From Hydrogenophaga sp. BPS33 (GTDB lineage Bacteria; Pseudomonadota; Gammaproteobacteria; Burkholderiales; Burkholderiaceae_C), in the NCBI RefSeq assembly GCF_009859475.1, contig NZ_CP044549.1:3596001-3660000 (forward strand): a stretch of DNA of 64,000 nucleotides, in the 5' to 3' direction. The first letter of the stretch is position 1; each line of letters starts with the position of its first letter. The translations under genes were made by a program, and so were the position numbers. Of the stretch, positions 1-64,000 are shown piece by piece. The notes beneath the pieces were generated by a model. That model was not told the origin of the DNA. It did not search any database and worked only from the letters and a program-made list of their open reading frames with translations.

Positions 1-1
1 G

Positions 2-487
2 GTGACCGGCTTCCAGATGACGGGCGAGATCATCGGCTTGGACGGCATCGTGAACGACCACCACTCGTGCAACGCGGTGGCGCTGGAGGATGCCGAGGTC
101 TGCATCATGCCGTTCGACCAGGTGGAAGAGCTTTCACGCGAATTCACCACGCTGCAGCACCACGTGCACAAGATCATGAGCCGCGAGATCGTGCGCGACC
201 ACGGCGTGATGCTGCTGCTGGGCAGCATGCGCGCAGAAGAGCGGCTGGCGGCATTCCTGCTGAACCTGGTGCAACGGCTGCACGCGCGGGGGTTCTCGCA
301 GTCGGAGCTGGTGCTGCGCATGACGCGCGAGGAGATCGGCAGCTACCTGGGCATGAAGCTGGAGACGGTCAGTCGAACGTTCTCGAAGTTCGTCGACGAC
401 GGCATCATTGACGTCAAGCAGCGCTACGTGCGCATCAAGGACACGGACGGCCTGCGCCGCATCGTGAACCCGCAGCCCTGTGGATGA
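2..487 (+). CDS. fnr: FNR-type oxygen-responsive regulator, 3' part
   Basis: Only the C-terminal 161 residues are present; the gene enters from the left edge, so the N-terminal Cys cluster that would bind the [4Fe-4S] centre cannot be seen. What is visible is the end of the cNMP-like beta barrel (GFQMTGEIIGLDGI), the dimer helix, and a winged helix-turn-helix whose recognition segment reads TREEIGSYLGMKLETVSRTFSKF, which is typical of FNR/ANR. Family members activate microaerobic genes under oxygen limitation. The gene converges on the cbb3 oxidase operon, and two FNR-like boxes in that region (5825-5838 and 8336-8349) fit its role. Identity as FNR rather than another CRP-family member is likely but rests on partial sequence. 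Confidence 0.85.
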   Translation: MTGFQMTGEIIGLDGIVNDHHSCNAVALEDAEVCIMPFDQVEELSREFTTLQHHVHKIMSREIVRDHGVMLLLGSMRAEERLAAFLLNLVQRLHARGFSQSELVLRMTREEIGSYLGMKLETVSRTFSKFVDDGIIDVKQRYVRIKDTDGLRRIVNPQPCG

Positions 488-505
488 TGTCGCTTCGCGG
501 GTCGC

Positions 506-548
506 TGCCCCCCCCAAGGGGGCTGATCCGCCTTGGGGCGGCCCGGCG
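506..548. repeat. GC-rich palindromic intergenic element, likely bidirectional terminator
   Basis: A run of C followed by AAGGGGGC, then GCCTTGGGGC and a GGCCCGGCGG tail, can fold into a strong hairpin (CCCCAAGG against CCTTGGGG). It lies between the convergent fnr and cco-operon ends, so a terminator role is sensible. The style resembles palindromic intergenic repeats I associate with Comamonadaceae genomes. Copy number cannot be judged from one window. Confidence 0.5.
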
Positions 549-571
549 GCGGATCGCGTCCCTTCTCCATT

Positions 572-793
572 TCAGTCTCGCGCCAGCCACACGCTGAGCG
601 CGCCCGAGAGCGCCGTCACCGCCCAGAACACGAAGAACGCCACGGTGTAGACCATCTGGCGCGAGCCTTCGAGCGGCTGGCCGCCGAGCCAGTGCAGGTC
701 GCCCGGGTCGACCATCGCGAACACCAGCATCTCCAGCAATGCGGCAGTGAGGAAGGTGGGCCAGGCGATGCCCATCCATTGGCGCACGTTCAT
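572..793 (-). CDS. small membrane protein at the end of the cco operon
   Basis: This 73-residue protein has two hydrophobic segments (about residues 8-27 and 47-69) separated by a short polar loop (PGDLHWLGGQ). GGAG lies about seven bases before the ATG, and the gene starts one base after the stop of the fixH-like gene, so it is surely part of the same transcript. I do not recognise a named family. Position after ccoG-fixH suggests a link to cbb3 oxidase assembly or to the membrane environment, but that is only inference from location. Confidence 0.7.
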   Translation of the reverse strand: MNVRQWMGIAWPTFLTAALLEMLVFAMVDPGDLHWLGGQPLEGSRQMVYTVAFFVFWAVTALSGALSVWLARD

Positions 794-794
794 T

Positions 795-1088
795 TCATCG
801 CTCCTGCGGCACGACGGGCGAGGCCGCGTGGTTGCGCGCCTGGTGGGCGGGCTGCAGCTGGATCAGGGCTTCGTCACGCGCCTGGCCTTGCAGCACGGAA
901 GCCGCCGCGCGGTCGCGCTCGAAAGCGGTTTTGTCGAGCACCGGGTCGGCATGGGTCACGGCAATGTAGACCATGACGAGACTGGCCAGCACCACGATCA
1001 GCGGGCCACCTACCACCAGCCACATTTGCGGCACGCGCCACCAAGCCACGCTCGGTATCTGGACGGTGGGAGAGGACGATGGGTTCAC
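795..1088 (-). CDS. FixH/CcoH-like protein
   Basis: This 97-residue protein has one N-terminal membrane segment (MWLVVGGPLIVVLASLVMVYIAV) followed by THADPVLDK, a signature of the FixH/CcoH group needed for cbb3 oxidase assembly. The rest is shorter than in many FixH proteins. An upstream TTG (1121) would extend it by 11 residues and overlap the ccoG stop, but GAAGGAG is placed correctly for the GTG at 1088, so I chose that start. It follows ccoG in the operon, the usual order (ccoGHIS), though here ccoI and ccoS lie at the other end. Confidence 0.8.
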   Translation of the reverse strand: MNPSSSPTVQIPSVAWWRVPQMWLVVGGPLIVVLASLVMVYIAVTHADPVLDKTAFERDRAAASVLQGQARDEALIQLQPAHQARNHAASPVVPQER

Positions 1089-1117
1089 GCGAGCTCCTTC
1101 AAAGACGGAAAACAAGT

Positions 1118-2548
<1,431 letters not shown>

Positions 2549-2585
2549 GAAGGATTCTTCTCGCGCGCGTCGGTCGGTCGGTCGA

Positions 2586-3503
2586 TCAGTTGGGCGCTGG
2601 CGACGCCTTGTTCGACATGCCCCACACATACGCGCTCAACACGTGGATCTGGTCGGCATTGAGCTTGTCAGCCTGGGCCGGCATCTGGTTGTTGAAGCCC
2701 TTGGTGATGGCCCGCACCACGGCCTCTTCGCCCCAGCCGTGCAGCCAGACCTTGTCGCTCAGGTTGGGTGCGCCCATGGCGGTGTTGCCCTTGCCGTCCG
2801 CGCCATGGCACGCCGCGCAGGCGGCGAAGGCGGGTCGGCCCAGAGCCGCGCGTACCGAGTCGTGCGGGCTGCCCGAGAGGCTGAGCACGAAGTGGGCGAC
2901 GTTGCGCACGTCTTCGGGCGAGCCCACGGCCGCGGCCATGGGAGGCATCACGCCCATGCGCCCGGAGATGATGGTGGCCTTGATCGTGGCCGGGTCACCA
3001 CCCCAGAGCCAATCGCCATCGGTCAGGTTGGGAAAGCTGCGCGCGCCGCGCGCGTCAGAGCCGTGGCAGGTGGCGCAGTTGTTCATGAACAGGCGCTCGC
3101 CGATCGCCATGGCCTGTGCGTTGCCCGCGAGCTGCTGGGGCTCCATGCCGTTGAATTGCGCGTACAACGGCGCGATCTCTTCGGCTCGCTTGGCCACTTC
3201 GTTCTGGTAGCGGCTGCCGGACGTCCAGTTCAACATGCCCGGGTACTTGCCGTACATGGGGTACAGCAAGCCGTAGAGCAGCGAGAACACCACAGTGATG
3301 ATGAAGAGATAGACCCACCAGCGCGGCAGCGGGTTGTTCATTTCGCGCAGGTCTTCGTCCCACACGTGGCCGGTGGTGTTGTCGGCCGTGGCCTTGACCT
3401 TGGCGGTGCCGCTGACCCACAGCAGCACCAGGCACGCCAGGATGCTGACCAGCGTGAGGCCGGCCACGTACCAGGACCAGAAATCGCTCGTAAAGTCGCT
3501 CAT
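2586..3503 (-). CDS. ccoP: cbb3-type cytochrome c oxidase subunit III, dihaem
   Basis: The 305-residue protein has an N-terminal helix (residues 9-30), a second helix (WVYLFIITVVFSLLYGLLYP) and two c-type haem sites, CATCH and CAACH, each followed by a domain with distal Met candidates (MGVMPPM and NNQMPAQ). This is the standard CcoP architecture; the subunit accepts electrons from bc1 or soluble cytochromes and passes them to CcoO. Its ATG overlaps the ccoQ stop by four bases (ATGA), which indicates translational coupling. Confidence 0.97.
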   Translation of the reverse strand: MSDFTSDFWSWYVAGLTLVSILACLVLLWVSGTAKVKATADNTTGHVWDEDLREMNNPLPRWWVYLFIITVVFSLLYGLLYPMYGKYPGMLNWTSGSRYQNEVAKRAEEIAPLYAQFNGMEPQQLAGNAQAMAIGERLFMNNCATCHGSDARGARSFPNLTDGDWLWGGDPATIKATIISGRMGVMPPMAAAVGSPEDVRNVAHFVLSLSGSPHDSVRAALGRPAFAACAACHGADGKGNTAMGAPNLSDKVWLHGWGEEAVVRAITKGFNNQMPAQADKLNADQIHVLSAYVWGMSNKASPAPN

Positions 3504-3667
3504 GAGGGTTCTCTCGTGCTGTCTTGGGGCGCTTCGTCGCGAAACGGCAGCAGGGCCGCGTCGTCGAAGCGGGCCTGGTTGCGCCGGGACCAGGCCCAGA
3601 CAACGATGCCCAGGAAGGTCAACAGGCTGATCACGGTGACAGTGCTGCGCAGAACGTTGATGTCCAT
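3500..3667 (-). CDS. ccoQ: cbb3-type oxidase small subunit CcoQ
   Basis: This 55-residue protein starts MDINVLRSTVTVISLLTFLG, with a single membrane helix ending in WAWSRRN and then a short acidic tail. This is the CcoQ pattern; the subunit stabilises the interaction of CcoP with the CcoNO core. An upstream in-frame extension exists, but it would run back over ccoO, so the ATG at 3667 between ccoO and ccoP is used. It overlaps ccoP by four bases. Confidence 0.93.
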   Translation of the reverse strand: MDINVLRSTVTVISLLTFLGIVVWAWSRRNQARFDDAALLPFRDEAPQDSTREPS

Positions 3668-3684
3668 GTGTGCTCTCCAGGTGC

Positions 3685-4308
3685 TCACTTGATTGCGGTG
3701 CCGAGCACCTGCAGATAGGCGATCAGTGCGTCCAAGTCGGTCTTGCCTTTCACCTCGTCGCTGGACGCGGCGATCTCTTCGTCGGTGTACGGCGCGCCCA
3801 GCGTGCGCAGCGCTTGCATGCGCCTGGGCAGGCCGGCCGCGTCCACGGTCTTCTTCTCCAGCCAGGGGTAGGCCGGCATGTTGGACTCGGGCACCAGATC
3901 GCGCGGGTTGATCAGGTGGATGCGGTGCCATTCGTCGCTATAGCGGCCGCCCACGCGGTGCAGGTCGGGGCCGGTGCGCTTGCTGCCCCACTGGAACGGG
4001 CGGTCGTAGACGAACTCGCCCGCCACCGAGTAGTGGCCGTAGCGCAGCGTCTCGGCCTGGAAGGGGCGGATCATCTGCGAGTGGCAGTTGTAGCAACCCT
4101 CGCGCACGTACACGTCGCGTCCGGCGATCTGCAAGGCGGAGTACGGCTTGAGGCCGGGCACCGGTTGCGTGGTGGATTTCTGGAAGAACAGCGGAACGAT
4201 TTCCACCAGACCGCCCACCGCGATCACCAGCACGATGAGCACGATCATCAGGAAGTTGTTGGTCTCGATCCGCTCGTGGGTGAAACCTTGTGGCTTTTCT
4301 TGGGCCAT
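3685..4308 (-). CDS. ccoO: cbb3-type cytochrome c oxidase subunit II, monohaem
   Basis: The 207-residue protein has an N-terminal anchor ([21 protein letters not shown]), a single haem c site CYNCH, and the characteristic SQMIRPF and ETLRYGHYS segments. [11 protein letters not shown] contains the probable axial Met. It lies ten bases after ccoN in the canonical ccoNOQP order and brings electrons to the binuclear centre in CcoN. Confidence 0.97.
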
Positions 4309-4318
4309 GTGCGTGTCC

Positions 4319-5767
4319 TCAGGCTTGAGCCGGATTCAGGGTTGGAATGCGGGCCTCTTGCACCCGTCCGTTGCGCGCGGTCATGACCATGTTCCAGAAC
4401 ATCAGCACCATGCCGGCGAGGTAGAGCACGCCGCCGCTCAGGCGGATCAGATAGAAGGGGAAGGTGGCCTTCACCGACTCGACGAAGGTGTAGGTCAGGC
4501 TGCCATCGGGGTTGACCGCACGCCACATCAGGCCCTGCATCACGCCGGCGATCCACATCGCGGCGATGTAGAGCACGATGCCGATGGTCGAGATCCAGAA
4601 GTGCAGTTCGATGGCGGGCACCGAGTACATCTGCTTCTGGCCGTAGAGGCGCGGGATCAGGTAGTACATCGTGCCCATGGTGATCAGGCCGACCCAGCCC
4701 AATGCACCGGCGTGCACGTGGCCCACGGTCCAGTCGGTGTAGTGCGAGAGCGCGTTCACCGTCTTGATCGACATCATCGGCCCCTCGAAAGTGGCCATGC
4801 CGTAGAACGACAGGGAGACGATCAGGAAGCGCAGGATCGGGTCTTCGCGCAGCTTGTGCCAGGCGCCCGAGAGGGTCATGATGCCGTTGATCATGCCGCC
4901 CCAGCTGGGCGCCAGCAGGATGAGCGAGAACACCATGCCGACCGATTGCGCCCAGTCGGGCAAGGCCGTGTAGTGCAGGTGGTGCGGGCCGGCCCACATG
5001 TAGGTGAAGATCAGCGCCCAGAAGTGCACGATGGACAGGCGGTAGCTGTACACGGGGCGCTCGGCCTGCTTGGGGATGAAGTAATACACCATGCCCAGGA
5101 AACCGGCGGTGAGGAAGAAGCCGACCGCGTTGTGGCCGTACCACCACTGCACCATCGCGTCCTGCACGCCGGCGTAGGCCGAGTAGCTCTTGAACAGGTC
5201 CACCGGCAACGCGGCGCTGTTGACCAGGTGCAACACCGCCACGGCCAGGATGAAGGCGCCGAAGAACCAGTTGGCCACGTAGATGTGGCGCACCTTGCGC
5301 ATGCCAATGGTGCCGAAGAACACGATGGCGTAGGACACCCACACGAACGTGATCAGGATGTCGATCGGCCACTCCAGCTCCGCGTATTCCTTGCCCGAGG
5401 TGTAGCCCATGGGCAGCGTGATCGCGGCCAGCACGATGACCAGTTGCCAACCCCAGAAGGTGAAGGCCGCGAGCCGGTCGGAGATCAGGCGGACCTGGCA
5501 GGTGCGCTGCACCACGTAGTAGCTGGCGGCGAACAGGCCGCAACCACCGAAGGCGAAGATCACCGCGTTGGTGTGCAAGGGCCGCAGGCGGCCATACGAC
5601 AGCCATTCGATGCCCAGATTGAGCGCAGGCCAGGTGAGCTGCGCGGCGATGATCACGCCCACCAGCATGCCCACCACGCCCCATACCACCGTCATGATGG
5701 CGAATTGCCGAACGACTTTGTCGTTGTAGACCTCTGCCGATGGGCGGGTCCCGCTGGTCACTGACAT
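4319..5767 (-). CDS. ccoN: cbb3-type cytochrome c oxidase catalytic subunit I
   Basis: A 482-residue, roughly twelve-helix haem-copper oxidase subunit. Recognisable segments include [21 protein letters not shown], the [18 protein letters not shown] stretch with the Cu-binding His/Tyr helix, [16 protein letters not shown] and [17 protein letters not shown] with haem ligands. It reduces oxygen at high affinity under microaerobic conditions. GAGGAG is a few bases ahead of the ATG at 5767; nine further in-frame residues are possible but would contain that Shine-Dalgarno. The FNR box at 5825-5838 is correctly placed to drive the operon. Confidence 0.98.
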
Positions 5768-5824
5768 ACACAACTCCTCGCAAGTGTCATGCAAGCAGTG
5801 TCGGCAAGGCGCGGCGTTCGCACC

Positions 5825-5838
5825 TTGACCTACGTCAA
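5825..5838. promoter_or_regulatory. FNR/ANR-type box upstream of ccoN
   Basis: TTGAC-CTAC-GTCAA is a perfect inverted repeat of the FNR half-site type. Its centre is about 64 bases before the ccoN start, which would suit a class II position if transcription begins about 20-25 bases before the ATG. It overlaps the stop codon of ccoS (5835-5837), so coding end and operator share bases. Confidence 0.8.
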
Positions 5839-5972
5839 TCGTTCTTCAGAATGCGCTCGCCTTCGCGTTCGACGTTGTCGAACTGGCCGCCTTGCAGCGC
5901 CCACCAGAACACGCCGATGATGCCGAAGACCAGCAGCACGGAGAGCGGAATCAGGAGAAAGAGAACGTCCAT
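5835..5972 (-). CDS. ccoS: cbb3-type oxidase assembly protein CcoS
   Basis: This 45-residue gene reads [20 protein letters not shown], followed by [13 protein letters not shown] and a short charged tail. That is the CcoS/FixS signature (one helix then FWWA..GQFDDLE-like). It follows the ccoI stop by four bases, which fits the usual ccoI-ccoS coupling. CcoS is required for haem/copper insertion into cbb3 oxidase. Its last codons overlap the FNR box that serves ccoN. Confidence 0.92.
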
Positions 5973-5976
5973 GCTT

Positions 5977-8301
5977 TCAGGTTCGCGCCAGGCGCAAGGC
6001 ATTGCCGATCACTAGCAAGGAACTCGCCGCCATGCCCAGGCCGGCGAGCCACGGCGGCATATAGCCCAGCAGCGCCAGGGGCACGCACACCAGGTTGTAG
6101 CCGGCGGCCCAGGCCAGGTTCTGGCGCACCGTGCGCAGCGTGTTGCGCGCCTGGGTCAGGGTGCGCACCACGTCCATCACCTGGCCGCCCTGCACGATGA
6201 AGTCCGATTGCGCCTGCGCCAGTGGGGCCGCATGGCCGAGCGCGAACGAGGTGTCGGCCCGCGCGAGCACCGGACCGTCGTTGAGGCCATCGCCCACCAT
6301 CGCGACTTTCAGGCCGCGCGCCTGCAGTGCCTGGATTTCGGCGAGCTTTTGCTCCGGCGACGCGCCACCGATGATGTGGTCCACCCCCACGGCCTGCCCC
6401 ACCCGAAGCGCCGCGAGGCCATGATCGCCCGAGAGCAGCCAGGTGCGCACGCCCTTCTCGCGCAAGGCCGCCACCGCCTGCGCCGCGTCGTCGCGCAAAC
6501 CTTCTTCGAGGCGGAAACTGGCCAACCAGCCGCTCGGGTCGGCCAGGTGCACCGTGGGCGCCTCCGGATGGTTTTCCCAGGACGCGGCACCGCAGAAGGC
6601 CGCAGAGCCCAGGCGCACCCAAGCGCCATCGGGCTGCACCGCCTGCATGCCCTGCCCCGCCTGTTCGGTGTGGCCGGCCAGGGGTGCCAGCACAACGTGT
6701 TCGGCCAGCGCTTGCGCGACGATGGCGCGCGAGGCCGGGTGCAAGGAGCCTTCGGCCAAGGCCCCTGCGAGCGCGAGCGCCTGGGCGCGATCCACGCCAT
6801 CGCGCGTGCGGATCTCGCGCACCGCGGGCCGGTCGTGTGTGAGCGTGCCGGTCTTGTCGAACACCACCGCGTCCACCTGGGCCAGGGTCTCGAAGGCTTG
6901 CAGCCGCCGCACCAGAACACCGCGGCGCGCCAGGGCGCCGGCGGAGGTGAGCATGGCCGCCGGCGTGGCGAGCGAGAGCGCACAGGGACAGGTGACGATC
7001 AGCACTGCGACCGCGACGGCCAGGGCCTGCGAATGGTCGAGCTGCCACCAGGTCACGCCCGCGAGCGCCGCGGCCAGCAACACCAGCAGCAGGAACGGCG
7101 CGGCCACGCGGTCGGCCAGCACGGCCAGGCGCGGCTTCTCTGTCGAGGCCCGCTCCATCAGCTGCACGATCTGCGCGAAGCGCGTGTCCCGGCCCAGGCG
7201 CGCCACCCGCACGCGCACCGGCCCGCCCAGGTTGAAGCTGCCGGCCACCAGCGCCTGGCCCTGCCGCCGCGCGACCGGGTGCGACTCGCCGGTGAGCAGC
7301 GCCTCGTCGACCAGCGCGTCGGCATCGAGCAGTTCGCCATCGGCGGGAAACGCCTGCGCTGCGCGCACGCGCAGCACGTCACCCACCTGCAGGCGGCGCA
7401 GCGAGACCGATTCGAAGCTGCCATCGGGCTTCTGCCGGTCGCACACCTGCGGCAAACGGTTCATCAGCTCGTCCAGCGCACCCGCGGTGTGGTCGCGCGC
7501 CTTGTGTTCGAGGTAGCGCCCGCCCAGCAAGAAGAACACGAACATGGTCAGCGAGTCGAACCAGACCTCCGAGCCCCAGGGACCATGGGGGTCGAAGGTC
7601 GCGGCAGAGCTGGCCAGGAAGGTCACGAGGATGCCGATGGACACCGGCGTGTCCATGCCCACGCGGCCGTGCCGAAGATCGCGCCAGGCGTTGGCGAAGA
7701 ACGGGCCGCTGGCAAAGAACACCACCGGCAGGCTGACCACCCAGCTGGCCCAGCGCAGCAGTTGGTCGATGTCGGCAGGGATCTCACCCGGCTCGGCGAC
7801 GTACGCGGGCCACGCGAACATCATCACCTGCATCATGCAGAAGCCGGCCACGAACAGGCGCCAGAGGGCCTGCCGGGTTTCGCGCAGGCGCTCGCTGACC
7901 GAGGCAGCCTGGGGCATCGGCAGCACCCGGTAACCCCGTTGACCGAGCGCGCGGGCCAGCGTGGACAGGCGCGTGAGCGCCGGGTCCCACTGCAGGGCCA
8001 GGCGCCGCGTGGCCGCGTGGACCTGGGCGCCCAGAAAGCCCGGCATGCCTTGCAAGGCCGACTCCACCGCGTCGGCGCAGGCCGCGCAATACATGCCCTG
8101 CACCACGAGGACCGACTCGGCCCCGCTGCCGGCCGGCGCATCCGCGGTCAACGACCGGGTGAACGCTTCCTGCTCCACGGGATCGTCCAGCACCGCGAAA
8201 TCGTCGGTGACCGTCAGCGATCCCCGGTGTTCGTCCACCCAGTCCCCGACCAGCCCGGGCACACGGCTTGCGGCAAGAGATGGGGAGACTGCAGAATGCA
8301 T
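5977..8301 (-). CDS. ccoI: copper-exporting P1B ATPase of the CcoI/FixI type
   Basis: The 774-residue protein has an N-terminal DDPVEQEAFTR segment typical of CcoI, a heavy-metal domain with GMYCAACADAVE, TGES in the actuator domain, the membrane metal site CPCAL, the phosphorylation site DKTGT and the hinge GDGLNDGP. CcoI/FixI pumps copper to the periplasm for cbb3 assembly. The frame is open further upstream, but the ATG at 8301 matches family starts and leaves the shared regulatory region with the divergent stress gene intact. ccoS follows directly. Confidence 0.95.
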   Translation of the reverse strand: MHSAVSPSLAASRVPGLVGDWVDEHRGSLTVTDDFAVLDDPVEQEAFTRSLTADAPAGSGAESVLVVQGMYCAACADAVESALQGMPGFLGAQVHAATRRLALQWDPALTRLSTLARALGQRGYRVLPMPQAASVSERLRETRQALWRLFVAGFCMMQVMMFAWPAYVAEPGEIPADIDQLLRWASWVVSLPVVFFASGPFFANAWRDLRHGRVGMDTPVSIGILVTFLASSAATFDPHGPWGSEVWFDSLTMFVFFLLGGRYLEHKARDHTAGALDELMNRLPQVCDRQKPDGSFESVSLRRLQVGDVLRVRAAQAFPADGELLDADALVDEALLTGESHPVARRQGQALVAGSFNLGGPVRVRVARLGRDTRFAQIVQLMERASTEKPRLAVLADRVAAPFLLLVLLAAALAGVTWWQLDHSQALAVAVAVLIVTCPCALSLATPAAMLTSAGALARRGVLVRRLQAFETLAQVDAVVFDKTGTLTHDRPAVREIRTRDGVDRAQALALAGALAEGSLHPASRAIVAQALAEHVVLAPLAGHTEQAGQGMQAVQPDGAWVRLGSAAFCGAASWENHPEAPTVHLADPSGWLASFRLEEGLRDDAAQAVAALREKGVRTWLLSGDHGLAALRVGQAVGVDHIIGGASPEQKLAEIQALQARGLKVAMVGDGLNDGPVLARADTSFALGHAAPLAQAQSDFIVQGGQVMDVVRTLTQARNTLRTVRQNLAWAAGYNLVCVPLALLGYMPPWLAGLGMAASSLLVIGNALRLART

Positions 8302-8335
8302 GGCGCAAGCGTAGTCCACGCCGTGAGCTGCGCTC

Positions 8336-8349
8336 TTGACATAGATCAA
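8336..8349. promoter_or_regulatory. FNR/ANR-type box between ccoI and the stress gene
   Basis: TTGAC-ATAG-ATCAA matches the FNR consensus. The centre lies about 64 bases before the universal stress gene ATG, and about 41 bases before the ccoI ATG on the other strand. The spacing to the stress gene equals that of the ccoN box to its ATG, so activation of that gene is the better guess; it may also act on ccoI. Confidence 0.75.
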
Positions 8350-8406
8350 GCACAAATGCCGATGCTTTGTTACGCTGGACCGGTCAACCACAGAAGGAGA
8401 ATCAAC

Positions 8407-8850
8407 ATGTACAAGCGAATTCTGATTGCCACCGACGGGTCGAAGCTGTCCGATCAGGCGGTAGAACACGGCCTCAATCTGGCCGACCTGACAGGCGCGG
8501 ACGTGGTGGCGCTCAAGGTGGTCCCGCGCTATCCGCAGTCCTACTTCGAAGGCGGTGTGGCGCTGGCCGCCGCCGAGGTGGGCCGCATCGAAAAGCAATG
8601 GCAGGAACAGGCATTGGTCGCCGTGAACGCGGTGAAGTCGGCCGGGCAACTGCGCGAGGTGAAGGTCAAGCCGGTCACGGTGAAGTCCGACCTGGTGTCC
8701 GAAGCCATCATCGCCACGGCCAAGCGCAACAAGTGCGACCTGATCGTGATGGCCTCGCACGGCCGCCGCGGCATCAAGCGCCTGTTGCTGGGCAGCGAAA
8801 CGCAACAGGTGCTGACGCACTCGCACATTCCCGTGCTGGTGCTGAGGTAA
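8407..8850 (+). CDS. universal stress protein, UspA family
   Basis: The 147-residue single-domain protein starts MYKRILIATDGSKLSDQAVEH and ends with the nucleotide-binding loop VMASHGRRGIKRLLLGSETQQV and the strand HIPVLVLR. The G-2X-G-9X-G(S/T) motif marks an ATP-binding Usp. AGAAGGAG lies just upstream. The FNR box in the divergent promoter suggests induction at low oxygen, as for several Usp genes located beside cbb3 operons. Confidence 0.93.
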   Translation: MYKRILIATDGSKLSDQAVEHGLNLADLTGADVVALKVVPRYPQSYFEGGVALAAAEVGRIEKQWQEQALVAVNAVKSAGQLREVKVKPVTVKSDLVSEAIIATAKRNKCDLIVMASHGRRGIKRLLLGSETQQVLTHSHIPVLVLR

Positions 8851-8868
8851 GGCCTCACGGGCGTCGGC

Positions 8869-10047
8869 TCAGCCTCTGACCGGGGCCCGGGCGGGGAGCA
8901 GAAAAAGCGCCAGGAACGCCAGGAGCCCCACGGCGGATGACAGCACCAGCGCGCCCGCCCCCCAGTGGTCAAGCGCCAGCCCGAACAGCCAGGGCGCCAA
9001 CGCCTGAGCGAACCTGGCAGGCACCATCAACACACCCTGGCGCTGGCCGTACCCGTGCGGGCCGAAGACGACCAGGGGCAGCGTGCCCTTGGCGATGGTC
9101 AGAATGCCATTGCCCGCGCCATGCAGGATGCCGAACACCGCCGCCGCTGGCGCACCCCAAAGCGCCAGCGCCGCGGCGCCCAACGGGTGCAGAGCCGACG
9201 CCAGCCGGGCCGACAGCAGCGGATGGACCTTGCTCAGAAAACCGAACTCCAGCAAGCGCGCGCCCACCTGGGCAGGCCCGATAAGCGCCCCCACAAACAC
9301 AGCACTGGCGAGGGTGGCGCCCGCTGCCTGGAGCAAGCGTGGCAGGTGCGCGGCCATTGCCGTGGAGATGAACCACGTCGTGGCGAACACGAAAGAAAGC
9401 ACCCAAGTCGCCCGCCCCACGGACGCACTTTTCACCACCTCGCGCGGCATGGGGTCTGCGCGTGCTGGCTGGGGCAGCGTTGTCGGCGCCCGTGCGAGCA
9501 AGGCATTGAGCGGCAGCCCCAGCACCAGGTGCAGTGCCGCCCAGACCAGGCAGGCACCGCGCCACCCGATGTGCGCTTCCATCCATGCCGACAGGGGCCA
9601 GCCCACCGTGCTGGCGAACCCGGCGATGAGCGTGATGCCCGTGATGGCGCCGCGCGCCTCCTTGCCATACAAGCGCACCAGCGAGGCAAACGCGGCCTCG
9701 TACAGGCCACTGCCCATGCCGATGCCGATGACGATCCAGGAGGCAAAGAGTCCGATGGGCCCCTGCGCAAATCCGAGCCCCATCAAACCGAGCGCGAAGA
9801 GAACATTGGTTGCCATCAACACCGGCCGGCCGCCCCACCGATCGATCGCCGCACCGGCACGGGGCCCCAACAAGGCCGAGACCACCAACGCGACCGAGAA
9901 AGCCGCGAAGACCGTCGGAACCGAGACACCCAGTTCGCGTGCCATGGGCGCTGCCAGCATGGCCGGCAGGTAGTACGAAGACGCCCAGGCCAGGGTCTGC
10001 GCGGCGCCCAACGCCGCCACGCTCAGGCCGCGCCGCTCACCTTGCAT
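8869..10047 (-). CDS. MFS transporter downstream of arsC
   Basis: A 392-residue, about twelve-helix major facilitator with the loop 2-3 signature DRWGGRPVLM and a second half beginning after a central polar stretch (DPMPREVVKSASVG). It follows arsC by eight bases, so it is co-transcribed with the arsenic genes. Substrate is unknown; an arsenical or metabolite export role is plausible from position and could matter because the ACR3 permease in the operon is deleted. The longer upstream frame overlaps arsC and is unlikely. Confidence 0.85.
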   Translation of the reverse strand: MQGERRGLSVAALGAAQTLAWASSYYLPAMLAAPMARELGVSVPTVFAAFSVALVVSALLGPRAGAAIDRWGGRPVLMATNVLFALGLMGLGFAQGPIGLFASWIVIGIGMGSGLYEAAFASLVRLYGKEARGAITGITLIAGFASTVGWPLSAWMEAHIGWRGACLVWAALHLVLGLPLNALLARAPTTLPQPARADPMPREVVKSASVGRATWVLSFVFATTWFISTAMAAHLPRLLQAAGATLASAVFVGALIGPAQVGARLLEFGFLSKVHPLLSARLASALHPLGAAALALWGAPAAAVFGILHGAGNGILTIAKGTLPLVVFGPHGYGQRQGVLMVPARFAQALAPWLFGLALDHWGAGALVLSSAVGLLAFLALFLLPARAPVRG

Positions 10048-10055
10048 GGCTTGCG

Positions 10056-10475
10056 TCAAGCACGCCGCGCGCCCGTGTCCACGACCACCTCCCCGTCCTC
10101 CTTGGTGAACGGTGGCAGCGGCCCCACCGGCAGCAGCTCCAGCACCACTTCCGATGGCCGACACAGTGCCGTGCCCAGCGGCGTCTCCACGATGGGGCGG
10201 TTCATCAGGATCGGGTACTGCGCCATGAAGTCCAGCAACTGCTCGTCGCTCCAATGCGCATCGCCGAGTTGAAGCTCCGCGTACGGCGTGCCCTTTTCGC
10301 GCAGCAGCGCCCGAACGGGCATGCCCATCGCCGCGAGCAGTTGCCGGATACGCGCCTGGGACGGCGGTGTCTTCAGGTACTCGACGACGGTGGGCTCGAT
10401 ACCCGCATGCCGGATCAGCGCCAGCGTGTTGCGCGACGTGCCGCACAGGGGGTTGTGAAAAATCGTGATGCTCAT
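10056..10475 (-). CDS. arsC: arsenate reductase, glutaredoxin-coupled
   Basis: The 139-residue protein has the ArsC active site H-x3-C-x3-R (HNPLCGTSR, Cys11) and the downstream [21 protein letters not shown] segment, both typical of the E. coli R773-type enzyme that reduces As(V) to As(III) with glutathione/glutaredoxin. The start overlaps the stop of the truncated ACR3 remnant (ATGA), which preserves coupling. Reduction of arsenate without an intact arsenite exporter in this operon would be unhelpful unless export is provided elsewhere or by the neighbouring MFS protein. Confidence 0.93.
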
Positions 10476-10690
10476 GGGATCCTCGGCGTCATGCCGCGCT
10501 CGTACCAGCCCTGCGACCGGTTGACGATGGCCACCATCGCCAGCATCACTGGCACCTCGATGAGCACACCGACGACCGTGGCCAAGGCCGCGCCCGACTG
10601 GAAGAAACCGGGCATCGCCTGACCCAGCGCCATGCCGGCGAGGATGCACAGCCCAACACACAGGGACAGATAACGCTCGAAGAATCCCAT
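10472..10690 (-). pseudogene. ACR3 arsenite permease with large in-frame internal deletion
   Basis: The 72-residue frame joins a typical ACR3 N-terminus ([19 protein letters not shown]) through [11 protein letters not shown] directly to a typical ACR3 C-terminus ([19 protein letters not shown], then NRSQGWYE). Normal ACR3 permeases are about 350 residues with ten helices, so roughly 280 residues are missing. There is no stop or frameshift, and the ATGA overlap with arsC is kept. The product would have about two helices and cannot be a functional exporter of the known type. Assignment is from recalled family sequence. Confidence 0.75.
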
Positions 10691-10721
10691 GGCGCTTGCG
10701 GGTGCCGCGCGCAGCGCGGTC

Positions 10722-11048
10722 TCAGCAGCCACAAGCCGCCCCCGAGGGTTCGGCGGCGCAGGCTGCGCCCGCGCAGCAGTTGTCGGTGAGATAGCCGAGC
10801 AAGGCATTCATGCGGTCGAAGGCTGCCCGGTAGATGAGGTTCTTGCCGACCCGCTCGCAGGTGACCAGGCCCGCCGTTGCCAGCTCCTTCAAATGGAACG
10901 ACAGGGTGGTGGCGGGAATGCCCAAGCCCTCGTGCATCACGCCAGGGGTCATGCCGGAAGGGCCGCAGACCACCAGTGCGCGAAACACCTGGAGCCGCAC
11001 GGTATGGGCCAACGCGGCCAGCGATTGAATGACGTCTTCTTCGTTCAC
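10722..11048 (-). CDS. arsR: ArsR-family metalloregulator
   Basis: A 108-residue ArsR/SmtB repressor with winged helix ([30 protein letters not shown]) and a Cys-rich C-terminus ([19 protein letters not shown]). C-terminal Cys clusters of this kind bind As(III) in several ArsR proteins from proteobacteria. GTG at 11048 is taken as start because the in-frame upstream codons have no better initiator near the expected length. It heads the operon arsR-(deleted ACR3)-arsC-MFS. Two palindromes lie just upstream and are likely operator material. Confidence 0.9.
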
Positions 11049-11064
11049 GGCATGACAATACCAC

Positions 11065-11088
11065 AATTCTCGAATTATGAACTCATAA
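11065..11088. promoter_or_regulatory. paired palindromes upstream of arsR, candidate operator
   Basis: AATTC-TC-GAATT (11065-11076) and TTATGA-AC-TCATAA (11075-11088) are two perfect inverted repeats that share two bases. They begin 17 bases before the arsR GTG and run over the stop codon of the neighbouring LysR gene. ArsR repressors bind AT-rich dyads in their own promoters, so this is the natural operator candidate. Confidence 0.55.
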
Positions 11089-11958
11089 GACTGCCTTCGC
11101 ATCCGCGAACTGCGTCTCCAGCCAATCCTGAAACGCCTTCATCGCCGTGCTCTTGCGCCGTGTCTTCACCCGTGTGAGCCAGTAACCGCCTACATTCACC
11201 TCGACGTCGAACAGGCGCGCCAGGCGCCCGCTGCGCAAGTCACGATCGAACAACGCGACTGGCAACAGCGCCACGCCAGCGCCTTGCGCGGCAGCCTCAG
11301 CCGACACCAGAGACGCATCGAACACGGGACCGGTCAGCAACGAACACGGCGTGCCGGCGGCCTCGAACCATTGCGGCCACTCGTCCGACCGGAAGGAGCG
11401 CAGCAAGGTCTCGCGCCCCAGGTCGGCGGGCGCGCGGATGCGGTGGACCAGCGAAGGCGCGCACAGCGGCGTCAACGGCGCGTCGAGCAAATGGCGCGTC
11501 TGCATGCCGGGCCATTGCCCATCGCCGAAGCGGATCGCGCAGTCCAGGCCTTCCGCGGCCAGATCGATGCGGTTGTTGTGCGTGGACAGCCGCAACTCGA
11601 CAAATGGGTGGCGCGCCTGGAAATCGCGCAGGCGGGGCAGCAGCCAGCCCACCGCGAACGTGCCGACCACGCCCACGGAGAGCACCTCACGCTTCTGTGC
11701 CCCTTTGAACGACTCCAGCGTGGCGGACATGCGCGCAAAGGCATCCACCAGCGCGGGCAACAAGGCCAGGCCTTCGTCGGTCAGCGCCAGGCCGCGGGGC
11801 ACCCGCCGAAACAGCGGTTTTCCCAGGCGCTGCTCCAGGTTCTTCACATGTTGGCTCACGGCGGTCTGCGTGAGGTGAAGCTCCTGCGCGGCGCGCGTGA
11901 AGCTCAGGTGCCGCGCCGAGACTTCGAAGGCGCGCAAGGCATTGAGTGGCAGATCCAT
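11083..11958 (-). CDS. ampR: LysR-family regulator, AmpR type
   Basis: The 291-residue protein begins MDLPLNALRAFEVSARHLSF and has the helix-turn-helix AAQELHLTQTAVSQHVKNLEQ, closely resembling AmpR (LPLNSLRAFE..ARHLSFT..). It is divergent from a class A beta-lactamase with about 107 bases between them, the classic ampR-bla arrangement in which the regulator senses muropeptides. An alternative TTG start would add four residues. A GcvA-like function cannot be excluded from sequence alone, but the neighbour favours AmpR. Confidence 0.8.
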   Translation of the reverse strand: MDLPLNALRAFEVSARHLSFTRAAQELHLTQTAVSQHVKNLEQRLGKPLFRRVPRGLALTDEGLALLPALVDAFARMSATLESFKGAQKREVLSVGVVGTFAVGWLLPRLRDFQARHPFVELRLSTHNNRIDLAAEGLDCAIRFGDGQWPGMQTRHLLDAPLTPLCAPSLVHRIRAPADLGRETLLRSFRSDEWPQWFEAAGTPCSLLTGPVFDASLVSAEAAAQGAGVALLPVALFDRDLRSGRLARLFDVEVNVGGYWLTRVKTRRKSTAMKAFQDWLETQFADAKAVL

Positions 11959-12065
11959 GGAAAGCCCCAAGTTTTTCTTTGGTAAGGCCTCGATTATTTC
12001 CGTTTGAATGCAAGGCAGGACATTTCTACGATACGCGCCTTCTCTTTAACTTTTACAGGAAAACC

Positions 12066-12932
12066 ATGATCCATCGACGCAGCTTCTGCCTGTCTTGCGG
12101 CTCCGCCCTTCTTGCGGCATCCCTTCAAAATGCTTGGGCCGATCAAAGCCCCTTGCAAGAGGCTCTGCGCGACATCGAGCGCAAGGCCAAAGGCCGCCTG
12201 GGCGTGCACATCATCGACACCAGCACCGGGCTGGAGCTGGGCTGGCGGTCGGAGGAGCGTTTCCTCATGCTCAGCTCGTTCAAGCTGCTGGCCAGCGCCC
12301 TGGTGCTGGACCGCGTGGACCGGGGCGTGGAGTCGCTGCAGCGGCGCATCCGGTTCTCCAAGGAGGACCTGGTTTCCTGGTCGCCGGTGACCGAGCGCCA
12401 TGTGGGCGGCCACGGCATGAGCCTGGCGCAGCTCTGCGAAGCCACCCTCACCACCAGCGACAACACCGCGGCCAACCTTATCCTCGCGAGCTACGGCGGC
12501 CCGGCCGCGCTCACCGCCTACGCGCGCCGCCTGGGCGATAGCGAGACACGTCTGGACCGCACCGAACCCGCACTCAACCGCCGCGCCGCCAGTGGCGAAC
12601 CCTTGGACACCACCACACCGCGCGCCATGGCGAACACGCTGCGCACACTGCTTCTGGGCAAGGCACTCGCGCCCGAATCGCGCGACCGTCTGACGCAATG
12701 GCTGCTGGCCAACACCACCGGCGGCAAGCGCTTGCGGGCGGGGCTGCCGGTCGGCTGGCAAATCGGCGAGAAAACGGGCACGGCAGGCGACGACGCGAAC
12801 GACATCGGCATCGCGTTCCCGGTGCAACGCGCACCGATCATCGTCACCGCCTACCTGGCGGAAAGCGCCACCGATGCAGCGACCAGGGAGAACGCCTTGG
12901 CCAGCGTAGGCCGCCTGCTGACACGCATTTAA
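12066..12932 (+). CDS. class A beta-lactamase
   Basis: All catalytic motifs are present: S70-S-F-K73, S131-D-N133, E167-P-A-L-N171 and K236-T-G238 in this protein's own numbering. Length (288 residues) is normal. The N-terminus (MIHRRSFCLSCGSALLAASL then NAWA) carries twin arginines before a hydrophobic stretch, so export may be by Tat rather than Sec. AGGA precedes the ATG. Hydrolysis of penicillins/cephalosporins in the periplasm is expected; spectrum cannot be predicted. Divergence from an AmpR-type gene suggests inducible expression. The gene ends before a long palindrome at 12949-13027. Confidence 0.93.
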   Translation: MIHRRSFCLSCGSALLAASLQNAWADQSPLQEALRDIERKAKGRLGVHIIDTSTGLELGWRSEERFLMLSSFKLLASALVLDRVDRGVESLQRRIRFSKEDLVSWSPVTERHVGGHGMSLAQLCEATLTTSDNTAANLILASYGGPAALTAYARRLGDSETRLDRTEPALNRRAASGEPLDTTTPRAMANTLRTLLLGKALAPESRDRLTQWLLANTTGGKRLRAGLPVGWQIGEKTGTAGDDANDIGIAFPVQRAPIIVTAYLAESATDAATRENALASVGRLLTRI

Positions 12933-12948
12933 AGCACGCACACCCAAA

Positions 12949-13027
12949 GGCCCTCGGTGATCGGGGTTTCCGGCGCAGCCGGTCCGGGGGACACCCGCGG
13001 AGCCGGGCACCCCGGTCGCCGAGGGCC
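12949..13027. terminator. 79-bp long imperfect palindrome between convergent genes
   Basis: The outer arms GGCCCTCGGTGATCGGGG (12949-12966) and CCCCGGTCGCCGAGGGCC (13010-13027) pair with two mismatches. The interior contains further GC-rich dyads (CCGGCGCAGCCGG). It lies between the ends of the beta-lactamase and matB genes, so it can terminate both, although no T-run follows. It could equally be a dispersed palindromic repeat. Confidence 0.55.
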
Positions 13028-13063
13028 GTTCCAGCAGGAGAAGAACCCCAGCAGCGAAAAACT

Positions 13064-14620
13064 TCAGGAAACGAACAACCCTTTGTGCTCCTCGCGCAAG
13101 AGGTTCTTCTGCACCTTCCCCATGGTGTTGCGGGGCAACTCCGCCACCACCAAGCATCGCTTGGGAATCTTGAAATTCGCCAGCGAGGCTTTCAGGGAAG
13201 CAATGATCCGATCCGTGTCCAAGGCCGCGCCCGGCTTGGCAATCACCACCGCCACCCCCACCTCCCCGAAGTCCGGGTGCGGCACGCCCACCACCGCGCT
13301 CTCGGCCACACCCGGCATTTCGTTGATTGCGGCCTCGATCTCGGCCGGGTACACGTTGTAGCCACCGGAGATGATCAGGTCCTTGCTGCGCCCCACGATG
13401 CTCACGTAGCCCCGCGCATCCACACGGCCCACGTCACCCGTGCGGAAGAAGCCATCGGCCGTGAACTCCTCGGCCGTCTTCTCCGGCATGCGCCAATAGC
13501 CCTTGAATACGTTCGGCCCGCGCACCTGGATGCCACCGATCTCACCGGTGGGCATCGGCTGGTTCGCATCGTCCACCACGCGCAGCTCGTTGCCCGGCAG
13601 AGGAAAGCCCACCGTGCTGCCGCGCCGCTCGCCCTGCCCGCCGAAACGCGCGTCCGCCTCGTAGGGGTTGGAGGTGATCATCACGGTTTCGCTCATGCCA
13701 TAGCGCTCCAGAATGGTCTGCCCGGTGCGCGCCTTCCACTCGTCGAAGGTCTCGATCAGCAGCGGCGCCGAACCCGAGATGAACAACCGCATGTGCGCGG
13801 CCTGGGCTTTCGTCAGACCCGGCTCGGCCAGCAGGCGCACATACAAGGTGGGCACCCCCATGAACACCGTGGCGCGCGGGAACAGCTCCACCACCGCACG
13901 CGGCTCGAACTTGTTGAGCCACAGCATCGGGCTGCCATTGATCATCGCGCCGTGGATCGCCACGAACAGCCCGTGCACGTGGAAGATCGGCAAAGCGTGG
14001 ATCAGCACGTCGTCCGCCTGCCAGCCCCAATAGTCCTTGAGCACCCGCGCATTGCTCAGCATGTTGCCGTGCGAGAGCATCGCGCCCTTGCTGCGCCCGG
14101 TGGTGCCGCTGGTGTAGATGATCACCGCCAGGTCCTCGGCACGGCTTTGGGCTGGCTCGTGCACGTCGCTGTGGTGCGCGGCGCGGTCCAGCAGCGTGCC
14201 CGTGCGGTCATCGCCCAGGGTGAACACATGGCGCGTGCCGGCCTTGAAGGCGATCTTGGACACCCAGCCGAAATTGCCCGGGCTGCACACCACCACGGCG
14301 GGCTCGGCATTGCCCACGAAGTACGCGATCTCGCCGGCCTGGTAGGCCGTGTTGAGGGGCAGAAACACATGGCCCGAACGCAGCGTGGCCAGGTACAGCA
14401 CCAAGGCCTCCACCGACTTCTCCACCTGCACCGCGATGCGCGAACCTTCGGGCAACTGCATCGAGGCGAACAGGTTGGCCATCATGGCGCTGGCGCGGTC
14501 CAGATCGCGCCAGGAATAGCGCAGGCCGGCGTGCGCGCCGCCCACGGTTTCCACCGCCGTGCTGTCCAGGTCGACGGGAAAGGCCGCGCGCAAGGCGGCG
14601 TACAGGTTCTGGTTGTTCAT
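13064..14620 (-). CDS. matB: malonyl-CoA synthetase
   Basis: A 518-residue adenylate-forming enzyme with the P-loop IIYTSGTTGRSKGAMLSH, the A5 segment LERYGMSETVMITSNPY, the A7 TGD (FRTGDVG) and A8 loop GRSKDLIISGGYNVYPAEIE, and the catalytic Lys region NTMGKVQKNLL. RYGMSET-M is characteristic of malonate:CoA ligases. It makes malonyl-CoA from malonate, ATP and CoA. It is the last gene of the gntR-mcd-receptor-hydratase-matB operon; with malonyl-CoA decarboxylase it forms the malonate to acetyl-CoA route. Confidence 0.92.
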   Translation of the reverse strand: MNNQNLYAALRAAFPVDLDSTAVETVGGAHAGLRYSWRDLDRASAMMANLFASMQLPEGSRIAVQVEKSVEALVLYLATLRSGHVFLPLNTAYQAGEIAYFVGNAEPAVVVCSPGNFGWVSKIAFKAGTRHVFTLGDDRTGTLLDRAAHHSDVHEPAQSRAEDLAVIIYTSGTTGRSKGAMLSHGNMLSNARVLKDYWGWQADDVLIHALPIFHVHGLFVAIHGAMINGSPMLWLNKFEPRAVVELFPRATVFMGVPTLYVRLLAEPGLTKAQAAHMRLFISGSAPLLIETFDEWKARTGQTILERYGMSETVMITSNPYEADARFGGQGERRGSTVGFPLPGNELRVVDDANQPMPTGEIGGIQVRGPNVFKGYWRMPEKTAEEFTADGFFRTGDVGRVDARGYVSIVGRSKDLIISGGYNVYPAEIEAAINEMPGVAESAVVGVPHPDFGEVGVAVVIAKPGAALDTDRIIASLKASLANFKIPKRCLVVAELPRNTMGKVQKNLLREEHKGLFVS

Positions 14621-14665
14621 GGTTCGAATTCGGGGGCAGAAACGAAAAGGAAAACGAAAAAAGGG

Positions 14666-15436
14666 TCAGGAGAACACCGGCTGGCGCTTGGCAAGAAAGG
14701 CCGCGATGCCTTCGCGGTGCTCGGCCTCGTCCGCGTAATCGTAGGCATGCGTCACCAGCGCATGCACCGGCTGTCCCCCGCGCAACGCGCGCAAGGTCTG
14801 TTTGTTCAAGCGCGCGGCCTGCGGCGCCAGGCGCGCGATGCGCTGCGCGCGGGCTTGCACGTCGCACGCCACCTCGGCATCGGGCAACACCGCGTTCAGG
14901 AAGCCGCGCGCTTTCATCTCCGCGGCATCGAACACGGACGCCTCGAACAACATCTCGCGCGCCGTGGCCACACCCGCCTCGCTGGCCACGAGCTGGGCTT
15001 CGCGCGGCGCCATGGGAAACCCCAGCCGGGCAATCGGCGCGCCAAAACGCGCCCCTTGCCCCGCCACGCGGATGTCGCAGCAGCTCGCGATTTCCACGCC
15101 TGCTCCCATGCAGTTGCCCTCGATCTGCGCGAGCACGGGCAGGTCGCAGGCGAGCATGGCGCCCAAGCCGCCCCACACGTCGTTCTCGTGGAAGTCGCGC
15201 AGTTCGCGCGCATCGAAACGGAAGTCGGGGTACTCGGCAATGTCACCGCCGGCGCAGAAGTGTCCGCCCTCCCCGGCCACGGTCACGCCGCGCACATCGG
15301 AGCGCGCCTGCAAAGCGGTGAACACCGCCTTGAGCTCGCGCCACATCGTGCGCGACATGGCGTTGAACTTGCCCGGGTTGGAGAGCGTCACGCGCGCCAG
15401 CGCGTGCTCGACGACACACTGAACATGCCCGCTCAT
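14666..15436 (-). CDS. enoyl-CoA hydratase/isomerase family protein
   Basis: A 256-residue crotonase-fold protein with oxyanion-hole segments HFCAGGDIAEY and IEGNCMGAGVEIASCCDIRV. The position of the usual first catalytic Glu is occupied in a GNCMGAGVEIA context, and the second Glu area reads PMAPREAQL, so activity may differ from classical hydration. ATG at 15436 overlaps the stop of the receptor gene by four bases. Its role in malonate metabolism is not obvious; it may act on a substituted malonyl-CoA. That is inference. Confidence 0.85.
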   Translation of the reverse strand: MSGHVQCVVEHALARVTLSNPGKFNAMSRTMWRELKAVFTALQARSDVRGVTVAGEGGHFCAGGDIAEYPDFRFDARELRDFHENDVWGGLGAMLACDLPVLAQIEGNCMGAGVEIASCCDIRVAGQGARFGAPIARLGFPMAPREAQLVASEAGVATAREMLFEASVFDAAEMKARGFLNAVLPDAEVACDVQARAQRIARLAPQAARLNKQTLRALRGGQPVHALVTHAYDYADEAEHREGIAAFLAKRQPVFS

Positions 15437-16419
15437 TCGAGCTTCGCGCCCGAGGCCTTCACCACCTGCGCCCATTTCTGAATTTCACCTTTGACGAAAG
15501 CATCGAACTGCGGGCCGCTCACATTGGCGAACTCCGCGCCCTGGTTGGCCCAGACGGCCTTGGCTTCGTCGGTCGACACCGCCTTGCGGATCTCTTCGAT
15601 GGCTCCCTTCTGCGCCTCGGCCGGCGTGCCTTTGGGCGCCCAGACGCCGTACCAGGTGGTCACGTTGTAGTCGGGCAGCCCCATCTCGGCCGCGCAAGGC
15701 ACATCCGGCAGGGCGGGACTGCGCTGTTTGCCCGAGACCATCAGCGCCTTGATGCGGCCACCCTTGATGTGGCCCGCCGAAGAACCCAGGCCATCGAACA
15801 TCACATCCACCTGGCCGGCAATGAGGTCGTTGAGCGCCGGGCCGGCACCGCGGTAGGGAATGTGGGTGATGAAGGTGTTGGTCTGCTGCTTGAACAATTC
15901 GCCCGCGAGGTGGTGCGAGGTGCCGCTGCCCGCCGAGGCGTAGTTGAGCTTGCCCGGGTTGGACTTTGCCAAGGCCAGGAATTCCTTGAAGTTGTTGGAT
16001 GCGACGCGCTTGGGGTTGATCACCACCACCTGCGGCACGCTGGCCACGAGGATGAGCGGGACCAGGTCCTTTTCGAGGTCGTAGTCGAGCTTGGGGTACA
16101 TGCTGGGCGCGATGGTGTGGTGCACCGCGCCCATGAACAAGGTGTAGCCATCGGGTGCTGCCTTCGCGGCAATGCCCGCGCCCAGCGTGCCGCCCGCGCC
16201 ACCCCGGTTGTCGATGACCAGGCTCTTGCCCGAGAGGCGGGCGAACTGCGCGGCCATCGGCCGGGCGAAGGCATCGGTGCCGCCGCCGGCCGGGAACGGC
16301 ACGATCAGCGTCACCGGCTTGCTGGGCCAGGCCGATTGGGCGCGCGCCGCCGATCCGACAAGGGCAGCGCCGGCCACCGCCGCGCGCAGGATGTCTCTTC
16401 TGTTCAGGCTGTCCGTCAT
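15433..16419 (-). CDS. Bug/TctC-family periplasmic binding protein (malonate operon)
   Basis: A 328-residue secreted receptor with signal peptide NRRDILRAAVAGAALVGSAARAQ (twin-Arg type), then WPSKPVTLIVPFPAGGGTD, the hallmark start of Bug proteins, and NRGGAGGTLGAGIAA. GGAGAC precedes the ATG. Bug proteins bind carboxylates; malonate or a relative is expected here because the gene sits between malonyl-CoA decarboxylase and malonyl-CoA synthetase. No TctA/TctB membrane subunits are encoded in the operon, so uptake would need another permease. Confidence 0.92.
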   Translation of the reverse strand: MTDSLNRRDILRAAVAGAALVGSAARAQSAWPSKPVTLIVPFPAGGGTDAFARPMAAQFARLSGKSLVIDNRGGAGGTLGAGIAAKAAPDGYTLFMGAVHHTIAPSMYPKLDYDLEKDLVPLILVASVPQVVVINPKRVASNNFKEFLALAKSNPGKLNYASAGSGTSHHLAGELFKQQTNTFITHIPYRGAGPALNDLIAGQVDVMFDGLGSSAGHIKGGRIKALMVSGKQRSPALPDVPCAAEMGLPDYNVTTWYGVWAPKGTPAEAQKGAIEEIRKAVSTDEAKAVWANQGAEFANVSGPQFDAFVKGEIQKWAQVVKASGAKLE

Positions 16420-16451
16420 GGGGTTGTCTCCTCGGGTTGAAATAGGCAGTG

Positions 16452-17783
16452 TCAAAGGTAGAGGCTCTTGATCGCCGCCGCTATCGGGACTTTTCCTTGC
16501 GCCAGCGACAGGCGGTGCTTGTCCAGGCGCTTGAGATCGTAAAGGTAGTTGACCATCAGCCCATAGGACTGTTTCTGTCCCTTGGGCGAGGGGTCGGCGG
16601 CCCAGTTCAGGCGCTCCACGCGCGCGCCGTTGCCCAGGTGGAAACGGGCCACGGGATCGCGCGGCCGGCCCTCGTCCATCTCCTCCCCGAGGTAGCGCGC
16701 GGCCCAACCCATGAGGGCGCGGCGCTCGGGCGCGCTCTCCGGCCATTCCTGCGTGCGCTCCCAGGCTTTGAGCAGGTCGGCCGGTGCATTCTTCGAGAGC
16801 CAGGCGCGCAGGCCGGGAATGGGCGACAGGGTGACGAAGGTCCGCAAGCGCGGGAATTCCGCCTTGAGCGTGTCCACCACGTGCTTGATGAGCGAGTCGC
16901 CAAAGCTCACACCCTTGAGGCCGGCCTGGGTGCTGCTGATCGAATAGAAGACCGCCGTGGTCGCCTTGTCCAGGTCGGCTGGCGCGGCGGTTTCGTCCAG
17001 CAGCGGCGTGATGCTGGTGGCGATCTCGTTCATGAGAGCGACCTCCACGAAGATCAGCGGCTCGCCCGGCAGGCGCGGGTGGAAGAAACCGTAGCAGCGG
17101 CGGTCGCTGTCGAGCCGGTTCTTCACGTCGGCCCAGCTGCGGATGTCGTGCACCGCTTCGTACTGGATGAGCTTTTCCACCAGCGAAGCCGGCGAGTCCC
17201 AGCTGATGCGGCGCAGCTCCAGAAAGCCCACGTCGAACCAGGTGGAGAACATGTACTCCATCTCCACGTCGAGCGCGGCCAGGCGTTTGTCGCTGCGCAG
17301 GTACGGTTGCAATTCGGCGCGCATGTCCACCAGGAAGCGCACGCCATCCGGGTTGGCGCTGAAGCGCTGCAGCACACGCCGCCGAGGCGATACCGTGGCG
17401 CGCCGGTAGCGCACCTCGGCCGCGGCTTCGTCGGGCGTGCCCACGGCCGCGGCGAACTGTTCTTGCGCCTTCTTCGCCCGATCCGGATCGGCCACGAAAT
17501 GCTCGCTCAGGAGCAGCCACAGGTCGCGCCGGTGCGGCAGGCTGGCCGAGGCATAGCCGTCCATCATCGCCTGCGCGCGGCGCCCGCCTTCCACCTCGCT
17601 CACCACCGGGTCGACGATGGCCTGCAGTTGCTTGAGCGCCTGGCGCAGCATGCGCGGCGACATCGCCTCCTCCTCGTGCCGCAGCGTGGCCTTGAGCCGC
17701 TCGCGGGTGGTCCGGGGCGTGTGGGCCTTGGTGCCGGGACGCAGGAGGGAGACGCCCTGGGCGAGCCAATCGGGAGGTGTCAT
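16452..17783 (-). CDS. mcd: malonyl-CoA decarboxylase
   Basis: The 443-residue protein matches the malonyl-CoA decarboxylase family (helical N-terminal domain, then an acetyltransferase-like catalytic domain with PLIFVEVALMNEIATSI, FYSISSTQAGLKGVSFG and FVTLSPIPGL; a His/Ser pair is expected in the C-terminal part, FHLGNGA). It converts malonyl-CoA to acetyl-CoA and CO2. GGGAGGTGTC at the 5' side belongs to its own coding start, and the upstream region is now the end of an inserted element (see 17787-18058). Removing the element restores a four-base overlap with gntR. Confidence 0.93.
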   Translation of the reverse strand: MTPPDWLAQGVSLLRPGTKAHTPRTTRERLKATLRHEEEAMSPRMLRQALKQLQAIVDPVVSEVEGGRRAQAMMDGYASASLPHRRDLWLLLSEHFVADPDRAKKAQEQFAAAVGTPDEAAAEVRYRRATVSPRRRVLQRFSANPDGVRFLVDMRAELQPYLRSDKRLAALDVEMEYMFSTWFDVGFLELRRISWDSPASLVEKLIQYEAVHDIRSWADVKNRLDSDRRCYGFFHPRLPGEPLIFVEVALMNEIATSITPLLDETAAPADLDKATTAVFYSISSTQAGLKGVSFGDSLIKHVVDTLKAEFPRLRTFVTLSPIPGLRAWLSKNAPADLLKAWERTQEWPESAPERRALMGWAARYLGEEMDEGRPRDPVARFHLGNGARVERLNWAADPSPKGQKQSYGLMVNYLYDLKRLDKHRLSLAQGKVPIAAAIKSLYL

Positions 17784-17786
17784 GGT

Positions 17787-18058
17787 CTAGGGCCTGTTAA
17801 CACTATTTTTCCAAGTGCGAAGGGGTTGAAAACAGCGCCAATCGAGGCGCGCGACGACGGCCAGACTGGGCGTCTGGCCTAGGAGTGCAACGAAGAGTGG
17901 CGCTGTTTTCAACCCCTTCCCTTCGGGTTGCGGCCCAAAAGGCCATGCGCCGCGTTGCGAAGCCTCGCCGGGCCACCGGCCCGTCTGCGTTTCGCGCCTT
18001 GCGCATGGCCTTTTGGTTCCGCAACGCATCTTGGAAAAATAGTGTTAATAGGCCCTAG
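17787..18058. mobile_element. MITE-like element with CTAG target duplication
   Basis: The element proper is 264 bp (17791-18054), with 25-bp terminal inverted repeats differing at one base. The left end starts GGCCTGTTAACACTATTTTT; the right end is its complement. Both sides carry CTAG (17787-17790 and 18055-18058). The interior is a nest of exact dyads: a 22-bp pair (17819-17840 and 17898-17919), GGCCAGAC/GTCTGGCC (17859-17879), and a 16-bp pair (17935-17950 and 18001-18016). No gene fits inside. CTAG duplications and such ends suit mobilisation by an IS5-type transposase, but the parent element is not in this window. Confidence 0.88.
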
Positions 18059-18716
18059 GTTCCGTCAATCGAGAGGTCTGGCTGCGCGCCAGTTCGCGCA
18101 GCGCCACGCGCTGGCGCGTGAGGTGCGTGCGCATGGCGGCTTCGGCACCTTCGGCATCGTGCGCCTTGAGCGCCGCGAACACCGCCATGTGCTCGGACAG
18201 GCTTTGGTCCAGCCGCCCGGGTGCGTGCAGCTGTTGCAGGCGCGCCAGCTTGACGATCTTGCGCAGATCGCCGATCACTTGCGCCAGCCAGCGGTTGTTT
18301 GCCAGGGTGATGATGGCCTCGTGGATGGCGTAGTTCGCATCGAAGTAGTCCTGGATGCGCCGTGCCTGCGCGCTCTCGTTGAGCCGGTCGTGCAGTTGTT
18401 GCAGGGCCGCGAGGTCGGCATCGGTGGCGTTGCGCGCCGCTTCGAACGCACAGCGCCCTTCCAGCAAGGCGATGACGGGGAAGATTTCATCCAGATCGCG
18501 CTCCGTCACCTGGCGCACGAAACAGCCCCGCCGTGGCTCGTGCCGCACCAGGCCTTCGGCGCTCAGCACCTTGAGCGCCTCGCGCAAGGGCGTGCGAGAA
18601 ATCGACAGCTGCGCGCACAGGGCATGCTCGTCCACGAAGCTGCCCGGCGCCAGCTCGCCCGCGAAGATGCGTTCGCGCAGCTTCGTGGCCACTTCGTCGT
18701 GCAGGGAGTTGAGCAT
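18045..18716 (-). CDS. GntR-family (FadR/VanR-like) regulator of the malonate genes
   Basis: A 223-residue regulator with an N-terminal winged helix (LGERIF-type LRERIFAGELAPGSFVDEHAL, SRTPLREALKVLSAEGLV) and an all-helical FCD ligand domain carrying metal-type residues (DANYAIHEAIITLANN, SEHMAVFAAL). It is the probable malonate sensor, like MatR. The last two residues and the TAA stop come from the inserted MITE-like element; without it the protein would end with RP and a TGA overlapping the mcd ATG. ATG at 18716 is used; the frame continues upstream through the operator palindrome, which argues against a longer protein. Confidence 0.9.
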   Translation of the reverse strand: MLNSLHDEVATKLRERIFAGELAPGSFVDEHALCAQLSISRTPLREALKVLSAEGLVRHEPRRGCFVRQVTERDLDEIFPVIALLEGRCAFEAARNATDADLAALQQLHDRLNESAQARRIQDYFDANYAIHEAIITLANNRWLAQVIGDLRKIVKLARLQQLHAPGRLDQSLSEHMAVFAALKAHDAEGAEAAMRTHLTRQRVALRELARSQTSRLTEPRAY

Positions 18717-18740
18717 GCGAATGTTTCTGTAATCACACGT

Positions 18741-18754
18741 AATTACGCGTAATT
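18741..18754. promoter_or_regulatory. perfect 14-bp palindrome upstream of gntR
   Basis: AATTACGCGTAATT is fully self-complementary and is preceded by another CGTAATT-like half (direct repeats of CGTAATT). It lies 25 bases before the gntR start. FadR/VanR-type GntR proteins often bind such dyads to autoregulate, so this is the likely operator of the malonate operon. Confidence 0.6.
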
Positions 18755-18776
18755 CTACAAACAGACCATGCCGCAC

Positions 18777-19525
18777 CCACCCGGACTTACCCGGATGGGC
18801 GCAGCTCTTCGACCGCTGGCAGCGTCCGTTTGGGGCCGAACCGGCCTGTGCTCATCAGACGCCGCAAATCGCCGCCCCGTTGCCCCTCGACTTCCCGGCC
18901 GCAATTCGACCACCTCGCTATTTGAACCGAGTGGTCAGAAATAGGATGGACTATCGGTCGCATCAAAACCAGCGATTGGTGGGAATTGTCTGAAATACGA
19001 CTTTGGACCCAGGCGATTCCAGTCCACATTTGCCGGGAGACCTCAATAGCCCCATTCCGTTCGTTAATGGAATGCAAAAAATCTCACAATGGCGCCATGA
19101 AAGGCGGCTAATGAAGGGTAAATACCCGCATATTTGCTTCACCATGGAAACGCCTCGCCGATAGCATCTGTATCGCAAGGAAAGTCTCCCACCTCTCATG
19201 GGTCACTCGAAAAAATCCTTTAAAAACAAGGATAAATTGATCGTAGGGAAATATTGAATGTCCGTGTAAGGAATGTTTGACAAGAGAACCATTGGATTCA
19301 TTGTTGAATTGGAATTGAGGAGGATAAGTTATTAAAAACACACTTGGAATGCTGCTGGCTTTCCCAGCCACACGAGGTCCAAGGACCTAATTTGATTGCA
19401 CGATGGGCAGCACAAAACAACCGAATAGACGGCCCAATGGATTCAGCAAAACCTCAATGACCGACAAAATTTAGACCCAAAGTTTTCTATTTTCAACAAC
19501 CGCTTGTTTCACCAAGGAGTCCATC
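18777..19525. other. long gene-free, less GC-rich stretch before the Tad locus
   Basis: About 750 bases without a convincing gene. From about 18,900 onward the composition is clearly more AT-rich than the flanks. Short frames exist on the minus strand but have no recognisable domains or Shine-Dalgarno. Small dyads are present: TGGCT-ttccc-AGCCA near 19,355-19,370 and GGTCC-AA-GGACC at 19376-19387. It ends with AAGGAG before flp. It probably holds the promoter and a long leader of the pilus operon; decayed sequence is also possible. Confidence 0.5.
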
Positions 19526-19717
19526 ATGAACGCACATATCCGCCAATTTCTGCGCGACGAAGAAGGTGCTACCGCCATCGAATACGGGATCATCGCCGGC
19601 CTCATGGCCGTGATCCTGCTCGCGGTCTTCAACAGCGACGCTGGCGTCAAGGGCACCCTCAACGCCATCTTCACCCACGTGAAAACCGTGGCCACCACGG
19701 GCGCGACCGGCGGCTGA
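19526..19717 (+). CDS. flp: Flp-type type IVb pilin
   Basis: This 63-residue pilin reads MNAHIRQFLRDEEGATAIEY, then GIIAGLMAVILLAVF. The Flp motif G/ATAIEYG is present, with cleavage expected after the Gly at residue 14 by the TadV peptidase encoded next. AAGGAG precedes the ATG. It is the first gene of the Tad locus and forms the fibre used for tight adherence and biofilm formation. Confidence 0.95.
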   Translation: MNAHIRQFLRDEEGATAIEYGIIAGLMAVILLAVFNSDAGVKGTLNAIFTHVKTVATTGATGG

Positions 19718-19743
19718 GCCGCATGCCACCGAGGCCGTCCGAC

Positions 19744-20226
19744 ATGAAGCTCGCCTTGCTTCTCTGGCTGCTGATCGCCATCGCTCAGGATGGTCTTCAG
19801 CGCCGGGTGCGCAACACGTTCGTTCTGGTCGGCATCGCGCTCGCACTGGGCGCCGTGGCGTTCGACGCGCAACCCTTCGGACTGGGCTGGACGCCGGCGC
19901 TGCTGGGCGGCGCGGCCGCGTTCCTGGGCCTCTTGTGCTTCTACGCCTTCGGGCTCATGGGCGCTGGGGACGTGAAGTTCGCGGGGGCCCTGGGCCTGTG
20001 GGTGGGACTTGAACCGCTGCTGCCGATCTGGCTGGTGGCCAGCCTGCTGGCCGGCCTTCACGGCTTGCTCTGGGTAGCCCTGCAACACTGGCCCGTCGCC
20101 CCACGCCTGGCACTCGCGCTCTCTGGACGGCCGCGCGAAGACGGCACGCATTCGCGCCCGATTCCCCTGGCCGCCTACCTCGCGGTTTCCACCCTCGTTT
20201 TCATGGCTTCGGGCCTCCCGGCCTGA
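19744..20226 (+). CDS. tadV: Flp prepilin peptidase
   Basis: This 160-residue membrane protein is made almost entirely of hydrophobic helices, with the aspartic-peptidase GxGD motif (GLMGAGDVKFAGALGLW) and a first Asp in IAQDGLQRRVRN. This is the short TadV/CpaA form without the methylase domain of PilD. An ATG at 19723 would add seven residues; 19744 fits homologue starts better. It processes the Flp prepilin and the TadE-like pseudopilins. Confidence 0.9.
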   Translation: MKLALLLWLLIAIAQDGLQRRVRNTFVLVGIALALGAVAFDAQPFGLGWTPALLGGAAAFLGLLCFYAFGLMGAGDVKFAGALGLWVGLEPLLPIWLVASLLAGLHGLLWVALQHWPVAPRLALALSGRPREDGTHSRPIPLAAYLAVSTLVFMASGLPA

Positions 20227-20261
20227 ACGCCCCACAGCAGACGCCACGACCCCACACCACC

Positions 20262-21236
20262 ATGATCCGATTCTCCAAAATCATCGCCGTCATCCTGGTG
20301 TTGCTCGCGCTCGTGCTCTGCGCCTACGCCTGGATGCTCAGCCGCAAGCCTGCGCCCGCCGTGGTCGCCCCGCCCAGCGTGGCCAAGGTCGCGCCGGCCG
20401 AAGCCACTTTTCCGATCGTCGTGGCGACCCAGCCCCTGCCCGCCGGGCAGGCCATCGAGGCCTCCGCGCTGCGCGTGGCCCAACTCACCATCAACCCCGG
20501 TGGCGCGTTCATGAGCGTCTCCGAAGTCGTGGGCCGCGTGCCGGTGTTCGACCTCGGCACCGGCTCGCCCTTGTTGGAAAACCAGCTCGTCTCCGGCCTG
20601 TCCATGCGGCTGGAAGCGGGCGAACGCGCCGTGGCCGTCAAGGCCGACGAAGTGATGGGCGTGGGCAACAGCGTGCGCCCGGGCGACTTCGTCGACGTGT
20701 TCTTTGCCTTGAAGGCCGACGGCCGCGACGTCGAGCGCAGCCAATCGCGCCTGTTGCTCGCCCGCACACGCGTGCTGGCCTATGGCAGCGCCTCGGTAGA
20801 CGGCATGCCCACCCATGGCGAGGGCCGCGCCTCCCAGAAGCCGCAGGCCGGCTCGGGCCAACCTGCGCGCACCGCGGTGCTGGCGGTGGCGGTGGAAGAC
20901 GTGAACCGCCTGGCGCTGGGCGAGGCCCACGGGCGGCTCTTGCTGGCGCTGCGCCATCCGAACGACACCGCCGAGCCGGACCCGACCCTCTTCGCCGAAC
21001 TGCAGGCCGCCTTGCAACCCCAGGCCGGCAAGCGGGGCACAGCGCCTCTGAGCGGCGTGGACCGCGCGGTCGCCGGATTGACCACGCAGGACCTGGCCAG
21101 CGGCGGCAGCACGGCGCGCAGCCGCGCCAACTTCACGCCATCGGCCCAGGCCCGCCCCGTACGCACCGCTGCGCCGGCATCGGGCCATGAGGTCGAGATC
21201 TTCCGCGGCGACCGCCGCGACACCGTTCGCTACTGA
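20262..21236 (+). CDS. cpaB: Flp pilus assembly protein RcpC/CpaB
   Basis: The 324-residue protein has an N-terminal membrane anchor (IIAVILVLLALVLCAYAWM) and then a SAF domain (VVATQPLPAGQAIEASALRVAQL). The central RcpC/CpaB domain (ERAVAVKADEVMGVGNSVRPGDFVDV) is clear. The C-terminal 70 residues are low-complexity and Arg/Ala/Ser-rich. It is periplasmic and works with the RcpA secretin encoded next. The gene follows tadV by 35 bases. Confidence 0.92.
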   Translation: MIRFSKIIAVILVLLALVLCAYAWMLSRKPAPAVVAPPSVAKVAPAEATFPIVVATQPLPAGQAIEASALRVAQLTINPGGAFMSVSEVVGRVPVFDLGTGSPLLENQLVSGLSMRLEAGERAVAVKADEVMGVGNSVRPGDFVDVFFALKADGRDVERSQSRLLLARTRVLAYGSASVDGMPTHGEGRASQKPQAGSGQPARTAVLAVAVEDVNRLALGEAHGRLLLALRHPNDTAEPDPTLFAELQAALQPQAGKRGTAPLSGVDRAVAGLTTQDLASGGSTARSRANFTPSAQARPVRTAAPASGHEVEIFRGDRRDTVRY

Positions 21237-21268
21237 ACGCTCGCGCCCCCAACCACCAGGTGCAACGC

Positions 21269-22615
21269 ATGTTCCTTATGTCCTCCACCCGAACGTCTTC
21301 CAGTGCCTCACTGTGGTCCGGCCTGCTGTTGCTCGGCACCTGCGGTACCGTGGCGGCGCAGGTCGGTACTGCGCAGCCTGCCGCACAGCAAGTGCAGCTG
21401 TCCGTCGGCACCCAGCGGGAACTCTTGATCGACAAAGGTGTAGACCGCATTGCCATCGCCAACGAACAAGTCGCCTCGGTCATGGTGTCGCGCAAGACGC
21501 AAGGCGCGGGCAGCACCGCCGCCGCCCGGTTGCTGATCACGGCCAAGGCACCGGGCAGCACGTCGATGATGGTGTGGGAACGCGGCAGCGCCGTGGCCAC
21601 CACCTACTCGATCGAGGTGCAACGCGATGCGGCGGTGTTGCAGGGCAGCTTCCCCTCGGCGGCCGAACACCAGGCCGCGCGCGACGCCGCGCTCGCCACG
21701 CAGCCCGAGAAGGCGGCCCTCTCCGACCGCTCCACACTCAACGTGAAAAGCCAGAGCGTGCAGGTCGAAGTGAAGATCGTCGAGTTCAACAAGCGGGTGC
21801 TCAAGCAGGCCGGCCTGAACCTCTTCAGCACCGCGCCGAACCGGCACGGCTTCAGCTTCGGCGTGTTCTCGCCCAGCTCGCTCAACCGCACCAGCGTCGC
21901 CCAGAACGGCGCGCTCAGTTTCGAAGCCACCTCGCCGTTCGCGCAGGCCTTCGGTCTGCTGGCCAGCTTCAGCAAGGCCAACATCGCGCTCAACCTGGGC
22001 CTGCTCGAAGGCAACGGGCTGGCCCGTGTGCTGGCCGAACCCACACTGGTTGCGCTCTCGGGCCAAAGCGCCAACTTCCTCTCCGGCGGCGAGATTCCCG
22101 TGCCCGTCGCCCAAAGCCTGGGCACCACCACCGTCGAATACAAACCCTTCGGCGTGGGCCTCACCGTCTCGCCCACCGTGCTGTCGAACCAGCGCATCGT
22201 GCTCAAGGTCGCGCCCGAAGCCAGCGAGCTGGACTACACCAACGCGATTTCGCTCAGCGGCCTCACGCTGCCGGCCATTGCCACGCGCCGCGCCGACACC
22301 ACCGTGGAGCTCGGCGACGGCGAAAGCTTCGTCATCGGCGGGCTGGTGAGCCGCACCACCACCTCCAACGTGGACAAGGTGCCCGGACTGGGCGACATCC
22401 CCGTGTTGGGCACGGTGTTCAAGCGCCAGGACCTGCAGCAGAACGAACGAGAACTGGTGATCGTGGTCACCCCGCACCTCGTCAAGCCCTTCGCACAAGG
22501 CACGGCGCTGGACAAGGCCCTGCCCGGCCAGAACGAAAAGCGCGACCCCTCATTCTGGCGCGACTACTTCGTGGGTGTCGGCGGCGATGAAGCCCTGCCC
22601 GGCTTCTCCCGCTGA
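21269..22615 (+). CDS. cpaC: Tad secretin RcpA/CpaC
   Basis: The 448-residue outer-membrane secretin has a signal peptide ending near TVAAQ, an N-terminal BON-like/pilus domain (LIDKGVDRIAIANEQVASVMV) and the secretin core with FLSGGEIPVPVAQ, EYKPFGVGLTVSPTV and the C-terminal VPGLGDIPVLGTVFKRQDLQQNERELVIVVTPHLVKP. ATG at 21269 is preferred to a GTG three codons earlier. It forms the pore through which the Flp fibre leaves. Confidence 0.95.
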   Translation: MFLMSSTRTSSSASLWSGLLLLGTCGTVAAQVGTAQPAAQQVQLSVGTQRELLIDKGVDRIAIANEQVASVMVSRKTQGAGSTAAARLLITAKAPGSTSMMVWERGSAVATTYSIEVQRDAAVLQGSFPSAAEHQAARDAALATQPEKAALSDRSTLNVKSQSVQVEVKIVEFNKRVLKQAGLNLFSTAPNRHGFSFGVFSPSSLNRTSVAQNGALSFEATSPFAQAFGLLASFSKANIALNLGLLEGNGLARVLAEPTLVALSGQSANFLSGGEIPVPVAQSLGTTTVEYKPFGVGLTVSPTVLSNQRIVLKVAPEASELDYTNAISLSGLTLPAIATRRADTTVELGDGESFVIGGLVSRTTTSNVDKVPGLGDIPVLGTVFKRQDLQQNERELVIVVTPHLVKPFAQGTALDKALPGQNEKRDPSFWRDYFVGVGGDEALPGFSR

Positions 22616-22632
22616 AGCCCCACCCGACCACC

Positions 22633-23922
22633 ATGACCAGCATGCCCACCCCCCTCCAAGCCAGCGTCCAAGGCCGCGGCGTGTACCTGTTCGCGTCGGA
22701 CAACCGCGAACACACGGGCTGGCTGAATGCGGCCTTGGGTCAGCTCGGTCAGGTCACCACGGTCGCACTCGACGAGCGCTTCCTGAACGAACAGATCCAG
22801 GCCAGCACGCCGCGCTCGGTGTTCCTGGACTTCTCCGGTGATCAGGCCTTGCGCAGCACACGCCTGGCCGCCAGCCTGCGGCGCGACTGGCCCGAACTGC
22901 TGCTCATCGGCACCGGCCATGCCAACGAAGCGAACACCACGCTGGCCGCCCTGCGCGCCGGCGTGGACGATTTCCTGGATGTCGATGGCCCGCTCGGCGA
23001 AGTGCTGCCGGTGCTGCAGGACCTGATGACCCGCCGGCAGAGCGCGCGCGCCGCACCCCAGACCAAGGGCCGCACCGTCGCCCTGCTGGGCGCGCGCGCT
23101 GGCCTGGGCGTGAGCACGCTGGCCTGCAACCTCACCGCCCTGCTGCAGGCGCAACGCAGCGCCACGCAGCCGCGCATGCCCGCACAAGCGGGGCGCCGCC
23201 AAGGCGTTGCCTTGCTGGACCTGGGCCTGCCCGCGCGCGACAACCTGCTCTACCTCGGCCTAAAAAGCGAATTCAGCTTCGTCGACGGCGTGCAGAACCT
23301 GCACCGCCTGGACCCCACCTTGCTGCACACCGCGCTGGCCCAGCACGACAGTGGCGCTGCGGTGCTGCCCCTGCCCGCCAACCTGGCGCAGATCCGCGAG
23401 ATCTCGCACACCGAATCGGCCTCGCTGATCCAGCGCCTCACCGAGTTCTTCGACCTGCAGATTGCCGATCTGGGTGGGTTCAGTTCGATCGACTTCGTGG
23501 CCCACGTGGCGCGCGATGCCGACAAGATCTGGATCGTGTGCGACCAGTCCATCGGCGGCATCGTCTCCACCGCGTCCTTGCTGCGCGAGCTGCGCGACCA
23601 TGACGTGAACGTCCAGCAGATCTCGCTCGTGGTCAACAAGTTCGAGCCGTTCGTGAACCTGACCGCGCTGGACATCGCGAACCAGCTCGGCCTGCCGCTG
23701 GCGCACGTGCTGCCGGCCCGCGCGAGTGCACTGCTGAGCGCCTCCTGCCAGGGCCAGTTGCTGGCCCGCACCGCGCGCAACGACCCGTATGTGACCGCCG
23801 TGGGCGAGATGGCGCGCCACCTCATGCCCTTGCTCGACGGCAGTGCGGCGTCCGAGGGCATCGAATTCCCCAGCCGCACACCGCGCATGGCGCAAATGCT
23901 CAACAAGTGGATCCGGAGATAG
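22633..23922 (+). CDS. tadZ: Tad pilus localisation ATPase-like protein TadZ/CpaE
   Basis: The 429-residue protein has an N-terminal receiver-like domain (residues about 15-130, VYLFASDNREH to DFLDVDGPL) and a MinD/ParA-like domain. The P-loop is degenerate: ARAGLGVSTLACNL lacks the signature Lys and the usual GK, as in many TadZ proteins, so ATP may bind without being hydrolysed normally. Later segments (VALLDLGLPARDNLLYLGL, QIADLGGFSSIDFVAH) match the fold. TadZ sets the polar location of the machine. Confidence 0.92.
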   Translation: MTSMPTPLQASVQGRGVYLFASDNREHTGWLNAALGQLGQVTTVALDERFLNEQIQASTPRSVFLDFSGDQALRSTRLAASLRRDWPELLLIGTGHANEANTTLAALRAGVDDFLDVDGPLGEVLPVLQDLMTRRQSARAAPQTKGRTVALLGARAGLGVSTLACNLTALLQAQRSATQPRMPAQAGRRQGVALLDLGLPARDNLLYLGLKSEFSFVDGVQNLHRLDPTLLHTALAQHDSGAAVLPLPANLAQIREISHTESASLIQRLTEFFDLQIADLGGFSSIDFVAHVARDADKIWIVCDQSIGGIVSTASLLRELRDHDVNVQQISLVVNKFEPFVNLTALDIANQLGLPLAHVLPARASALLSASCQGQLLARTARNDPYVTAVGEMARHLMPLLDGSAASEGIEFPSRTPRMAQMLNKWIRR

Positions 23923-23927
23923 CAGAC

Positions 23928-25253
23928 ATGGCCGCACACGTCGAGTTTTCCGACAACCAGCAGGCGTTCCTGAACTCCTCGGAGTTCCAGTCCGTCAAGA
24001 CCTTTATCCATGAACACCTGCTCAACCGCATCGAAGAACTGGGCGCCGAGTTCGGGCGCTGGTCGCGCAGTTCCGTGCAGCAGTTCGTGCACCTCGAATG
24101 CGAAACGCAGGTACGCCAGAACCGCGTGCCGATCAACGCCCGCGAGACCCTCCTCCTGGCCGATGCGCTCACCAAGGAGTTCGCCGGTTTCGGACCGCTG
24201 GAGGATCTGCTCAACGACCCCACGGTCGAGGACATCCTCATCAACGGCTGCAAGCAGGTGTACGTCTCGCGCCGCGGCAAGCTGCAGAAGGAACAGCTGA
24301 ACTTCACCGACAACGAGCACCTGATGCGCATCGTGCGCCGCATCCTGGCGCCCATTGGCCGTCGCCTGGACGAATCCAACCCCATGGTCGACGCGCGCAT
24401 GAGCGACGGAGGCCGCATCAACGTCATCATCGAGCCCCTGGTCATCGAAGGTCCGGCGGTCTCCATTCGCAAGTTCCGCAAGGATCCGCTCAGCCCCGAG
24501 GAGCTCTTCGAACTCGGCACCTTCGACCAGGCCATCGGCCATCTGCTGGAGATGGCGGTGCGCTCGCGCTGCAACATTCTGGTGAGCGGTGGCACCAGCT
24601 CGGGCAAGACCTCGCTGCTCAACGCACTGGCCAGCTTCGTGCCCGAATCCGAGCGCGTGGTCACGATCGAAGACACCGCCGAACTCGCGCTCAAGCATTC
24701 GCACGTCGTGCGGCTGGAGAGCCGCCCGGGCGGCTACGACGGGAGTGGCAATGTGGCCATCCGCGACCTGCTGCGCAACACCCTGCGCATGCGGCCCGAC
24801 CGCATCATCGTGGGCGAAGTGCGCGGGGGCGAAGTCGTGGAGATGCTGCAGGCGATGAACACCGGCCATGACGGCTCCATGGGCACGATTCACGCCAGTT
24901 CTCCGCGCGAATGCCTCTACCGCCTGGAAATGCTGGCCGGCTTCGCGGGATACCAGGGGAGCGAACTCAGCCTGCGCCGCCAGATCGCCAACGCGATCGA
25001 TTTCATCGTGCAGATCGGCCGATTGCCCAACGGCACGCGGCGCATTCTCTCGGTGAGCGAAATCACCGGCGTGAACGACAACATGGTCGCCATGCAGGAG
25101 CTGTTCCGCCACGAGCCCGTGGCGCAGGCCGACGGCAAGGAAACCGACCGTTGGGTGGCCATGGGCGTGCTGCCGCACTCGCCCAAGATCGCGCGCCTGC
25201 GCCAGAGCCTGCTGAAGCAACAGCAGCCGTCACGGGATCCGGTCCATGTCTGA
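23928..25253 (+). CDS. tadA: Tad secretion ATPase TadA/CpaF
   Basis: The 441-residue hexameric motor ATPase has Walker [15 protein letters not shown] near residue 221, Walker B in [16 protein letters not shown], Asp box and His box ([25 protein letters not shown]). It powers assembly of the Flp pilus at the inner membrane. CGGAG precedes the ATG. The 3' end overlaps tadB by eight bases. Confidence 0.96.
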
Positions 25254-26205
25254 AGCGGCCGCCATCGCCCTGGCCCTGGCGCTGCTGCTGGGGGCGGGCG
25301 GCGTGCTGCTGTGGGATGGCTCCGTGCGCCGCCAGCAACGCCGCTTCGCACAGCGCCATGTCGCCGACAAGATCGACGAAAAGGCCGAGCCCGTGCTCGC
25401 CACTCCTCTGGCCCACAGCGGCCTGCGGTTCGTGGCACCGGCCACCATCTCGCCCCCCGCGCCGGTGCCGACCCGCAAGACGAAGCTGCGCCTGCCCGGC
25501 TGGTTGCTGGGCGCCTTGCCGCCGGCCGCCTTGGTCAGCGGCGCGGCCGCCATCGTGGTGGCAGTGGGCACCACCGCGGTACTCTCGGGTCCGGTCAGCG
25601 CGCTCGGCCTGTTCGTGCTGATGCTGGTCGCTGGCGCTTTTTTCATCTGGCTGCGCGTGCAGCGCATGCGGCGTGACATCGTGCGCCAATTGCCGGGCTT
25701 CCTCGATGTGATTGTGCGGCTGATCGTGATGGGCCACTCCACCCAGGCGGCGTTCCAGACCGCCGTGGCCGGCACCAAATACCCGCTGCGCCACCACATG
25801 GACAACACCCTGGGACTGATCAAGGCCGGCATGGAGATCGACCAGGCGCTTCTGCAGATCGCCCGCAAGGCACGCATCGAGGAGTTGTACCTGGTGGCGT
25901 CCATCCTGGGGCTGGGCGTGCGCTATGGCGGGCGCTCCGACCTGTTGCTCGAACGGGTGGCGCACTTCATGCGTGACCACGAAGAAGCCGAGCAGGAGCT
26001 GGTCGCCATGTCGTCCGAGACACGCCTCTCCGCCTGGATCCTGGGCTTGCTGCCGCTCTTGCTGGGCGGCGCCATCGTCACCACCAATGGCGACTATTTC
26101 TCCCACATGTGGACCGACGCCACCGGCCGCATGATGGTGTTCGGCGCGCTGGGCCTTCAGGCGATGGGTGGCCTGCTGCTGTACCGGCTGGCACGGCTGT
26201 CCTGA
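25246..26205 (+). CDS. tadB: Tad inner-membrane platform protein TadB
   Basis: The 319-residue protein belongs to the GspF-like platform family. An N-terminal helix is followed by a basic linker and two central helices (PAALVSGAAAIVVAVGTTAV, LGLFVLMLVAGAFFIWL). The T2SS_F domain (LPGFLDVIVRLIVMGHSTQAAFQ...EAEQELVAMSSETRLSAWILGLLPLLLG) follows. The start overlaps tadA, indicating coupling. It forms the inner-membrane base with TadC. Confidence 0.94.
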   Translation: MSEAAAIALALALLLGAGGVLLWDGSVRRQQRRFAQRHVADKIDEKAEPVLATPLAHSGLRFVAPATISPPAPVPTRKTKLRLPGWLLGALPPAALVSGAAAIVVAVGTTAVLSGPVSALGLFVLMLVAGAFFIWLRVQRMRRDIVRQLPGFLDVIVRLIVMGHSTQAAFQTAVAGTKYPLRHHMDNTLGLIKAGMEIDQALLQIARKARIEELYLVASILGLGVRYGGRSDLLLERVAHFMRDHEEAEQELVAMSSETRLSAWILGLLPLLLGGAIVTTNGDYFSHMWTDATGRMMVFGALGLQAMGGLLLYRLARLS

Positions 26206-26217
26206 TTGGAGATCCGT

Positions 26218-27147
26218 ATGAACAGCTCGCAAATGGCCATCCTCGCACTGGTGCTGCTGGCACTGGGCCTGCTCACGTTCGCGGGGCTTGTGCTGCACCG
26301 CCACCTGCAGCGCGCGGCCACCACCAAGGTTCTTCATCGCGCGCTGGGCGAGAACGCCCACCCGATCGACGCGCTGCCCGATGAACTGGCTTTTCTTCGC
26401 ACCGGCCAGTGGTCCGTGCGCTGGCTCGAAAGCCGCCTGGGCCAGGCCCTCGTCGCCGACGAAGACCGCCGGCTGATCCAGCAATGCGGCTTTTCTCCGG
26501 CGCGCGCGCAACTGGTGTTTCTGGTCGCACGCCTTGCACTCGCACTGGCATTGCCCATCACCATCCAGGTGCTGTGGGGCGATACACCCAATGGGCTGCT
26601 GTGGTCCGCCGCCGGCTTCGCCGTGGGGTTCATGCTGCCCAAGTGGCTGCTCAAGCGCCGCGCGGGCCAGCAATGCGAGCGGGTCGCGCACGAGTTGCCC
26701 TTGTTCGTCGACATGCTCGGCCTGCTGCAAAGCGTGGGCTTGAGCCTGGACCAGAGCCTGCAGGTGATCGCCAGCGATTTTCAGCATGTCATGCCCGTGA
26801 TCGGCTCGGAAGTGGCCGCCGGCAACCGGCAATACAGCCAGGGCCGTACCCGCGAGCAGGCCTACCAGCGCCTGGCGCGGTTGCACGACAACCAGCACCT
26901 GATGGACTTCATCGCGCTCGTGAACCAGGTCGACAAGCACGGTGGTGCCATCCAGGAACCGATCCGCCAGTTCAGCGAACGCCTGCGCGTGCATCGCAAG
27001 GCCGAGATGAAATCGCGCATCGGAAAAATCACCGTGAAGATGACCGTCGTGATGGTCACCACCCTGTTGCCGGCGCTGGTGATCGTCACCGCCGGGCCCG
27101 GCTTCATCGCCATCATCCGCTCCGTCGGGAGCATGACCGGATCATGA
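26218..27147 (+). CDS. tadC: Tad inner-membrane platform protein TadC
   Basis: The 309-residue second GspF-like subunit has an N-terminal helix, two central helices (LVFLVARLALALALPITIQVLW, GLLWSAAGFAVGFMLP) and the domain ELPLFVDMLGLLQSVGLSLDQSL through MTVVMVTTLLPALVIVTAGPGF. TTGGAGATCC precedes the ATG at 26218. It ends in an ATGA overlap with tadD. Confidence 0.94.
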   Translation: MNSSQMAILALVLLALGLLTFAGLVLHRHLQRAATTKVLHRALGENAHPIDALPDELAFLRTGQWSVRWLESRLGQALVADEDRRLIQQCGFSPARAQLVFLVARLALALALPITIQVLWGDTPNGLLWSAAGFAVGFMLPKWLLKRRAGQQCERVAHELPLFVDMLGLLQSVGLSLDQSLQVIASDFQHVMPVIGSEVAAGNRQYSQGRTREQAYQRLARLHDNQHLMDFIALVNQVDKHGGAIQEPIRQFSERLRVHRKAEMKSRIGKITVKMTVVMVTTLLPALVIVTAGPGFIAIIRSVGSMTGS

Positions 27148-27911
27148 ACACCACCGTTCGCCTGCACACCCTGCTCGCCCTCGTGGGTGCCGCCGCACTC
27201 AGTGCCTGCACCACCCTGCCCGATGCGGCACAGGCCGAAGCGGCCCAGGCCGCCGCGCGCGAACCCAGCCTGGAGAACCAGCCCACGTATCTTTCCCTGG
27301 TGCGCCAGATGCAGGGCAACGGCATGTGGTTCGCCTCGCTCGCGCACATCGACGCGCTGGAACAGCGCTGGGGCATCTCCAACGAAACGCGTCTGATGCG
27401 CGCCGATGCGTTGCGCCACACCGATCAACCCGCGGCCAGCGCGGCCCTGTACGACAAGCTGCTCGACTCGCCCGAACGCGCCGCGGCCTACCGTGGCCTG
27501 GGCCTGCTCGCCGGCGCCGCCCAGGACTACGCGCGCGCAGCCGACATGCTCGAGCGCGCGCGCCAGCTGCAACCCACCGACGGCGTGCTGCTCAGCGACC
27601 TCGGCTATGCCTTGCTGCGCGCGCAGCGGTTCGACGTGGCCCGCCTGCCGGTGCTGCAGTCGGCCCAACTGCTGCCCCACAACGCCAAGGTGCGCAGCAA
27701 CCTCGCGCTCTACCTGTTCACCCAGGGCCAGGCCGACCAGGCCCGCCAGGTGATGCAAGACGCAGGTTTCGGCGAGCGCACGCGCGAAGCCATCGAACAA
27801 CTGGCCCTGGAGCTGGCGCCGCAGCGCCAGACCGCGAGTGGCCTGGCCGTGCCCACAGGCTTGCGGATGAGCCCCATGCTCTCCACGGCCCCGGCACTGG
27901 CCACCCCCTGA
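27144..27911 (+). CDS. tadD: Tad lipoprotein with TPR repeats, TadD
   Basis: The 255-residue protein has a lipobox signal (LVGAAALSAC-TT, Cys at about residue 22) and at least three tetratricopeptide-like helical repeats between residues 75 and 200 (AYRGLGLLAGAAQDYARAADMLERARQLQPTDG). TadD is the pilotin-like lipoprotein of the Tad apparatus. The start overlaps the tadC stop by four bases. Confidence 0.9.
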   Translation: MNTTVRLHTLLALVGAAALSACTTLPDAAQAEAAQAAAREPSLENQPTYLSLVRQMQGNGMWFASLAHIDALEQRWGISNETRLMRADALRHTDQPAASAALYDKLLDSPERAAAYRGLGLLAGAAQDYARAADMLERARQLQPTDGVLLSDLGYALLRAQRFDVARLPVLQSAQLLPHNAKVRSNLALYLFTQGQADQARQVMQDAGFGERTREAIEQLALELAPQRQTASGLAVPTGLRMSPMLSTAPALATP

Positions 27912-27956
27912 TCCGCTGTCACACCACCGTTTTTGTCACACCACCGAGGACGCACC

Positions 27957-28265
27957 ATGCATAAAAACAAGCGCTTCAAGCCCATGCTTCGAAGCCTCTT
28001 CCTGTGCGCAGCGTTGTCTGGCCCCGCACTCCTGTGGGCGCAGGCCATTCCCGCTGCGCCGCCTTCGGGCAACGACCCTGCCGCTTTGCCGGTGGGCGAC
28101 AGCACACGCAGCCTGCTGCAACGCCAGCGCGATGGACGCGAAGCGTCTGCCACGCCCAGACCCATCGATGGCCGGGTGGCCGAGCTCAGCCACCAGCGCC
28201 ATCTGAAGAGCTTCGAACACCCGATACCCGCATGGTTCGACTCCCGGCTGAAAGGAAAGCCCTGA
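27957..28265 (+). CDS. DUF3613 protein in the Tad locus
   Basis: This 102-residue secreted protein has a signal peptide (LRSLFLCAALSGPALLWAQA) and then a Pro-rich linker. The conserved core is GDSTRSLLQRQRDGREASATPRPIDGRVAELSHQRHLKSFEHPIPAWFDSRL. I recognise the core as DUF3613, found inside Tad clusters of Burkholderiales. Function is not known to me; it may be a periplasmic helper of the Tad machine. Confidence 0.8.
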   Translation: MHKNKRFKPMLRSLFLCAALSGPALLWAQAIPAAPPSGNDPAALPVGDSTRSLLQRQRDGREASATPRPIDGRVAELSHQRHLKSFEHPIPAWFDSRLKGKP

Positions 28266-28300
28266 GACACGGCGTGTTCGTGGCCCAGCGTCTCAAGCCC

Positions 28301-28795
28301 ATGCGCCCGAGTCCGCTTTCTCGCTCAAAGGCGCGCCACCAGCGTGGCGTCTACGCCATCGAGTACGCCATGGCCTTCCTGCTGTTCTTCGGCCTCATTT
28401 ACGCCATCATCTGCTACAGCATCGTCTTCACCTTTCGCTTCGGCCTGCAGAATGCCGCTGAAGACGGCGCGCGCGCGGCCCTGAGGCACCAGGCCACGCT
28501 GGCCGCGCGGCAACTCAAGGCGCAACAGGTGGCACAGGACCGCTCCCTGCCCTGGAAGCCCGCAGCAGCCGTGCTCACCATCCCGCTCCCCGATGTTTGC
28601 CAGTCCGACACGGGCACTTGCTTGCAGCCTGAGGGCACCCTGGTCTGCGGCACCACCTGGGCACAGCGCTGCCAGGTGAGCGTGTCCGTGCGCATGAGCG
28701 ATCTGCACAAGGTGCTGCCACCCTTCCCGGCGTTTGCGTTGCCCGACGAACTCATCGGACGCGCCAGCGTGCTGCTGGATGGGAGTGCCTTGTGA
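28301..28795 (+). CDS. tadE: TadE-like pseudopilin
   Basis: The 164-residue protein has a short basic N-terminus, the pilin-like motif RGVYAIEYAMAFLLFFGLIYAIICYSIVF and a globular C-terminal part with four Cys (CQSDTGTC, CGTTWAQRC), probably two disulfides. The Gly-x3-IEYA pattern marks cleavage by TadV. GTG at 28274 would lengthen it by nine residues. It is followed by a second TadE-like gene with a four-base overlap. Confidence 0.85.
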   Translation: MRPSPLSRSKARHQRGVYAIEYAMAFLLFFGLIYAIICYSIVFTFRFGLQNAAEDGARAALRHQATLAARQLKAQQVAQDRSLPWKPAAAVLTIPLPDVCQSDTGTCLQPEGTLVCGTTWAQRCQVSVSVRMSDLHKVLPPFPAFALPDELIGRASVLLDGSAL

Positions 28796-29265
28796 AGAGC
28801 GGCCGGCCAGCGCAGCAGGGCGTGGCGGCGATCGAATTCGCCTTCGTGCTGCTCGGCCTGCTGATCGCGCTGTATGGCATCGTCACGTTTGGCATCGTGC
28901 TGTACACCCAGCAGGCCATGGCGCGTGCGGCGTCGGACGGGGCGCGCGCCGTTCAGATGTTTCCCCAGTTGCGCACGGCCAGTGGCACCGATCTCGCCAC
29001 CGCCAAGACCCACATCGAAACCGTGGTCTGGGACTCGTTGAGCGGCTCCATCATCGTGCCCCTGGCCCACAGCGACACACCGGCCAAGCGCCGCGCGTGG
29101 CTGGTGCAGAACATGAGCATCGACGTGGCCGTGCCCAGCACCACGCTCGTGGTGACGGTCCACTTCCCCTACGCCGCTGGCCGGCTGCTGCCCTGGGTGC
29201 CCTTGTTCGACAGCAGCCAGTGGATGCCCGAAACGCTGACCAGCCGGGCCACTGCCGCGCTCTGA
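28792..29265 (+). CDS. second TadE/TadF-like pseudopilin
   Basis: The 157-residue protein starts with GTG overlapping the previous stop (GTGA). It has QQGVAAIEFAFVLLGLLIALYGIVTFGIVLYTQQ, a processed pseudopilin helix with Glu5, then a soluble domain. It is probably the TadF counterpart. Minor pseudopilins initiate Flp assembly. Confidence 0.85.
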   Translation: MKSGRPAQQGVAAIEFAFVLLGLLIALYGIVTFGIVLYTQQAMARAASDGARAVQMFPQLRTASGTDLATAKTHIETVVWDSLSGSIIVPLAHSDTPAKRRAWLVQNMSIDVAVPSTTLVVTVHFPYAAGRLLPWVPLFDSSQWMPETLTSRATAAL

Positions 29266-29270
29266 ACCCC

Positions 29271-31373
29271 ATGCCTGCTGCACTGCTTCGCCGACTTGCC
29301 CGCAAGAGCCCTCAATCCGGCTCCATCGTCATCAACACGGCCATCGCGCTCAGCCTGATCGTCATCGCGCTGGTGGGCACCGAGCTGGGCTATCTGTTCG
29401 TGATGAAGCGCGAACTGCAAAAAACCGCTGACCTCGCGGCCATCGCGGGAGCCTCCTCGGTACAAGCCAACGACTGCACCGCTGCCCAATCGGCCGCTCT
29501 GGCCAACGCGGCGCAGAACCTCACCGGCTTCACGCCCGTGGTGAATTGCGGTCGCTGGGACCCTGCCAAGAACACGGAGCGCAATTTCACCGCCGCAGAA
29601 GCCGCCTACAACGCGGTGCATGTGCTGATCGAAGGCGCGCCACCGTCCTTGCTCGCGTTCTTCCCCGGTGAGCGCACCTTGCGCGCGGAGGCGGTGGCCG
29701 CCGTGACGGACCCGCTGGCGTCGTTTTCCGTCGGCAGCACCCTGCTGCGCACGGGCGACTCGGTCTTGGGCGATCTGCTCAAGGGCATTGGCCTGGACCT
29801 CACCGGCACCTCGCTGGTGGGCTACGACGGTCTCGCCCAGGCCCGGATCAAACCCGCCGGCCTGCTCGCGGCCTTGGGCATTCCCGTCAGCACCGACGTG
29901 GGCGTGGGCGAATTCAATACCTTGCTCGCCGCGCGCCAGGTGCAGCTCGGCGAGGTGCTGAACGCCATCGTGACCCTGGCGGGCCAGGACGCACTGCTCG
30001 CTGCCAACGCCGGCCTGCTCAACAGCATCGTCACCAAGCTGGGTACCTCCGACCTGGGGGTGCAGTTGGGCAGTGCGGCCGGCGAAGGCGCGGGCCTCTT
30101 CGCCGAAATCATCGCACCCGATGCGAGCACGGCATCGGCCTTGCAAGTGGATGTGGGCGCGCTCGACCTGTTGTATTCCGCCATCGGCGTGGCCACCCAG
30201 AAACGGGCACTGTCGGTGACGGCAGGCGTGCCCGGCGTGATCAGCGCCCGCACGGTGTTGGTCGAGCCGCCGTCCATCGCGATCGGCGGCGTGGGCGCCA
30301 CGGCCTACACCGCCCAGGTTCGCGCCTTCGTCGACGTGGACACCGGCAACCTGCCTGTGATCGGCAACATCGCGCGCGTCAAGTTGCCCATCATGATCGA
30401 CGTCGTCAACGGCCGGGGCACACTCACCGAGATGTGCACGCCCGCCCTGCGCCGGCCCGACGGCACGGAGCGCGCGTCCATTGCGGTGAATGCCTCGATC
30501 GCCAAAGTCTGCGTGGGCCGGCCCGGCGCCAACCCCGCAGACGAAAGCCAGATTTTTTCCACCGTCTCCAGCTGCGACCAGAACCTGGCCGACGAAGACC
30601 TTTTGCGCGTGAGCCTGCTCGGCGTGAACCTGGTGAGCCTGCGCAAGCACCTGCAACTGGATGCCTTGCCGCTGCAGGCCAGCGTGACCCTGGCCGCGGG
30701 CGAAACCGGCACCGTGGGCAACGAACTGCTGCTGGGCACCACGATCAAGAACCTCACCGACGCCTTGCTCGCCACCCTGCTGGTGGAGACGCTGGACCGT
30801 GGGCCGGCGCTCTCACTCGCGCAACGCCAGGCGAATGCCCAGAACCTGTGGGGAGCGGCCTGCACCACCCGCGCCTGCCGCGTGACGCGCCTCACCGACG
30901 TCAAGGCCAGCATGGAGAACAGCACCTCGGGCCTGGGTGGGTTCCTGGGTGGACTGAACAACGACGTGCTGGCGCTGCTGGGCCACACGCTCACGCTCAA
31001 CGTCATCGGCCTGCTCAATAGCGTGGGCAGCCTCGTCACGAACCTGCTGACCGGCATCGGCAATCTGTTGGGTGCCGTGCTGGGTGGCCTGGTGGGAGGG
31101 TGCACCGCGTTGATCGGCTCCAACGACACAGCCTGCGTGGCCGAAATCGCCAACAGCATGGACGGCAGCCAATCCGCCGGCAGTGACAGCGTGCCCAACG
31201 CCATCACCATCCTCGCCGGCTACCTGCTGCAGGTGTTGCAACCGATCCTGGACGCCGTGGGCAGCAACGTGCTCACGCCCATCCTGCGCGACCTGCTGGG
31301 CCTGCGTCTGGGCGAGATCGACGTCAATCTGATGACGCTGAACTGCCAGGCGCGGGCGCACCTGGTGTATTGA
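29271..31373 (+). CDS. tadG: TadG-like protein
   Basis: The 700-residue protein has one N-terminal helix after SPQSGSIVINTAIALSLIVIALVG, with the TadG signature MKRELQKTADLAAIAGASSV. The long periplasmic region lacks an obvious VWA domain and is rich in Ala, Leu and Val. Near residues 570-620 there is a Gly/Leu/Asn-rich repeat-like tract (LLNSVGSLVTNLLTGIGNLL). It is the last gene of the Tad operon. Its stop directly abuts the stop of the convergent LysR gene with no spacer, so no terminator can lie between them. Confidence 0.85.
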   Translation: MPAALLRRLARKSPQSGSIVINTAIALSLIVIALVGTELGYLFVMKRELQKTADLAAIAGASSVQANDCTAAQSAALANAAQNLTGFTPVVNCGRWDPAKNTERNFTAAEAAYNAVHVLIEGAPPSLLAFFPGERTLRAEAVAAVTDPLASFSVGSTLLRTGDSVLGDLLKGIGLDLTGTSLVGYDGLAQARIKPAGLLAALGIPVSTDVGVGEFNTLLAARQVQLGEVLNAIVTLAGQDALLAANAGLLNSIVTKLGTSDLGVQLGSAAGEGAGLFAEIIAPDASTASALQVDVGALDLLYSAIGVATQKRALSVTAGVPGVISARTVLVEPPSIAIGGVGATAYTAQVRAFVDVDTGNLPVIGNIARVKLPIMIDVVNGRGTLTEMCTPALRRPDGTERASIAVNASIAKVCVGRPGANPADESQIFSTVSSCDQNLADEDLLRVSLLGVNLVSLRKHLQLDALPLQASVTLAAGETGTVGNELLLGTTIKNLTDALLATLLVETLDRGPALSLAQRQANAQNLWGAACTTRACRVTRLTDVKASMENSTSGLGGFLGGLNNDVLALLGHTLTLNVIGLLNSVGSLVTNLLTGIGNLLGAVLGGLVGGCTALIGSNDTACVAEIANSMDGSQSAGSDSVPNAITILAGYLLQVLQPILDAVGSNVLTPILRDLLGLRLGEIDVNLMTLNCQARAHLVY

Positions 31374-32279
31374 CTAGCGCACCCGCGCCTTGCCCATGAG
31401 ACGTGGCCAGGCCTCGTCGAACAGCTCGCAGAACCGCTGCGCCAGACGCGACAGCGGACGCTCGCCGTGGTGCATCAGGCGCGCTTCGAGTTGCACGCCG
31501 CACCGGTACGGCAGGGACACCAGGCCCGGGAACGCTGCGCCCGCGATGGCGGTGGCATCGACCACGGCGACCCCGGCACCCGCCAGACAGTACCAGCACG
31601 CTGCCTGGCCCGAGCGCACCTCGACCGAGGCGCGGATCTCCTCCGCGTACGCACCGTACAGATCGCGCGGCGAGATGCCATAGCTCAGGGACTGGGGAAA
31701 CGAGATGATCTGCTGCCCCCGCAGGTCCACCGCGCGGATGGCGCGCCTGTTCGACAGCGGGTGCCCCGTGGGCATGACGCAGACCAGACCGCACGGGTAG
31801 CGCGAGAGCAGTTCCAGGCTGGGATGGGGCTGGACGCCCATGGTGACCCCGATGTCGGTGGTGCCGTCGAGCAGCGACTGCACCAGCAGGTGCGGCACCA
31901 ATTGCTCGATGCGCACCACGGCTTGCGGCGCCGAGCGGATCAAGGCCTGCACGGTGGTGGGCACCACGGTGGCCCCCAGACTCGCCGACACACCCACCAC
32001 CAGGGTGCCGCCGCTGGGGTTGGAGAGTTCCTGGGACAGATCGCGCACCCGGTCGACACGTTCCCAGAGCCGCTCGACTTCGGCATACAGCTGGTGCGCT
32101 TCGGGCGTGGGCACCAGGCGGTTCTTCACCCGTGCGAAAAGCTGCAGGGCGCTGCGGCGCTCGGCCGCCGCCAGCAACTTGCTCACCGCCGGCTGGCTGA
32201 CGTGCAGCAGTTCGGCTGCACCCTTGATGGAGCCGGTCTGCATGACGTGGCGAAACACTTCCATCTGGCGCAGGTTCAT
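31374..32279 (-). CDS. LysR-family regulator of the adjacent CoA operon
   Basis: The 301-residue protein has a helix-turn-helix (SIKGAAELLHVSQPAVSKLLAAAERRSALQLFARV) and a periplasmic-binding-like effector domain. It is divergent from the Bug receptor/hydratase/CoA-synthetase operon and is the likely regulator. A perfect T-N11-A dyad is present in the shared promoter region. The effector is unknown; a carboxylate or its CoA ester is a fair guess. Confidence 0.9.
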   Translation of the reverse strand: MNLRQMEVFRHVMQTGSIKGAAELLHVSQPAVSKLLAAAERRSALQLFARVKNRLVPTPEAHQLYAEVERLWERVDRVRDLSQELSNPSGGTLVVGVSASLGATVVPTTVQALIRSAPQAVVRIEQLVPHLLVQSLLDGTTDIGVTMGVQPHPSLELLSRYPCGLVCVMPTGHPLSNRRAIRAVDLRGQQIISFPQSLSYGISPRDLYGAYAEEIRASVEVRSGQAACWYCLAGAGVAVVDATAIAGAAFPGLVSLPYRCGVQLEARLMHHGERPLSRLAQRFCELFDEAWPRLMGKARVR

Positions 32280-32295
32280 CGCGTCCCCAAGAGAT

Positions 32296-32308
32296 TAACC
32301 AAAGGTTA
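32296..32308. promoter_or_regulatory. T-N11-A dyad, LysR operator candidate
   Basis: TAACC-AAA-GGTTA is a perfect inverted repeat of exact LysR type (T, eleven bases, A). It begins 17 bases from the LysR start codon and lies about 90 bases before the receptor ATG. Confidence 0.6.
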
Positions 32309-32391
32309 TGAGCCTACATCAAGAATTCAATTTACCCCGCGAACACCTCGGCCAACAATGCCCACGCGTTCGACACATCCTGGAGACAAAC

Positions 32392-33369
32392 ATGGTTCTT
32401 TCAACGCTTCGCGCCACTGCCTGCGCCCTGCTGTGCGCCCTGGCGCTCCACCCCTCGCATGCGCAGCCCGCGCCGCCCGAGGCCTACCCCGCCAAGCCGA
32501 TCCGCTTCGTGGTGGCCTTCGCCGCCGGCAGTGCCACCGACACCGTGGCCCGCTTCGTGGGCAACCACATCACCAAGGTCACCGGCCAGCCGGTGGTGAT
32601 CGAGAACCGCCCCGGCGGCAACGGCTTCCTGGCGGCCGGTTTCGTGGCCAAGGCGCCCAACGACGGGTATACCGCGCTGGTCACCACGCAGACCACCCAC
32701 GCGGCCAACCCTGCGCTGTTCAAACGCCTGCCCTACGACCCGGTCAAGGACTTCACGCCCATCGCCACCGTCAGCAAAGGCGCCACGGTCCTGCTGGCAC
32801 GCAAGGACTTCCCGGCCAACAACGTGCGCGAACTGACCGAGATGGCCAAGAAGAGCCCCGGCAAGCTCACGTTCGGCAGCTCCAGTGCCTCGGCCCGCGC
32901 GGGTGGCGAACTCTACAAACTTCTGGCCGGCGTGGACCTGCTGCACGTGCCCTACCAGAGCCCCTCGCAAATCCTCACCGATATCGCCGGCGGGCGCGTG
33001 GACCTCACCTGGTCCGACGGCCTGAACGCGATGACCAACATCAAGAGCGGCAAGATGAAGGCCCTGGCCACCACGGGCGCGGAGCGCATGAGCAGCACGC
33101 CAGACATTCCCACCTTCGCCGAGCAGGGCATGGCCGACTACCAGCTGTACGCCTGGACGGCGGTCTACCTGCCCGCGCATGCGCCCGAGGGCGTGGCCCG
33201 TCGGCTCAACGAACTGGTGCGCGACGCCATCGTCAGCGACCCGAGCTATTTCCGCCAGAGCGGCAGCGAACCCAACCCGTTGACGATGGAGCAGTTCGCA
33301 CGCTTCCAGGAAAAGGAAATCGCCCTGTGGTCGCGCATCGTCAAGGCCGCGGGCATGGAGCAGGAGTGA
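32392..33369 (+). CDS. Bug/TctC-family periplasmic binding protein
   Basis: The 325-residue receptor has a signal peptide (TACALLCALALHPSHAQP) and then AYPAKPIRFVVAFAAGSATD and ENRPGGNGFLAAGFVAKA, the two Bug signature loops. TGGAGAC precedes the ATG at 32392; the frame extends 28 residues further without support. It is the first gene of an operon encoding CoA-ester enzymes, suggesting capture of a carboxylic acid that is then activated by the CoA synthetase. No permease subunits follow. Confidence 0.92.
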   Translation: MVLSTLRATACALLCALALHPSHAQPAPPEAYPAKPIRFVVAFAAGSATDTVARFVGNHITKVTGQPVVIENRPGGNGFLAAGFVAKAPNDGYTALVTTQTTHAANPALFKRLPYDPVKDFTPIATVSKGATVLLARKDFPANNVRELTEMAKKSPGKLTFGSSSASARAGGELYKLLAGVDLLHVPYQSPSQILTDIAGGRVDLTWSDGLNAMTNIKSGKMKALATTGAERMSSTPDIPTFAEQGMADYQLYAWTAVYLPAHAPEGVARRLNELVRDAIVSDPSYFRQSGSEPNPLTMEQFARFQEKEIALWSRIVKAAGMEQE

Positions 33370-33375
33370 AGCAGC

Positions 33376-34173
33376 ATGGTGGATGAAGAGATCCTGCAGG
33401 TCTCACGCGATGCGCACGTGCTACTGCTCAAGCTGAACCGGCCCGAGCGCCGCAACGCGCTGTCCCGGGGCTTGCTCCAAGCGCTGTCCGAGGCGGTGCT
33501 GGCCGCCGGGGACGATGGCACCACGCGCTGTGTGGTGCTGAGCGGCGAAGGCCCGGTGTTCTGCTCGGGCGCCGATCTGAAAGACATGGGACAGCAGGAC
33601 GAGCATGCCAGCGAAGGCAGCGCTGCCGCCTGGCGCGGCCCGAACGCGCGCGTCGAGCGCACCGTGTTCGAGATCCTGCTGGACTGCCCGGTGCCGGTTG
33701 TGGCCGCGCTCAATGGCAGCGCCATAGCCGGTGGCTTCGAGCTGGCACTGGCCTGCGACATGCGCCTGTCCCACGCCGGCGCACGCTTCGGCCTGCCAGA
33801 GGCCAAGATCGGCATGGGCGCGAACTTCGGCTCCGTCATGCTGGCGCGCCGCGTGGCGGCCGCGCTGGCCATGGAAATGCTGTGCACCGGCGACACCATG
33901 GACGCCCAGCGCGCCTTGCAAATCGGCTTTCTCAACGCGCTGGTGGACGAAGACCAGGTGCTCGCCAGCAGCATGGCGCTGGCGCACCGGATCGCAGCCA
34001 ACGCACCGCTGTCGGTGCGGCGCATGAAAGCCAACGCGCTCAAGACGCTGGACCTGCCGGTGGCCGCCGCGCTGCGCATGGACATCGGACCGAGCCCCTA
34101 CACCAGCGAAGATCGCCGCGAAGGTGTGCGGGCCTTTCTCGAAAAGCGCGCGCCCGTGTGGCGCGGCCGCTGA
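33376..34173 (+). CDS. enoyl-CoA hydratase
   Basis: The 265-residue crotonase-family enzyme has NRPERRNALSRGL, the oxyanion loop FCSGADLKDM and ALNGSAIAGGFELALACDMRL. The segment FGLPEAKIGMG holds the second catalytic Glu (E in PEAKIG), as in true hydratases. The gene starts six bases after the receptor stop and is followed by the CoA synthetase. It probably hydrates an enoyl-CoA produced from the compound the operon handles. Confidence 0.9.
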   Translation: MVDEEILQVSRDAHVLLLKLNRPERRNALSRGLLQALSEAVLAAGDDGTTRCVVLSGEGPVFCSGADLKDMGQQDEHASEGSAAAWRGPNARVERTVFEILLDCPVPVVAALNGSAIAGGFELALACDMRLSHAGARFGLPEAKIGMGANFGSVMLARRVAAALAMEMLCTGDTMDAQRALQIGFLNALVDEDQVLASSMALAHRIAANAPLSVRRMKANALKTLDLPVAAALRMDIGPSPYTSEDRREGVRAFLEKRAPVWRGR

Positions 34174-34203
34174 CGCCCCCTCCCGCGACCCACACCCAAG
34201 CCC

Positions 34204-36354
34204 ATGACAAGACCGAGACCCGGTGGCGTTCCGCCACGCCTCTTCCACCCGCGCAGCGTCGCCATCGTTGGCGCATCTGCCGACCCGCTCAAGCTGAGCC
34301 ACAGGCCCCTGGAGTACCTGCGCCACGGCGGCTACGAAGGCGAGATCTTCGTCGTCAACGCACGTGCAAGCGAAGTGGCCGGGCTGCGCAGCTACGCCCG
34401 GATCGCCGATCTGCCGGCCGTGCCCGACGTCGCCTTTCTGGTGGTCCCCGGCGCGCAGGCACTGCAGGCGGCCACCGAGTGCGCGCGGCTTGGCGTGGGC
34501 TCGGCCGTCGTCGCCTCCACCGGCTTCGCCGAGGCCGGTGACGAGGGCGCGCAGCGCCAGCTCGCGTTGACGGCGCTGACCGAGGAATGGGGCATTCGCT
34601 TCATCGGGCCGAACACCAACGGCCTGTACGCCACCCACCAGCGACTCTCACTGGGCTACAACGCGGCGCACGCCCAGCGGCTGGCCGAAGGGCCGGTGTC
34701 CATCATCTCGCACAGCGGCGCGCTGTTCTCCACGCTGTCCGCGCGCATGAACGCCGGTGCCGTGGGCCTGGCCAAGTTCGTGGCGGTGGGCAACGAGGCC
34801 GACCTGGACATGCTCGACTTCTTCGCCTACCTGGTCGACGACCCACAGACGCAAGTCATTCTGCTGGTGCTGGAAGCCCTGCGCGATGGCGAGCGCTTCC
34901 TGGAGATAGCGGCCCGCGCCCGCGCTGCGGGCAAACCGGTGGCCGTGCTCAAACTGGGCACAACGCAGGCGGGCGCGGCGTCCACCAACGCCCATTCCAG
35001 CCGTCTGGCGGGCAGCGCCCGCGCCTACCGCGCACTCCTGGATGCCGCCGGCGTTGCGCAGGTGAGTTCGGTCGAAGCATTGGTCGCTTTCTCGCGCCTG
35101 GCGCTGACCCACCCGAGCGGCTGGCAGCCGCGAGGCGTCGGGCTGGGCGTGCTCACCGCCTCGGGAGGCGGAGGCACGCTGATCGCCGACGCGGTGGTCG
35201 GCCATGGTCTGGAGGTGGCTGCGCTGGACCGTGCGACGGCCAACGCGCTGACCGCCATCAAGGGATCGCCCGGTCTCACGAATCCGTTGGACGTCACCAG
35301 CATCGGCGGCACCCTGCGCAGCGGCGAGACGGCGAAGTTGCTCGCGGCCGATGCGTCGGTGGATGCCGTGGTCGCCTTCCTGCACACCCTGCCTTCGGCC
35401 CAGGGCCGGGCCGCGTTCGCGCGCGCCATCGCCGAGGCCCGCCGCCACAGCGCAAAGCCCCATCTCGTGATCGCGCCGGGCGCCCTGCCTGCCGAGCAGG
35501 TGGCGTTGCTCGCGGCCGAGGACGTGCCGGTCTTCAGCGACAGCGCCAGCGCCATCGAGGCCCTGGCCGCCACACTGAAGACCGCGCGCCCGCCGCTGGC
35601 GCACACGTCCGCCTCGGCGAAGGCGCCGCAGGCCCGGGACGCCGAGGACGTGGACGGGCGCGCCGCCGCTCTGCAGGTAGAACCCGGACAGCCGCGCGTC
35701 TTGAACGAGGTTGCCGCGATGAAGCTGTTTGCCGGGGCCGGCATTGCCTGCGTAGCGCGCGGCTTCGTGGCCGACCCGGCCGAGGCACGGGCGTTTGCCG
35801 CGCGCTGCGGCGGGCCGATCGTGCTCAAGGGCGTGGTGGACGGCGTGGAGCACAAGTCGGATGCCGGACTCGTGCACCTGCACCTGGACACACCCGAGAA
35901 GGTCGACCACGCATTCGCTCAGCTTCAACGTGCGCTGGCGGACATGCCCGTGCCCGGGCGCATCTGCGCGCAACAGATGATGCGCGGTGAGGTCGAGCTG
36001 ATCGTGGGCGTGGTGCACGAGGCGCCGCTGGGGCGTTTCCTGCTGCTGGGCATGGGCGGTCGCTACGCGGAGGCGATCGACGACGTGCAACTGCTGCGCA
36101 TGCCGGCGAGCCGGGCCGCGATGCACGCGTTCGTGTGCAGCGGCACGGTCGGGCGCGTGTTGAACGCCGCGCGCTGGCCACGCCCGCGCACGCCAGAAGA
36201 CATCGTCGACGTGCTCGATCGCCTCCAGACCCTGGCCACCGCCCTGGGCCCTGCCCTGCAGGCCATGGAGATCAACCCCCTGCTCATCGGCGACGCCGCA
36301 CCCGTGGCGCTCGACGCATTGATGGTTCTGAAACCCGAAGGAGATCACCCGTGA
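34204..36354 (+). CDS. NDP-forming acyl-CoA synthetase, fused alpha-beta chain
   Basis: The 716-residue protein contains a CoA-binding domain (RSVAIVGASADPLKLSHRPLEYL), a succinyl-CoA-ligase-like domain (ISHSGALFSTLSARM, FVAVGNEADLDMLDF, the phosphohistidine area NAHSSRLAGSARAYRALL) and a C-terminal ATP-grasp (AAMKLFAGAGIACVARGFV, GPIVLKGVVDGVEHKSDAGLV, MEINPLLI). Such ADP-forming enzymes activate carboxylates reversibly with CoA and conserve energy. It is rarer in bacteria than the AMP-forming type. It overlaps the next gene by four bases. Confidence 0.9.
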   Translation: MTRPRPGGVPPRLFHPRSVAIVGASADPLKLSHRPLEYLRHGGYEGEIFVVNARASEVAGLRSYARIADLPAVPDVAFLVVPGAQALQAATECARLGVGSAVVASTGFAEAGDEGAQRQLALTALTEEWGIRFIGPNTNGLYATHQRLSLGYNAAHAQRLAEGPVSIISHSGALFSTLSARMNAGAVGLAKFVAVGNEADLDMLDFFAYLVDDPQTQVILLVLEALRDGERFLEIAARARAAGKPVAVLKLGTTQAGAASTNAHSSRLAGSARAYRALLDAAGVAQVSSVEALVAFSRLALTHPSGWQPRGVGLGVLTASGGGGTLIADAVVGHGLEVAALDRATANALTAIKGSPGLTNPLDVTSIGGTLRSGETAKLLAADASVDAVVAFLHTLPSAQGRAAFARAIAEARRHSAKPHLVIAPGALPAEQVALLAAEDVPVFSDSASAIEALAATLKTARPPLAHTSASAKAPQARDAEDVDGRAAALQVEPGQPRVLNEVAAMKLFAGAGIACVARGFVADPAEARAFAARCGGPIVLKGVVDGVEHKSDAGLVHLHLDTPEKVDHAFAQLQRALADMPVPGRICAQQMMRGEVELIVGVVHEAPLGRFLLLGMGGRYAEAIDDVQLLRMPASRAAMHAFVCSGTVGRVLNAARWPRPRTPEDIVDVLDRLQTLATALGPALQAMEINPLLIGDAAPVALDALMVLKPEGDHP

Positions 36355-37286
36355 GACTGGGAACCCTGCTGCGCGATGGTGCGCACCATACCGCCCTGAA
36401 GATGGACGACGGCCCGGTCGTCGACCTGCACGTGGCATGGCCCTTGTTGCAGCGCGAGGGCCTGTTGAACGGTCTGGCGACCGAGGCCGCCCCCGACATC
36501 CTGAAGCTGATCGCCTGGGACACGCGCGCCCTCGAGGTCGAGCAGGCCGTCGCCTCCGCGCTGCCCCGCCTGGGCCTGGCCCGCGTGGCGCCCGACGCGC
36601 TGCAGCTGCTGGCGCCCATCCCGCGCACGCCAAAGAACGTCTTCTGCCTGGGGCGCAACTACGTCGACCACATTCAGGAAGACAACGCCTCGCGCGACAA
36701 GGCCACGCCCCTGCCCGAAGCGCCCCAGTTCTTCACCAAACCCGCCACCGCCATCACCGGGCCGCACGCCGACATCGAACTGGACAGCGCGGTCACGCGC
36801 CGGCTGGACTACGAGGTCGAACTCGCCTTCGTGATCGGCCGAGGCGGGCGCGACATACCGGCCAAGGACGCCTGGCGGCATGTGTTCGGCTACACCATCG
36901 TGAACGACGTGACGGCACGCGACCTGCAACGCCGCCACGACCAGTGGTTCAAGGGCAAAGGCCTGGACACCTTCTGCCCCATGGGGCCCTGGATCGTGCA
37001 CGCCAGCCGGGTACCCGATCCACATGCCTTGCGCATCGAGCTCGATGTGAACGGCGAGCGCCGGCAGGACGCGAGCACCGCCGACATGATCTTCAAGATT
37101 CCCGCCATCATCGAGTCGCTCTCGGCGGGCATGACGCTGGAGCCCGGCGACGTCGTCGCCACAGGCACGCCCAGCGGCGTCGGCTACGCCATGAACCCGC
37201 GCCGCTTCCTCGCCGAGGGCGATGTGGTCACCTGCCGCATCGAGGGACTGGGCGAGCTGACCAACCGGGTACGCGGCGTGAATTGA
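36351..37286 (+). CDS. fumarylacetoacetate hydrolase family enzyme
   Basis: The 311-residue protein has an N-terminal region of about 90 residues and a C-terminal FAH domain with FCLGRNYVDHIQ, the metal ligands in DYEVELAFVIGRGGRD and NDVTARDLQRRHDQWFKGKGLDTFCPMGP, and TGTPSGVGYA. The family acts on C-C bonds of 2,4-diketo acids or decarboxylates/hydrates such compounds. GTG start is supported by GAAGGAG and by the GTGA overlap with the synthetase stop. It suggests the operon degrades a ring-derived or branched dicarboxylate. Confidence 0.9.
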   Translation: MRLGTLLRDGAHHTALKMDDGPVVDLHVAWPLLQREGLLNGLATEAAPDILKLIAWDTRALEVEQAVASALPRLGLARVAPDALQLLAPIPRTPKNVFCLGRNYVDHIQEDNASRDKATPLPEAPQFFTKPATAITGPHADIELDSAVTRRLDYEVELAFVIGRGGRDIPAKDAWRHVFGYTIVNDVTARDLQRRHDQWFKGKGLDTFCPMGPWIVHASRVPDPHALRIELDVNGERRQDASTADMIFKIPAIIESLSAGMTLEPGDVVATGTPSGVGYAMNPRRFLAEGDVVTCRIEGLGELTNRVRGVN

Positions 37287-37323
37287 GGGGAGGGACGCCG
37301 CGCAGCGGCGCAAGGGGGGTGTT

Positions 37324-38124
37324 TCACCGCCTCTTGCCGAACCACCACCACAGAAAAGCGCCGCCCAAAATCATCGGCACGCACAACCACTGGCCCATGC
37401 TCATGCCCAGCGACAGCAGGCCCAGATGGGCATCGGGCTCGCGGAAGAACTCGGCGATGAAGCGGAACACGCCGTAACCGAACAGGAACACCGCCGAGAC
37501 CTGCCCTTGCGCGCGCTCCTTGCGCGCGTAGAGCCACAGCAGCACGAACAGCAACAGGCCTTCCATCAGCAACTGGTACAGCTGGGACGGGTGGCGCGGC
37601 AGATCGCCCGCGCCGCGAAACACCATGCCCCAAGGCAGCGAGGGATCGGCCACGCGGCCCCAGAGTTCGCCGTTGATGAAGTTGCCCAGGCGACCGGCCG
37701 CCAGGCCCGTGGGCACGCAGGGGGCGACGAAATCCATCACTTGCATGAAGGGCCGGCGGCGGCTGTGTGCATACCAGACCATGGCCAGCATCACGCCGAG
37801 CAGCCCGCCGTGAAAGCTCATGCCGCCTTGCCACACGGCAAAGATCTCCAAAGGGTTGGCCAGGTAGTAGGCCGGCTTGTAGAACAGGCAGTAGCCGATG
37901 CGCCCGCCGGCCACCACGCCCACCACGCCGAGAAACAGAATGTCCTCCACGTCGCGGCGCGTCCACGGCGGCTCGGTGATGTGGGCATACGGCGGGTGGC
38001 GCAGGCGTGCGCGGCCCAGCAGCATGAACAGGCCGAACGCCAGCAGATAGGTCAGGCCATACCAGTGAATGGCCAAGGGGCCAATCTGCAGGGCAACGGG
38101 GTCGATCTGGGGATGTTGGAGCAT
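37324..38124 (-). CDS. lgt: prolipoprotein diacylglyceryl transferase
   Basis: The 266-residue polytopic membrane enzyme has the Lgt signature [14 protein letters not shown], plus [21 protein letters not shown] and [12 protein letters not shown]. It transfers diacylglycerol from phosphatidylglycerol to the lipobox Cys of prolipoproteins, the first step of lipoprotein maturation. A GC-rich dyad (GCCGCGCAGCGGC) sits between its stop and that of the FAH gene. Confidence 0.97.
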
Positions 38125-38290
38125 GGCCTATTGTGCCTTCTGCGTTCTTGGCACACCCTGTCGACTGCCGGCATCCATCCCTGCCGAGACCGCGAGAACA
38201 GCGCCCAGGCATTCGGCATCCGGAAAACGGATGCGCTTCATGCGTCGCAGGGGGTTGCGATGCCCGGACCAGCCTCACGATACTGCGCCC

Positions 38291-39238
38291 ATGACGCAGA
38301 AATTGTTGGAAGTGACCTTGTCCCGGGTGTGGCAACAGACCGAAGAAATCCGTACGTTCGAACTGAGCCCTACCGAAGGCGCGTTGCCCTCGTTCGAGGC
38401 AGGAGCGCACATCGACATCTATACCGATGTCGGCCCGCGCCCATACTCGCTGTGTCATCTGCACGTCGTCGACGGGCCGTATGTGGTGGGCATCAAGCGA
38501 GAGCCAGACGGACGGGGCGCATCGCGCTGGTTGCATGACACCTGCCGGGTGGGCCATCGCCTGCAGATCGGCCCGCCGCGCAACAACTTCCGACTCGCAC
38601 CGCAGGCGGCACACCATTGCCTGATGGCTGGTGGCATCGGCATCACACCGGTACTGGCCATGGCAAAGGCACTGTGGCAACGCGGCAGCAGTTTCGAGCT
38701 GGTCTGCTTTTTCCGCGGCCGCTCCCATGCGCCGTTTCTGGAGGAAATGCGGACAGCGCCCTGGAACCAGCGTGTGCGCTTTCACTTCGACGATTCACCA
38801 GCACACCAGGTGCATCTGGACGACCTGTGCGCGGCACAGCCCGTTGGAACACATTTCTATGCTTGTGGCCCGGCCGGCTTCATGGCAGCAGTTCGACAGG
38901 CCACGCGCCTGCGTCCGCCCGAACAGGTGCATCAAGAGAGTTTCTCTGCCCTGCCAGCCGCGGAAAAATCCGGACGCACCACGTTCACGGTGGAGCTCGC
39001 ACGCAGCGGCAAGACGGTGCTGGTCGAACACGGGGAAAGCCTGTTGCAGGCCTTGCGTCGCGCCGGCCACCCTCCGATCACATCGTGTGAAATGGGCGTG
39101 TGTGGCAGTTGCGTGACGCGGTATCTGTCGGGTACCCCCGTGCACGCAGACGCGTTCCTGAGTGCGGATGAGCGTTTGCGTGAGCTTGCGATCTGCTGCG
39201 CAGGATCTCTGAGCGAACGGCTTGTGCTCGACCTCTGA
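38291..39238 (+). CDS. phthalate dioxygenase reductase-type electron transfer protein
   Basis: The 315-residue protein has an FMN/FAD domain (RPYSLCHLH), an NAD domain (LMAGGIGITPVLAMAK, HFYACGPAGFM) and a C-terminal plant-type [2Fe-2S] ferredoxin (CEMGVCGSC with the fourth Cys in AICCAG). This order (flavin-NAD-ferredoxin) is that of class IA oxygenase reductases such as VanB and PDR. It can pass NADH electrons to the Rieske oxygenase at 43.1 kb; a LysR gene lies between them on the other strand. Confidence 0.92.
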   Translation: MTQKLLEVTLSRVWQQTEEIRTFELSPTEGALPSFEAGAHIDIYTDVGPRPYSLCHLHVVDGPYVVGIKREPDGRGASRWLHDTCRVGHRLQIGPPRNNFRLAPQAAHHCLMAGGIGITPVLAMAKALWQRGSSFELVCFFRGRSHAPFLEEMRTAPWNQRVRFHFDDSPAHQVHLDDLCAAQPVGTHFYACGPAGFMAAVRQATRLRPPEQVHQESFSALPAAEKSGRTTFTVELARSGKTVLVEHGESLLQALRRAGHPPITSCEMGVCGSCVTRYLSGTPVHADAFLSADERLRELAICCAGSLSERLVLDL

Positions 39239-39246
39239 GAGGCACT

Positions 39247-40158
39247 TCAAAGGTCGCCCAGCAGCTGTTCCTTGAACCAGATATGGTCCAGGTGGTTGTG
39301 GGTGCGCTCGTGCCAGTAGAGATAGACCTCATAGGGCGGCACATCAAATGGCACGTCGATCCGCGCAAGTGCAAACCGCTCGCAGAACCGGCCGGCCAGT
39401 GACTCAGGCATCAACGCCACCATGCTGGTCGACTCGATCAGATAAGGGGCGGACAGGTAACCGGGTGTCGTGAGCCGGGTGTTGCGCGCCAGTCCCAGGC
39501 GGGTCAACGCTTCGTCGACATCGTCACCAAAGGCACGCACGCTCGGCTTGATCACGATGTGATCGAGCGCGGCGAACTCTTTCGGGCTGAGCACTCGCCC
39601 CAACGCGGCATGGCCCTTGGAGGCCACGCAGGCAATGCGATCGCGAAAGATCAATCGGTGGCGCAAGTCCTCCAGGGTGGGCGGCAGCATGCCCACGCAA
39701 AAATCCGCCTCGCCGCTCTCGAGCACCTGGCTCAGGTGCCGGGGATCGACGGGGTGGCAGGCCGTCACCGAGATGCCCGGAAACTGTTGGGAGAGGCGCG
39801 TGACCAACGGGTCCAGAAACACGCACTCGAGGTAGTCCGTGGCCACCACCCGGAAGTTGCGCCGCGCCTGCACCGGGTCGAATGCGATCGCTTGCCCGAG
39901 CAACTGGTCCATCTCGTAGAGGATGCGCTGCGCGAACTCGCGCAGTTGCATGGCCTTGGCAGTCGGCACGAGGCCGACCTGCGCCTTCACCAGAATCGGG
40001 TCACCCGTCAGTAGGCGCAACTGGCTCATGGCCCTGCTCATGGCCGGCTGGCTCATGTTCAGCGCGTCGGCGGCCCGTGTCACCTGGGAGTGGTCCACCA
40101 GGGCCACCAGGCACCTGAGCAGGAAGAAGTTCAGGGACAGATCATCTCTTTGGCGCAT
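39247..40158 (-). CDS. LysR-family regulator of the Rieske cluster
   Basis: A 303-residue regulator beginning MRQRDDLSLNFFLLRCLVAL, with the helix-turn-helix QVTRAADALNMSQPAMSRAMSQLRLLTGDPI, of the NodD/LinR-like type. A GTG further upstream (40197) would add 13 residues but runs through a small dyad. It is divergent from the ABC-Rieske operon and convergent to the reductase, so it likely controls at least the former. Confidence 0.9.
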   Translation of the reverse strand: MRQRDDLSLNFFLLRCLVALVDHSQVTRAADALNMSQPAMSRAMSQLRLLTGDPILVKAQVGLVPTAKAMQLREFAQRILYEMDQLLGQAIAFDPVQARRNFRVVATDYLECVFLDPLVTRLSQQFPGISVTACHPVDPRHLSQVLESGEADFCVGMLPPTLEDLRHRLIFRDRIACVASKGHAALGRVLSPKEFAALDHIVIKPSVRAFGDDVDEALTRLGLARNTRLTTPGYLSAPYLIESTSMVALMPESLAGRFCERFALARIDVPFDVPPYEVYLYWHERTHNHLDHIWFKEQLLGDL

Positions 40159-40170
40159 GATTTTTATACG

Positions 40171-40186
40171 CAGTCCGCATGGACTG
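40171..40186. promoter_or_regulatory. CAGTCC-N4-GGACTG dyad in the divergent promoter
   Basis: CAGTCC-GCAT-GGACTG is a perfect six-base inverted repeat 13 bases upstream of the LysR ATG and about 130 bases before the ABC operon. It may be a LysR binding site, but a chance dyad cannot be excluded. Confidence 0.35.
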
Positions 40187-40315
40187 GGAGTTTCCACTTC
40201 GGGATACTAGTTCAACTCAAGCGTGAAAAGCACCGGCGCAAAAGACGCCAGGCACACAAGCCACAGAGACAAGCCGGGGCGATGCAAAGCCCGGCACCCA
40301 CGAGGAGCAGTGAGT

Positions 40316-41173
40316 TTGAACACAGCAGCCTTGCGCGACGTCAGCGTCCCGCTTCCCCCTGGTGTCAGCACCCTGGTTTCCAGGCGATCGGCACCGATCA
40401 TTCAGGTGAGCCGCGTGGGCAAGCGGTACGCCAACGGCACGGTGGCCCTGGCCCGGGCCGACCTCGACATCTGTGGCGGCGACTTCGTCACCCTGATCGG
40501 CCCATCGGGTTGCGGCAAGAGCACGCTGCTGCGCATCCTGTCCGGGCTCGGTGGCGTTACCGAAGGACAAGTCCAATGGTGGGGCGAGACCACGCCGGTG
40601 CTGGAGCGGACCGACCAGAAGCTGGCCTTCGTGTTCCAGGACCCGACGCTCATGCCCTGGGCGCGCGTGGCCGAAAACGTCGCCTTGCCCCTGGAGCTCA
40701 AAGGCACATTGAGCCGCCAGGCCATCCAGTCCAAGGTGAACGAGGTGCTGGAGCTGGTGGGCCTGGGCGCGTTTCACCAGTCCTATCCGCGCGAACTGTC
40801 GGGCGGCATGCAGATGCGGGTGTCGATTGCCCGCGCGCTCATCACCGAACCCGACCTGATGCTGATGGACGAGCCCTTCGGCGCGCTCGACGAGATGACG
40901 CGCAACAAACTCAACGACGACCTGCTGCGCATCCAGCACGAACGCAAGCTCACCGTGGTGTTCGTGACGCACAGCCTGCACGAGGCGGTCTACCTCTCGT
41001 CACGGGTCGTCGTCATGGCCGCCAGGCCCGGGCGGGTGATCGCGGAGGTGGACATCGACGCGCCCTTCCCCCGCGGGCCGGCCTTCCGCCTCTCGTCCGA
41101 CTACCTGCAGTACATGACCCGTTTGACGGCCGCCCTGGACGCCGCCAGCCGGGGCGAGGAGATCGCACCATGA
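40316..41173 (+). CDS. ABC transporter ATP-binding protein, nitrate/taurine/THI5 class
   Basis: The 285-residue ATPase has Walker A GPSGCGKST, Q-loop FQDPTLMPW, signature LSGGMQMR, Walker B LMLMDEP and a D-loop GALDE. This class (SsuB/TauB/ThiZ) imports small sulfonates, nitrate or pyrimidines. The start is not obvious: TTG at 40316 has CGAGGAG eight bases before it, while GTG at 40310 is too close to that site. The gene overlaps the permease by four bases. Confidence 0.92.
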   Translation: MNTAALRDVSVPLPPGVSTLVSRRSAPIIQVSRVGKRYANGTVALARADLDICGGDFVTLIGPSGCGKSTLLRILSGLGGVTEGQVQWWGETTPVLERTDQKLAFVFQDPTLMPWARVAENVALPLELKGTLSRQAIQSKVNEVLELVGLGAFHQSYPRELSGGMQMRVSIARALITEPDLMLMDEPFGALDEMTRNKLNDDLLRIQHERKLTVVFVTHSLHEAVYLSSRVVVMAARPGRVIAEVDIDAPFPRGPAFRLSSDYLQYMTRLTAALDAASRGEEIAP

Positions 41174-41991
41174 AAGTCGTCGACCTGTCCCGCGGCGTGT
41201 CCCGGCAAGTGAACTGGAGCAACAGCAAGATCCCGGTGCTGGCAATCGGCATCGGCCTGATCGCGGCCTGGCAATTCCTGGTGGTGGCGCTGTCGCTGCC
41301 GGTCTATGTGGTGCCGGGGCCGCTCGATGTGCTGAAGGCGCTGCACGAGGACGCGGCGCTGCTCTTCACCGGCTTGCTGTTCACCCTCAAGGTCACGGTG
41401 CTGGCCTTTTCGGTGGCGGTCATTGCTGGCGTGCTGATCTCGTTCCTGTTGTCGCAAAACCGGCTGGTGGAACAGAGCGTCATGCCCTACATGGTGATCC
41501 TGCAGGTGACGCCCATCGTGGCGATCGCGCCCCTGATCATCATCTGGGTCAGCAACACCTTCGTGGCCCTGGTCACCATCGCAAGCATCACGGCCTTGTT
41601 CCCGATCGTGGCCAACATGACGCTGGGCCTGCGTTCCGTAGCGCCCAACCTGCAGAGCCTGTTCCGGATCTACCGCGCCTCCAGCTGGCAGACGCTCACG
41701 CGTCTCAAGCTCAAGGCCGCGCTGCCGTACTTTTTTGCCGGCGCGCGCATCAGCAGCGGCCTGGCTTTGATCGGTGCGGTGGTCGCCGAGTTCGTGGCGG
41801 GCACGGGCGGCACGCAGTCGGGACTGGCCTACATCATTCTCGAGTCGGGTGTGCAGCTGAAGGTGCCGCGCATGTTCGCCGCCCTCTTCCTCATCTCGCT
41901 CACCGGCATCACGCTCTTCGCGGTCATGGTGTTCGTTTCGAACCGGGTGCTCGGCGCCTGGCACGAGAGCACGGTGAAGACCGAGCACTGA
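41170..41991 (+). CDS. ABC transporter permease, SsuC/TauC class
   Basis: A 273-residue, about six-helix inner-membrane subunit with the EAA-like loop (YRASSWQTLTRLKLKAALPYFFAGARISSGLALIGAVVAEF) of the BPD_transp_1 fold. It begins inside the ATPase stop (ATGA) and is followed 44 bases later by the binding protein, which gives a full importer. Confidence 0.92.
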   Translation: MKVVDLSRGVSRQVNWSNSKIPVLAIGIGLIAAWQFLVVALSLPVYVVPGPLDVLKALHEDAALLFTGLLFTLKVTVLAFSVAVIAGVLISFLLSQNRLVEQSVMPYMVILQVTPIVAIAPLIIIWVSNTFVALVTIASITALFPIVANMTLGLRSVAPNLQSLFRIYRASSWQTLTRLKLKAALPYFFAGARISSGLALIGAVVAEFVAGTGGTQSGLAYIILESGVQLKVPRMFAALFLISLTGITLFAVMVFVSNRVLGAWHESTVKTEH

Positions 41992-42035
41992 GCCCCCACC
42001 TCCCCCCTACCTCCCCACACACCAGGAGTTCCTGT

Positions 42036-43037
42036 ATGACGATCCGATCTCTTCTGATGGCGGTCCGCGGCACCGCCGCCGTTTTCCTGGCGGTGGCCAC
42101 CACCGCCGGCACGGCCCATGCCCAGGCCCTGCGCGATGTCAACGTGGCCCTGAGCTTCTATGCGTCCGCGGAGCATGGCGGCTACTACGCCGCGATGGCC
42201 GAAGGCATTTACGAGAAGCACGGCCTGAACGTCAAGGTGACGCAGGTGGGCCCGCAGGGCAACAACATGCAGCAGATGGTCTCCGGCAAGGTGGACTTCG
42301 TGAACGGGTGGAACATGCGCGCGCTCAACGCCGTGCGCGAAGACATTCCGCTGGTCTCGGTGGCCGCAATCTTCCAGCGCGACCCGCAGTGCCTGGTGCA
42401 CCACCAGGGCACCTACCCCAAGCTGGAGAACATGAAGGGCGCGCCCATGCGCGTGGCACAGCTTGCGCGCGGCAGCTGGTGGCCCTGGCTGAAAGCCCGC
42501 CATGGGTTTGACGACAGCCAGCTGCGCCCTTTCGACGCGAGCTACGCGGCGCTGCTGCAGGACCCGAAGATGGTGCAGCAGGGCTTCATCACCAACGACG
42601 GTTTCCAGTTCAAGCGCCAGAACCTTGCCATGGAGTGCATGCTGCTCGCCGACTACGGCTGGTCCAGCTACAACTACACCATCGACACCACGCAGAAGCT
42701 GATCAAGGAGAACCCGAAGCTGGTGGCGGACTTCATCAAGGCCACGGTGGAAGGCTGGCGCGCCTTCCTGCGCGACCCTGGACCGGCATCGCGCCTCATC
42801 AAGGCCAACAACCCCACCATGGCCGACGAGCAGATCGCCTATGCGATGGCGCAGATGAAACAGCACGGCCTGCTCGAATCCGGCGATGCGGCCAACGGCC
42901 GGATCGGCAACATGAGCGATGCCCGCTGGGCCGGCTTCTACCAGGAGATGGTCGCGGCCAAGGCGCTGCCCCCTGGCATGGATGTGCGCAAAGCCTACGA
43001 CATGCAGTTCGTCAAGCAGCTGTATCCCTCCAACTGA
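42036..43037 (+). CDS. ABC transporter substrate-binding protein, NMT1/THI5-like
   Basis: The 333-residue protein has a signal peptide (AAVFLAVATTAGTAHAQA) and then VNVALSFYASAEHGGYYAAMAEGIYEKHGLNVKV, the standard opening of NMT1/THI5-like binding proteins. The family binds formyl-aminopyrimidines, alkylsulfonates or related small compounds. CAGGAG precedes the ATG. With a Rieske oxygenase and two amidohydrolases downstream, a nitrogen heterocycle is the most natural ligand, but this is inference. Confidence 0.9.
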   Translation: MTIRSLLMAVRGTAAVFLAVATTAGTAHAQALRDVNVALSFYASAEHGGYYAAMAEGIYEKHGLNVKVTQVGPQGNNMQQMVSGKVDFVNGWNMRALNAVREDIPLVSVAAIFQRDPQCLVHHQGTYPKLENMKGAPMRVAQLARGSWWPWLKARHGFDDSQLRPFDASYAALLQDPKMVQQGFITNDGFQFKRQNLAMECMLLADYGWSSYNYTIDTTQKLIKENPKLVADFIKATVEGWRAFLRDPGPASRLIKANNPTMADEQIAYAMAQMKQHGLLESGDAANGRIGNMSDARWAGFYQEMVAAKALPPGMDVRKAYDMQFVKQLYPSN

Positions 43038-43058
43038 GAACGAGACAGAGAGTTCCCC

Positions 43059-44126
43059 ATGCTGATCACCCAACAAAACATGTTCCGCCACTTCTGGTAC
43101 CCGGTCATGCCCACCCACCTGCTGGATGCGGGCAGCCCGCAAGCCTTTCGCCTGCTGGGCGAAGACATCGTGCTCTGGAAGGTGGGCGACGGGCGCTACG
43201 CCTCGATGGAAGACCGCTGCTGCCACCGCACCGCCAAGCTCTCGATGGGCTGGCTGGAAAACGACCGCATCGTGTGCGGCTACCACGGCTGGGCCTATGA
43301 CTGCACCGGCCAGTGCGTGTCCATGCCGCAAAGCCCTGAGGCCGTGAAGATCCCCTACAAGGTCAAGAGCCACCTGACGGACGTGCGCTATGGCTACGTT
43401 TGGGTGTGCCTGGAGCCCGATCCGATCAACACCATTCCGGTGCTGGAAGAAGACGGCGCGCCGGGCTTCCGCCTGATCCACGAGTTCTACGAGCCCTGCC
43501 GTGCGAGCGGCCTGCGCCTGATGGAGAACTTCTTCGACTTCTCGCACACCAGTTTCGTGCACAAGGGCACCTTCGGCAACATGGTGGATGCCACACCGCG
43601 CAAGACCGAGATCGAAGAAACCGAGCATGGCATCGTGCTGCGCGGGGATGTGCCGGTGTTGAATGCCGACGAGCACATCCAGCGCGTGGTGCGCGACCAG
43701 GGGGTGGAGTCGGTGCGCCACATGGTGAGCAACTGGTACATGCCCTTCATGCGCAAGTCGCAGATCACCTACCCCAACGGCCTGATCCATTCGCTGGTGA
43801 CCTCGGCCACGCCCATCGACGACGAGCGCTCCATGCTGTGCCAGTGGATCTACCGCAACGACACGGAAGCCGAGGTCAGCGCCGCCGACTGCATCGAGAT
43901 GGACCGCCGCATCACCAACGAGGACATCCTGATTCTCGAAGGGCTCGACCACGACGTGCCACTGGCCCCCGCGAACGCGGAGGAAGCCCACATGTACACC
44001 GACCGCCCGGGCCTGGCCATGCGTCGGCGGCTGCTGAAGATGCTGGAGGCGCGCGGCGAGAAGGAGGTGCGAACACCCCGCAACCTGGCGCGCTACGGCA
44101 TCCGTGTCGAAACCGTGTCCGCGTGA
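43059..44126 (+). CDS. Rieske non-haem iron oxygenase
   Basis: The 355-residue oxygenase has Rieske ligands in CCHRTAKL and CGYHGW and the mononuclear iron motif ENFFDFSHTSFVH, matching E-x3-D-x2-H-x4-H. Length and shape fit the phthalate/vanillate O-demethylase group (single-subunit, PDR-type reductase). Such enzymes hydroxylate, dealkylate or cleave C-N bonds. It lies 21 bases after the binding protein and 11 before the creatininase-family gene. Confidence 0.94.
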   Translation: MLITQQNMFRHFWYPVMPTHLLDAGSPQAFRLLGEDIVLWKVGDGRYASMEDRCCHRTAKLSMGWLENDRIVCGYHGWAYDCTGQCVSMPQSPEAVKIPYKVKSHLTDVRYGYVWVCLEPDPINTIPVLEEDGAPGFRLIHEFYEPCRASGLRLMENFFDFSHTSFVHKGTFGNMVDATPRKTEIEETEHGIVLRGDVPVLNADEHIQRVVRDQGVESVRHMVSNWYMPFMRKSQITYPNGLIHSLVTSATPIDDERSMLCQWIYRNDTEAEVSAADCIEMDRRITNEDILILEGLDHDVPLAPANAEEAHMYTDRPGLAMRRRLLKMLEARGEKEVRTPRNLARYGIRVETVSA

Positions 44127-44137
44127 AGGACACCGCC

Positions 44138-44968
44138 ATGGCCAACACCTTTGCCGCCTCGGTACCGTCCCGCTTCTGGGCCGACCTGACCAGCGAGGCC
44201 TTCTCGCGGCTGGACCGCCCGAGCGTGATCGCCGTGTTGCCCGTGGGCGCGATCGAACAGCACGGCCCGCACCTGCCGATGTCGGTCGACACGGCCACCG
44301 TCAATGCGATGGTGGCGGCCACGCTGGCGCACCTGGGCGCCGACCTGCCGGTGCTGTTCCTGCCCACGCAACCCATCGGCAAGAGCAACGAGCATTCGCG
44401 CTACCCGGGCACCTTGACCTTGTCGGCCCAGACGCTGATCACGCTCTGGAGCGAGATCGGCGCCTGCGTGGCCGCGGCCGGCGTGCGCAAGCTGGTGCTG
44501 TTCAACAGCCACGGCGGGCAGGAATCGGTCATGGACATCGTCGCGCGCGATCTGCGCGAACGCTTCGGCATGCTCGTGGTGTGCGTGAACTGGTACCAGT
44601 TGGGACTGCCCGATGGGCTGATTGGCGATGACGAGATGCGCCACGGTATCCACGCCGGTGAACTGGAGAGTTCGATCCTGCTCGAGATCCACCCCGATCT
44701 GGTGCACATGGAGCGGGCCGGAAATTTCGCCAGCACCGACCGGGCGCTGAGCGCAGGGTCGCGTTACCTGTCTTACGTGGAGGGCAAGGCCCGCGTGGCC
44801 TGGCAGACGCAGGACCTGAACCCGCAAGGCGCCTGTGGCAACGCCGCGCTGGCCACCGCGCAAAAAGGGCGCGCCACGCTGGACCACGTGGGTGAACAGT
44901 TCGCCCTGGTGCTGGAAGACATCCACCGCGTGCCACTCGAATCGCTGGACAGCGCAACGGCGTGGTAG
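44138..44968 (+). CDS. creatininase-family amidohydrolase
   Basis: The 276-residue protein has metal-binding segments IEQHGPHLPMSVDT, NSHGG and HAGELESS, which are the creatininase/MftE/FAPy deformylase hallmarks. The family includes creatininase and 3-dehydro-scyllo-inosose hydrolase, as well as formylaminopyrimidine deformylases. It opens or hydrolyses cyclic amides. It overlaps the next gene by seven bases. Confidence 0.9.
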   Translation: MANTFAASVPSRFWADLTSEAFSRLDRPSVIAVLPVGAIEQHGPHLPMSVDTATVNAMVAATLAHLGADLPVLFLPTQPIGKSNEHSRYPGTLTLSAQTLITLWSEIGACVAAAGVRKLVLFNSHGGQESVMDIVARDLRERFGMLVVCVNWYQLGLPDGLIGDDEMRHGIHAGELESSILLEIHPDLVHMERAGNFASTDRALSAGSRYLSYVEGKARVAWQTQDLNPQGACGNAALATAQKGRATLDHVGEQFALVLEDIHRVPLESLDSATAW

Positions 44969-46272
44969 CGGGACCAGCCTTTCCCGCCAGCGGCTGCTGG
45001 CTGGCCCGGGCGCGTGTGCCCGATCGATTGCTCGACGTGCCGCAACGCGACGCACTCGCGCCGGCTGCGCCGGGGTTTCGCGCGGTCCAGCTGCGCATCC
45101 AAGACGGTCACATCACCGCGCTGGCCGCCGCCGTGGCCAACGACGGCCTGCCGGTGGTGGACCTCGCCGACGGCATCGTCACCCCGTGCTGGGTGGACCT
45201 GCACACCCATCTCGACAAGAGCCACACGGCCACCCGCATCGGCCGCACCCACCACGCGCTGCGCGACGCGGTGGCGGCCTCCGGTGAAGACCGCGATCGA
45301 TGGACCGTGGACGACATCCGCCGGCGCATGGACTTTTCCTTGCGAACCGCCTACACGCAGGGCACACGCGCGATCCGCACCCACATCGATTGGGTGGGCG
45401 CGTCCATGCCGCAGGCCTGGCCCGTGGCGCAAGCCCTGCGCGGCGAGTGGTCGGCGCGCGTCGAACTGCAGCCGACGAGCCTCTCGCCCCTGCAGCTGTT
45501 CGCCCAGGCCGACGCGGGCACGGCGATAGCCGCTGTACTGGCGAAACAAGGGGGTGTGCTTGGAGCATCGGTGCATCCGGTGCCGGGTCAGCGCAGCTTG
45601 CTCGAACGGGTGTTCGAGCTGGCGGTGGCGCACGACCTGGACCTCGACTTCCACGCCGACGAGCACCTGCAGAACGACATCGAAGGACTGCGCACCATCG
45701 CCCGGTTGACCATGCGGTACGGCTGGGAAGGCCGCGTGGCTTGCGGACACGCTTGCGCCCTGTCGGTCGCACCCGTCGACGCGTGTGCGTCGGTGCTGCG
45801 CGCGCTGGCCGACGCCGGCATCGTGCTCATCGGATTGCCACTGGCCAACCTGCAACTGCAGGACGGCAGCGCGGGCCGCACACCCCGTCTGCGTGGCATC
45901 GCCCCTTTGCAGGAAGCACGCGACCTCGGCGTGCGGGTCGGCCTGGCGTCCGACAATGTGCAGGACGCCTTCGTGCCGTTCGCCGATTTCGACCTGCTGC
46001 AGGTGTTGGCCGTGGGCGCGCTGGCGGCCCATCTGGACGATCCGCTCGCGCGCTGGATCGACTGCATCGGCACCACGCCGGCCGCCGCGATGGGCCTGGC
46101 CTGGGACGGCACATTGCGCGTCGGCGCACCGGCCGATCTGGTGCTGCTCACGGGTCGCAACAGCTTCGAAGTCTGTGGTCGTCCTGAGCGTCGGGTCCTG
46201 CGCGGTGGCCGCCTGATCGACGCCGCGCTGCCCGACTTTCGCGAACTCGATAGGCCCGGGCCCGCGAACTAG
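44962..46272 (+). CDS. cytosine deaminase-like amidohydrolase
   Basis: The 436-residue metal-dependent hydrolase has HTHLDKSHTATR near residue 80, FHADEHLQNDIEGL, CGHACAL and LASDNVQDAFVPFADFDLLQV, matching cytosine deaminase/AtzC-like enzymes (His ligands and catalytic Glu/Asp). GTG start overlaps the creatininase-family gene. It likely removes an amino group from, or opens, a nitrogen heterocycle. It ends the operon. Confidence 0.9.
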   Translation: MVAGPAFPASGCWLARARVPDRLLDVPQRDALAPAAPGFRAVQLRIQDGHITALAAAVANDGLPVVDLADGIVTPCWVDLHTHLDKSHTATRIGRTHHALRDAVAASGEDRDRWTVDDIRRRMDFSLRTAYTQGTRAIRTHIDWVGASMPQAWPVAQALRGEWSARVELQPTSLSPLQLFAQADAGTAIAAVLAKQGGVLGASVHPVPGQRSLLERVFELAVAHDLDLDFHADEHLQNDIEGLRTIARLTMRYGWEGRVACGHACALSVAPVDACASVLRALADAGIVLIGLPLANLQLQDGSAGRTPRLRGIAPLQEARDLGVRVGLASDNVQDAFVPFADFDLLQVLAVGALAAHLDDPLARWIDCIGTTPAAAMGLAWDGTLRVGAPADLVLLTGRNSFEVCGRPERRVLRGGRLIDAALPDFRELDRPGPAN

Positions 46273-46292
46273 TGGCTCGCGAGCCCTTGGGC

Positions 46293-47816
46293 TCAGGACG
46301 TGGCCATGGCGAGCGTGAGCAGATCACCCTTCGCGATCTTGCCCGTCGGCGTCATGGGAAGTTCGTCGATGGCCACCACCTCCATCGAACCGAGGTCGTA
46401 GGACACTTCGGCCTGCACCGCCGTCTTGAGACGCGCGGCATCGATCTCGCTGTCCGGACGGCGGGTGACGAAGGCGCGCGGCAGCACGCCGCCGTCGCCG
46501 CCCGGCAAGCCGATCAGCGCAGCCTGGCGCACGCCAGGCTGGCGGCACAGAGCCTCTTCGACATCGCGTGGAAACCAGCTCACACCGTTCACATGCAGGA
46601 GCTCGGAGCGCCTCCCTCGCATGGTCACATGGCCGTCGTGATCCATCAGTCCGATGTCGCCCGTGCGCAGCAGTCCGTCGGCGGTCACTTCCTGCGTCTT
46701 GCCGGGCTTGTTCCAGTAGCCCCACATGAAGCCGCCGCGCAGCACGATTTCACCCAATTGCCCTGGAGCGAGGCGTCGGCCATCGGGGCCCATCATCCAC
46801 ACCTCCTTGTCGGGCAAGGCCGGGCCCACGCGCATCAGCTTGCTGTCATCCGGTTCGAGTTCGGGGTAACCCAGCGCCATGAAGCCGCCAAGCTCGCTCT
46901 GGCCGAAACTCTCCACCAAGGGCAGTTGCAATTCATCGCGCCAGGCGCGCTTGAGGGTGGCGGGCACCGGACCACCACCGGAGAGCCCCATGCGCAGGCG
47001 ACCAGGTGCGCGGCCCCGCAGCGCGCTTTCGGCGCGCAGCTCTTCCAGCAGCGTGGGGTTGCCCACGAGGATGGTGGCCTGAGCCTTGTCGAGCGCCTCC
47101 CACCCGGCCTGCTGCGTCCAGAACCGCATCACATGCACGGTCGCACCGCGCGAGAGCGCCGGCAGCAGGTTGCCGACGAGCTGGTACGAGCTGGACAACG
47201 CGGTTGGACCGAACGAGATGTCGTCCGCCCGCACGCGCAGGCGCTCGGCGATGCAGCGGCTGGCCCGCACAGTCGGTTCGTGCGCCAGGCAGGCACCCTT
47301 GGGCTTGCCAGTGGTGCCGGAGGTGTAGGACAGGTGCGCGATGGCGCTCTCGTCTTGCGGGTCGGATGGCACGGCGAACCCTTGCGCCATCAGCTCGGGC
47401 AGCGCGTGCGCGCCCGGCTGCGCACCGTCCATGCACACCAGGTGTTCGATGCCCGGCACCTGGGCCACTGCGGTGTCCACGGCATCGCGCATGTCGTGCG
47501 TGTAGATGACCACGCGGGGCTGGTGGTCGGCCAGGTAGTAGGTGAGATCGTCCTTGAACTTCACGTTGACCAGCGCAGCAATGGCACCGATGCGCCACGC
47601 CCCCAGCATGGCCAACAGGTAGTCCATGCCGTTGTGCGCGAACACGGTGACACGGTCGCCCTTGCGCACGCCCAGGTGCGCCAGCGCACCCGCCATGCGC
47701 TCCATCTGCGCCACGGCTTCTGCATACGACAGGCTGGCCTGGCGGTCCACCCAGACGAAGGCGGTCTTGTCGGGGTGGCGCATCGCGCCGTCGGTGATCA
47801 ACTGGTGCATCAGCAT
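46293..47816 (-). CDS. AMP-forming acyl-CoA synthetase
   Basis: The 507-residue enzyme has the P-loop SYTSGTTGKPKGACLAH, a modified A5 (ESFGQSELGGFMALG), RTGDIGLMDHDG and GRRSELLHVNGVSWFPRDVEE, and a catalytic Lys region PMTPTGKIAKGDLL. The substrate class cannot be fixed; fatty or aromatic acids are possible. It converges on the deaminase gene with 20 bases between, and its start overlaps the small upstream gene by seven bases. Confidence 0.9.
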   Translation of the reverse strand: MLMHQLITDGAMRHPDKTAFVWVDRQASLSYAEAVAQMERMAGALAHLGVRKGDRVTVFAHNGMDYLLAMLGAWRIGAIAALVNVKFKDDLTYYLADHQPRVVIYTHDMRDAVDTAVAQVPGIEHLVCMDGAQPGAHALPELMAQGFAVPSDPQDESAIAHLSYTSGTTGKPKGACLAHEPTVRASRCIAERLRVRADDISFGPTALSSSYQLVGNLLPALSRGATVHVMRFWTQQAGWEALDKAQATILVGNPTLLEELRAESALRGRAPGRLRMGLSGGGPVPATLKRAWRDELQLPLVESFGQSELGGFMALGYPELEPDDSKLMRVGPALPDKEVWMMGPDGRRLAPGQLGEIVLRGGFMWGYWNKPGKTQEVTADGLLRTGDIGLMDHDGHVTMRGRRSELLHVNGVSWFPRDVEEALCRQPGVRQAALIGLPGGDGGVLPRAFVTRRPDSEIDAARLKTAVQAEVSYDLGSMEVVAIDELPMTPTGKIAKGDLLTLAMATS

Positions 47817-48277
47817 GGGGAAATTCCTTTCTGTTGGGGAAGGTGGTTGTGGAAAGCGGGCGATTCCTGGCAGTGCACGGTGACCTCAAGGCTCGCCAGG
47901 TCTTGCACGTATTCGAAGGACGCCTGCAGACCGTCGAGCCAGTCCAGCGAAGGCGTGTGGGCATGAAAGGCCATGGCGCCCTGGTAGACGATGGTGTTGC
48001 CTTGCCGTTGTCCCCGGCCCCAACTGCGCGTGGTGACGGTGCCAGCGCTCAGAAAGAGCGCGCCCCGTCCCTGCCACTGGTATCGGCCCCCGGGTTCGAG
48101 GTGCCCGATGAAACTGCAGGCGGCACTGCCCGACCCGAGCCGGCCGGATGTCAACGCGGCACTGAAGCTGATTTCCATGCGCGGTCCGTCCTGCGCAGGC
48201 CGCAGCACCCGCCGCGACTCGACGCGGCCGACAAGACGCATGAGCGTGGCGGATTCGGTGGGGGTGGGGTCTGGCAT
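47810..48277 (-). CDS. unrecognised small protein coupled to the CoA ligase
   Basis: This 155-residue soluble protein has no signal or membrane segment. It contains several beta-rich stretches (RMEISFSAALTSGRLGSGSAACSFIGHLEPGGRYQWQGRGALF and LEVTVHCQES), reminiscent of small lipocalin-like or DUF3237-like beta-barrels, but I cannot name a family with certainty. The coupling to the ligase (seven-base overlap) suggests a related role. The dehydrogenase gene diverges from its start. Confidence 0.65.
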   Translation of the reverse strand: MPDPTPTESATLMRLVGRVESRRVLRPAQDGPRMEISFSAALTSGRLGSGSAACSFIGHLEPGGRYQWQGRGALFLSAGTVTTRSWGRGQRQGNTIVYQGAMAFHAHTPSLDWLDGLQASFEYVQDLASLEVTVHCQESPAFHNHLPQQKGISPC

Positions 48278-48388
48278 GCCGCCGAGTATGGGAACAGGGC
48301 ACGCTGCACTCAATGCCCGATCCGGATGATGCCTATCCACTTCGCGCATGGACGGCATTGGAGGCCGCTCCCGATACTCGGGCGCACC

Positions 48389-49390
48389 ATGAATACCGCC
48401 CCCACCAGACCCCGCCTCCTGATTGCGCGCGCCATCTTTCCCGAAGTGATCGACCGGCTGACGCCGTTTTTCGACGTGGACAGCAACCAGGCCGACGACG
48501 TACTGAGCGCTACGCAGATGGCCACCCGGTTGGTGGACAAACAGGGCCTTCTCTGCACCGCGAGCGATGTCATCGACGCGCCCCTGCTGGCGCAGTGCCA
48601 CGCGCTGCGCATCTGCGCCAACATGGCGGTGGGCTTCGGCAACCTGGATCTCGCGGCCCTGTCGGCGCGCGGCGTGGTGGCCACCCACACACCGGGCGTC
48701 CTGAGCGACACCACGGCCGACTTCGGCTTCGCACTGCTGATGGCAGCCGCGAGAAGAACGGGCGAAGCCGAGCGTTGCGTGCGCGAAGGCCGGTGGCACA
48801 AATGGTCGTACGACTTCATGGCCGGACAGGACGTCCACGGCAGCACGCTCGGCATTCTGGGCATGGGACGCATCGGACAAGGCGTGGCCCGGCGCGGCGC
48901 GCACGGTTTCGGCATGCGTGTCATCTACCACAACCGCAACCGGCTCGACGCGGCCGGCGAGGCATCCATCCCCGCCCGATTCGTTGACATGGACACGCTG
49001 TTGCGAGAGTCGGACCATCTGGTGCTCACAGTGGCCCACAGCGCTGCCACGCACCATGTGATCGATGCCCAGGCGCTGGCGCGCATGAAGCGCACCGCGA
49101 CGCTCGTGAACATCGCGCGCGGGGGCGTGGTGGACGAGGACGCCCTGATCGAGGCCCTGTGCAACGGCGTGATCGCTGCGGCCGCGCTGGATGTATTCGA
49201 GAACGAACCGGCCGTGCATCCGGCCCTGGTGTCGCTACCGAACGTGGTGCTGACACCGCACATGGCCAGCGCGAGCCGCGCGACGCGCCTGCGCATGGCC
49301 CATCTGGCCGCCGACAACCTCCTCGCCTACTTCCAAACCGGTCGGGCACTGACGCCGGTACCGCCGCTCTCCCCTAGCCTGCCGGCGTGA
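48389..49390 (+). CDS. D-2-hydroxyacid dehydrogenase
   Basis: The 333-residue NAD(P)-dependent enzyme has a Rossmann motif GILGMGRIGQGVA, the catalytic Arg region NIARGGVVDEDALIEAL and catalytic His in LTPHMASASRATR. It resembles glyoxylate/hydroxypyruvate or gluconate 2-ketoreductases (GhrB-like), reducing a 2-oxoacid to a D-2-hydroxyacid. The stretch ICANMAVGFGNLDLAAL is typical. It ends ten bases before the convergent LysR gene. Confidence 0.88.
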   Translation: MNTAPTRPRLLIARAIFPEVIDRLTPFFDVDSNQADDVLSATQMATRLVDKQGLLCTASDVIDAPLLAQCHALRICANMAVGFGNLDLAALSARGVVATHTPGVLSDTTADFGFALLMAAARRTGEAERCVREGRWHKWSYDFMAGQDVHGSTLGILGMGRIGQGVARRGAHGFGMRVIYHNRNRLDAAGEASIPARFVDMDTLLRESDHLVLTVAHSAATHHVIDAQALARMKRTATLVNIARGGVVDEDALIEALCNGVIAAAALDVFENEPAVHPALVSLPNVVLTPHMASASRATRLRMAHLAADNLLAYFQTGRALTPVPPLSPSLPA

Positions 49391-49399
49391 GCCGCGCCG

Positions 49400-50398
49400 T
49401 CAGCGCTTGCCGTGCGGTGTCCGTCGCGGCCCGGCCCTCAACGCCTGCTCAAGAGGCTGCGGCGAAACGGGGAGCGTGACCTGTGTCTGCGCGAACCCGA
49501 TGAAATGGGCCAGCGCGGGGCTCACGGCTTGCGCTCGCCAGACCAGGCTGGTCTCGCACATCGGCAGTGCGCGTCCCCGAGAAGGCCGTGTGTTGCGGTA
49601 GACCACGCCCGGACGCTGGAACTGCCGCACGCTCTGGGGGACCCAGGCAATCCCGAGTCCCGCCGACACCAGGTTGACGATGGTCTGCATCTGGATCGCC
49701 TCCTGCGCCACCCGCGGCACGCGACCGGCCGCGTGGTACATCGCGAAGATCGCATCCTGCAGCGTGGGCAGGATGCGGCGTGGGAACACCACCAGCGGCT
49801 CCGCCAGCAAGGCCGCCAGAGCGGGACGGTCGGTCGCGGCCAACGGATGGGACTCGGGCAAGGCCACCACAAAAGGTTCACTGGCGATGCGCATGTGCGC
49901 CAGTCCGGGAAGCAGCGCGCCCGGCGAATGCAGCACCATGCCGGCGTCCACTTCGCCGCGTGCCAACAGTTCCTGCTGCACGTCGCCCGTGGCCTCGATC
50001 AGCTCCAGCGACACCTGTGGCCAGCGCTGGCGAAAAGCCTGCACCCACCGGGGCAGCAACTCGAAACCCACGGTGGACACGAACGCCAGCCGCAGGCGGC
50101 CCACTTCGCCACAGGCCGCGGCGCGGGCCAGTTCGGGCAAGGCATGCGCACGGGCCAGCAGGTCGCGCACCTCGGGCAACAAGGCCGCACCGGCCGGCGA
50201 GATCTGCACGCTGCGCTGTGTGCGCTCGAACAACACCACGCCCAGCGCGGCCTCCAGCCCGGCAATGGCCTGGGTCAACGGAGGCTGCGTCATGTGCAAG
50301 CGGGCTGCAGCCCGGCCGAAGTGCAACTCTTCGGCCAGAACGGTGAACTGGCGCCATTGGCGCAATTCAATGCGCAGTGCTTTCTTGATGTCATTCAT
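49400..50398 (-). CDS. LysR-family regulator divergent to ilvD
   Basis: The 332-residue protein has a helix-turn-helix ([36 protein letters not shown]) and an effector domain. QPPLTQAI in the recognition helix is typical of the BenM/CatR/IlvY-like branch. It lies divergent to ilvD with a 126-base gap containing inverted repeats. A role in branched-chain amino acid regulation (like IlvY) is plausible from position only. Confidence 0.85.
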
Positions 50399-50439
50399 AT
50401 GCCAAGCATATCAATGACGGCCGCCAAACCAATTGGCAT
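50399..50439. promoter_or_regulatory. spaced inverted repeats between LysR gene and ilvD
   Basis: ATGCCAA (50399-50405) and TTGGCAT (50433-50439) are exact complements, 27 bases apart. The second half is part of an exact eight-base palindrome CCAATTGG (50429-50436). Position next to a LysR start makes this a candidate operator region. Confidence 0.4.
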
Positions 50440-50524
50440 CTGTCGCCCGCCGAACGCATACTCGCGGCTGGAAATGGTCGGGCGCGACCTCGCCGCCCTC
50501 AAGCACAACCCACGAGACATCGCC

Positions 50525-52231
50525 ATGGCACACAGCAAATCCATCCCCATCCAGCCCATCAACAGCCGCAGCGCCCACATCACGCAAGGCAAATCGCGCG
50601 CACCCAACCGCTCGATGTTCTACGCCATGGGCTACGAGGAGAGCGACTTCAAGAAACCCATGGTGGGCGTGGCCAATGGGCACAGCACCATCACGCCATG
50701 CAACAGCGGCCTGCAGAAGCTGGCCGACGCGGCCGTGGCCGGCATCGAGGAAGCCGGCGGCAATGCGCAGATCTTCGGCACGCCCACCATCTCCGACGGC
50801 ATGGCCATGGGCACCGAGGGCATGAAGTACTCGCTGGTCAGCCGCGAGGTCATTGCTGACTGCATCGAGACCTGCGTGCAGGGCCAGTGGATGGATGGCG
50901 TGGTGGTGGTCGGCGGCTGCGACAAGAACATGCCCGGCGGCATGATGGGCATGCTGCGCGCCAACGTGCCGGCCATCTACGTGTACGGCGGCACCATCCT
51001 GCCGGGGCGCTACAAGGGGCAGGACCTGAACATCGTCAGCGTGTTCGAGGCCGTGGGCCAGAATGCGGCAGGCAACCTGAGCGACGAGGACCTGCGCGAG
51101 ATCGAGATGCGCGCCATCCCCGGCACCGGCTCCTGCGGCGGCATGTACACGGCCAACACCATGTCGTCCTCGTTCGAAGCGCTGGGCCTGTCGCTGCCCT
51201 ACTCCAGCACGATGGCCAACCCGCACGACGAGAAGCAGAACTCGGCCCGGGAATCGGCCAAGGTGTTGATCGAGGCGATCAGGAAGGACATCAAGCCGCG
51301 CGACATCGTGACGAAGAAGGCGATCGAAAACGCGGTGGCGGTGATCATGGCCACGGGCGGCTCCACCAACGCCGTGCTGCACTTCCTGGCGATTGCGCAC
51401 GCGGCCGGTGTGGCATGGTCGATCGACGACTTCGAGCGCATCCGCCAGCGCACGCCGGTGCTGTGCGACCTCAAACCCTCGGGCCAGTACCTCGCGGTCG
51501 ACCTGCACAAGGCCGGGGGCATTCCGCAGGTGATGAAAATCCTGCTCAAGGCCGGCCTGCTGCACGGCGACTGCCTCACCATCACCGGCCAGACGATCGC
51601 CGAGGTTTTGCAAGACGTGCCCGACGCACCGCGCGCCGACCAGGATGTGATCCGTCCGATCGACAAGCCGCTGTACGCCCAGGGCCACCTCGCCATCCTC
51701 AAGGGCAATCTCTCACCCGAGGGCGCGGTGGCCAAGATCACCGGACTCAAGAACCCGGTCATCACCGGCCCGGCGCGCGTGTTCGACGACGAGCAGTCGG
51801 CGCTGCAAGCCATTCTGGACGGCCGGATCCAGGCCGGCGACGTGATGGTGCTGCGCTACCTGGGCCCCAAGGGCGGACCTGGCATGCCCGAGATGCTCGC
51901 CCCCACCGGCGCGCTGATCGGCGCGGGTCTGGGCGAGAGCGTGGGCCTGATCACCGACGGCCGCTTCAGCGGCGGCACCTGGGGCATGGTGGTGGGCCAC
52001 GTAGCGCCCGAGGCGGCGGCGGGTGGCACGATCGCGTTCGTGCGCGAAGGCGACACCATCACCATCGATGCGCACCGCCTGCTGTTGGAGTTGCACGTGC
52101 CCGAGGCGGAGATCGCCCAGCGCCGCCAGGGCTGGAGCGCGCCGGCACCGCGCTACACGCGCGGCGTGCAGGCCAAGTTCGCCTTCAATGCGGCCAGCGC
52201 CAGCAAGGGCGCCGTGCTGGACAATTTTTAA
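50525..52231 (+). CDS. ilvD: dihydroxyacid dehydratase
   Basis: The 568-residue protein has Cys ligands for the [2Fe-2S]/[4Fe-4S] cluster in [27 protein letters not shown] and [13 protein letters not shown], plus the C-terminal [21 protein letters not shown]. It carries out the third step of valine/isoleucine (and pantothenate) synthesis, 2,3-dihydroxyacid to 2-oxoacid. The ATG at 50525 sits after a weak GAG, and the frame upstream overlaps the LysR gene. Confidence 0.97.
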
Positions 52232-52266
52232 CCTCTCCCGAAGCGCCTTCGGCGCCTCCCCAGGGC

Positions 52267-52303
52267 AACACCAGCGGCCCGGCAAAGCCGGTTCCGCGGT
52301 GTT
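52267..52303. repeat. GC-rich hairpin element after ilvD
   Basis: AACACC, GCGG and CCGGC segments pair with GCCGG, CCGC and GGTGTT around an AAA loop. A second small hairpin (GCGCCTTCGGCGC) precedes it. The element lies between convergent ilvD and the Trp-rich gene and can act as a terminator. The style resembles repeated intergenic palindromes of this group. Confidence 0.45.
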
Positions 52304-52356
52304 TCTGGACGGGCGTCACTTCAGGCGCGATGGCAGCGCCCTCCGAGAGACAACAT

Positions 52357-52602
52357 TCAGCGCGAGCGCCGCTTGGTCTTGATGCCCAGGCTTTCGCGCT
52401 GCTTGTCGATGCGGTCCTGCTTCTTCTGGTCCATCTTCTCCATGGCCTTGCGCTTGGTATAGCCCGTGGCGTCGGCCCAGGCCCACCAGACCACCGCCAA
52501 GGCGAAGGGCGCCAACACCACCCACCAGGACCATTCGGCCACGACGCCGAACTCCAGGTACTTCATCAACAACAGCAGAACGCCGGCGATCAGCAAATAC
52601 AT
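52357..52602 (-). CDS. small Trp-rich membrane protein
   Basis: The 81-residue protein has two helices (YLLIAGVLLLLMKYLEF and WSWWVVLAPFALAVVWWAWADATGYTKRKAMEKM) and then a Lys/Arg/Gln-rich cytoplasmic tail. This is the TIGR04438-type small Trp-rich protein common in Burkholderiales, function unknown. It is divergent from the cytochrome c gene. Confidence 0.85.
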   Translation of the reverse strand: MYLLIAGVLLLLMKYLEFGVVAEWSWWVVLAPFALAVVWWAWADATGYTKRKAMEKMDQKKQDRIDKQRESLGIKTKRRSR

Positions 52603-52726
52603 CACAAACTCCGGTAAAGGCCCCGTGAAGCGGGCAAGGAACTGTAAGCGTTCGTTTCGCCGGTTTCTTGGCTCGATAGAATCAACGGCACGATCTCCCT
52701 CCCGAGATTCAACAGAAGGACCCCCC

Positions 52727-53032
52727 ATGAAACGCGCTCTCCTGATTATGGCTGCCATCACCACCCTGGCAGCGCCCGCCATGGCCGACGAAGCGCTGGC
52801 CAAGAGCAAGAACTGCATGGCCTGCCACGCCGTGGACAAGAAACTCGTGGGCCCGTCGTACAAGGACGTGGCCAAGAAGTACGGCAGCGACGCCAAGGCG
52901 GTGGACGCGCTGGCCGCCAAGATCATGAAGGGCGGCTCCGGCGTGTGGGGCGCGATTCCCATGCCGGCCAACCCACAAGTCAACGAAGCCGACGCCAAGA
53001 AGCTGGCCGCCTGGGTGCTGAACCAGAAGTAA
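52727..53032 (+). CDS. small periplasmic cytochrome c (c551/c552 type)
   Basis: The 101-residue protein has a signal peptide (LIMAAITTLAAPAMADE), one haem site CMACH and an axial Met in IPMPAN. It matches class I c551/c8 cytochromes that shuttle electrons to oxidases or nitrite reductase. AGAAGGA precedes the ATG. A strong intrinsic terminator follows at 53055-53083. Confidence 0.94.
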   Translation: MKRALLIMAAITTLAAPAMADEALAKSKNCMACHAVDKKLVGPSYKDVAKKYGSDAKAVDALAAKIMKGGSGVWGAIPMPANPQVNEADAKKLAAWVLNQK

Positions 53033-53054
53033 GGACAGCCACTCACTCGCCAAG

Positions 53055-53083
53055 AACCCGCTGGACACGCAGCGGGTTTTTTT
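53055..53083 (+). terminator. rho-independent terminator after the cytochrome c gene
   Basis: AACCCGCT and AGCGGGTT form an exact eight-base stem with an eight-base loop, followed by a run of seven T. It is the clearest intrinsic terminator in the window. Confidence 0.92.
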
Positions 53084-53248
53084 ATGGCCGCAAGCCGGAC
53101 GGTCCATGATCCGCGCTGGCCCTTGCACGACAGGGTCGCGTGCGCTCTGGATGTCGAAGACCATCTGTCTGCACACGAGATCGACGACAGGGCCTCGTTG
53201 TTCTCACCCGACCCTCCTGAGCAGGCCAACCGGCAGTTTGGAACGGCA

Positions 53249-54307
53249 CTATGCCTTGAACTGGTTGGTTGGCGATGCAGACGATGAATGGGACGACGTC
53301 TCGACCAACACGTGAGCAGTCGTTGACCTTGTCGTCGTCGTTGTGGTGGTTGTGGGCGTCGTGTTCGTCGTGGTCGGTACCGCTGGAGTGCCGCTGAACT
53401 CAAGCATCCTCAAGTTCAACGCTTCACAGTCGAGGTCTGTGCACCGCTCCACGACCGATGCCGGTGTACGCCCCACACGCCTCAGCTCGGGCGACACGGC
53501 GAGTTCTTCGTAGAGCTGCACCAGCGCCGGATGGCCGAGCGCGAGATGTTCGAGCGTGTCGCACCACAGCAGCCCGCGCAGCACGTTGGCGCTGCTATTG
53601 CGCATGTCGTCCGACACGAACCCGGCCGCCGCCGGCATGTGCAGGTCCAGCTCGACCCGGCGCAGTTGGCTGCCGACGAGGGCGCTGGTGACCCGGTTGC
53701 TCGTGTGCACGTTCAGGCAGGCGCTCAGACAGAACTCGGTCGCGCCATTCTTCAACAACGTCACCAGGCAGCCGTTGAGCGCCTCGGCCACGGGCATGGT
53801 CGGTGGCACCGGCTGGTCTTCGGCGCGCAGGTGCTCGAACGTGAGGCAAGGCGGCGGCAACACCACCACCCTCTGCACCCGAACGTTCGAGAACGCCTGC
53901 TCCAGCGCAACGGTGTATTGCGGGTCCCAGTCGGCCGGCAGTGCCAGGGTCAATGTGGGCACAAAGGGTTCGCCCGAGGGGTCCGTTGGTGCGTTTGCCC
54001 GGGAGCGGTTCCACAGCGCAAAGGCTTCGACGAACACGGTGTATTCCTCGTAGTACACCAGCCGGTTGAACAGGGCGTCGGCCAGGACGCCTTCCAGGGC
54101 CTGGTCCTTGGCAATGTGCTCCAGAGCGCCCAGCACGTCGAACCCGTGCAAGGGCACGCGCTCCAATCGGGACGACCAGTTGCTCAGCAATGCCTCGCGC
54201 GCCTGTGGGGTGGCCGGCACCGCCCCCAGACTCGGCTGCTGCGCCGGGTTGTGCCGGAAGTTGTTGTTGCTGCCGTAGCGCGCTTCGCGCGGGGGCGGAT
54301 GTTGCAT
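53249..54307 (-). CDS. unrecognised 352-residue protein with Thr-rich C-terminal tract
   Basis: No known domain is apparent. The N-terminus is His/Pro/Asn-rich and polar (MQHPPPREARYGSNNNFRHN). The middle contains Leu-rich, alternating segments (LRRVELDLHMPAAAG, VLRGLLWCDTLEHLALGHP) that could be an irregular leucine-rich-repeat or coil structure. Near the end a block of about ten Thr, with Asn/Pro/Ser, is followed by SSHSSSASP. No signal peptide or membrane helix is seen. It is isolated from its neighbours. A secreted effector is imaginable from the composition but unproven. ATG at 54307 is chosen over a TTG 33 bases earlier. Confidence 0.7.
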   Translation of the reverse strand: MQHPPPREARYGSNNNFRHNPAQQPSLGAVPATPQAREALLSNWSSRLERVPLHGFDVLGALEHIAKDQALEGVLADALFNRLVYYEEYTVFVEAFALWNRSRANAPTDPSGEPFVPTLTLALPADWDPQYTVALEQAFSNVRVQRVVVLPPPCLTFEHLRAEDQPVPPTMPVAEALNGCLVTLLKNGATEFCLSACLNVHTSNRVTSALVGSQLRRVELDLHMPAAAGFVSDDMRNSSANVLRGLLWCDTLEHLALGHPALVQLYEELAVSPELRRVGRTPASVVERCTDLDCEALNLRMLEFSGTPAVPTTTNTTPTTTTTTTTRSTTAHVLVETSSHSSSASPTNQFKA

Positions 54308-54372
54308 GTGCGGAGTTCCAGAACCATGGCGATGGCCCAAGCTACCTCTCGCGCGGCACCCGCCTGTCCGTT

Positions 54373-55362
54373 TCAGTTCGCGCTCAGGTCAATTTTCGCG
54401 GCGACGGCTTCGAAGGCTTTCAGTTCGCTCGACATCTTGGTGGCGAACTGCGCCGGCGTCACCGGCTTCGCCGCCACGTTGCCTTGCGCGACCAGGGCCT
54501 CCTGGAACTCGCGCGTCTGGATGATGGCGTTGATGTCGGCGTTGATCTTCGCCACGATCGCCGGCGGTGTGCCGGCCGGAGCCAGCACGCCGTGCCAGGT
54601 GCCGATGACGAAATCGGAAATGCCGGCTTCGGCGAAGGTGGGCACGTCCTTGAGGTAAGGGAAGCGCTGGTTCGACGAGACGGCGAGTGGGCGCAGCTTG
54701 CCGCCCGACACGAAGGCGGTGATAGAGCCGGGTGACGGGAACGACATGTCCACCACACCGCCCACCAGGTCGGTCATGCCCTGCGCCGCGCCCTTGTACG
54801 GCACGTGGACCATCTCGGTGCCGGTGCGCAGCTTGAACATTTCGCCCGCGAGGTGCGGAATGCCGCCCACCCCTTGCGAGGCATAGGTGAACTCCTTCTT
54901 CTTTGCACGCAAGGCCGTGACCAGTTCGTTGACGTTCTTGTAGGGCGAATTGGCATTCACCACCAGCACGTTGGGCACATCCACGGTCAGCGCGATCGGC
55001 ACGAAGGCCTTTTCCACGTCGTAGCGCAGGCCCTTGACGACGAACTTGTTGAGCGTGTGGCTGGTGGCGGTCACCAGCAGGGTGTAGCCATCGGGCTTGG
55101 CGGCCGCGACCGCGGCGGCGGCAATGGTGCCGTTGGCGCCAGCGCGGTTCTCGATCACCACCGACTGGCCCCACTTGGCCGCCAGTGCCTGGCCCACCAG
55201 GCGGGCCGACTGGTCGATCGCGCCGCCAGCGGCGTAGCCCACCATCAGGGTCACATTGCGGTTGGGGAAGTCCTGCTGCGCTTGAGCGGCGCCACAGGCG
55301 AGGGATGCGGCGAGCGCGCAGCCGGCCAGCAGCGTGCCCCGGCGGTTGAGGGAATCGGTCAT
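54373..55362 (-). CDS. Bug/TctC-family periplasmic binding protein
   Basis: The 329-residue receptor has a signal peptide (LNRRGTLLAGCALAASLACGAAQAQ) and then FPNRNVTLMVGYAAGGAIDQSARL and ENRAGANGTIAAAAV, the Bug signature. CGGAGAC precedes the ATG. It lies alone between acs and the 352-residue gene, with no permease partners, so its ligand cannot be assigned; a carboxylate is expected for the family. Confidence 0.92.
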   Translation of the reverse strand: MTDSLNRRGTLLAGCALAASLACGAAQAQQDFPNRNVTLMVGYAAGGAIDQSARLVGQALAAKWGQSVVIENRAGANGTIAAAAVAAAKPDGYTLLVTATSHTLNKFVVKGLRYDVEKAFVPIALTVDVPNVLVVNANSPYKNVNELVTALRAKKKEFTYASQGVGGIPHLAGEMFKLRTGTEMVHVPYKGAAQGMTDLVGGVVDMSFPSPGSITAFVSGGKLRPLAVSSNQRFPYLKDVPTFAEAGISDFVIGTWHGVLAPAGTPPAIVAKINADINAIIQTREFQEALVAQGNVAAKPVTPAQFATKMSSELKAFEAVAAKIDLSAN

Positions 55363-55483
55363 CTTGTCTCCGTTGAGCCCACGCAATCGGGGCGGTTGCT
55401 GCGCATCCTAGGAAGCGCAGCAACGGGCGTCAACGAAGCTGCTTCAATGTTTCTCTAGGAGAAACGTTGGCGCGCAGCCTCGA

Positions 55484-57466
<1,983 letters not shown>

Positions 57467-57645
57467 GGGCAGTCTCCTGGATGTTGTGAAAAACGAAACT
57501 GGTACGACTGTGCGCAGCGCCTCTTACGGGCCACTTACGTGGGTCGGTGGGAATAGGCAAAAACCCGAGGATACCAGCGGCTCTCCCTCTAAAATACCGC
57601 AGCATTTCTGGCGTCCCGCACGCTCTCCCCTGCACCACCCTCCCT

Positions 57646-58245
57646 ATGACAAAACCCGTCAATCCTCCGCCATCCATGCGCGCGCTTCCCAACCTGATCT
57701 TTGCCAGCCGCTGGCTGCAACTGCCTCTCTACATCGGTTTGATCGCCGCGCAAGGCATCTACGTTTTCCACTTCTGGGTTGAACTGGTTCACCTGATCGA
57801 GGCCGCGTTCGGCAGCGAAGTCGCACTCCAGAAGCTGGTCACCAGCATCGGCTACAAGAGCGACGTCGCGCTCACCGGCCTGAACGAAACGGTGATCATG
57901 CTGGTGGTGCTGGCCCTGATCGACGTGGTCATGATCTCCAACCTCCTGATCATGGTCATCATCGGCGGCTACGAAACCTTCGTCAGCCGCATGAACCTCG
58001 AAGGCCACCCGGACCAGCCCGAGTGGCTCAGCCACGTGAACGCGTCGGTGCTCAAGGTCAAGCTGGCCACGGCCATCATCGGCATCAGCTCCATCCACCT
58101 GCTCAAGACCTTCATCAACGCAGCGAACTACGACGTGAAGGTCTTGATGTGGCAGACCATCATCCATGTGGTGTTCCTGCTCAGCGCCATGGCCATCGCG
58201 TTGACCGACCGGCTGATGTCGCACCCTGCGCCAGCGGACCACTGA
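57646..58245 (+). CDS. YqhA/UPF0114-family membrane protein
   Basis: The 199-residue protein has four predicted membrane segments (LQLPLYIGLIAAQGIYVFHF, TVIMLVVLALIDVVMISNLLIMVIIGGYETF, AIIGISSIHLLKTFI, IIHVVFLLSAMAIALTDRL). The motif VMISNLLIMVIIGGYETFVSR is characteristic of UPF0114. Function is unknown; the family is widespread in proteobacteria. An in-frame upstream start exists, but the ATG at 57646 matches homologues. Confidence 0.88.
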   Translation: MTKPVNPPPSMRALPNLIFASRWLQLPLYIGLIAAQGIYVFHFWVELVHLIEAAFGSEVALQKLVTSIGYKSDVALTGLNETVIMLVVLALIDVVMISNLLIMVIIGGYETFVSRMNLEGHPDQPEWLSHVNASVLKVKLATAIIGISSIHLLKTFINAANYDVKVLMWQTIIHVVFLLSAMAIALTDRLMSHPAPADH

Positions 58246-58312
58246 GACCGTCTTCCGGTACGGCCCCCAAGGTCTTTTGAGGGGCCGCGCACGGGCTTGC
58301 CGTGCGCATCGT

Positions 58313-58631
58313 TACAATGCACACCCTCAGTCACCGTGCCAATGGCCGGTGACGCTCGCGTGCTACTCGCGGATCGAACCCCTCGTATCCCGTCGCGGCA
58401 CAGAGATTTCAATGGCCGGTCTTCCGGCCGCGACGCCGCATCTCTCCCGCACCGTGTAAGTCCCCTCGACCGGGCTCGCTGCATGGTCCGAGCGATGGCA
58501 GGCGCTGGGTTTGCCGATTCGTCGCTGTCAGTGTCTGCCTGCGGTCTTGTTGACCCGGCCGGGCACGCCTGTGCTCCCGAATTGCACGACCGTTTGCGGT
58601 GCCTTGTCAACCAGCACAGGAGCATCAGCGC
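58313..58631 (+). ncRNA. candidate structured 5' leader of the betaine-transport operon
   Basis: A TACAAT -10-like box (58313-58318) would give a leader of about 305 bases before proV. It contains perfect hairpins: GTCACCG/CGGTGAC (58330-58353), GGCCGG-TCTT-CCGGCC (58414-58429), and CTCGACC/GGT-C-CGAG (58465-58492). The ten-mer AATGGCCGGT occurs twice (58341-58350 and 58411-58420), once in each of the first two hairpins, so alternative pairing is possible. I do not recognise a named riboswitch. No convincing gene lies in it. Confidence 0.45.
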
Positions 58632-59831
58632 ATGGCCAAGCACATCCGCATCGAACACGTTTTCAAGGTGTTCGGAGACCAACCCGACCTGGCGTTGAAG
58701 CGCGTTCGCGAAGGACGCAGCAAGCAAGAGATCCTGGCCGAGACCGGCCAGTCCATCGGTGTTTTCGACGCCGACCTGGAAATCGCCGCCGGCGAAATCT
58801 TCGTCATCATGGGCCTTTCGGGCTCGGGCAAATCCACCCTGGTGCGTTTGCTCAACCGCCTGATCGAACCCACGGCCGGGCGCATTCTGGTGGAGGGCCA
58901 GAACATCAACGACCTGTCGGACGCGAAGCTGCGCGCCCTGCGCCGCAAGGACATCAGCATGGTGTTCCAGTCGTTCGCGCTCATGCCGCACATGACCGTG
59001 CGCGACAACACCGCCTTTGGCCTGGAGCTGGCCGGAGTGAAACGCGAAGAGCGGCTGGCGCAAGCCGATCTGGCCCTGGAGCAAGTGGGCCTGGCGGGCT
59101 GGGGCGACAGCTACCCCGACGAACTCTCGGGCGGCATGCAGCAGCGCGTGGGCCTGGCGCGCGCGCTGGCATCCGACCCCTCCATCCTGCTGATGGACGA
59201 AGCCTTCTCCGCGCTGGACCCGATTATCCGCACCGAAATGCAGAGCGAGCTGGTGCGGCTGCAACAGGTGAAGCGACGCACCATCGTTTTCATCTCGCAC
59301 GACCTGGACGAGGCCATGCGCATCGGCGACCGCATCGCCATCATGAAAGACGGCCAGGTCGTGCAAGTCGGCACACCCGAAGAAATCCTGCGCCAGCCGG
59401 CCGACGACTACGTGCGCAACTTCGTGCGCGGCGTGGACGCGGCCGCCGTGTTCAAGGCTGGTGACATCGCACGCAAGACCCAGGTGGTGGTGGCCGAACA
59501 CCCGAACCGGGGCGCGCGCGCCGCGCTGCAACAACTCGAAGACAAGGACCGCGACTGGGCCTATGTCGTCGGCACCGACCAGCGCTACCTGGGCCTGGTC
59601 TCGGCCGACTCGCTGCGCGCCGCGCTGAAGGACCACGACGGCCCGCTCGGCCTCGCGCGTGCCTACCTGCCCGATGTGCAGGTGGTCAACGCGCTGCACC
59701 CTGTGGCCGAGCTGTTCGGCCAGGCCGCGCAGGCGCCCTACCCGCTGCCTGTCGTCGATGGCAACGGCCGCTACCAAGGTGCCATCAGCAAGAACACCTT
59801 GCTGAAGTTCCTCGACCGCGCTGCGGCCTGA
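58632..59831 (+). CDS. proV: glycine betaine/proline ABC transporter ATP-binding protein
   Basis: The 399-residue protein has Walker [11 protein letters not shown]-loop [10 protein letters not shown], signature LSGGMQQR, Walker [13 protein letters not shown] and a C-terminal CBS-type region (residues about 280-399), as in ProV/OpuAA where CBS domains sense ionic strength. AGGAG lies nine bases before the ATG. The N-terminal [23 protein letters not shown] is typical of ProV. Upstream lies the long leader. Confidence 0.95.
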
Positions 59832-59898
59832 GCCCGCGCCCTGGCAGGCCCGCGCGCCTGCACGTCCCGATCTGAACGTTATGGAAAGGCATGTTCAT

Positions 59899-61065
59899 AT
59901 GAACGACACAGAAACGACCTCCCTTCCCGCCGCAGCCACCCCGAACACCGACCCGTGGGGCGGCACCGCAACACCTCCCGCAGACACCGCGCCAGCCGCA
60001 GCCGCCGACGCCTGGGGCAACCCGAGTGCCCCCGCCGAAAGCGACTGGCTGGCCAACAGCGACGCGGCCACCACGCTTGCCACCACCGACGGTGGTTTTC
60101 GCCTCAGCCAACTCTGGGACGGCAGCCTGCCCGTGGAACGCTGGATCAACGACGGCCTGAGCTGGACCGTGGAGCACTTCCGCCCCTTCTTTCAAACCGT
60201 GCGCGCACCCATCGACGCCACGCTCACCGGCGTGGAGCAGTTGCTGCAAAGCGTGCCCACCCTGGCCATGATCGCCATCATGGGCCTGCTGGCCTGGCAG
60301 TTCGCCAGCCGCGCCATTGCCATCGGCACCGTGGTCTCGTTGCTGTTGGTGGCCATGCTCGGCATCTGGCCCGAAGCCATGATCACGCTCTCGCTGGTGC
60401 TGACCTCGCTTTTCTTCTGCATCGCCATCGGCCTGCCCATGGGCATTCTGCTGGCCAGCAGCGACCGCACGCAGCGCCTGATGCGCCCGCTGCTCGACGC
60501 CATGCAGACCACACCGGCCTTCGTCTACCTGGTGCCGGTGGTGATGCTGTTTGGCATCGGCAATGTGCCCGGCGTCATCGTCACCATCGTCTTCGCCTTG
60601 CCACCGCTGGTGCGCCTGACCGACCTGGGCATCCGCCAGGTCCGGCCCGACCTGATCGAGGCCGCGCGCGCCTACGGCGCATCTCCTTGGCAGATGCTCA
60701 CCAAGGTGCAACTGCCGCTGGCCATGCCCTCCATCATGGCCGGTATCAACCAGGCCCTGATGCTCTCGCTGTCCATGGTGGTGATCGCTTCGATGATCGC
60801 CGTCGGCGGCCTGGGGCAGATGGTGCTGCGCGGCATTGGCCGGCTGGACATGGGCATGGCCACCGTGGGTGGCCTGGGCATCGTCTTGCTCGCCATCGCG
60901 CTCGACCGCATCACCCAGGCGCTGGGCCGCCCCACCCGCGGCGCGCGCCACTGGTGGCAACAAGGCCCGGCCGGTCTGGTCGTGCGCCTGTTGCGCCCGG
61001 CCCCTGCCCCGGCCACCGAGCCCCGCTCGACTGCCGTACCCACCACACCGCTTTCCACGTCCTGA
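59899..61065 (+). CDS. proW: glycine betaine/proline ABC transporter permease
   Basis: The 388-residue permease has an unusually Pro/Ala/Thr/Ser-rich, hydrophilic N-terminal 60 residues, then about seven helices and the EAA loop [41 protein letters not shown], characteristic of ProW. AAAGG lies nine bases before the ATG at 59899; an ATG at 59881 would add six residues. It follows proV by about 67 bases. Confidence 0.93.
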
Positions 61066-61108
61066 GCGCGCGCGCCCAGGCTCTTCTCCCACCATCGAAA
61101 GGAAACCG

Positions 61109-62131
61109 ATGACACACCCACTGCCCTCTTCACTCTGGCGCACCCTGCTCGGCAGCGGCCTCATGGCCTTTGCCCTGAGCGGCCCCGCTGCGGCGCAAAG
61201 CCTGCCCGGCAAAGGCATCAAGGTGCAGCCGCTGCAAAGCTCGATCGCGGAAGAGACCTTCCAGACCCTGCTGGTCTCGCGCGCCCTCACCAAGCTCGGC
61301 TACGACGTGCAAGGCATCAAGGAAGTGGAGTACCCCACCGCCCACATCGCACTGGCCAATGGCGACGCCACCTTCATGGCCGACCACTGGGACCCGCTGC
61401 ACGCCGACTTCTACAAAAATGCTGGCGGCGACGCCAAGCTCTACCGCCAGGGCGCTTACTCGCCCGGCGCAGCGCAGGGCTACCTGATCGACAAGAAAAC
61501 CGCCGACGCCCACAAGATCACGCACGTCAGCCAGTTGAGCGACCCGGCCATTGCCAAGCTGTTCGACCACAACGGCGACGGCAAAGCCGACCTGGCCGGC
61601 TGCACGCCCGGCTGGGGCTGCGAGGCGGTCATCGAACACCACCTCAACGCCTACAAGCTGCGCGACACTGTCACCCACGTGCAAGGCAGCTACGCAGCCC
61701 TGATGGCCGACACCATCACGCGCCAGAAAGCCGGCAAGCCCATCCTGTACTACACCTGGACGCCCTACTGGGTGAGCGGCGTGCTGCGCCCCGGCCAGGA
61801 AGTGGTGTGGCTGCAGGTGCCGTTCTCTTCGCTGCCCGGCGAACAGGCCAAGCTCGACACCAAGCTGCCCAACGGCCAGAACTACGGCTTCGTGCTCAAC
61901 ACGCAGCGCATCGTGGCCAACAAGCAATTCGCCCAAACCAACCCGGCGGCCGCCAAGCTGTTTGAAATCATGGCGCTGCCGGTGGGCGACATCAACGCGC
62001 AGAACCTGCGCATGCGCGACGGCGAAAACAAGCCGCAAGACATCGAGCGCCACACCGACGCCTGGATCAAGGCGCACCAGAAGACCTTTGACGGCTGGAT
62101 CGCGCAGGCCCTGGCCGCCGCGAAGAAGTAA
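61109..62131 (+). CDS. proX: glycine betaine/proline-binding protein, first copy
   Basis: The 340-residue periplasmic receptor has a signal peptide ending PAAAQS and then [29 protein letters not shown]. Aromatic residues that form the ammonium cage are suggested by FMADHWDPL and [11 protein letters not shown]. The OpuAC fold is typical. The protein contains two Cys (CTPGWGCEA), possibly a disulfide, absent from the second copy. GAAAGGAAA precedes the ATG. Confidence 0.93.
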
Positions 62132-62249
62132 GCAAAAAAAGCCATCACGCCACCGGCCGCGCCACGCGCCGCCGGTGGTGCTCGCGCGCCGCGCACCGAC
62201 TTCACCCAAAACCAGCATAGACCTGAACAGATAGAAAGATCCCGACCGG

Positions 62250-63275
62250 ATGACGATGACAACGACCACCCGCCACCTCGCGCGCAGCTTCCTGGCCACC
62301 GGCCTGCTGGCGTGGGGCCTGGCCAGCGCCCAGGCGGCCAACGACCTGCCCGGCAAAGGCGTGCAAGTGCTGCCGCTGCAAAGCAACCTGAGCGAAGAGA
62401 GCTTCCAGACCGTGTTGGTCACCCGGGCCCTGAAGCGGCTGGGGTATGACGTCCAGCCGATCAAGGAAGTCGAATACCCGATGGCGCACATTGCGGTGGC
62501 CAATGGCGACGCCACCTTCATGGCCAACCACTGGAACCCGCACCACTCCGAGTTCTACAAATCCGCCGGCGGCGACGACAAGCTCTCACGCAAGGGCGTG
62601 TACGCACGCGGCGCGACCCAGGGCTACATGATCGACCGGAAGACCGCCGACCGCTACAAGATCACGCACCTGAGCCAGCTCACCGACCCCAAGCTGGCCA
62701 AGCTGTTCGACACCACCGGCGATGGCAAGGCCAACCTGATCGGCCCCAGCGCCGGCTGGGGTGGCGAGGCCGTGGTCAACCACCAGTTGGGCGCGTACAA
62801 GCTGCAGGGCACCGTGACCTATACGCAGGGCAACTACCCCGCGCTGATCGCCGACACCGTGGCGCGCTTCAAACAAGGCCAACCCGTGCTGTTCTACGCC
62901 TGGACGCCGTACTGGCTCAGCAATGTGCTGCGGCCCGGCATCGACGTGGTCTGGCTGGAAGTGCCCTTCTCCGCCATGCCCGGCGTGCAGGCCGGCACCA
63001 ACACGAAGCAAACCAACGGACGGGACTACGGTTTTCCGGTGAACAACGAATACATCGTGGCCAACAAGGCGTGGGTGGCGAAACACCCGGCGGCGGCCAG
63101 GCTGTTCGAAGTCATGGAGCTACCGGTGGCCGACATCAGCGCGCAGAACCAGCGCATGCGCCAAGGCGAGAACCGCCCGCAGGACATCGAACGCCATACC
63201 GATGCGTGGATCAAGGCGCACCAGAAGACGTTTGATGGGTGGATTGCGCAGGCGCTGGCGGCTGCCGAGCACTGA
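62250..63275 (+). CDS. glycine betaine/proline-binding protein, second copy
   Basis: A 341-residue receptor that is a clear tandem paralogue of the first (same N-terminal LPGKGVQVLPLQSNLSEESFQTVL pattern and an almost identical C-terminal [20 protein letters not shown]). In place of CTPGWGCEA it has GPSAGWGGEA, lacking the two Cys. FMANHWNPH replaces FMADHWDPL. The differences suggest a distinct ligand preference or a back-up receptor. The gap to the first copy is 118 bases with no clear terminator. Confidence 0.92.
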   Translation: MTMTTTTRHLARSFLATGLLAWGLASAQAANDLPGKGVQVLPLQSNLSEESFQTVLVTRALKRLGYDVQPIKEVEYPMAHIAVANGDATFMANHWNPHHSEFYKSAGGDDKLSRKGVYARGATQGYMIDRKTADRYKITHLSQLTDPKLAKLFDTTGDGKANLIGPSAGWGGEAVVNHQLGAYKLQGTVTYTQGNYPALIADTVARFKQGQPVLFYAWTPYWLSNVLRPGIDVVWLEVPFSAMPGVQAGTNTKQTNGRDYGFPVNNEYIVANKAWVAKHPAAARLFEVMELPVADISAQNQRMRQGENRPQDIERHTDAWIKAHQKTFDGWIAQALAAAEH

Positions 63276-63340
63276 GGTAGTGCTCGGTCAAATGTTCCGT
63301 TTTTTCGTCAAATGTTTGCAATGAACGAAAAAACGGAACA
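63265..63340. terminator. two adjacent hairpins after the binding-protein genes
   Basis: The first hairpin (CCGAGCACT at 63265-63273, AGTGCTCGG at 63279-63287) spans the stop codon of the second receptor gene. The second has 16-base perfect arms (TGTTCCGTTTTTTCGT at 63293-63308, its complement at 63325-63340) with a 16-base loop. The second stem contains T and A runs on opposite strands, so it can terminate transcription from both sides between the convergent operon and toxin gene. Confidence 0.7.
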
Positions 63341-63373
63341 CTCCGTTCCTTGCGTCGCTCGACATGGCTGAAG

Positions 63374-64000
63374 TCATCTCGCCAAGCTCAGAAATTCGCT
63401 GCGCAACCGCGCGACAACCTCGGATAGAACAAGCTGCTCAAGCCGGTTCCTCTTGAGGAAACCCGCCCACTGGTTTTGCTTCGTCGCGTCCTGTGCAAAT
63501 GCGTCGCTCAAACCAGCGGGAAGCACACTGGGCAGCGCCAGTTGTCGCCGAGAAAAGGTGGCCTCTATTGCACTGCGCAACTCGGCGCGCTCCAGGACGC
63601 CTTCGCTCAGCAGCACCCAGAGATCGAAGTAGTCCTTCATGCGGGTGTTGGCCATGCCCAGCAGACATACTGCATGGAACTTCTCAGCCACCACCGTGTA
63701 TTTCGGATAGGCGCGCAACTGCGGCGCGGGCAGGTCTGAGAGCAGCACAGGGTAGTTCACGGATTCGGGCGCTGGCGTGACCACATCGCCAAAGCCAATA
63801 TCGACCTGCAGCGCCATGCGCGCGCCGTCCAAGCTTGCCAGCAAGTCGACTCGCACCCCCCCATAGCCTGCGTCTTTGCGGATCAGCGATCCCTTGACCG
63901 AGGCCGAATCGAATGCGATGCCATCGTCCACCTGGATCTGGCAGATCTCGCGGAATACCGACACAGCGGTATCGATGCTGTCTGAGCCAAATCCCAGCAG
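63374..64000 (-). CDS. AbiEii-type nucleotidyltransferase toxin, partial
   Basis: Only the C-terminal 208 residues are in the window; the frame remains open to the right edge, reading back from LLGFGSDSIDTAV before VFREICQIQVDDGIAFDS. The pattern (ASVKGSLIRKDAGYGGVRVDLLASLDG, VDIGFGDVV, YPKYTVVAEKFHAVCLLGMANTRMKDYFDLWVLL) matches AbiEii/DUF1814 nucleotidyltransferases. Such toxins belong to type IV toxin-antitoxin and phage-abortive systems with an AbiEi partner, which would lie upstream, beyond the window. The catalytic GS motif is not seen. Confidence 0.85.
   Translation of the reverse strand: MLGFGSDSIDTAVSVFREICQIQVDDGIAFDSASVKGSLIRKDAGYGGVRVDLLASLDGARMALQVDIGFGDVVTPAPESVNYPVLLSDLPAPQLRAYPKYTVVAEKFHAVCLLGMANTRMKDYFDLWVLLSEGVLERAELRSAIEATFSRRQLALPSVLPAGLSDAFAQDATKQNQWAGFLKRNRLEQLVLSEVVARLRSEFLSLAR

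Follow-up and report, generated by a model that had tools for sequence, protein, structure and literature searches.

A palindromic miniature element with a conserved folded core at a gntR-mcd junction of Hydrogenophaga and its likely IS5-family mover

The window analysed here, a stretch of 64,000 nucleotides from Hydrogenophaga sp. BPS33, holds between a GntR-type regulator gene and the malonyl-CoA decarboxylase gene mcd a palindromic element that is probably a non-autonomous miniature inverted-repeat element (MITE), moved by an IS5-family transposase into a CTAG at the end of gntR and carrying a conserved folded core that is borne by different insertion sequence (IS) ends. The usual view of MITEs is that they are dead IS remnants, functional only at their ends. 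Here it is the interior that is conserved throughout the class, with ends that vary, and, should this reading be true, the core would have its own function, either for the element or for the host.

Architecture of the element

Two further hairpins are nested between terminal inverted arms of 29 nt that are 97% complementary with CTAG counted in (Table 1). An earlier sequence-only reading of this DNA had recognized an element with terminal inverted repeats and nested hairpins, and both features stand, while its length of 264 bp has to be corrected to 266 bp; the conserved double core described below was absent from it. When positions 17784-18060 are folded as DNA, they reach -112.2 kcal/mol, compared with -52.3 +/- 4.1 kcal/mol in 200 shuffles (z -14.6), none of which folds as low as the real sequence. 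The frame listed within the element has 80 aa, and the element has the short size, the terminal inverted repeats, the dispersed copies and the target-site duplication of a MITE.

A canonical promoter or terminator in the element is unsupported, as positions 17600-18800 contain no promoter-like site and one terminator-like site, against 1.0 +/- 1.2 in shuffles. No Rfam family was matched at gathering score, either in window positions 17600-18250 or in 20 core-bearing loci; the best match under lax conditions, mir-337 (E 0.075), lies far under its gathering score. Integron attC sites and REP sequences, which we took to be conceivable candidates, were set aside. Elsewhere in the window, two weak matches to the core may be due to chance, one at 818-892 (E 0.00022 with model R1 and 0.013 with model R2) and one at 44821-44852, in which the tip is missing (E 0.0066 with R1 and 0.006 with R2).

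Table 1. Features of the element and the adjoining genes in window coordinates. The 68 copies are those with both ends kept from 85 loci, the others being partial, at contig edges or duplicates; the window copy (L001) is in the alignments of both model R1 and model R2, so that these core scores are not independent evidence.
Feature	Position	Strand	Basis
mcd (malonyl-CoA decarboxylase)	16452..17783	-	Pfam MCD and MCD_N
Left inverted arm, CTAG included	17787..17815	+	97% complementary to right arm
Left TA target duplication, inside CTAG	17788..17789	.	TA before left end in 56/68 copies
266-bp MITE	17790..18055	.	commonest length among copies (48/68); six full own-genome copies
Hairpin 1, long stem, variable but co-changing arms	17819..17919	.	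inverted pair and copy alignment
Core copy 1, within hairpin 1	17836..17901	+	R1 73.8 bits, R2 57.6 bits
Central CCTTCGG mini-hairpin	17920..17926	.	pairs 131-137 and 132-136 C-G in 30/30 copies
Hairpin 2	17935..18016	.	inverted pair and 30-copy alignment
Core copy 2, in inverse orientation to copy 1	17944..18008	-	R1 72 bits, R2 71.6 bits
Right inverted arm, CTAG included	18030..18058	-	pairs with left arm
gntR (FCD-type GntR regulator; start as mechanically listed)	18045..18776	-	Pfam GntR and FCD
Right TA target duplication	18056..18057	.	TA after right end in 46/68 copies

Insertion at the gntR-mcd junction

The final codons of gntR and its stop fall in the right end of the element, so that GntR now ends EPRAY-TAA, just as had been read from the sequence, with the mcd start 261 nt past that stop; the genes after gntR and mcd are of TctC type, enoyl-CoA hydratase type and AMP-binding type. 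The empty site that was reconstructed for this junction has identical letters under a TA or a CTAG duplication. Matches to mcd were obtained in 45 of 67 genus genomes, own included, and the junction was compared in 29 of the 44 non-own genomes. Among the matches listed, gntR and mcd overlap by ATGA in 21 of these 29 relatives, and none of the 29 has a terminal repeat near the junction; the closest GntR among the relatives listed (L123, 95% identity) ends EMKP-TGA over the mcd ATG. Since relatives keep the ATGA overlap and none carries the element there, the pre-insertion junction proposed in the sequence-only reading is supported, and the element-free ATGA sites that it had called for do exist.

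The remaining eight relatives have gaps of 14-61 nt instead of the overlap, which would fit an ancestral spacer in this lineage, with the element entering a gap that already existed. However, once the element and one TA are removed, the gntR TGA and the mcd ATG overlap without any residual bases, and the closest GntR relative has the overlap, which makes an older spacer highly improbable. Under the favoured reading of a MITE inserted into the end of gntR, the CTAG target would have spanned the last gntR codons and lain four nucleotides ahead of the ATGA shared with mcd. The insertion would have ended the translational coupling of the two genes, and may have decoupled the regulator from the enzyme and changed operon dosage. 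The locus is a clean case of an insertion that removes a stop-start overlap between a regulator gene and the neighbouring enzyme gene.

The TAA stop of GntR requires an A at a position of the terminal repeat where this base is a minority variant: the window copy carries A in both arms, as is the case for 10 of the 68 copies, whereas 49 carry C in both. In the gntR frame (minus strand), no stop interrupts the element in 43 of 64 copies, and a copy with the commoner C would be expected to lengthen GntR by 88 codons, stopping 3 nt before the mcd ATG.

Target site and distribution of the copies

The target of the element reads YTAR. In the window, CTAG does stand on both sides, as had been noted earlier, while the duplicated part proved to be TA only: some copies combine CTAG at one end with CTAA or TTAG at the opposite end, because of which CTAG was rejected as the target duplication and the element is taken as 266 bp plus a TA duplication.

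The question raised by the sequence-only reading, whether the element recurs elsewhere, can be answered affirmatively. The six full copies in its own genome share 92-100% identity, and end remnants occur there at several further sites. Within the genus, the element was found in 27 of 67 genomes (own included, E<=1e-40). In the wider family (E<=1e-25), 34 of 399 genomes carry it, the own genome among them, and these represent 24 of 141 genera. The copies from other genera (n=29, taken from the 33 non-own genomes with a family-level match, some of the remaining matches being partial) go down to 72% identity and yet measure 266 bp in 22 cases, 265 bp in six and 264 bp in one; in 20 of the 29 the outer 14 nt of both ends are in full agreement. 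The whole element gave no match in a plasmid search, nor did its exact 21-nt end in a scan of viral contigs.

Several observations concern individual copies and their neighbourhood. Seven own-genome loci (L007, L008, L009, L011, L012, L013 and L216) are decayed or truncated family ends. Three family copies in one genome (L193, L197 and L200 in G069) measure 295-297 bp rather than 266 bp, and another locus (L204, G071:C81) holds a version of about 168 bp that appears to retain only one hairpin. Around 16 copies (L001-L006 and 10 others), long frames with high GC3 often end or start 0-30 nt from the element, and some neighbouring frames seem to take a TAG stop from the target and the first G of the element.

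A likely IS5-family mover

The letters of the element ends pointed to an insertion sequence carried by a Paraburkholderia plasmid. Matches to its transposase, for which a 126-aa piece served as query, are present in 15 of 67 genus genomes, some of them partial. Nine loci in relatives have both IS ends; they measure 823-827 bp, carry the ends GGGCSTGTTAACAC (with one mismatched end in L106) and are flanked by YTA and TAG in 9/9. Two of the nine are named IS5 family by NCBIfam, and the ends of the MITE match those of the IS over a short stretch of 14-19 nt. On the basis of these ends and flanks, an IS5-family element of about 824 bp is the likely mover of the MITE.

In the own genome, the same 126-aa query gave no match at E<=1e-10, and matching ends around 10 DDE_Tnp_1 loci were not found except for one site with four mismatches; a partner transposase within the genome was therefore found neither at that threshold nor beside the DDE_Tnp_1 loci. 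The IS5-type transposase with matching ends that had been anticipated from the sequence thus exists in relatives, but was not detected in the own genome at E<=1e-10. An IS5-family transposase would have moved the MITE into its CTAG target, and this movement would have needed an enzyme that is no longer found in the genome. Present mobility is doubtful, because the own genome is without a detected transposase for the ends of the element.

A conserved core with different ends

Hairpins 1 and 2 contain inverted copies of one core of about 60 nt that consists of AGGCGC, a variable stem-loop and GCAACG. With a covariance model built from the window family alone, the core was found in 41 of 67 genus genomes (E<=0.001). 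The other 26 have none, 15 of them among the 44 genomes with a completeness of 90% or more and a contamination of 5% or less, and the lack of a core match in 26 genomes of the same genus argues against an artefact of composition. A second model that included other core loci, with up to 14 candidates scored per genome, identified the core in 92 of 370 class genomes and 74 of 272 genera (E<=1e-4). The same core is found inside palindromic elements with unrelated terminal repeats.

Around the core, 107 of 112 loci outside the window family have an outer inverted repeat scoring at least 12 and five have none. These repeats fall into 33 groups, of which 12 comprise more than one locus, although the threshold is loose, as 35 of 200 random window positions also reach it, and some groups may be due to chance. 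At a score of at least 16, 91 of 108 core loci have an outer repeat (L276 omitted and three loci of intermediate length skipped), compared with 0 of 200 random window positions. A link to an IS could be drawn for only two terminal-repeat types, and for the second of them the match is weak: the end type TAAGAACGTGTTTACGATCTC, found on a core-bearing element of a Comamonas plasmid, resembles the end beside a Pandoraea IS5-family transposase (23 nt, 91.3%, E 2). The transposases of the Pandoraea IS and of the first IS align over just 38 residues with 32% identity, and both ISs score best with the same NCBIfam model, transpos_IS5_3. The core itself is apparently not derived from these ISs, since only one of 15 loci searched, the Comamonas MITE L391, carries it; the nine two-ended loci of the first IS lack the core. 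Plasmid searches with the ends of four other terminal-repeat types gave short matches only, and for a further end type the matches, in plasmids of Variovorax and Cupriavidus, were partial.

The main rival to the favoured folded-core reading is that of an ordinary IS5-derived MITE, in which the core found elsewhere reflects the old homology of one lineage whose ends have drifted, with no multiple capture of IS ends. This would be in line with the 8 of 28 loci from elsewhere in the class in which a second, inverted core (E<=1e-4) follows the window layout at a distance of about 105 nt, with the CCTTCGGG-like centre that two-core class elements often have, with the ends of L362, which are of the window-copy type, and with the shared transpos_IS5_3 assignment of both end-linked ISs. 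However, the 33 outer-repeat groups, 12 of which are multi-locus, even if some arose by chance at this threshold, and the short alignment of the two transposases speak against it, and we regard a single drifting lineage as rather unlikely. In the favoured reading, the core in its form as a folded strand would be the maintained part and would be carried by different IS ends, travelling with whatever ends can be moved. Whether this extends to a class-wide mobile entity, defined by a folded core that is recognized as a single strand and repeatedly acquires different IS ends so that it outlives any transposase, is a tentative proposal that we hold possible rather than probable.

In addition to the six copies, the own genome contains seven core matches, six of which lie in palindromes while one (L308) does not. 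These six core-bearing palindromes (L302-L307) have several other terminal repeats, as delimited by a first repeat picking in which several picks are plainly wrong, and the listing of the class search holds a further own-genome match at C1:2199095. A different group is formed by one-core elements of about 105 or 165 bp with TGA on both sides (L291, L277, L324, L359 and similar loci), which occur in the genomes G067, G086, G025, G035 and G008. Read upstream from the flanking TGA, the frame that this stop closes stays open over 120 nt in 35 of 38 rows (37 loci, one counted twice), compared with 28 and 13 for the other frames, which suggests that the one-core elements may insert at stop codons.

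Co-change of the paired arms

Across 30 aligned copies, one from each of 30 genomes, 96.8% of cells pair, and both sides have changed in 69 of 102 pairs. Double-changed cells number 383, compared with 86.9 in shuffles and at most 75 when the partners are slid. Private states in the genus, counted in 64 of the 68 copies with four longer ones left out, comprise 34 Watson-Crick double changes, 13 other double changes (three of them G-T) and 96 single ones. G-T cells amount to 237 in the genus, of which 174 lie in three pairs with a consensus wobble, leaving 63 compared with 64 A-C cells; in the family set the numbers are 39 G-T and 30 A-C with four consensus-wobble pairs set aside. Single mismatches are strand-symmetric without strand preference, and as the plus strand folds lower in 17 of 30 copies, neither strand folds better. 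Co-change in situ rests on one orthologous locus, an insertion common to two species that shows nine differences. Two compensated pairs account for four of these, and one of the two pairs could stem from a G-T state via two single changes.

Because double changes abound, mismatches are strand-symmetric and neither strand folds better, these patterns are read as arm correction at the DNA level: the arms probably co-change mainly by a process such as template switching during replication. Correction by template switching makes both arms of a hairpin stem change together, as described for RNA genes in the part of the account consulted (PMC8794818), whereas here it is proposed for a mobile element. 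The co-changing arms offer many natural copies for measuring the upkeep of perfect palindromes in bacterial DNA.

Conservation along the element is uneven. Over all columns, entropy is 0.722 at unpaired and 0.603 at paired positions, so that unpaired positions are not better conserved, and divergence within the genus is 12.8% and 5.4%, respectively. The inner loops show an entropy of 0.39-0.50, compared with 0.92-0.95 in the stem of hairpin 1, and judging from the aligned copies these conserved loops would need a further constraint beyond arm correction.

Selection of the element as RNA, with stem pairing kept for the processing, stability or termination of transcripts as proposed for ERIC and Correia/NEMIS, would agree with the long helices with compensated pairs, the near-constant length, the inner loops that are better conserved than the stem of hairpin 1 and the frequent position of copies next to gene ends. 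On the other hand, G-U intermediates are no commoner than A-C mismatches when the element copies alone are compared, no Rfam family was matched at gathering score, and neither strand folds better, although equal use of both orientations could also give such symmetry. Taken together, RNA selection appears unlikely, and correction of the arms at the DNA level is preferred.

Comparison with known small repeats

Among the best matches of a literature search, no title was found that describes the element family or its core, with BRE and QMITE2 as possible overlaps. The following comparisons draw on excerpts of the cited accounts. The element can be compared with MITEAba12 of the Moraxellaceae, which is transposase-free, 111-114 bp long, has ends like those of a known IS and occurs in several species of one family, with one insertion that breaks a gene (PMC6382973). 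Both are small, without transposase, near-constant in length and present in multiple species with IS-like ends, but MITEAba12 differs in its 9-bp duplications and ISAba12-type ends, and no conserved hairpin core common to other MITEs was found in the excerpted account (PMC6382973). ERIC, Correia/NEMIS, RUP and CIR are small repeats with TA at their termini; CIR RNAs consist of two arms and a linker, and for RUP, indirect evidence has led to the proposal that an IS whose ends resemble its own moves it (PMC2229807). As described there, each of these has its own ends, whereas the core of the window element occurs with many sets of ends (PMC2229807).

QMITE2 of Coxiella is a palindrome whose stem is conserved and whose tip diverges more in other bacteria, and relatives of it have been reported in another class (PMC5896051). 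By description only, it resembles the window element as a palindrome with a conserved stem and divergent tip, and it differs in its duplications of 7-11 nt (PMC5896051). BRE is a GC-rich repeat of about 90 bp found in Comamonadaceae and Bordetella in up to 29 copies and differs in that some of its loci hold tandem repeats (PMC3110155). Compared by description only, BRE may be related to the core of the window element (PMC3110155).
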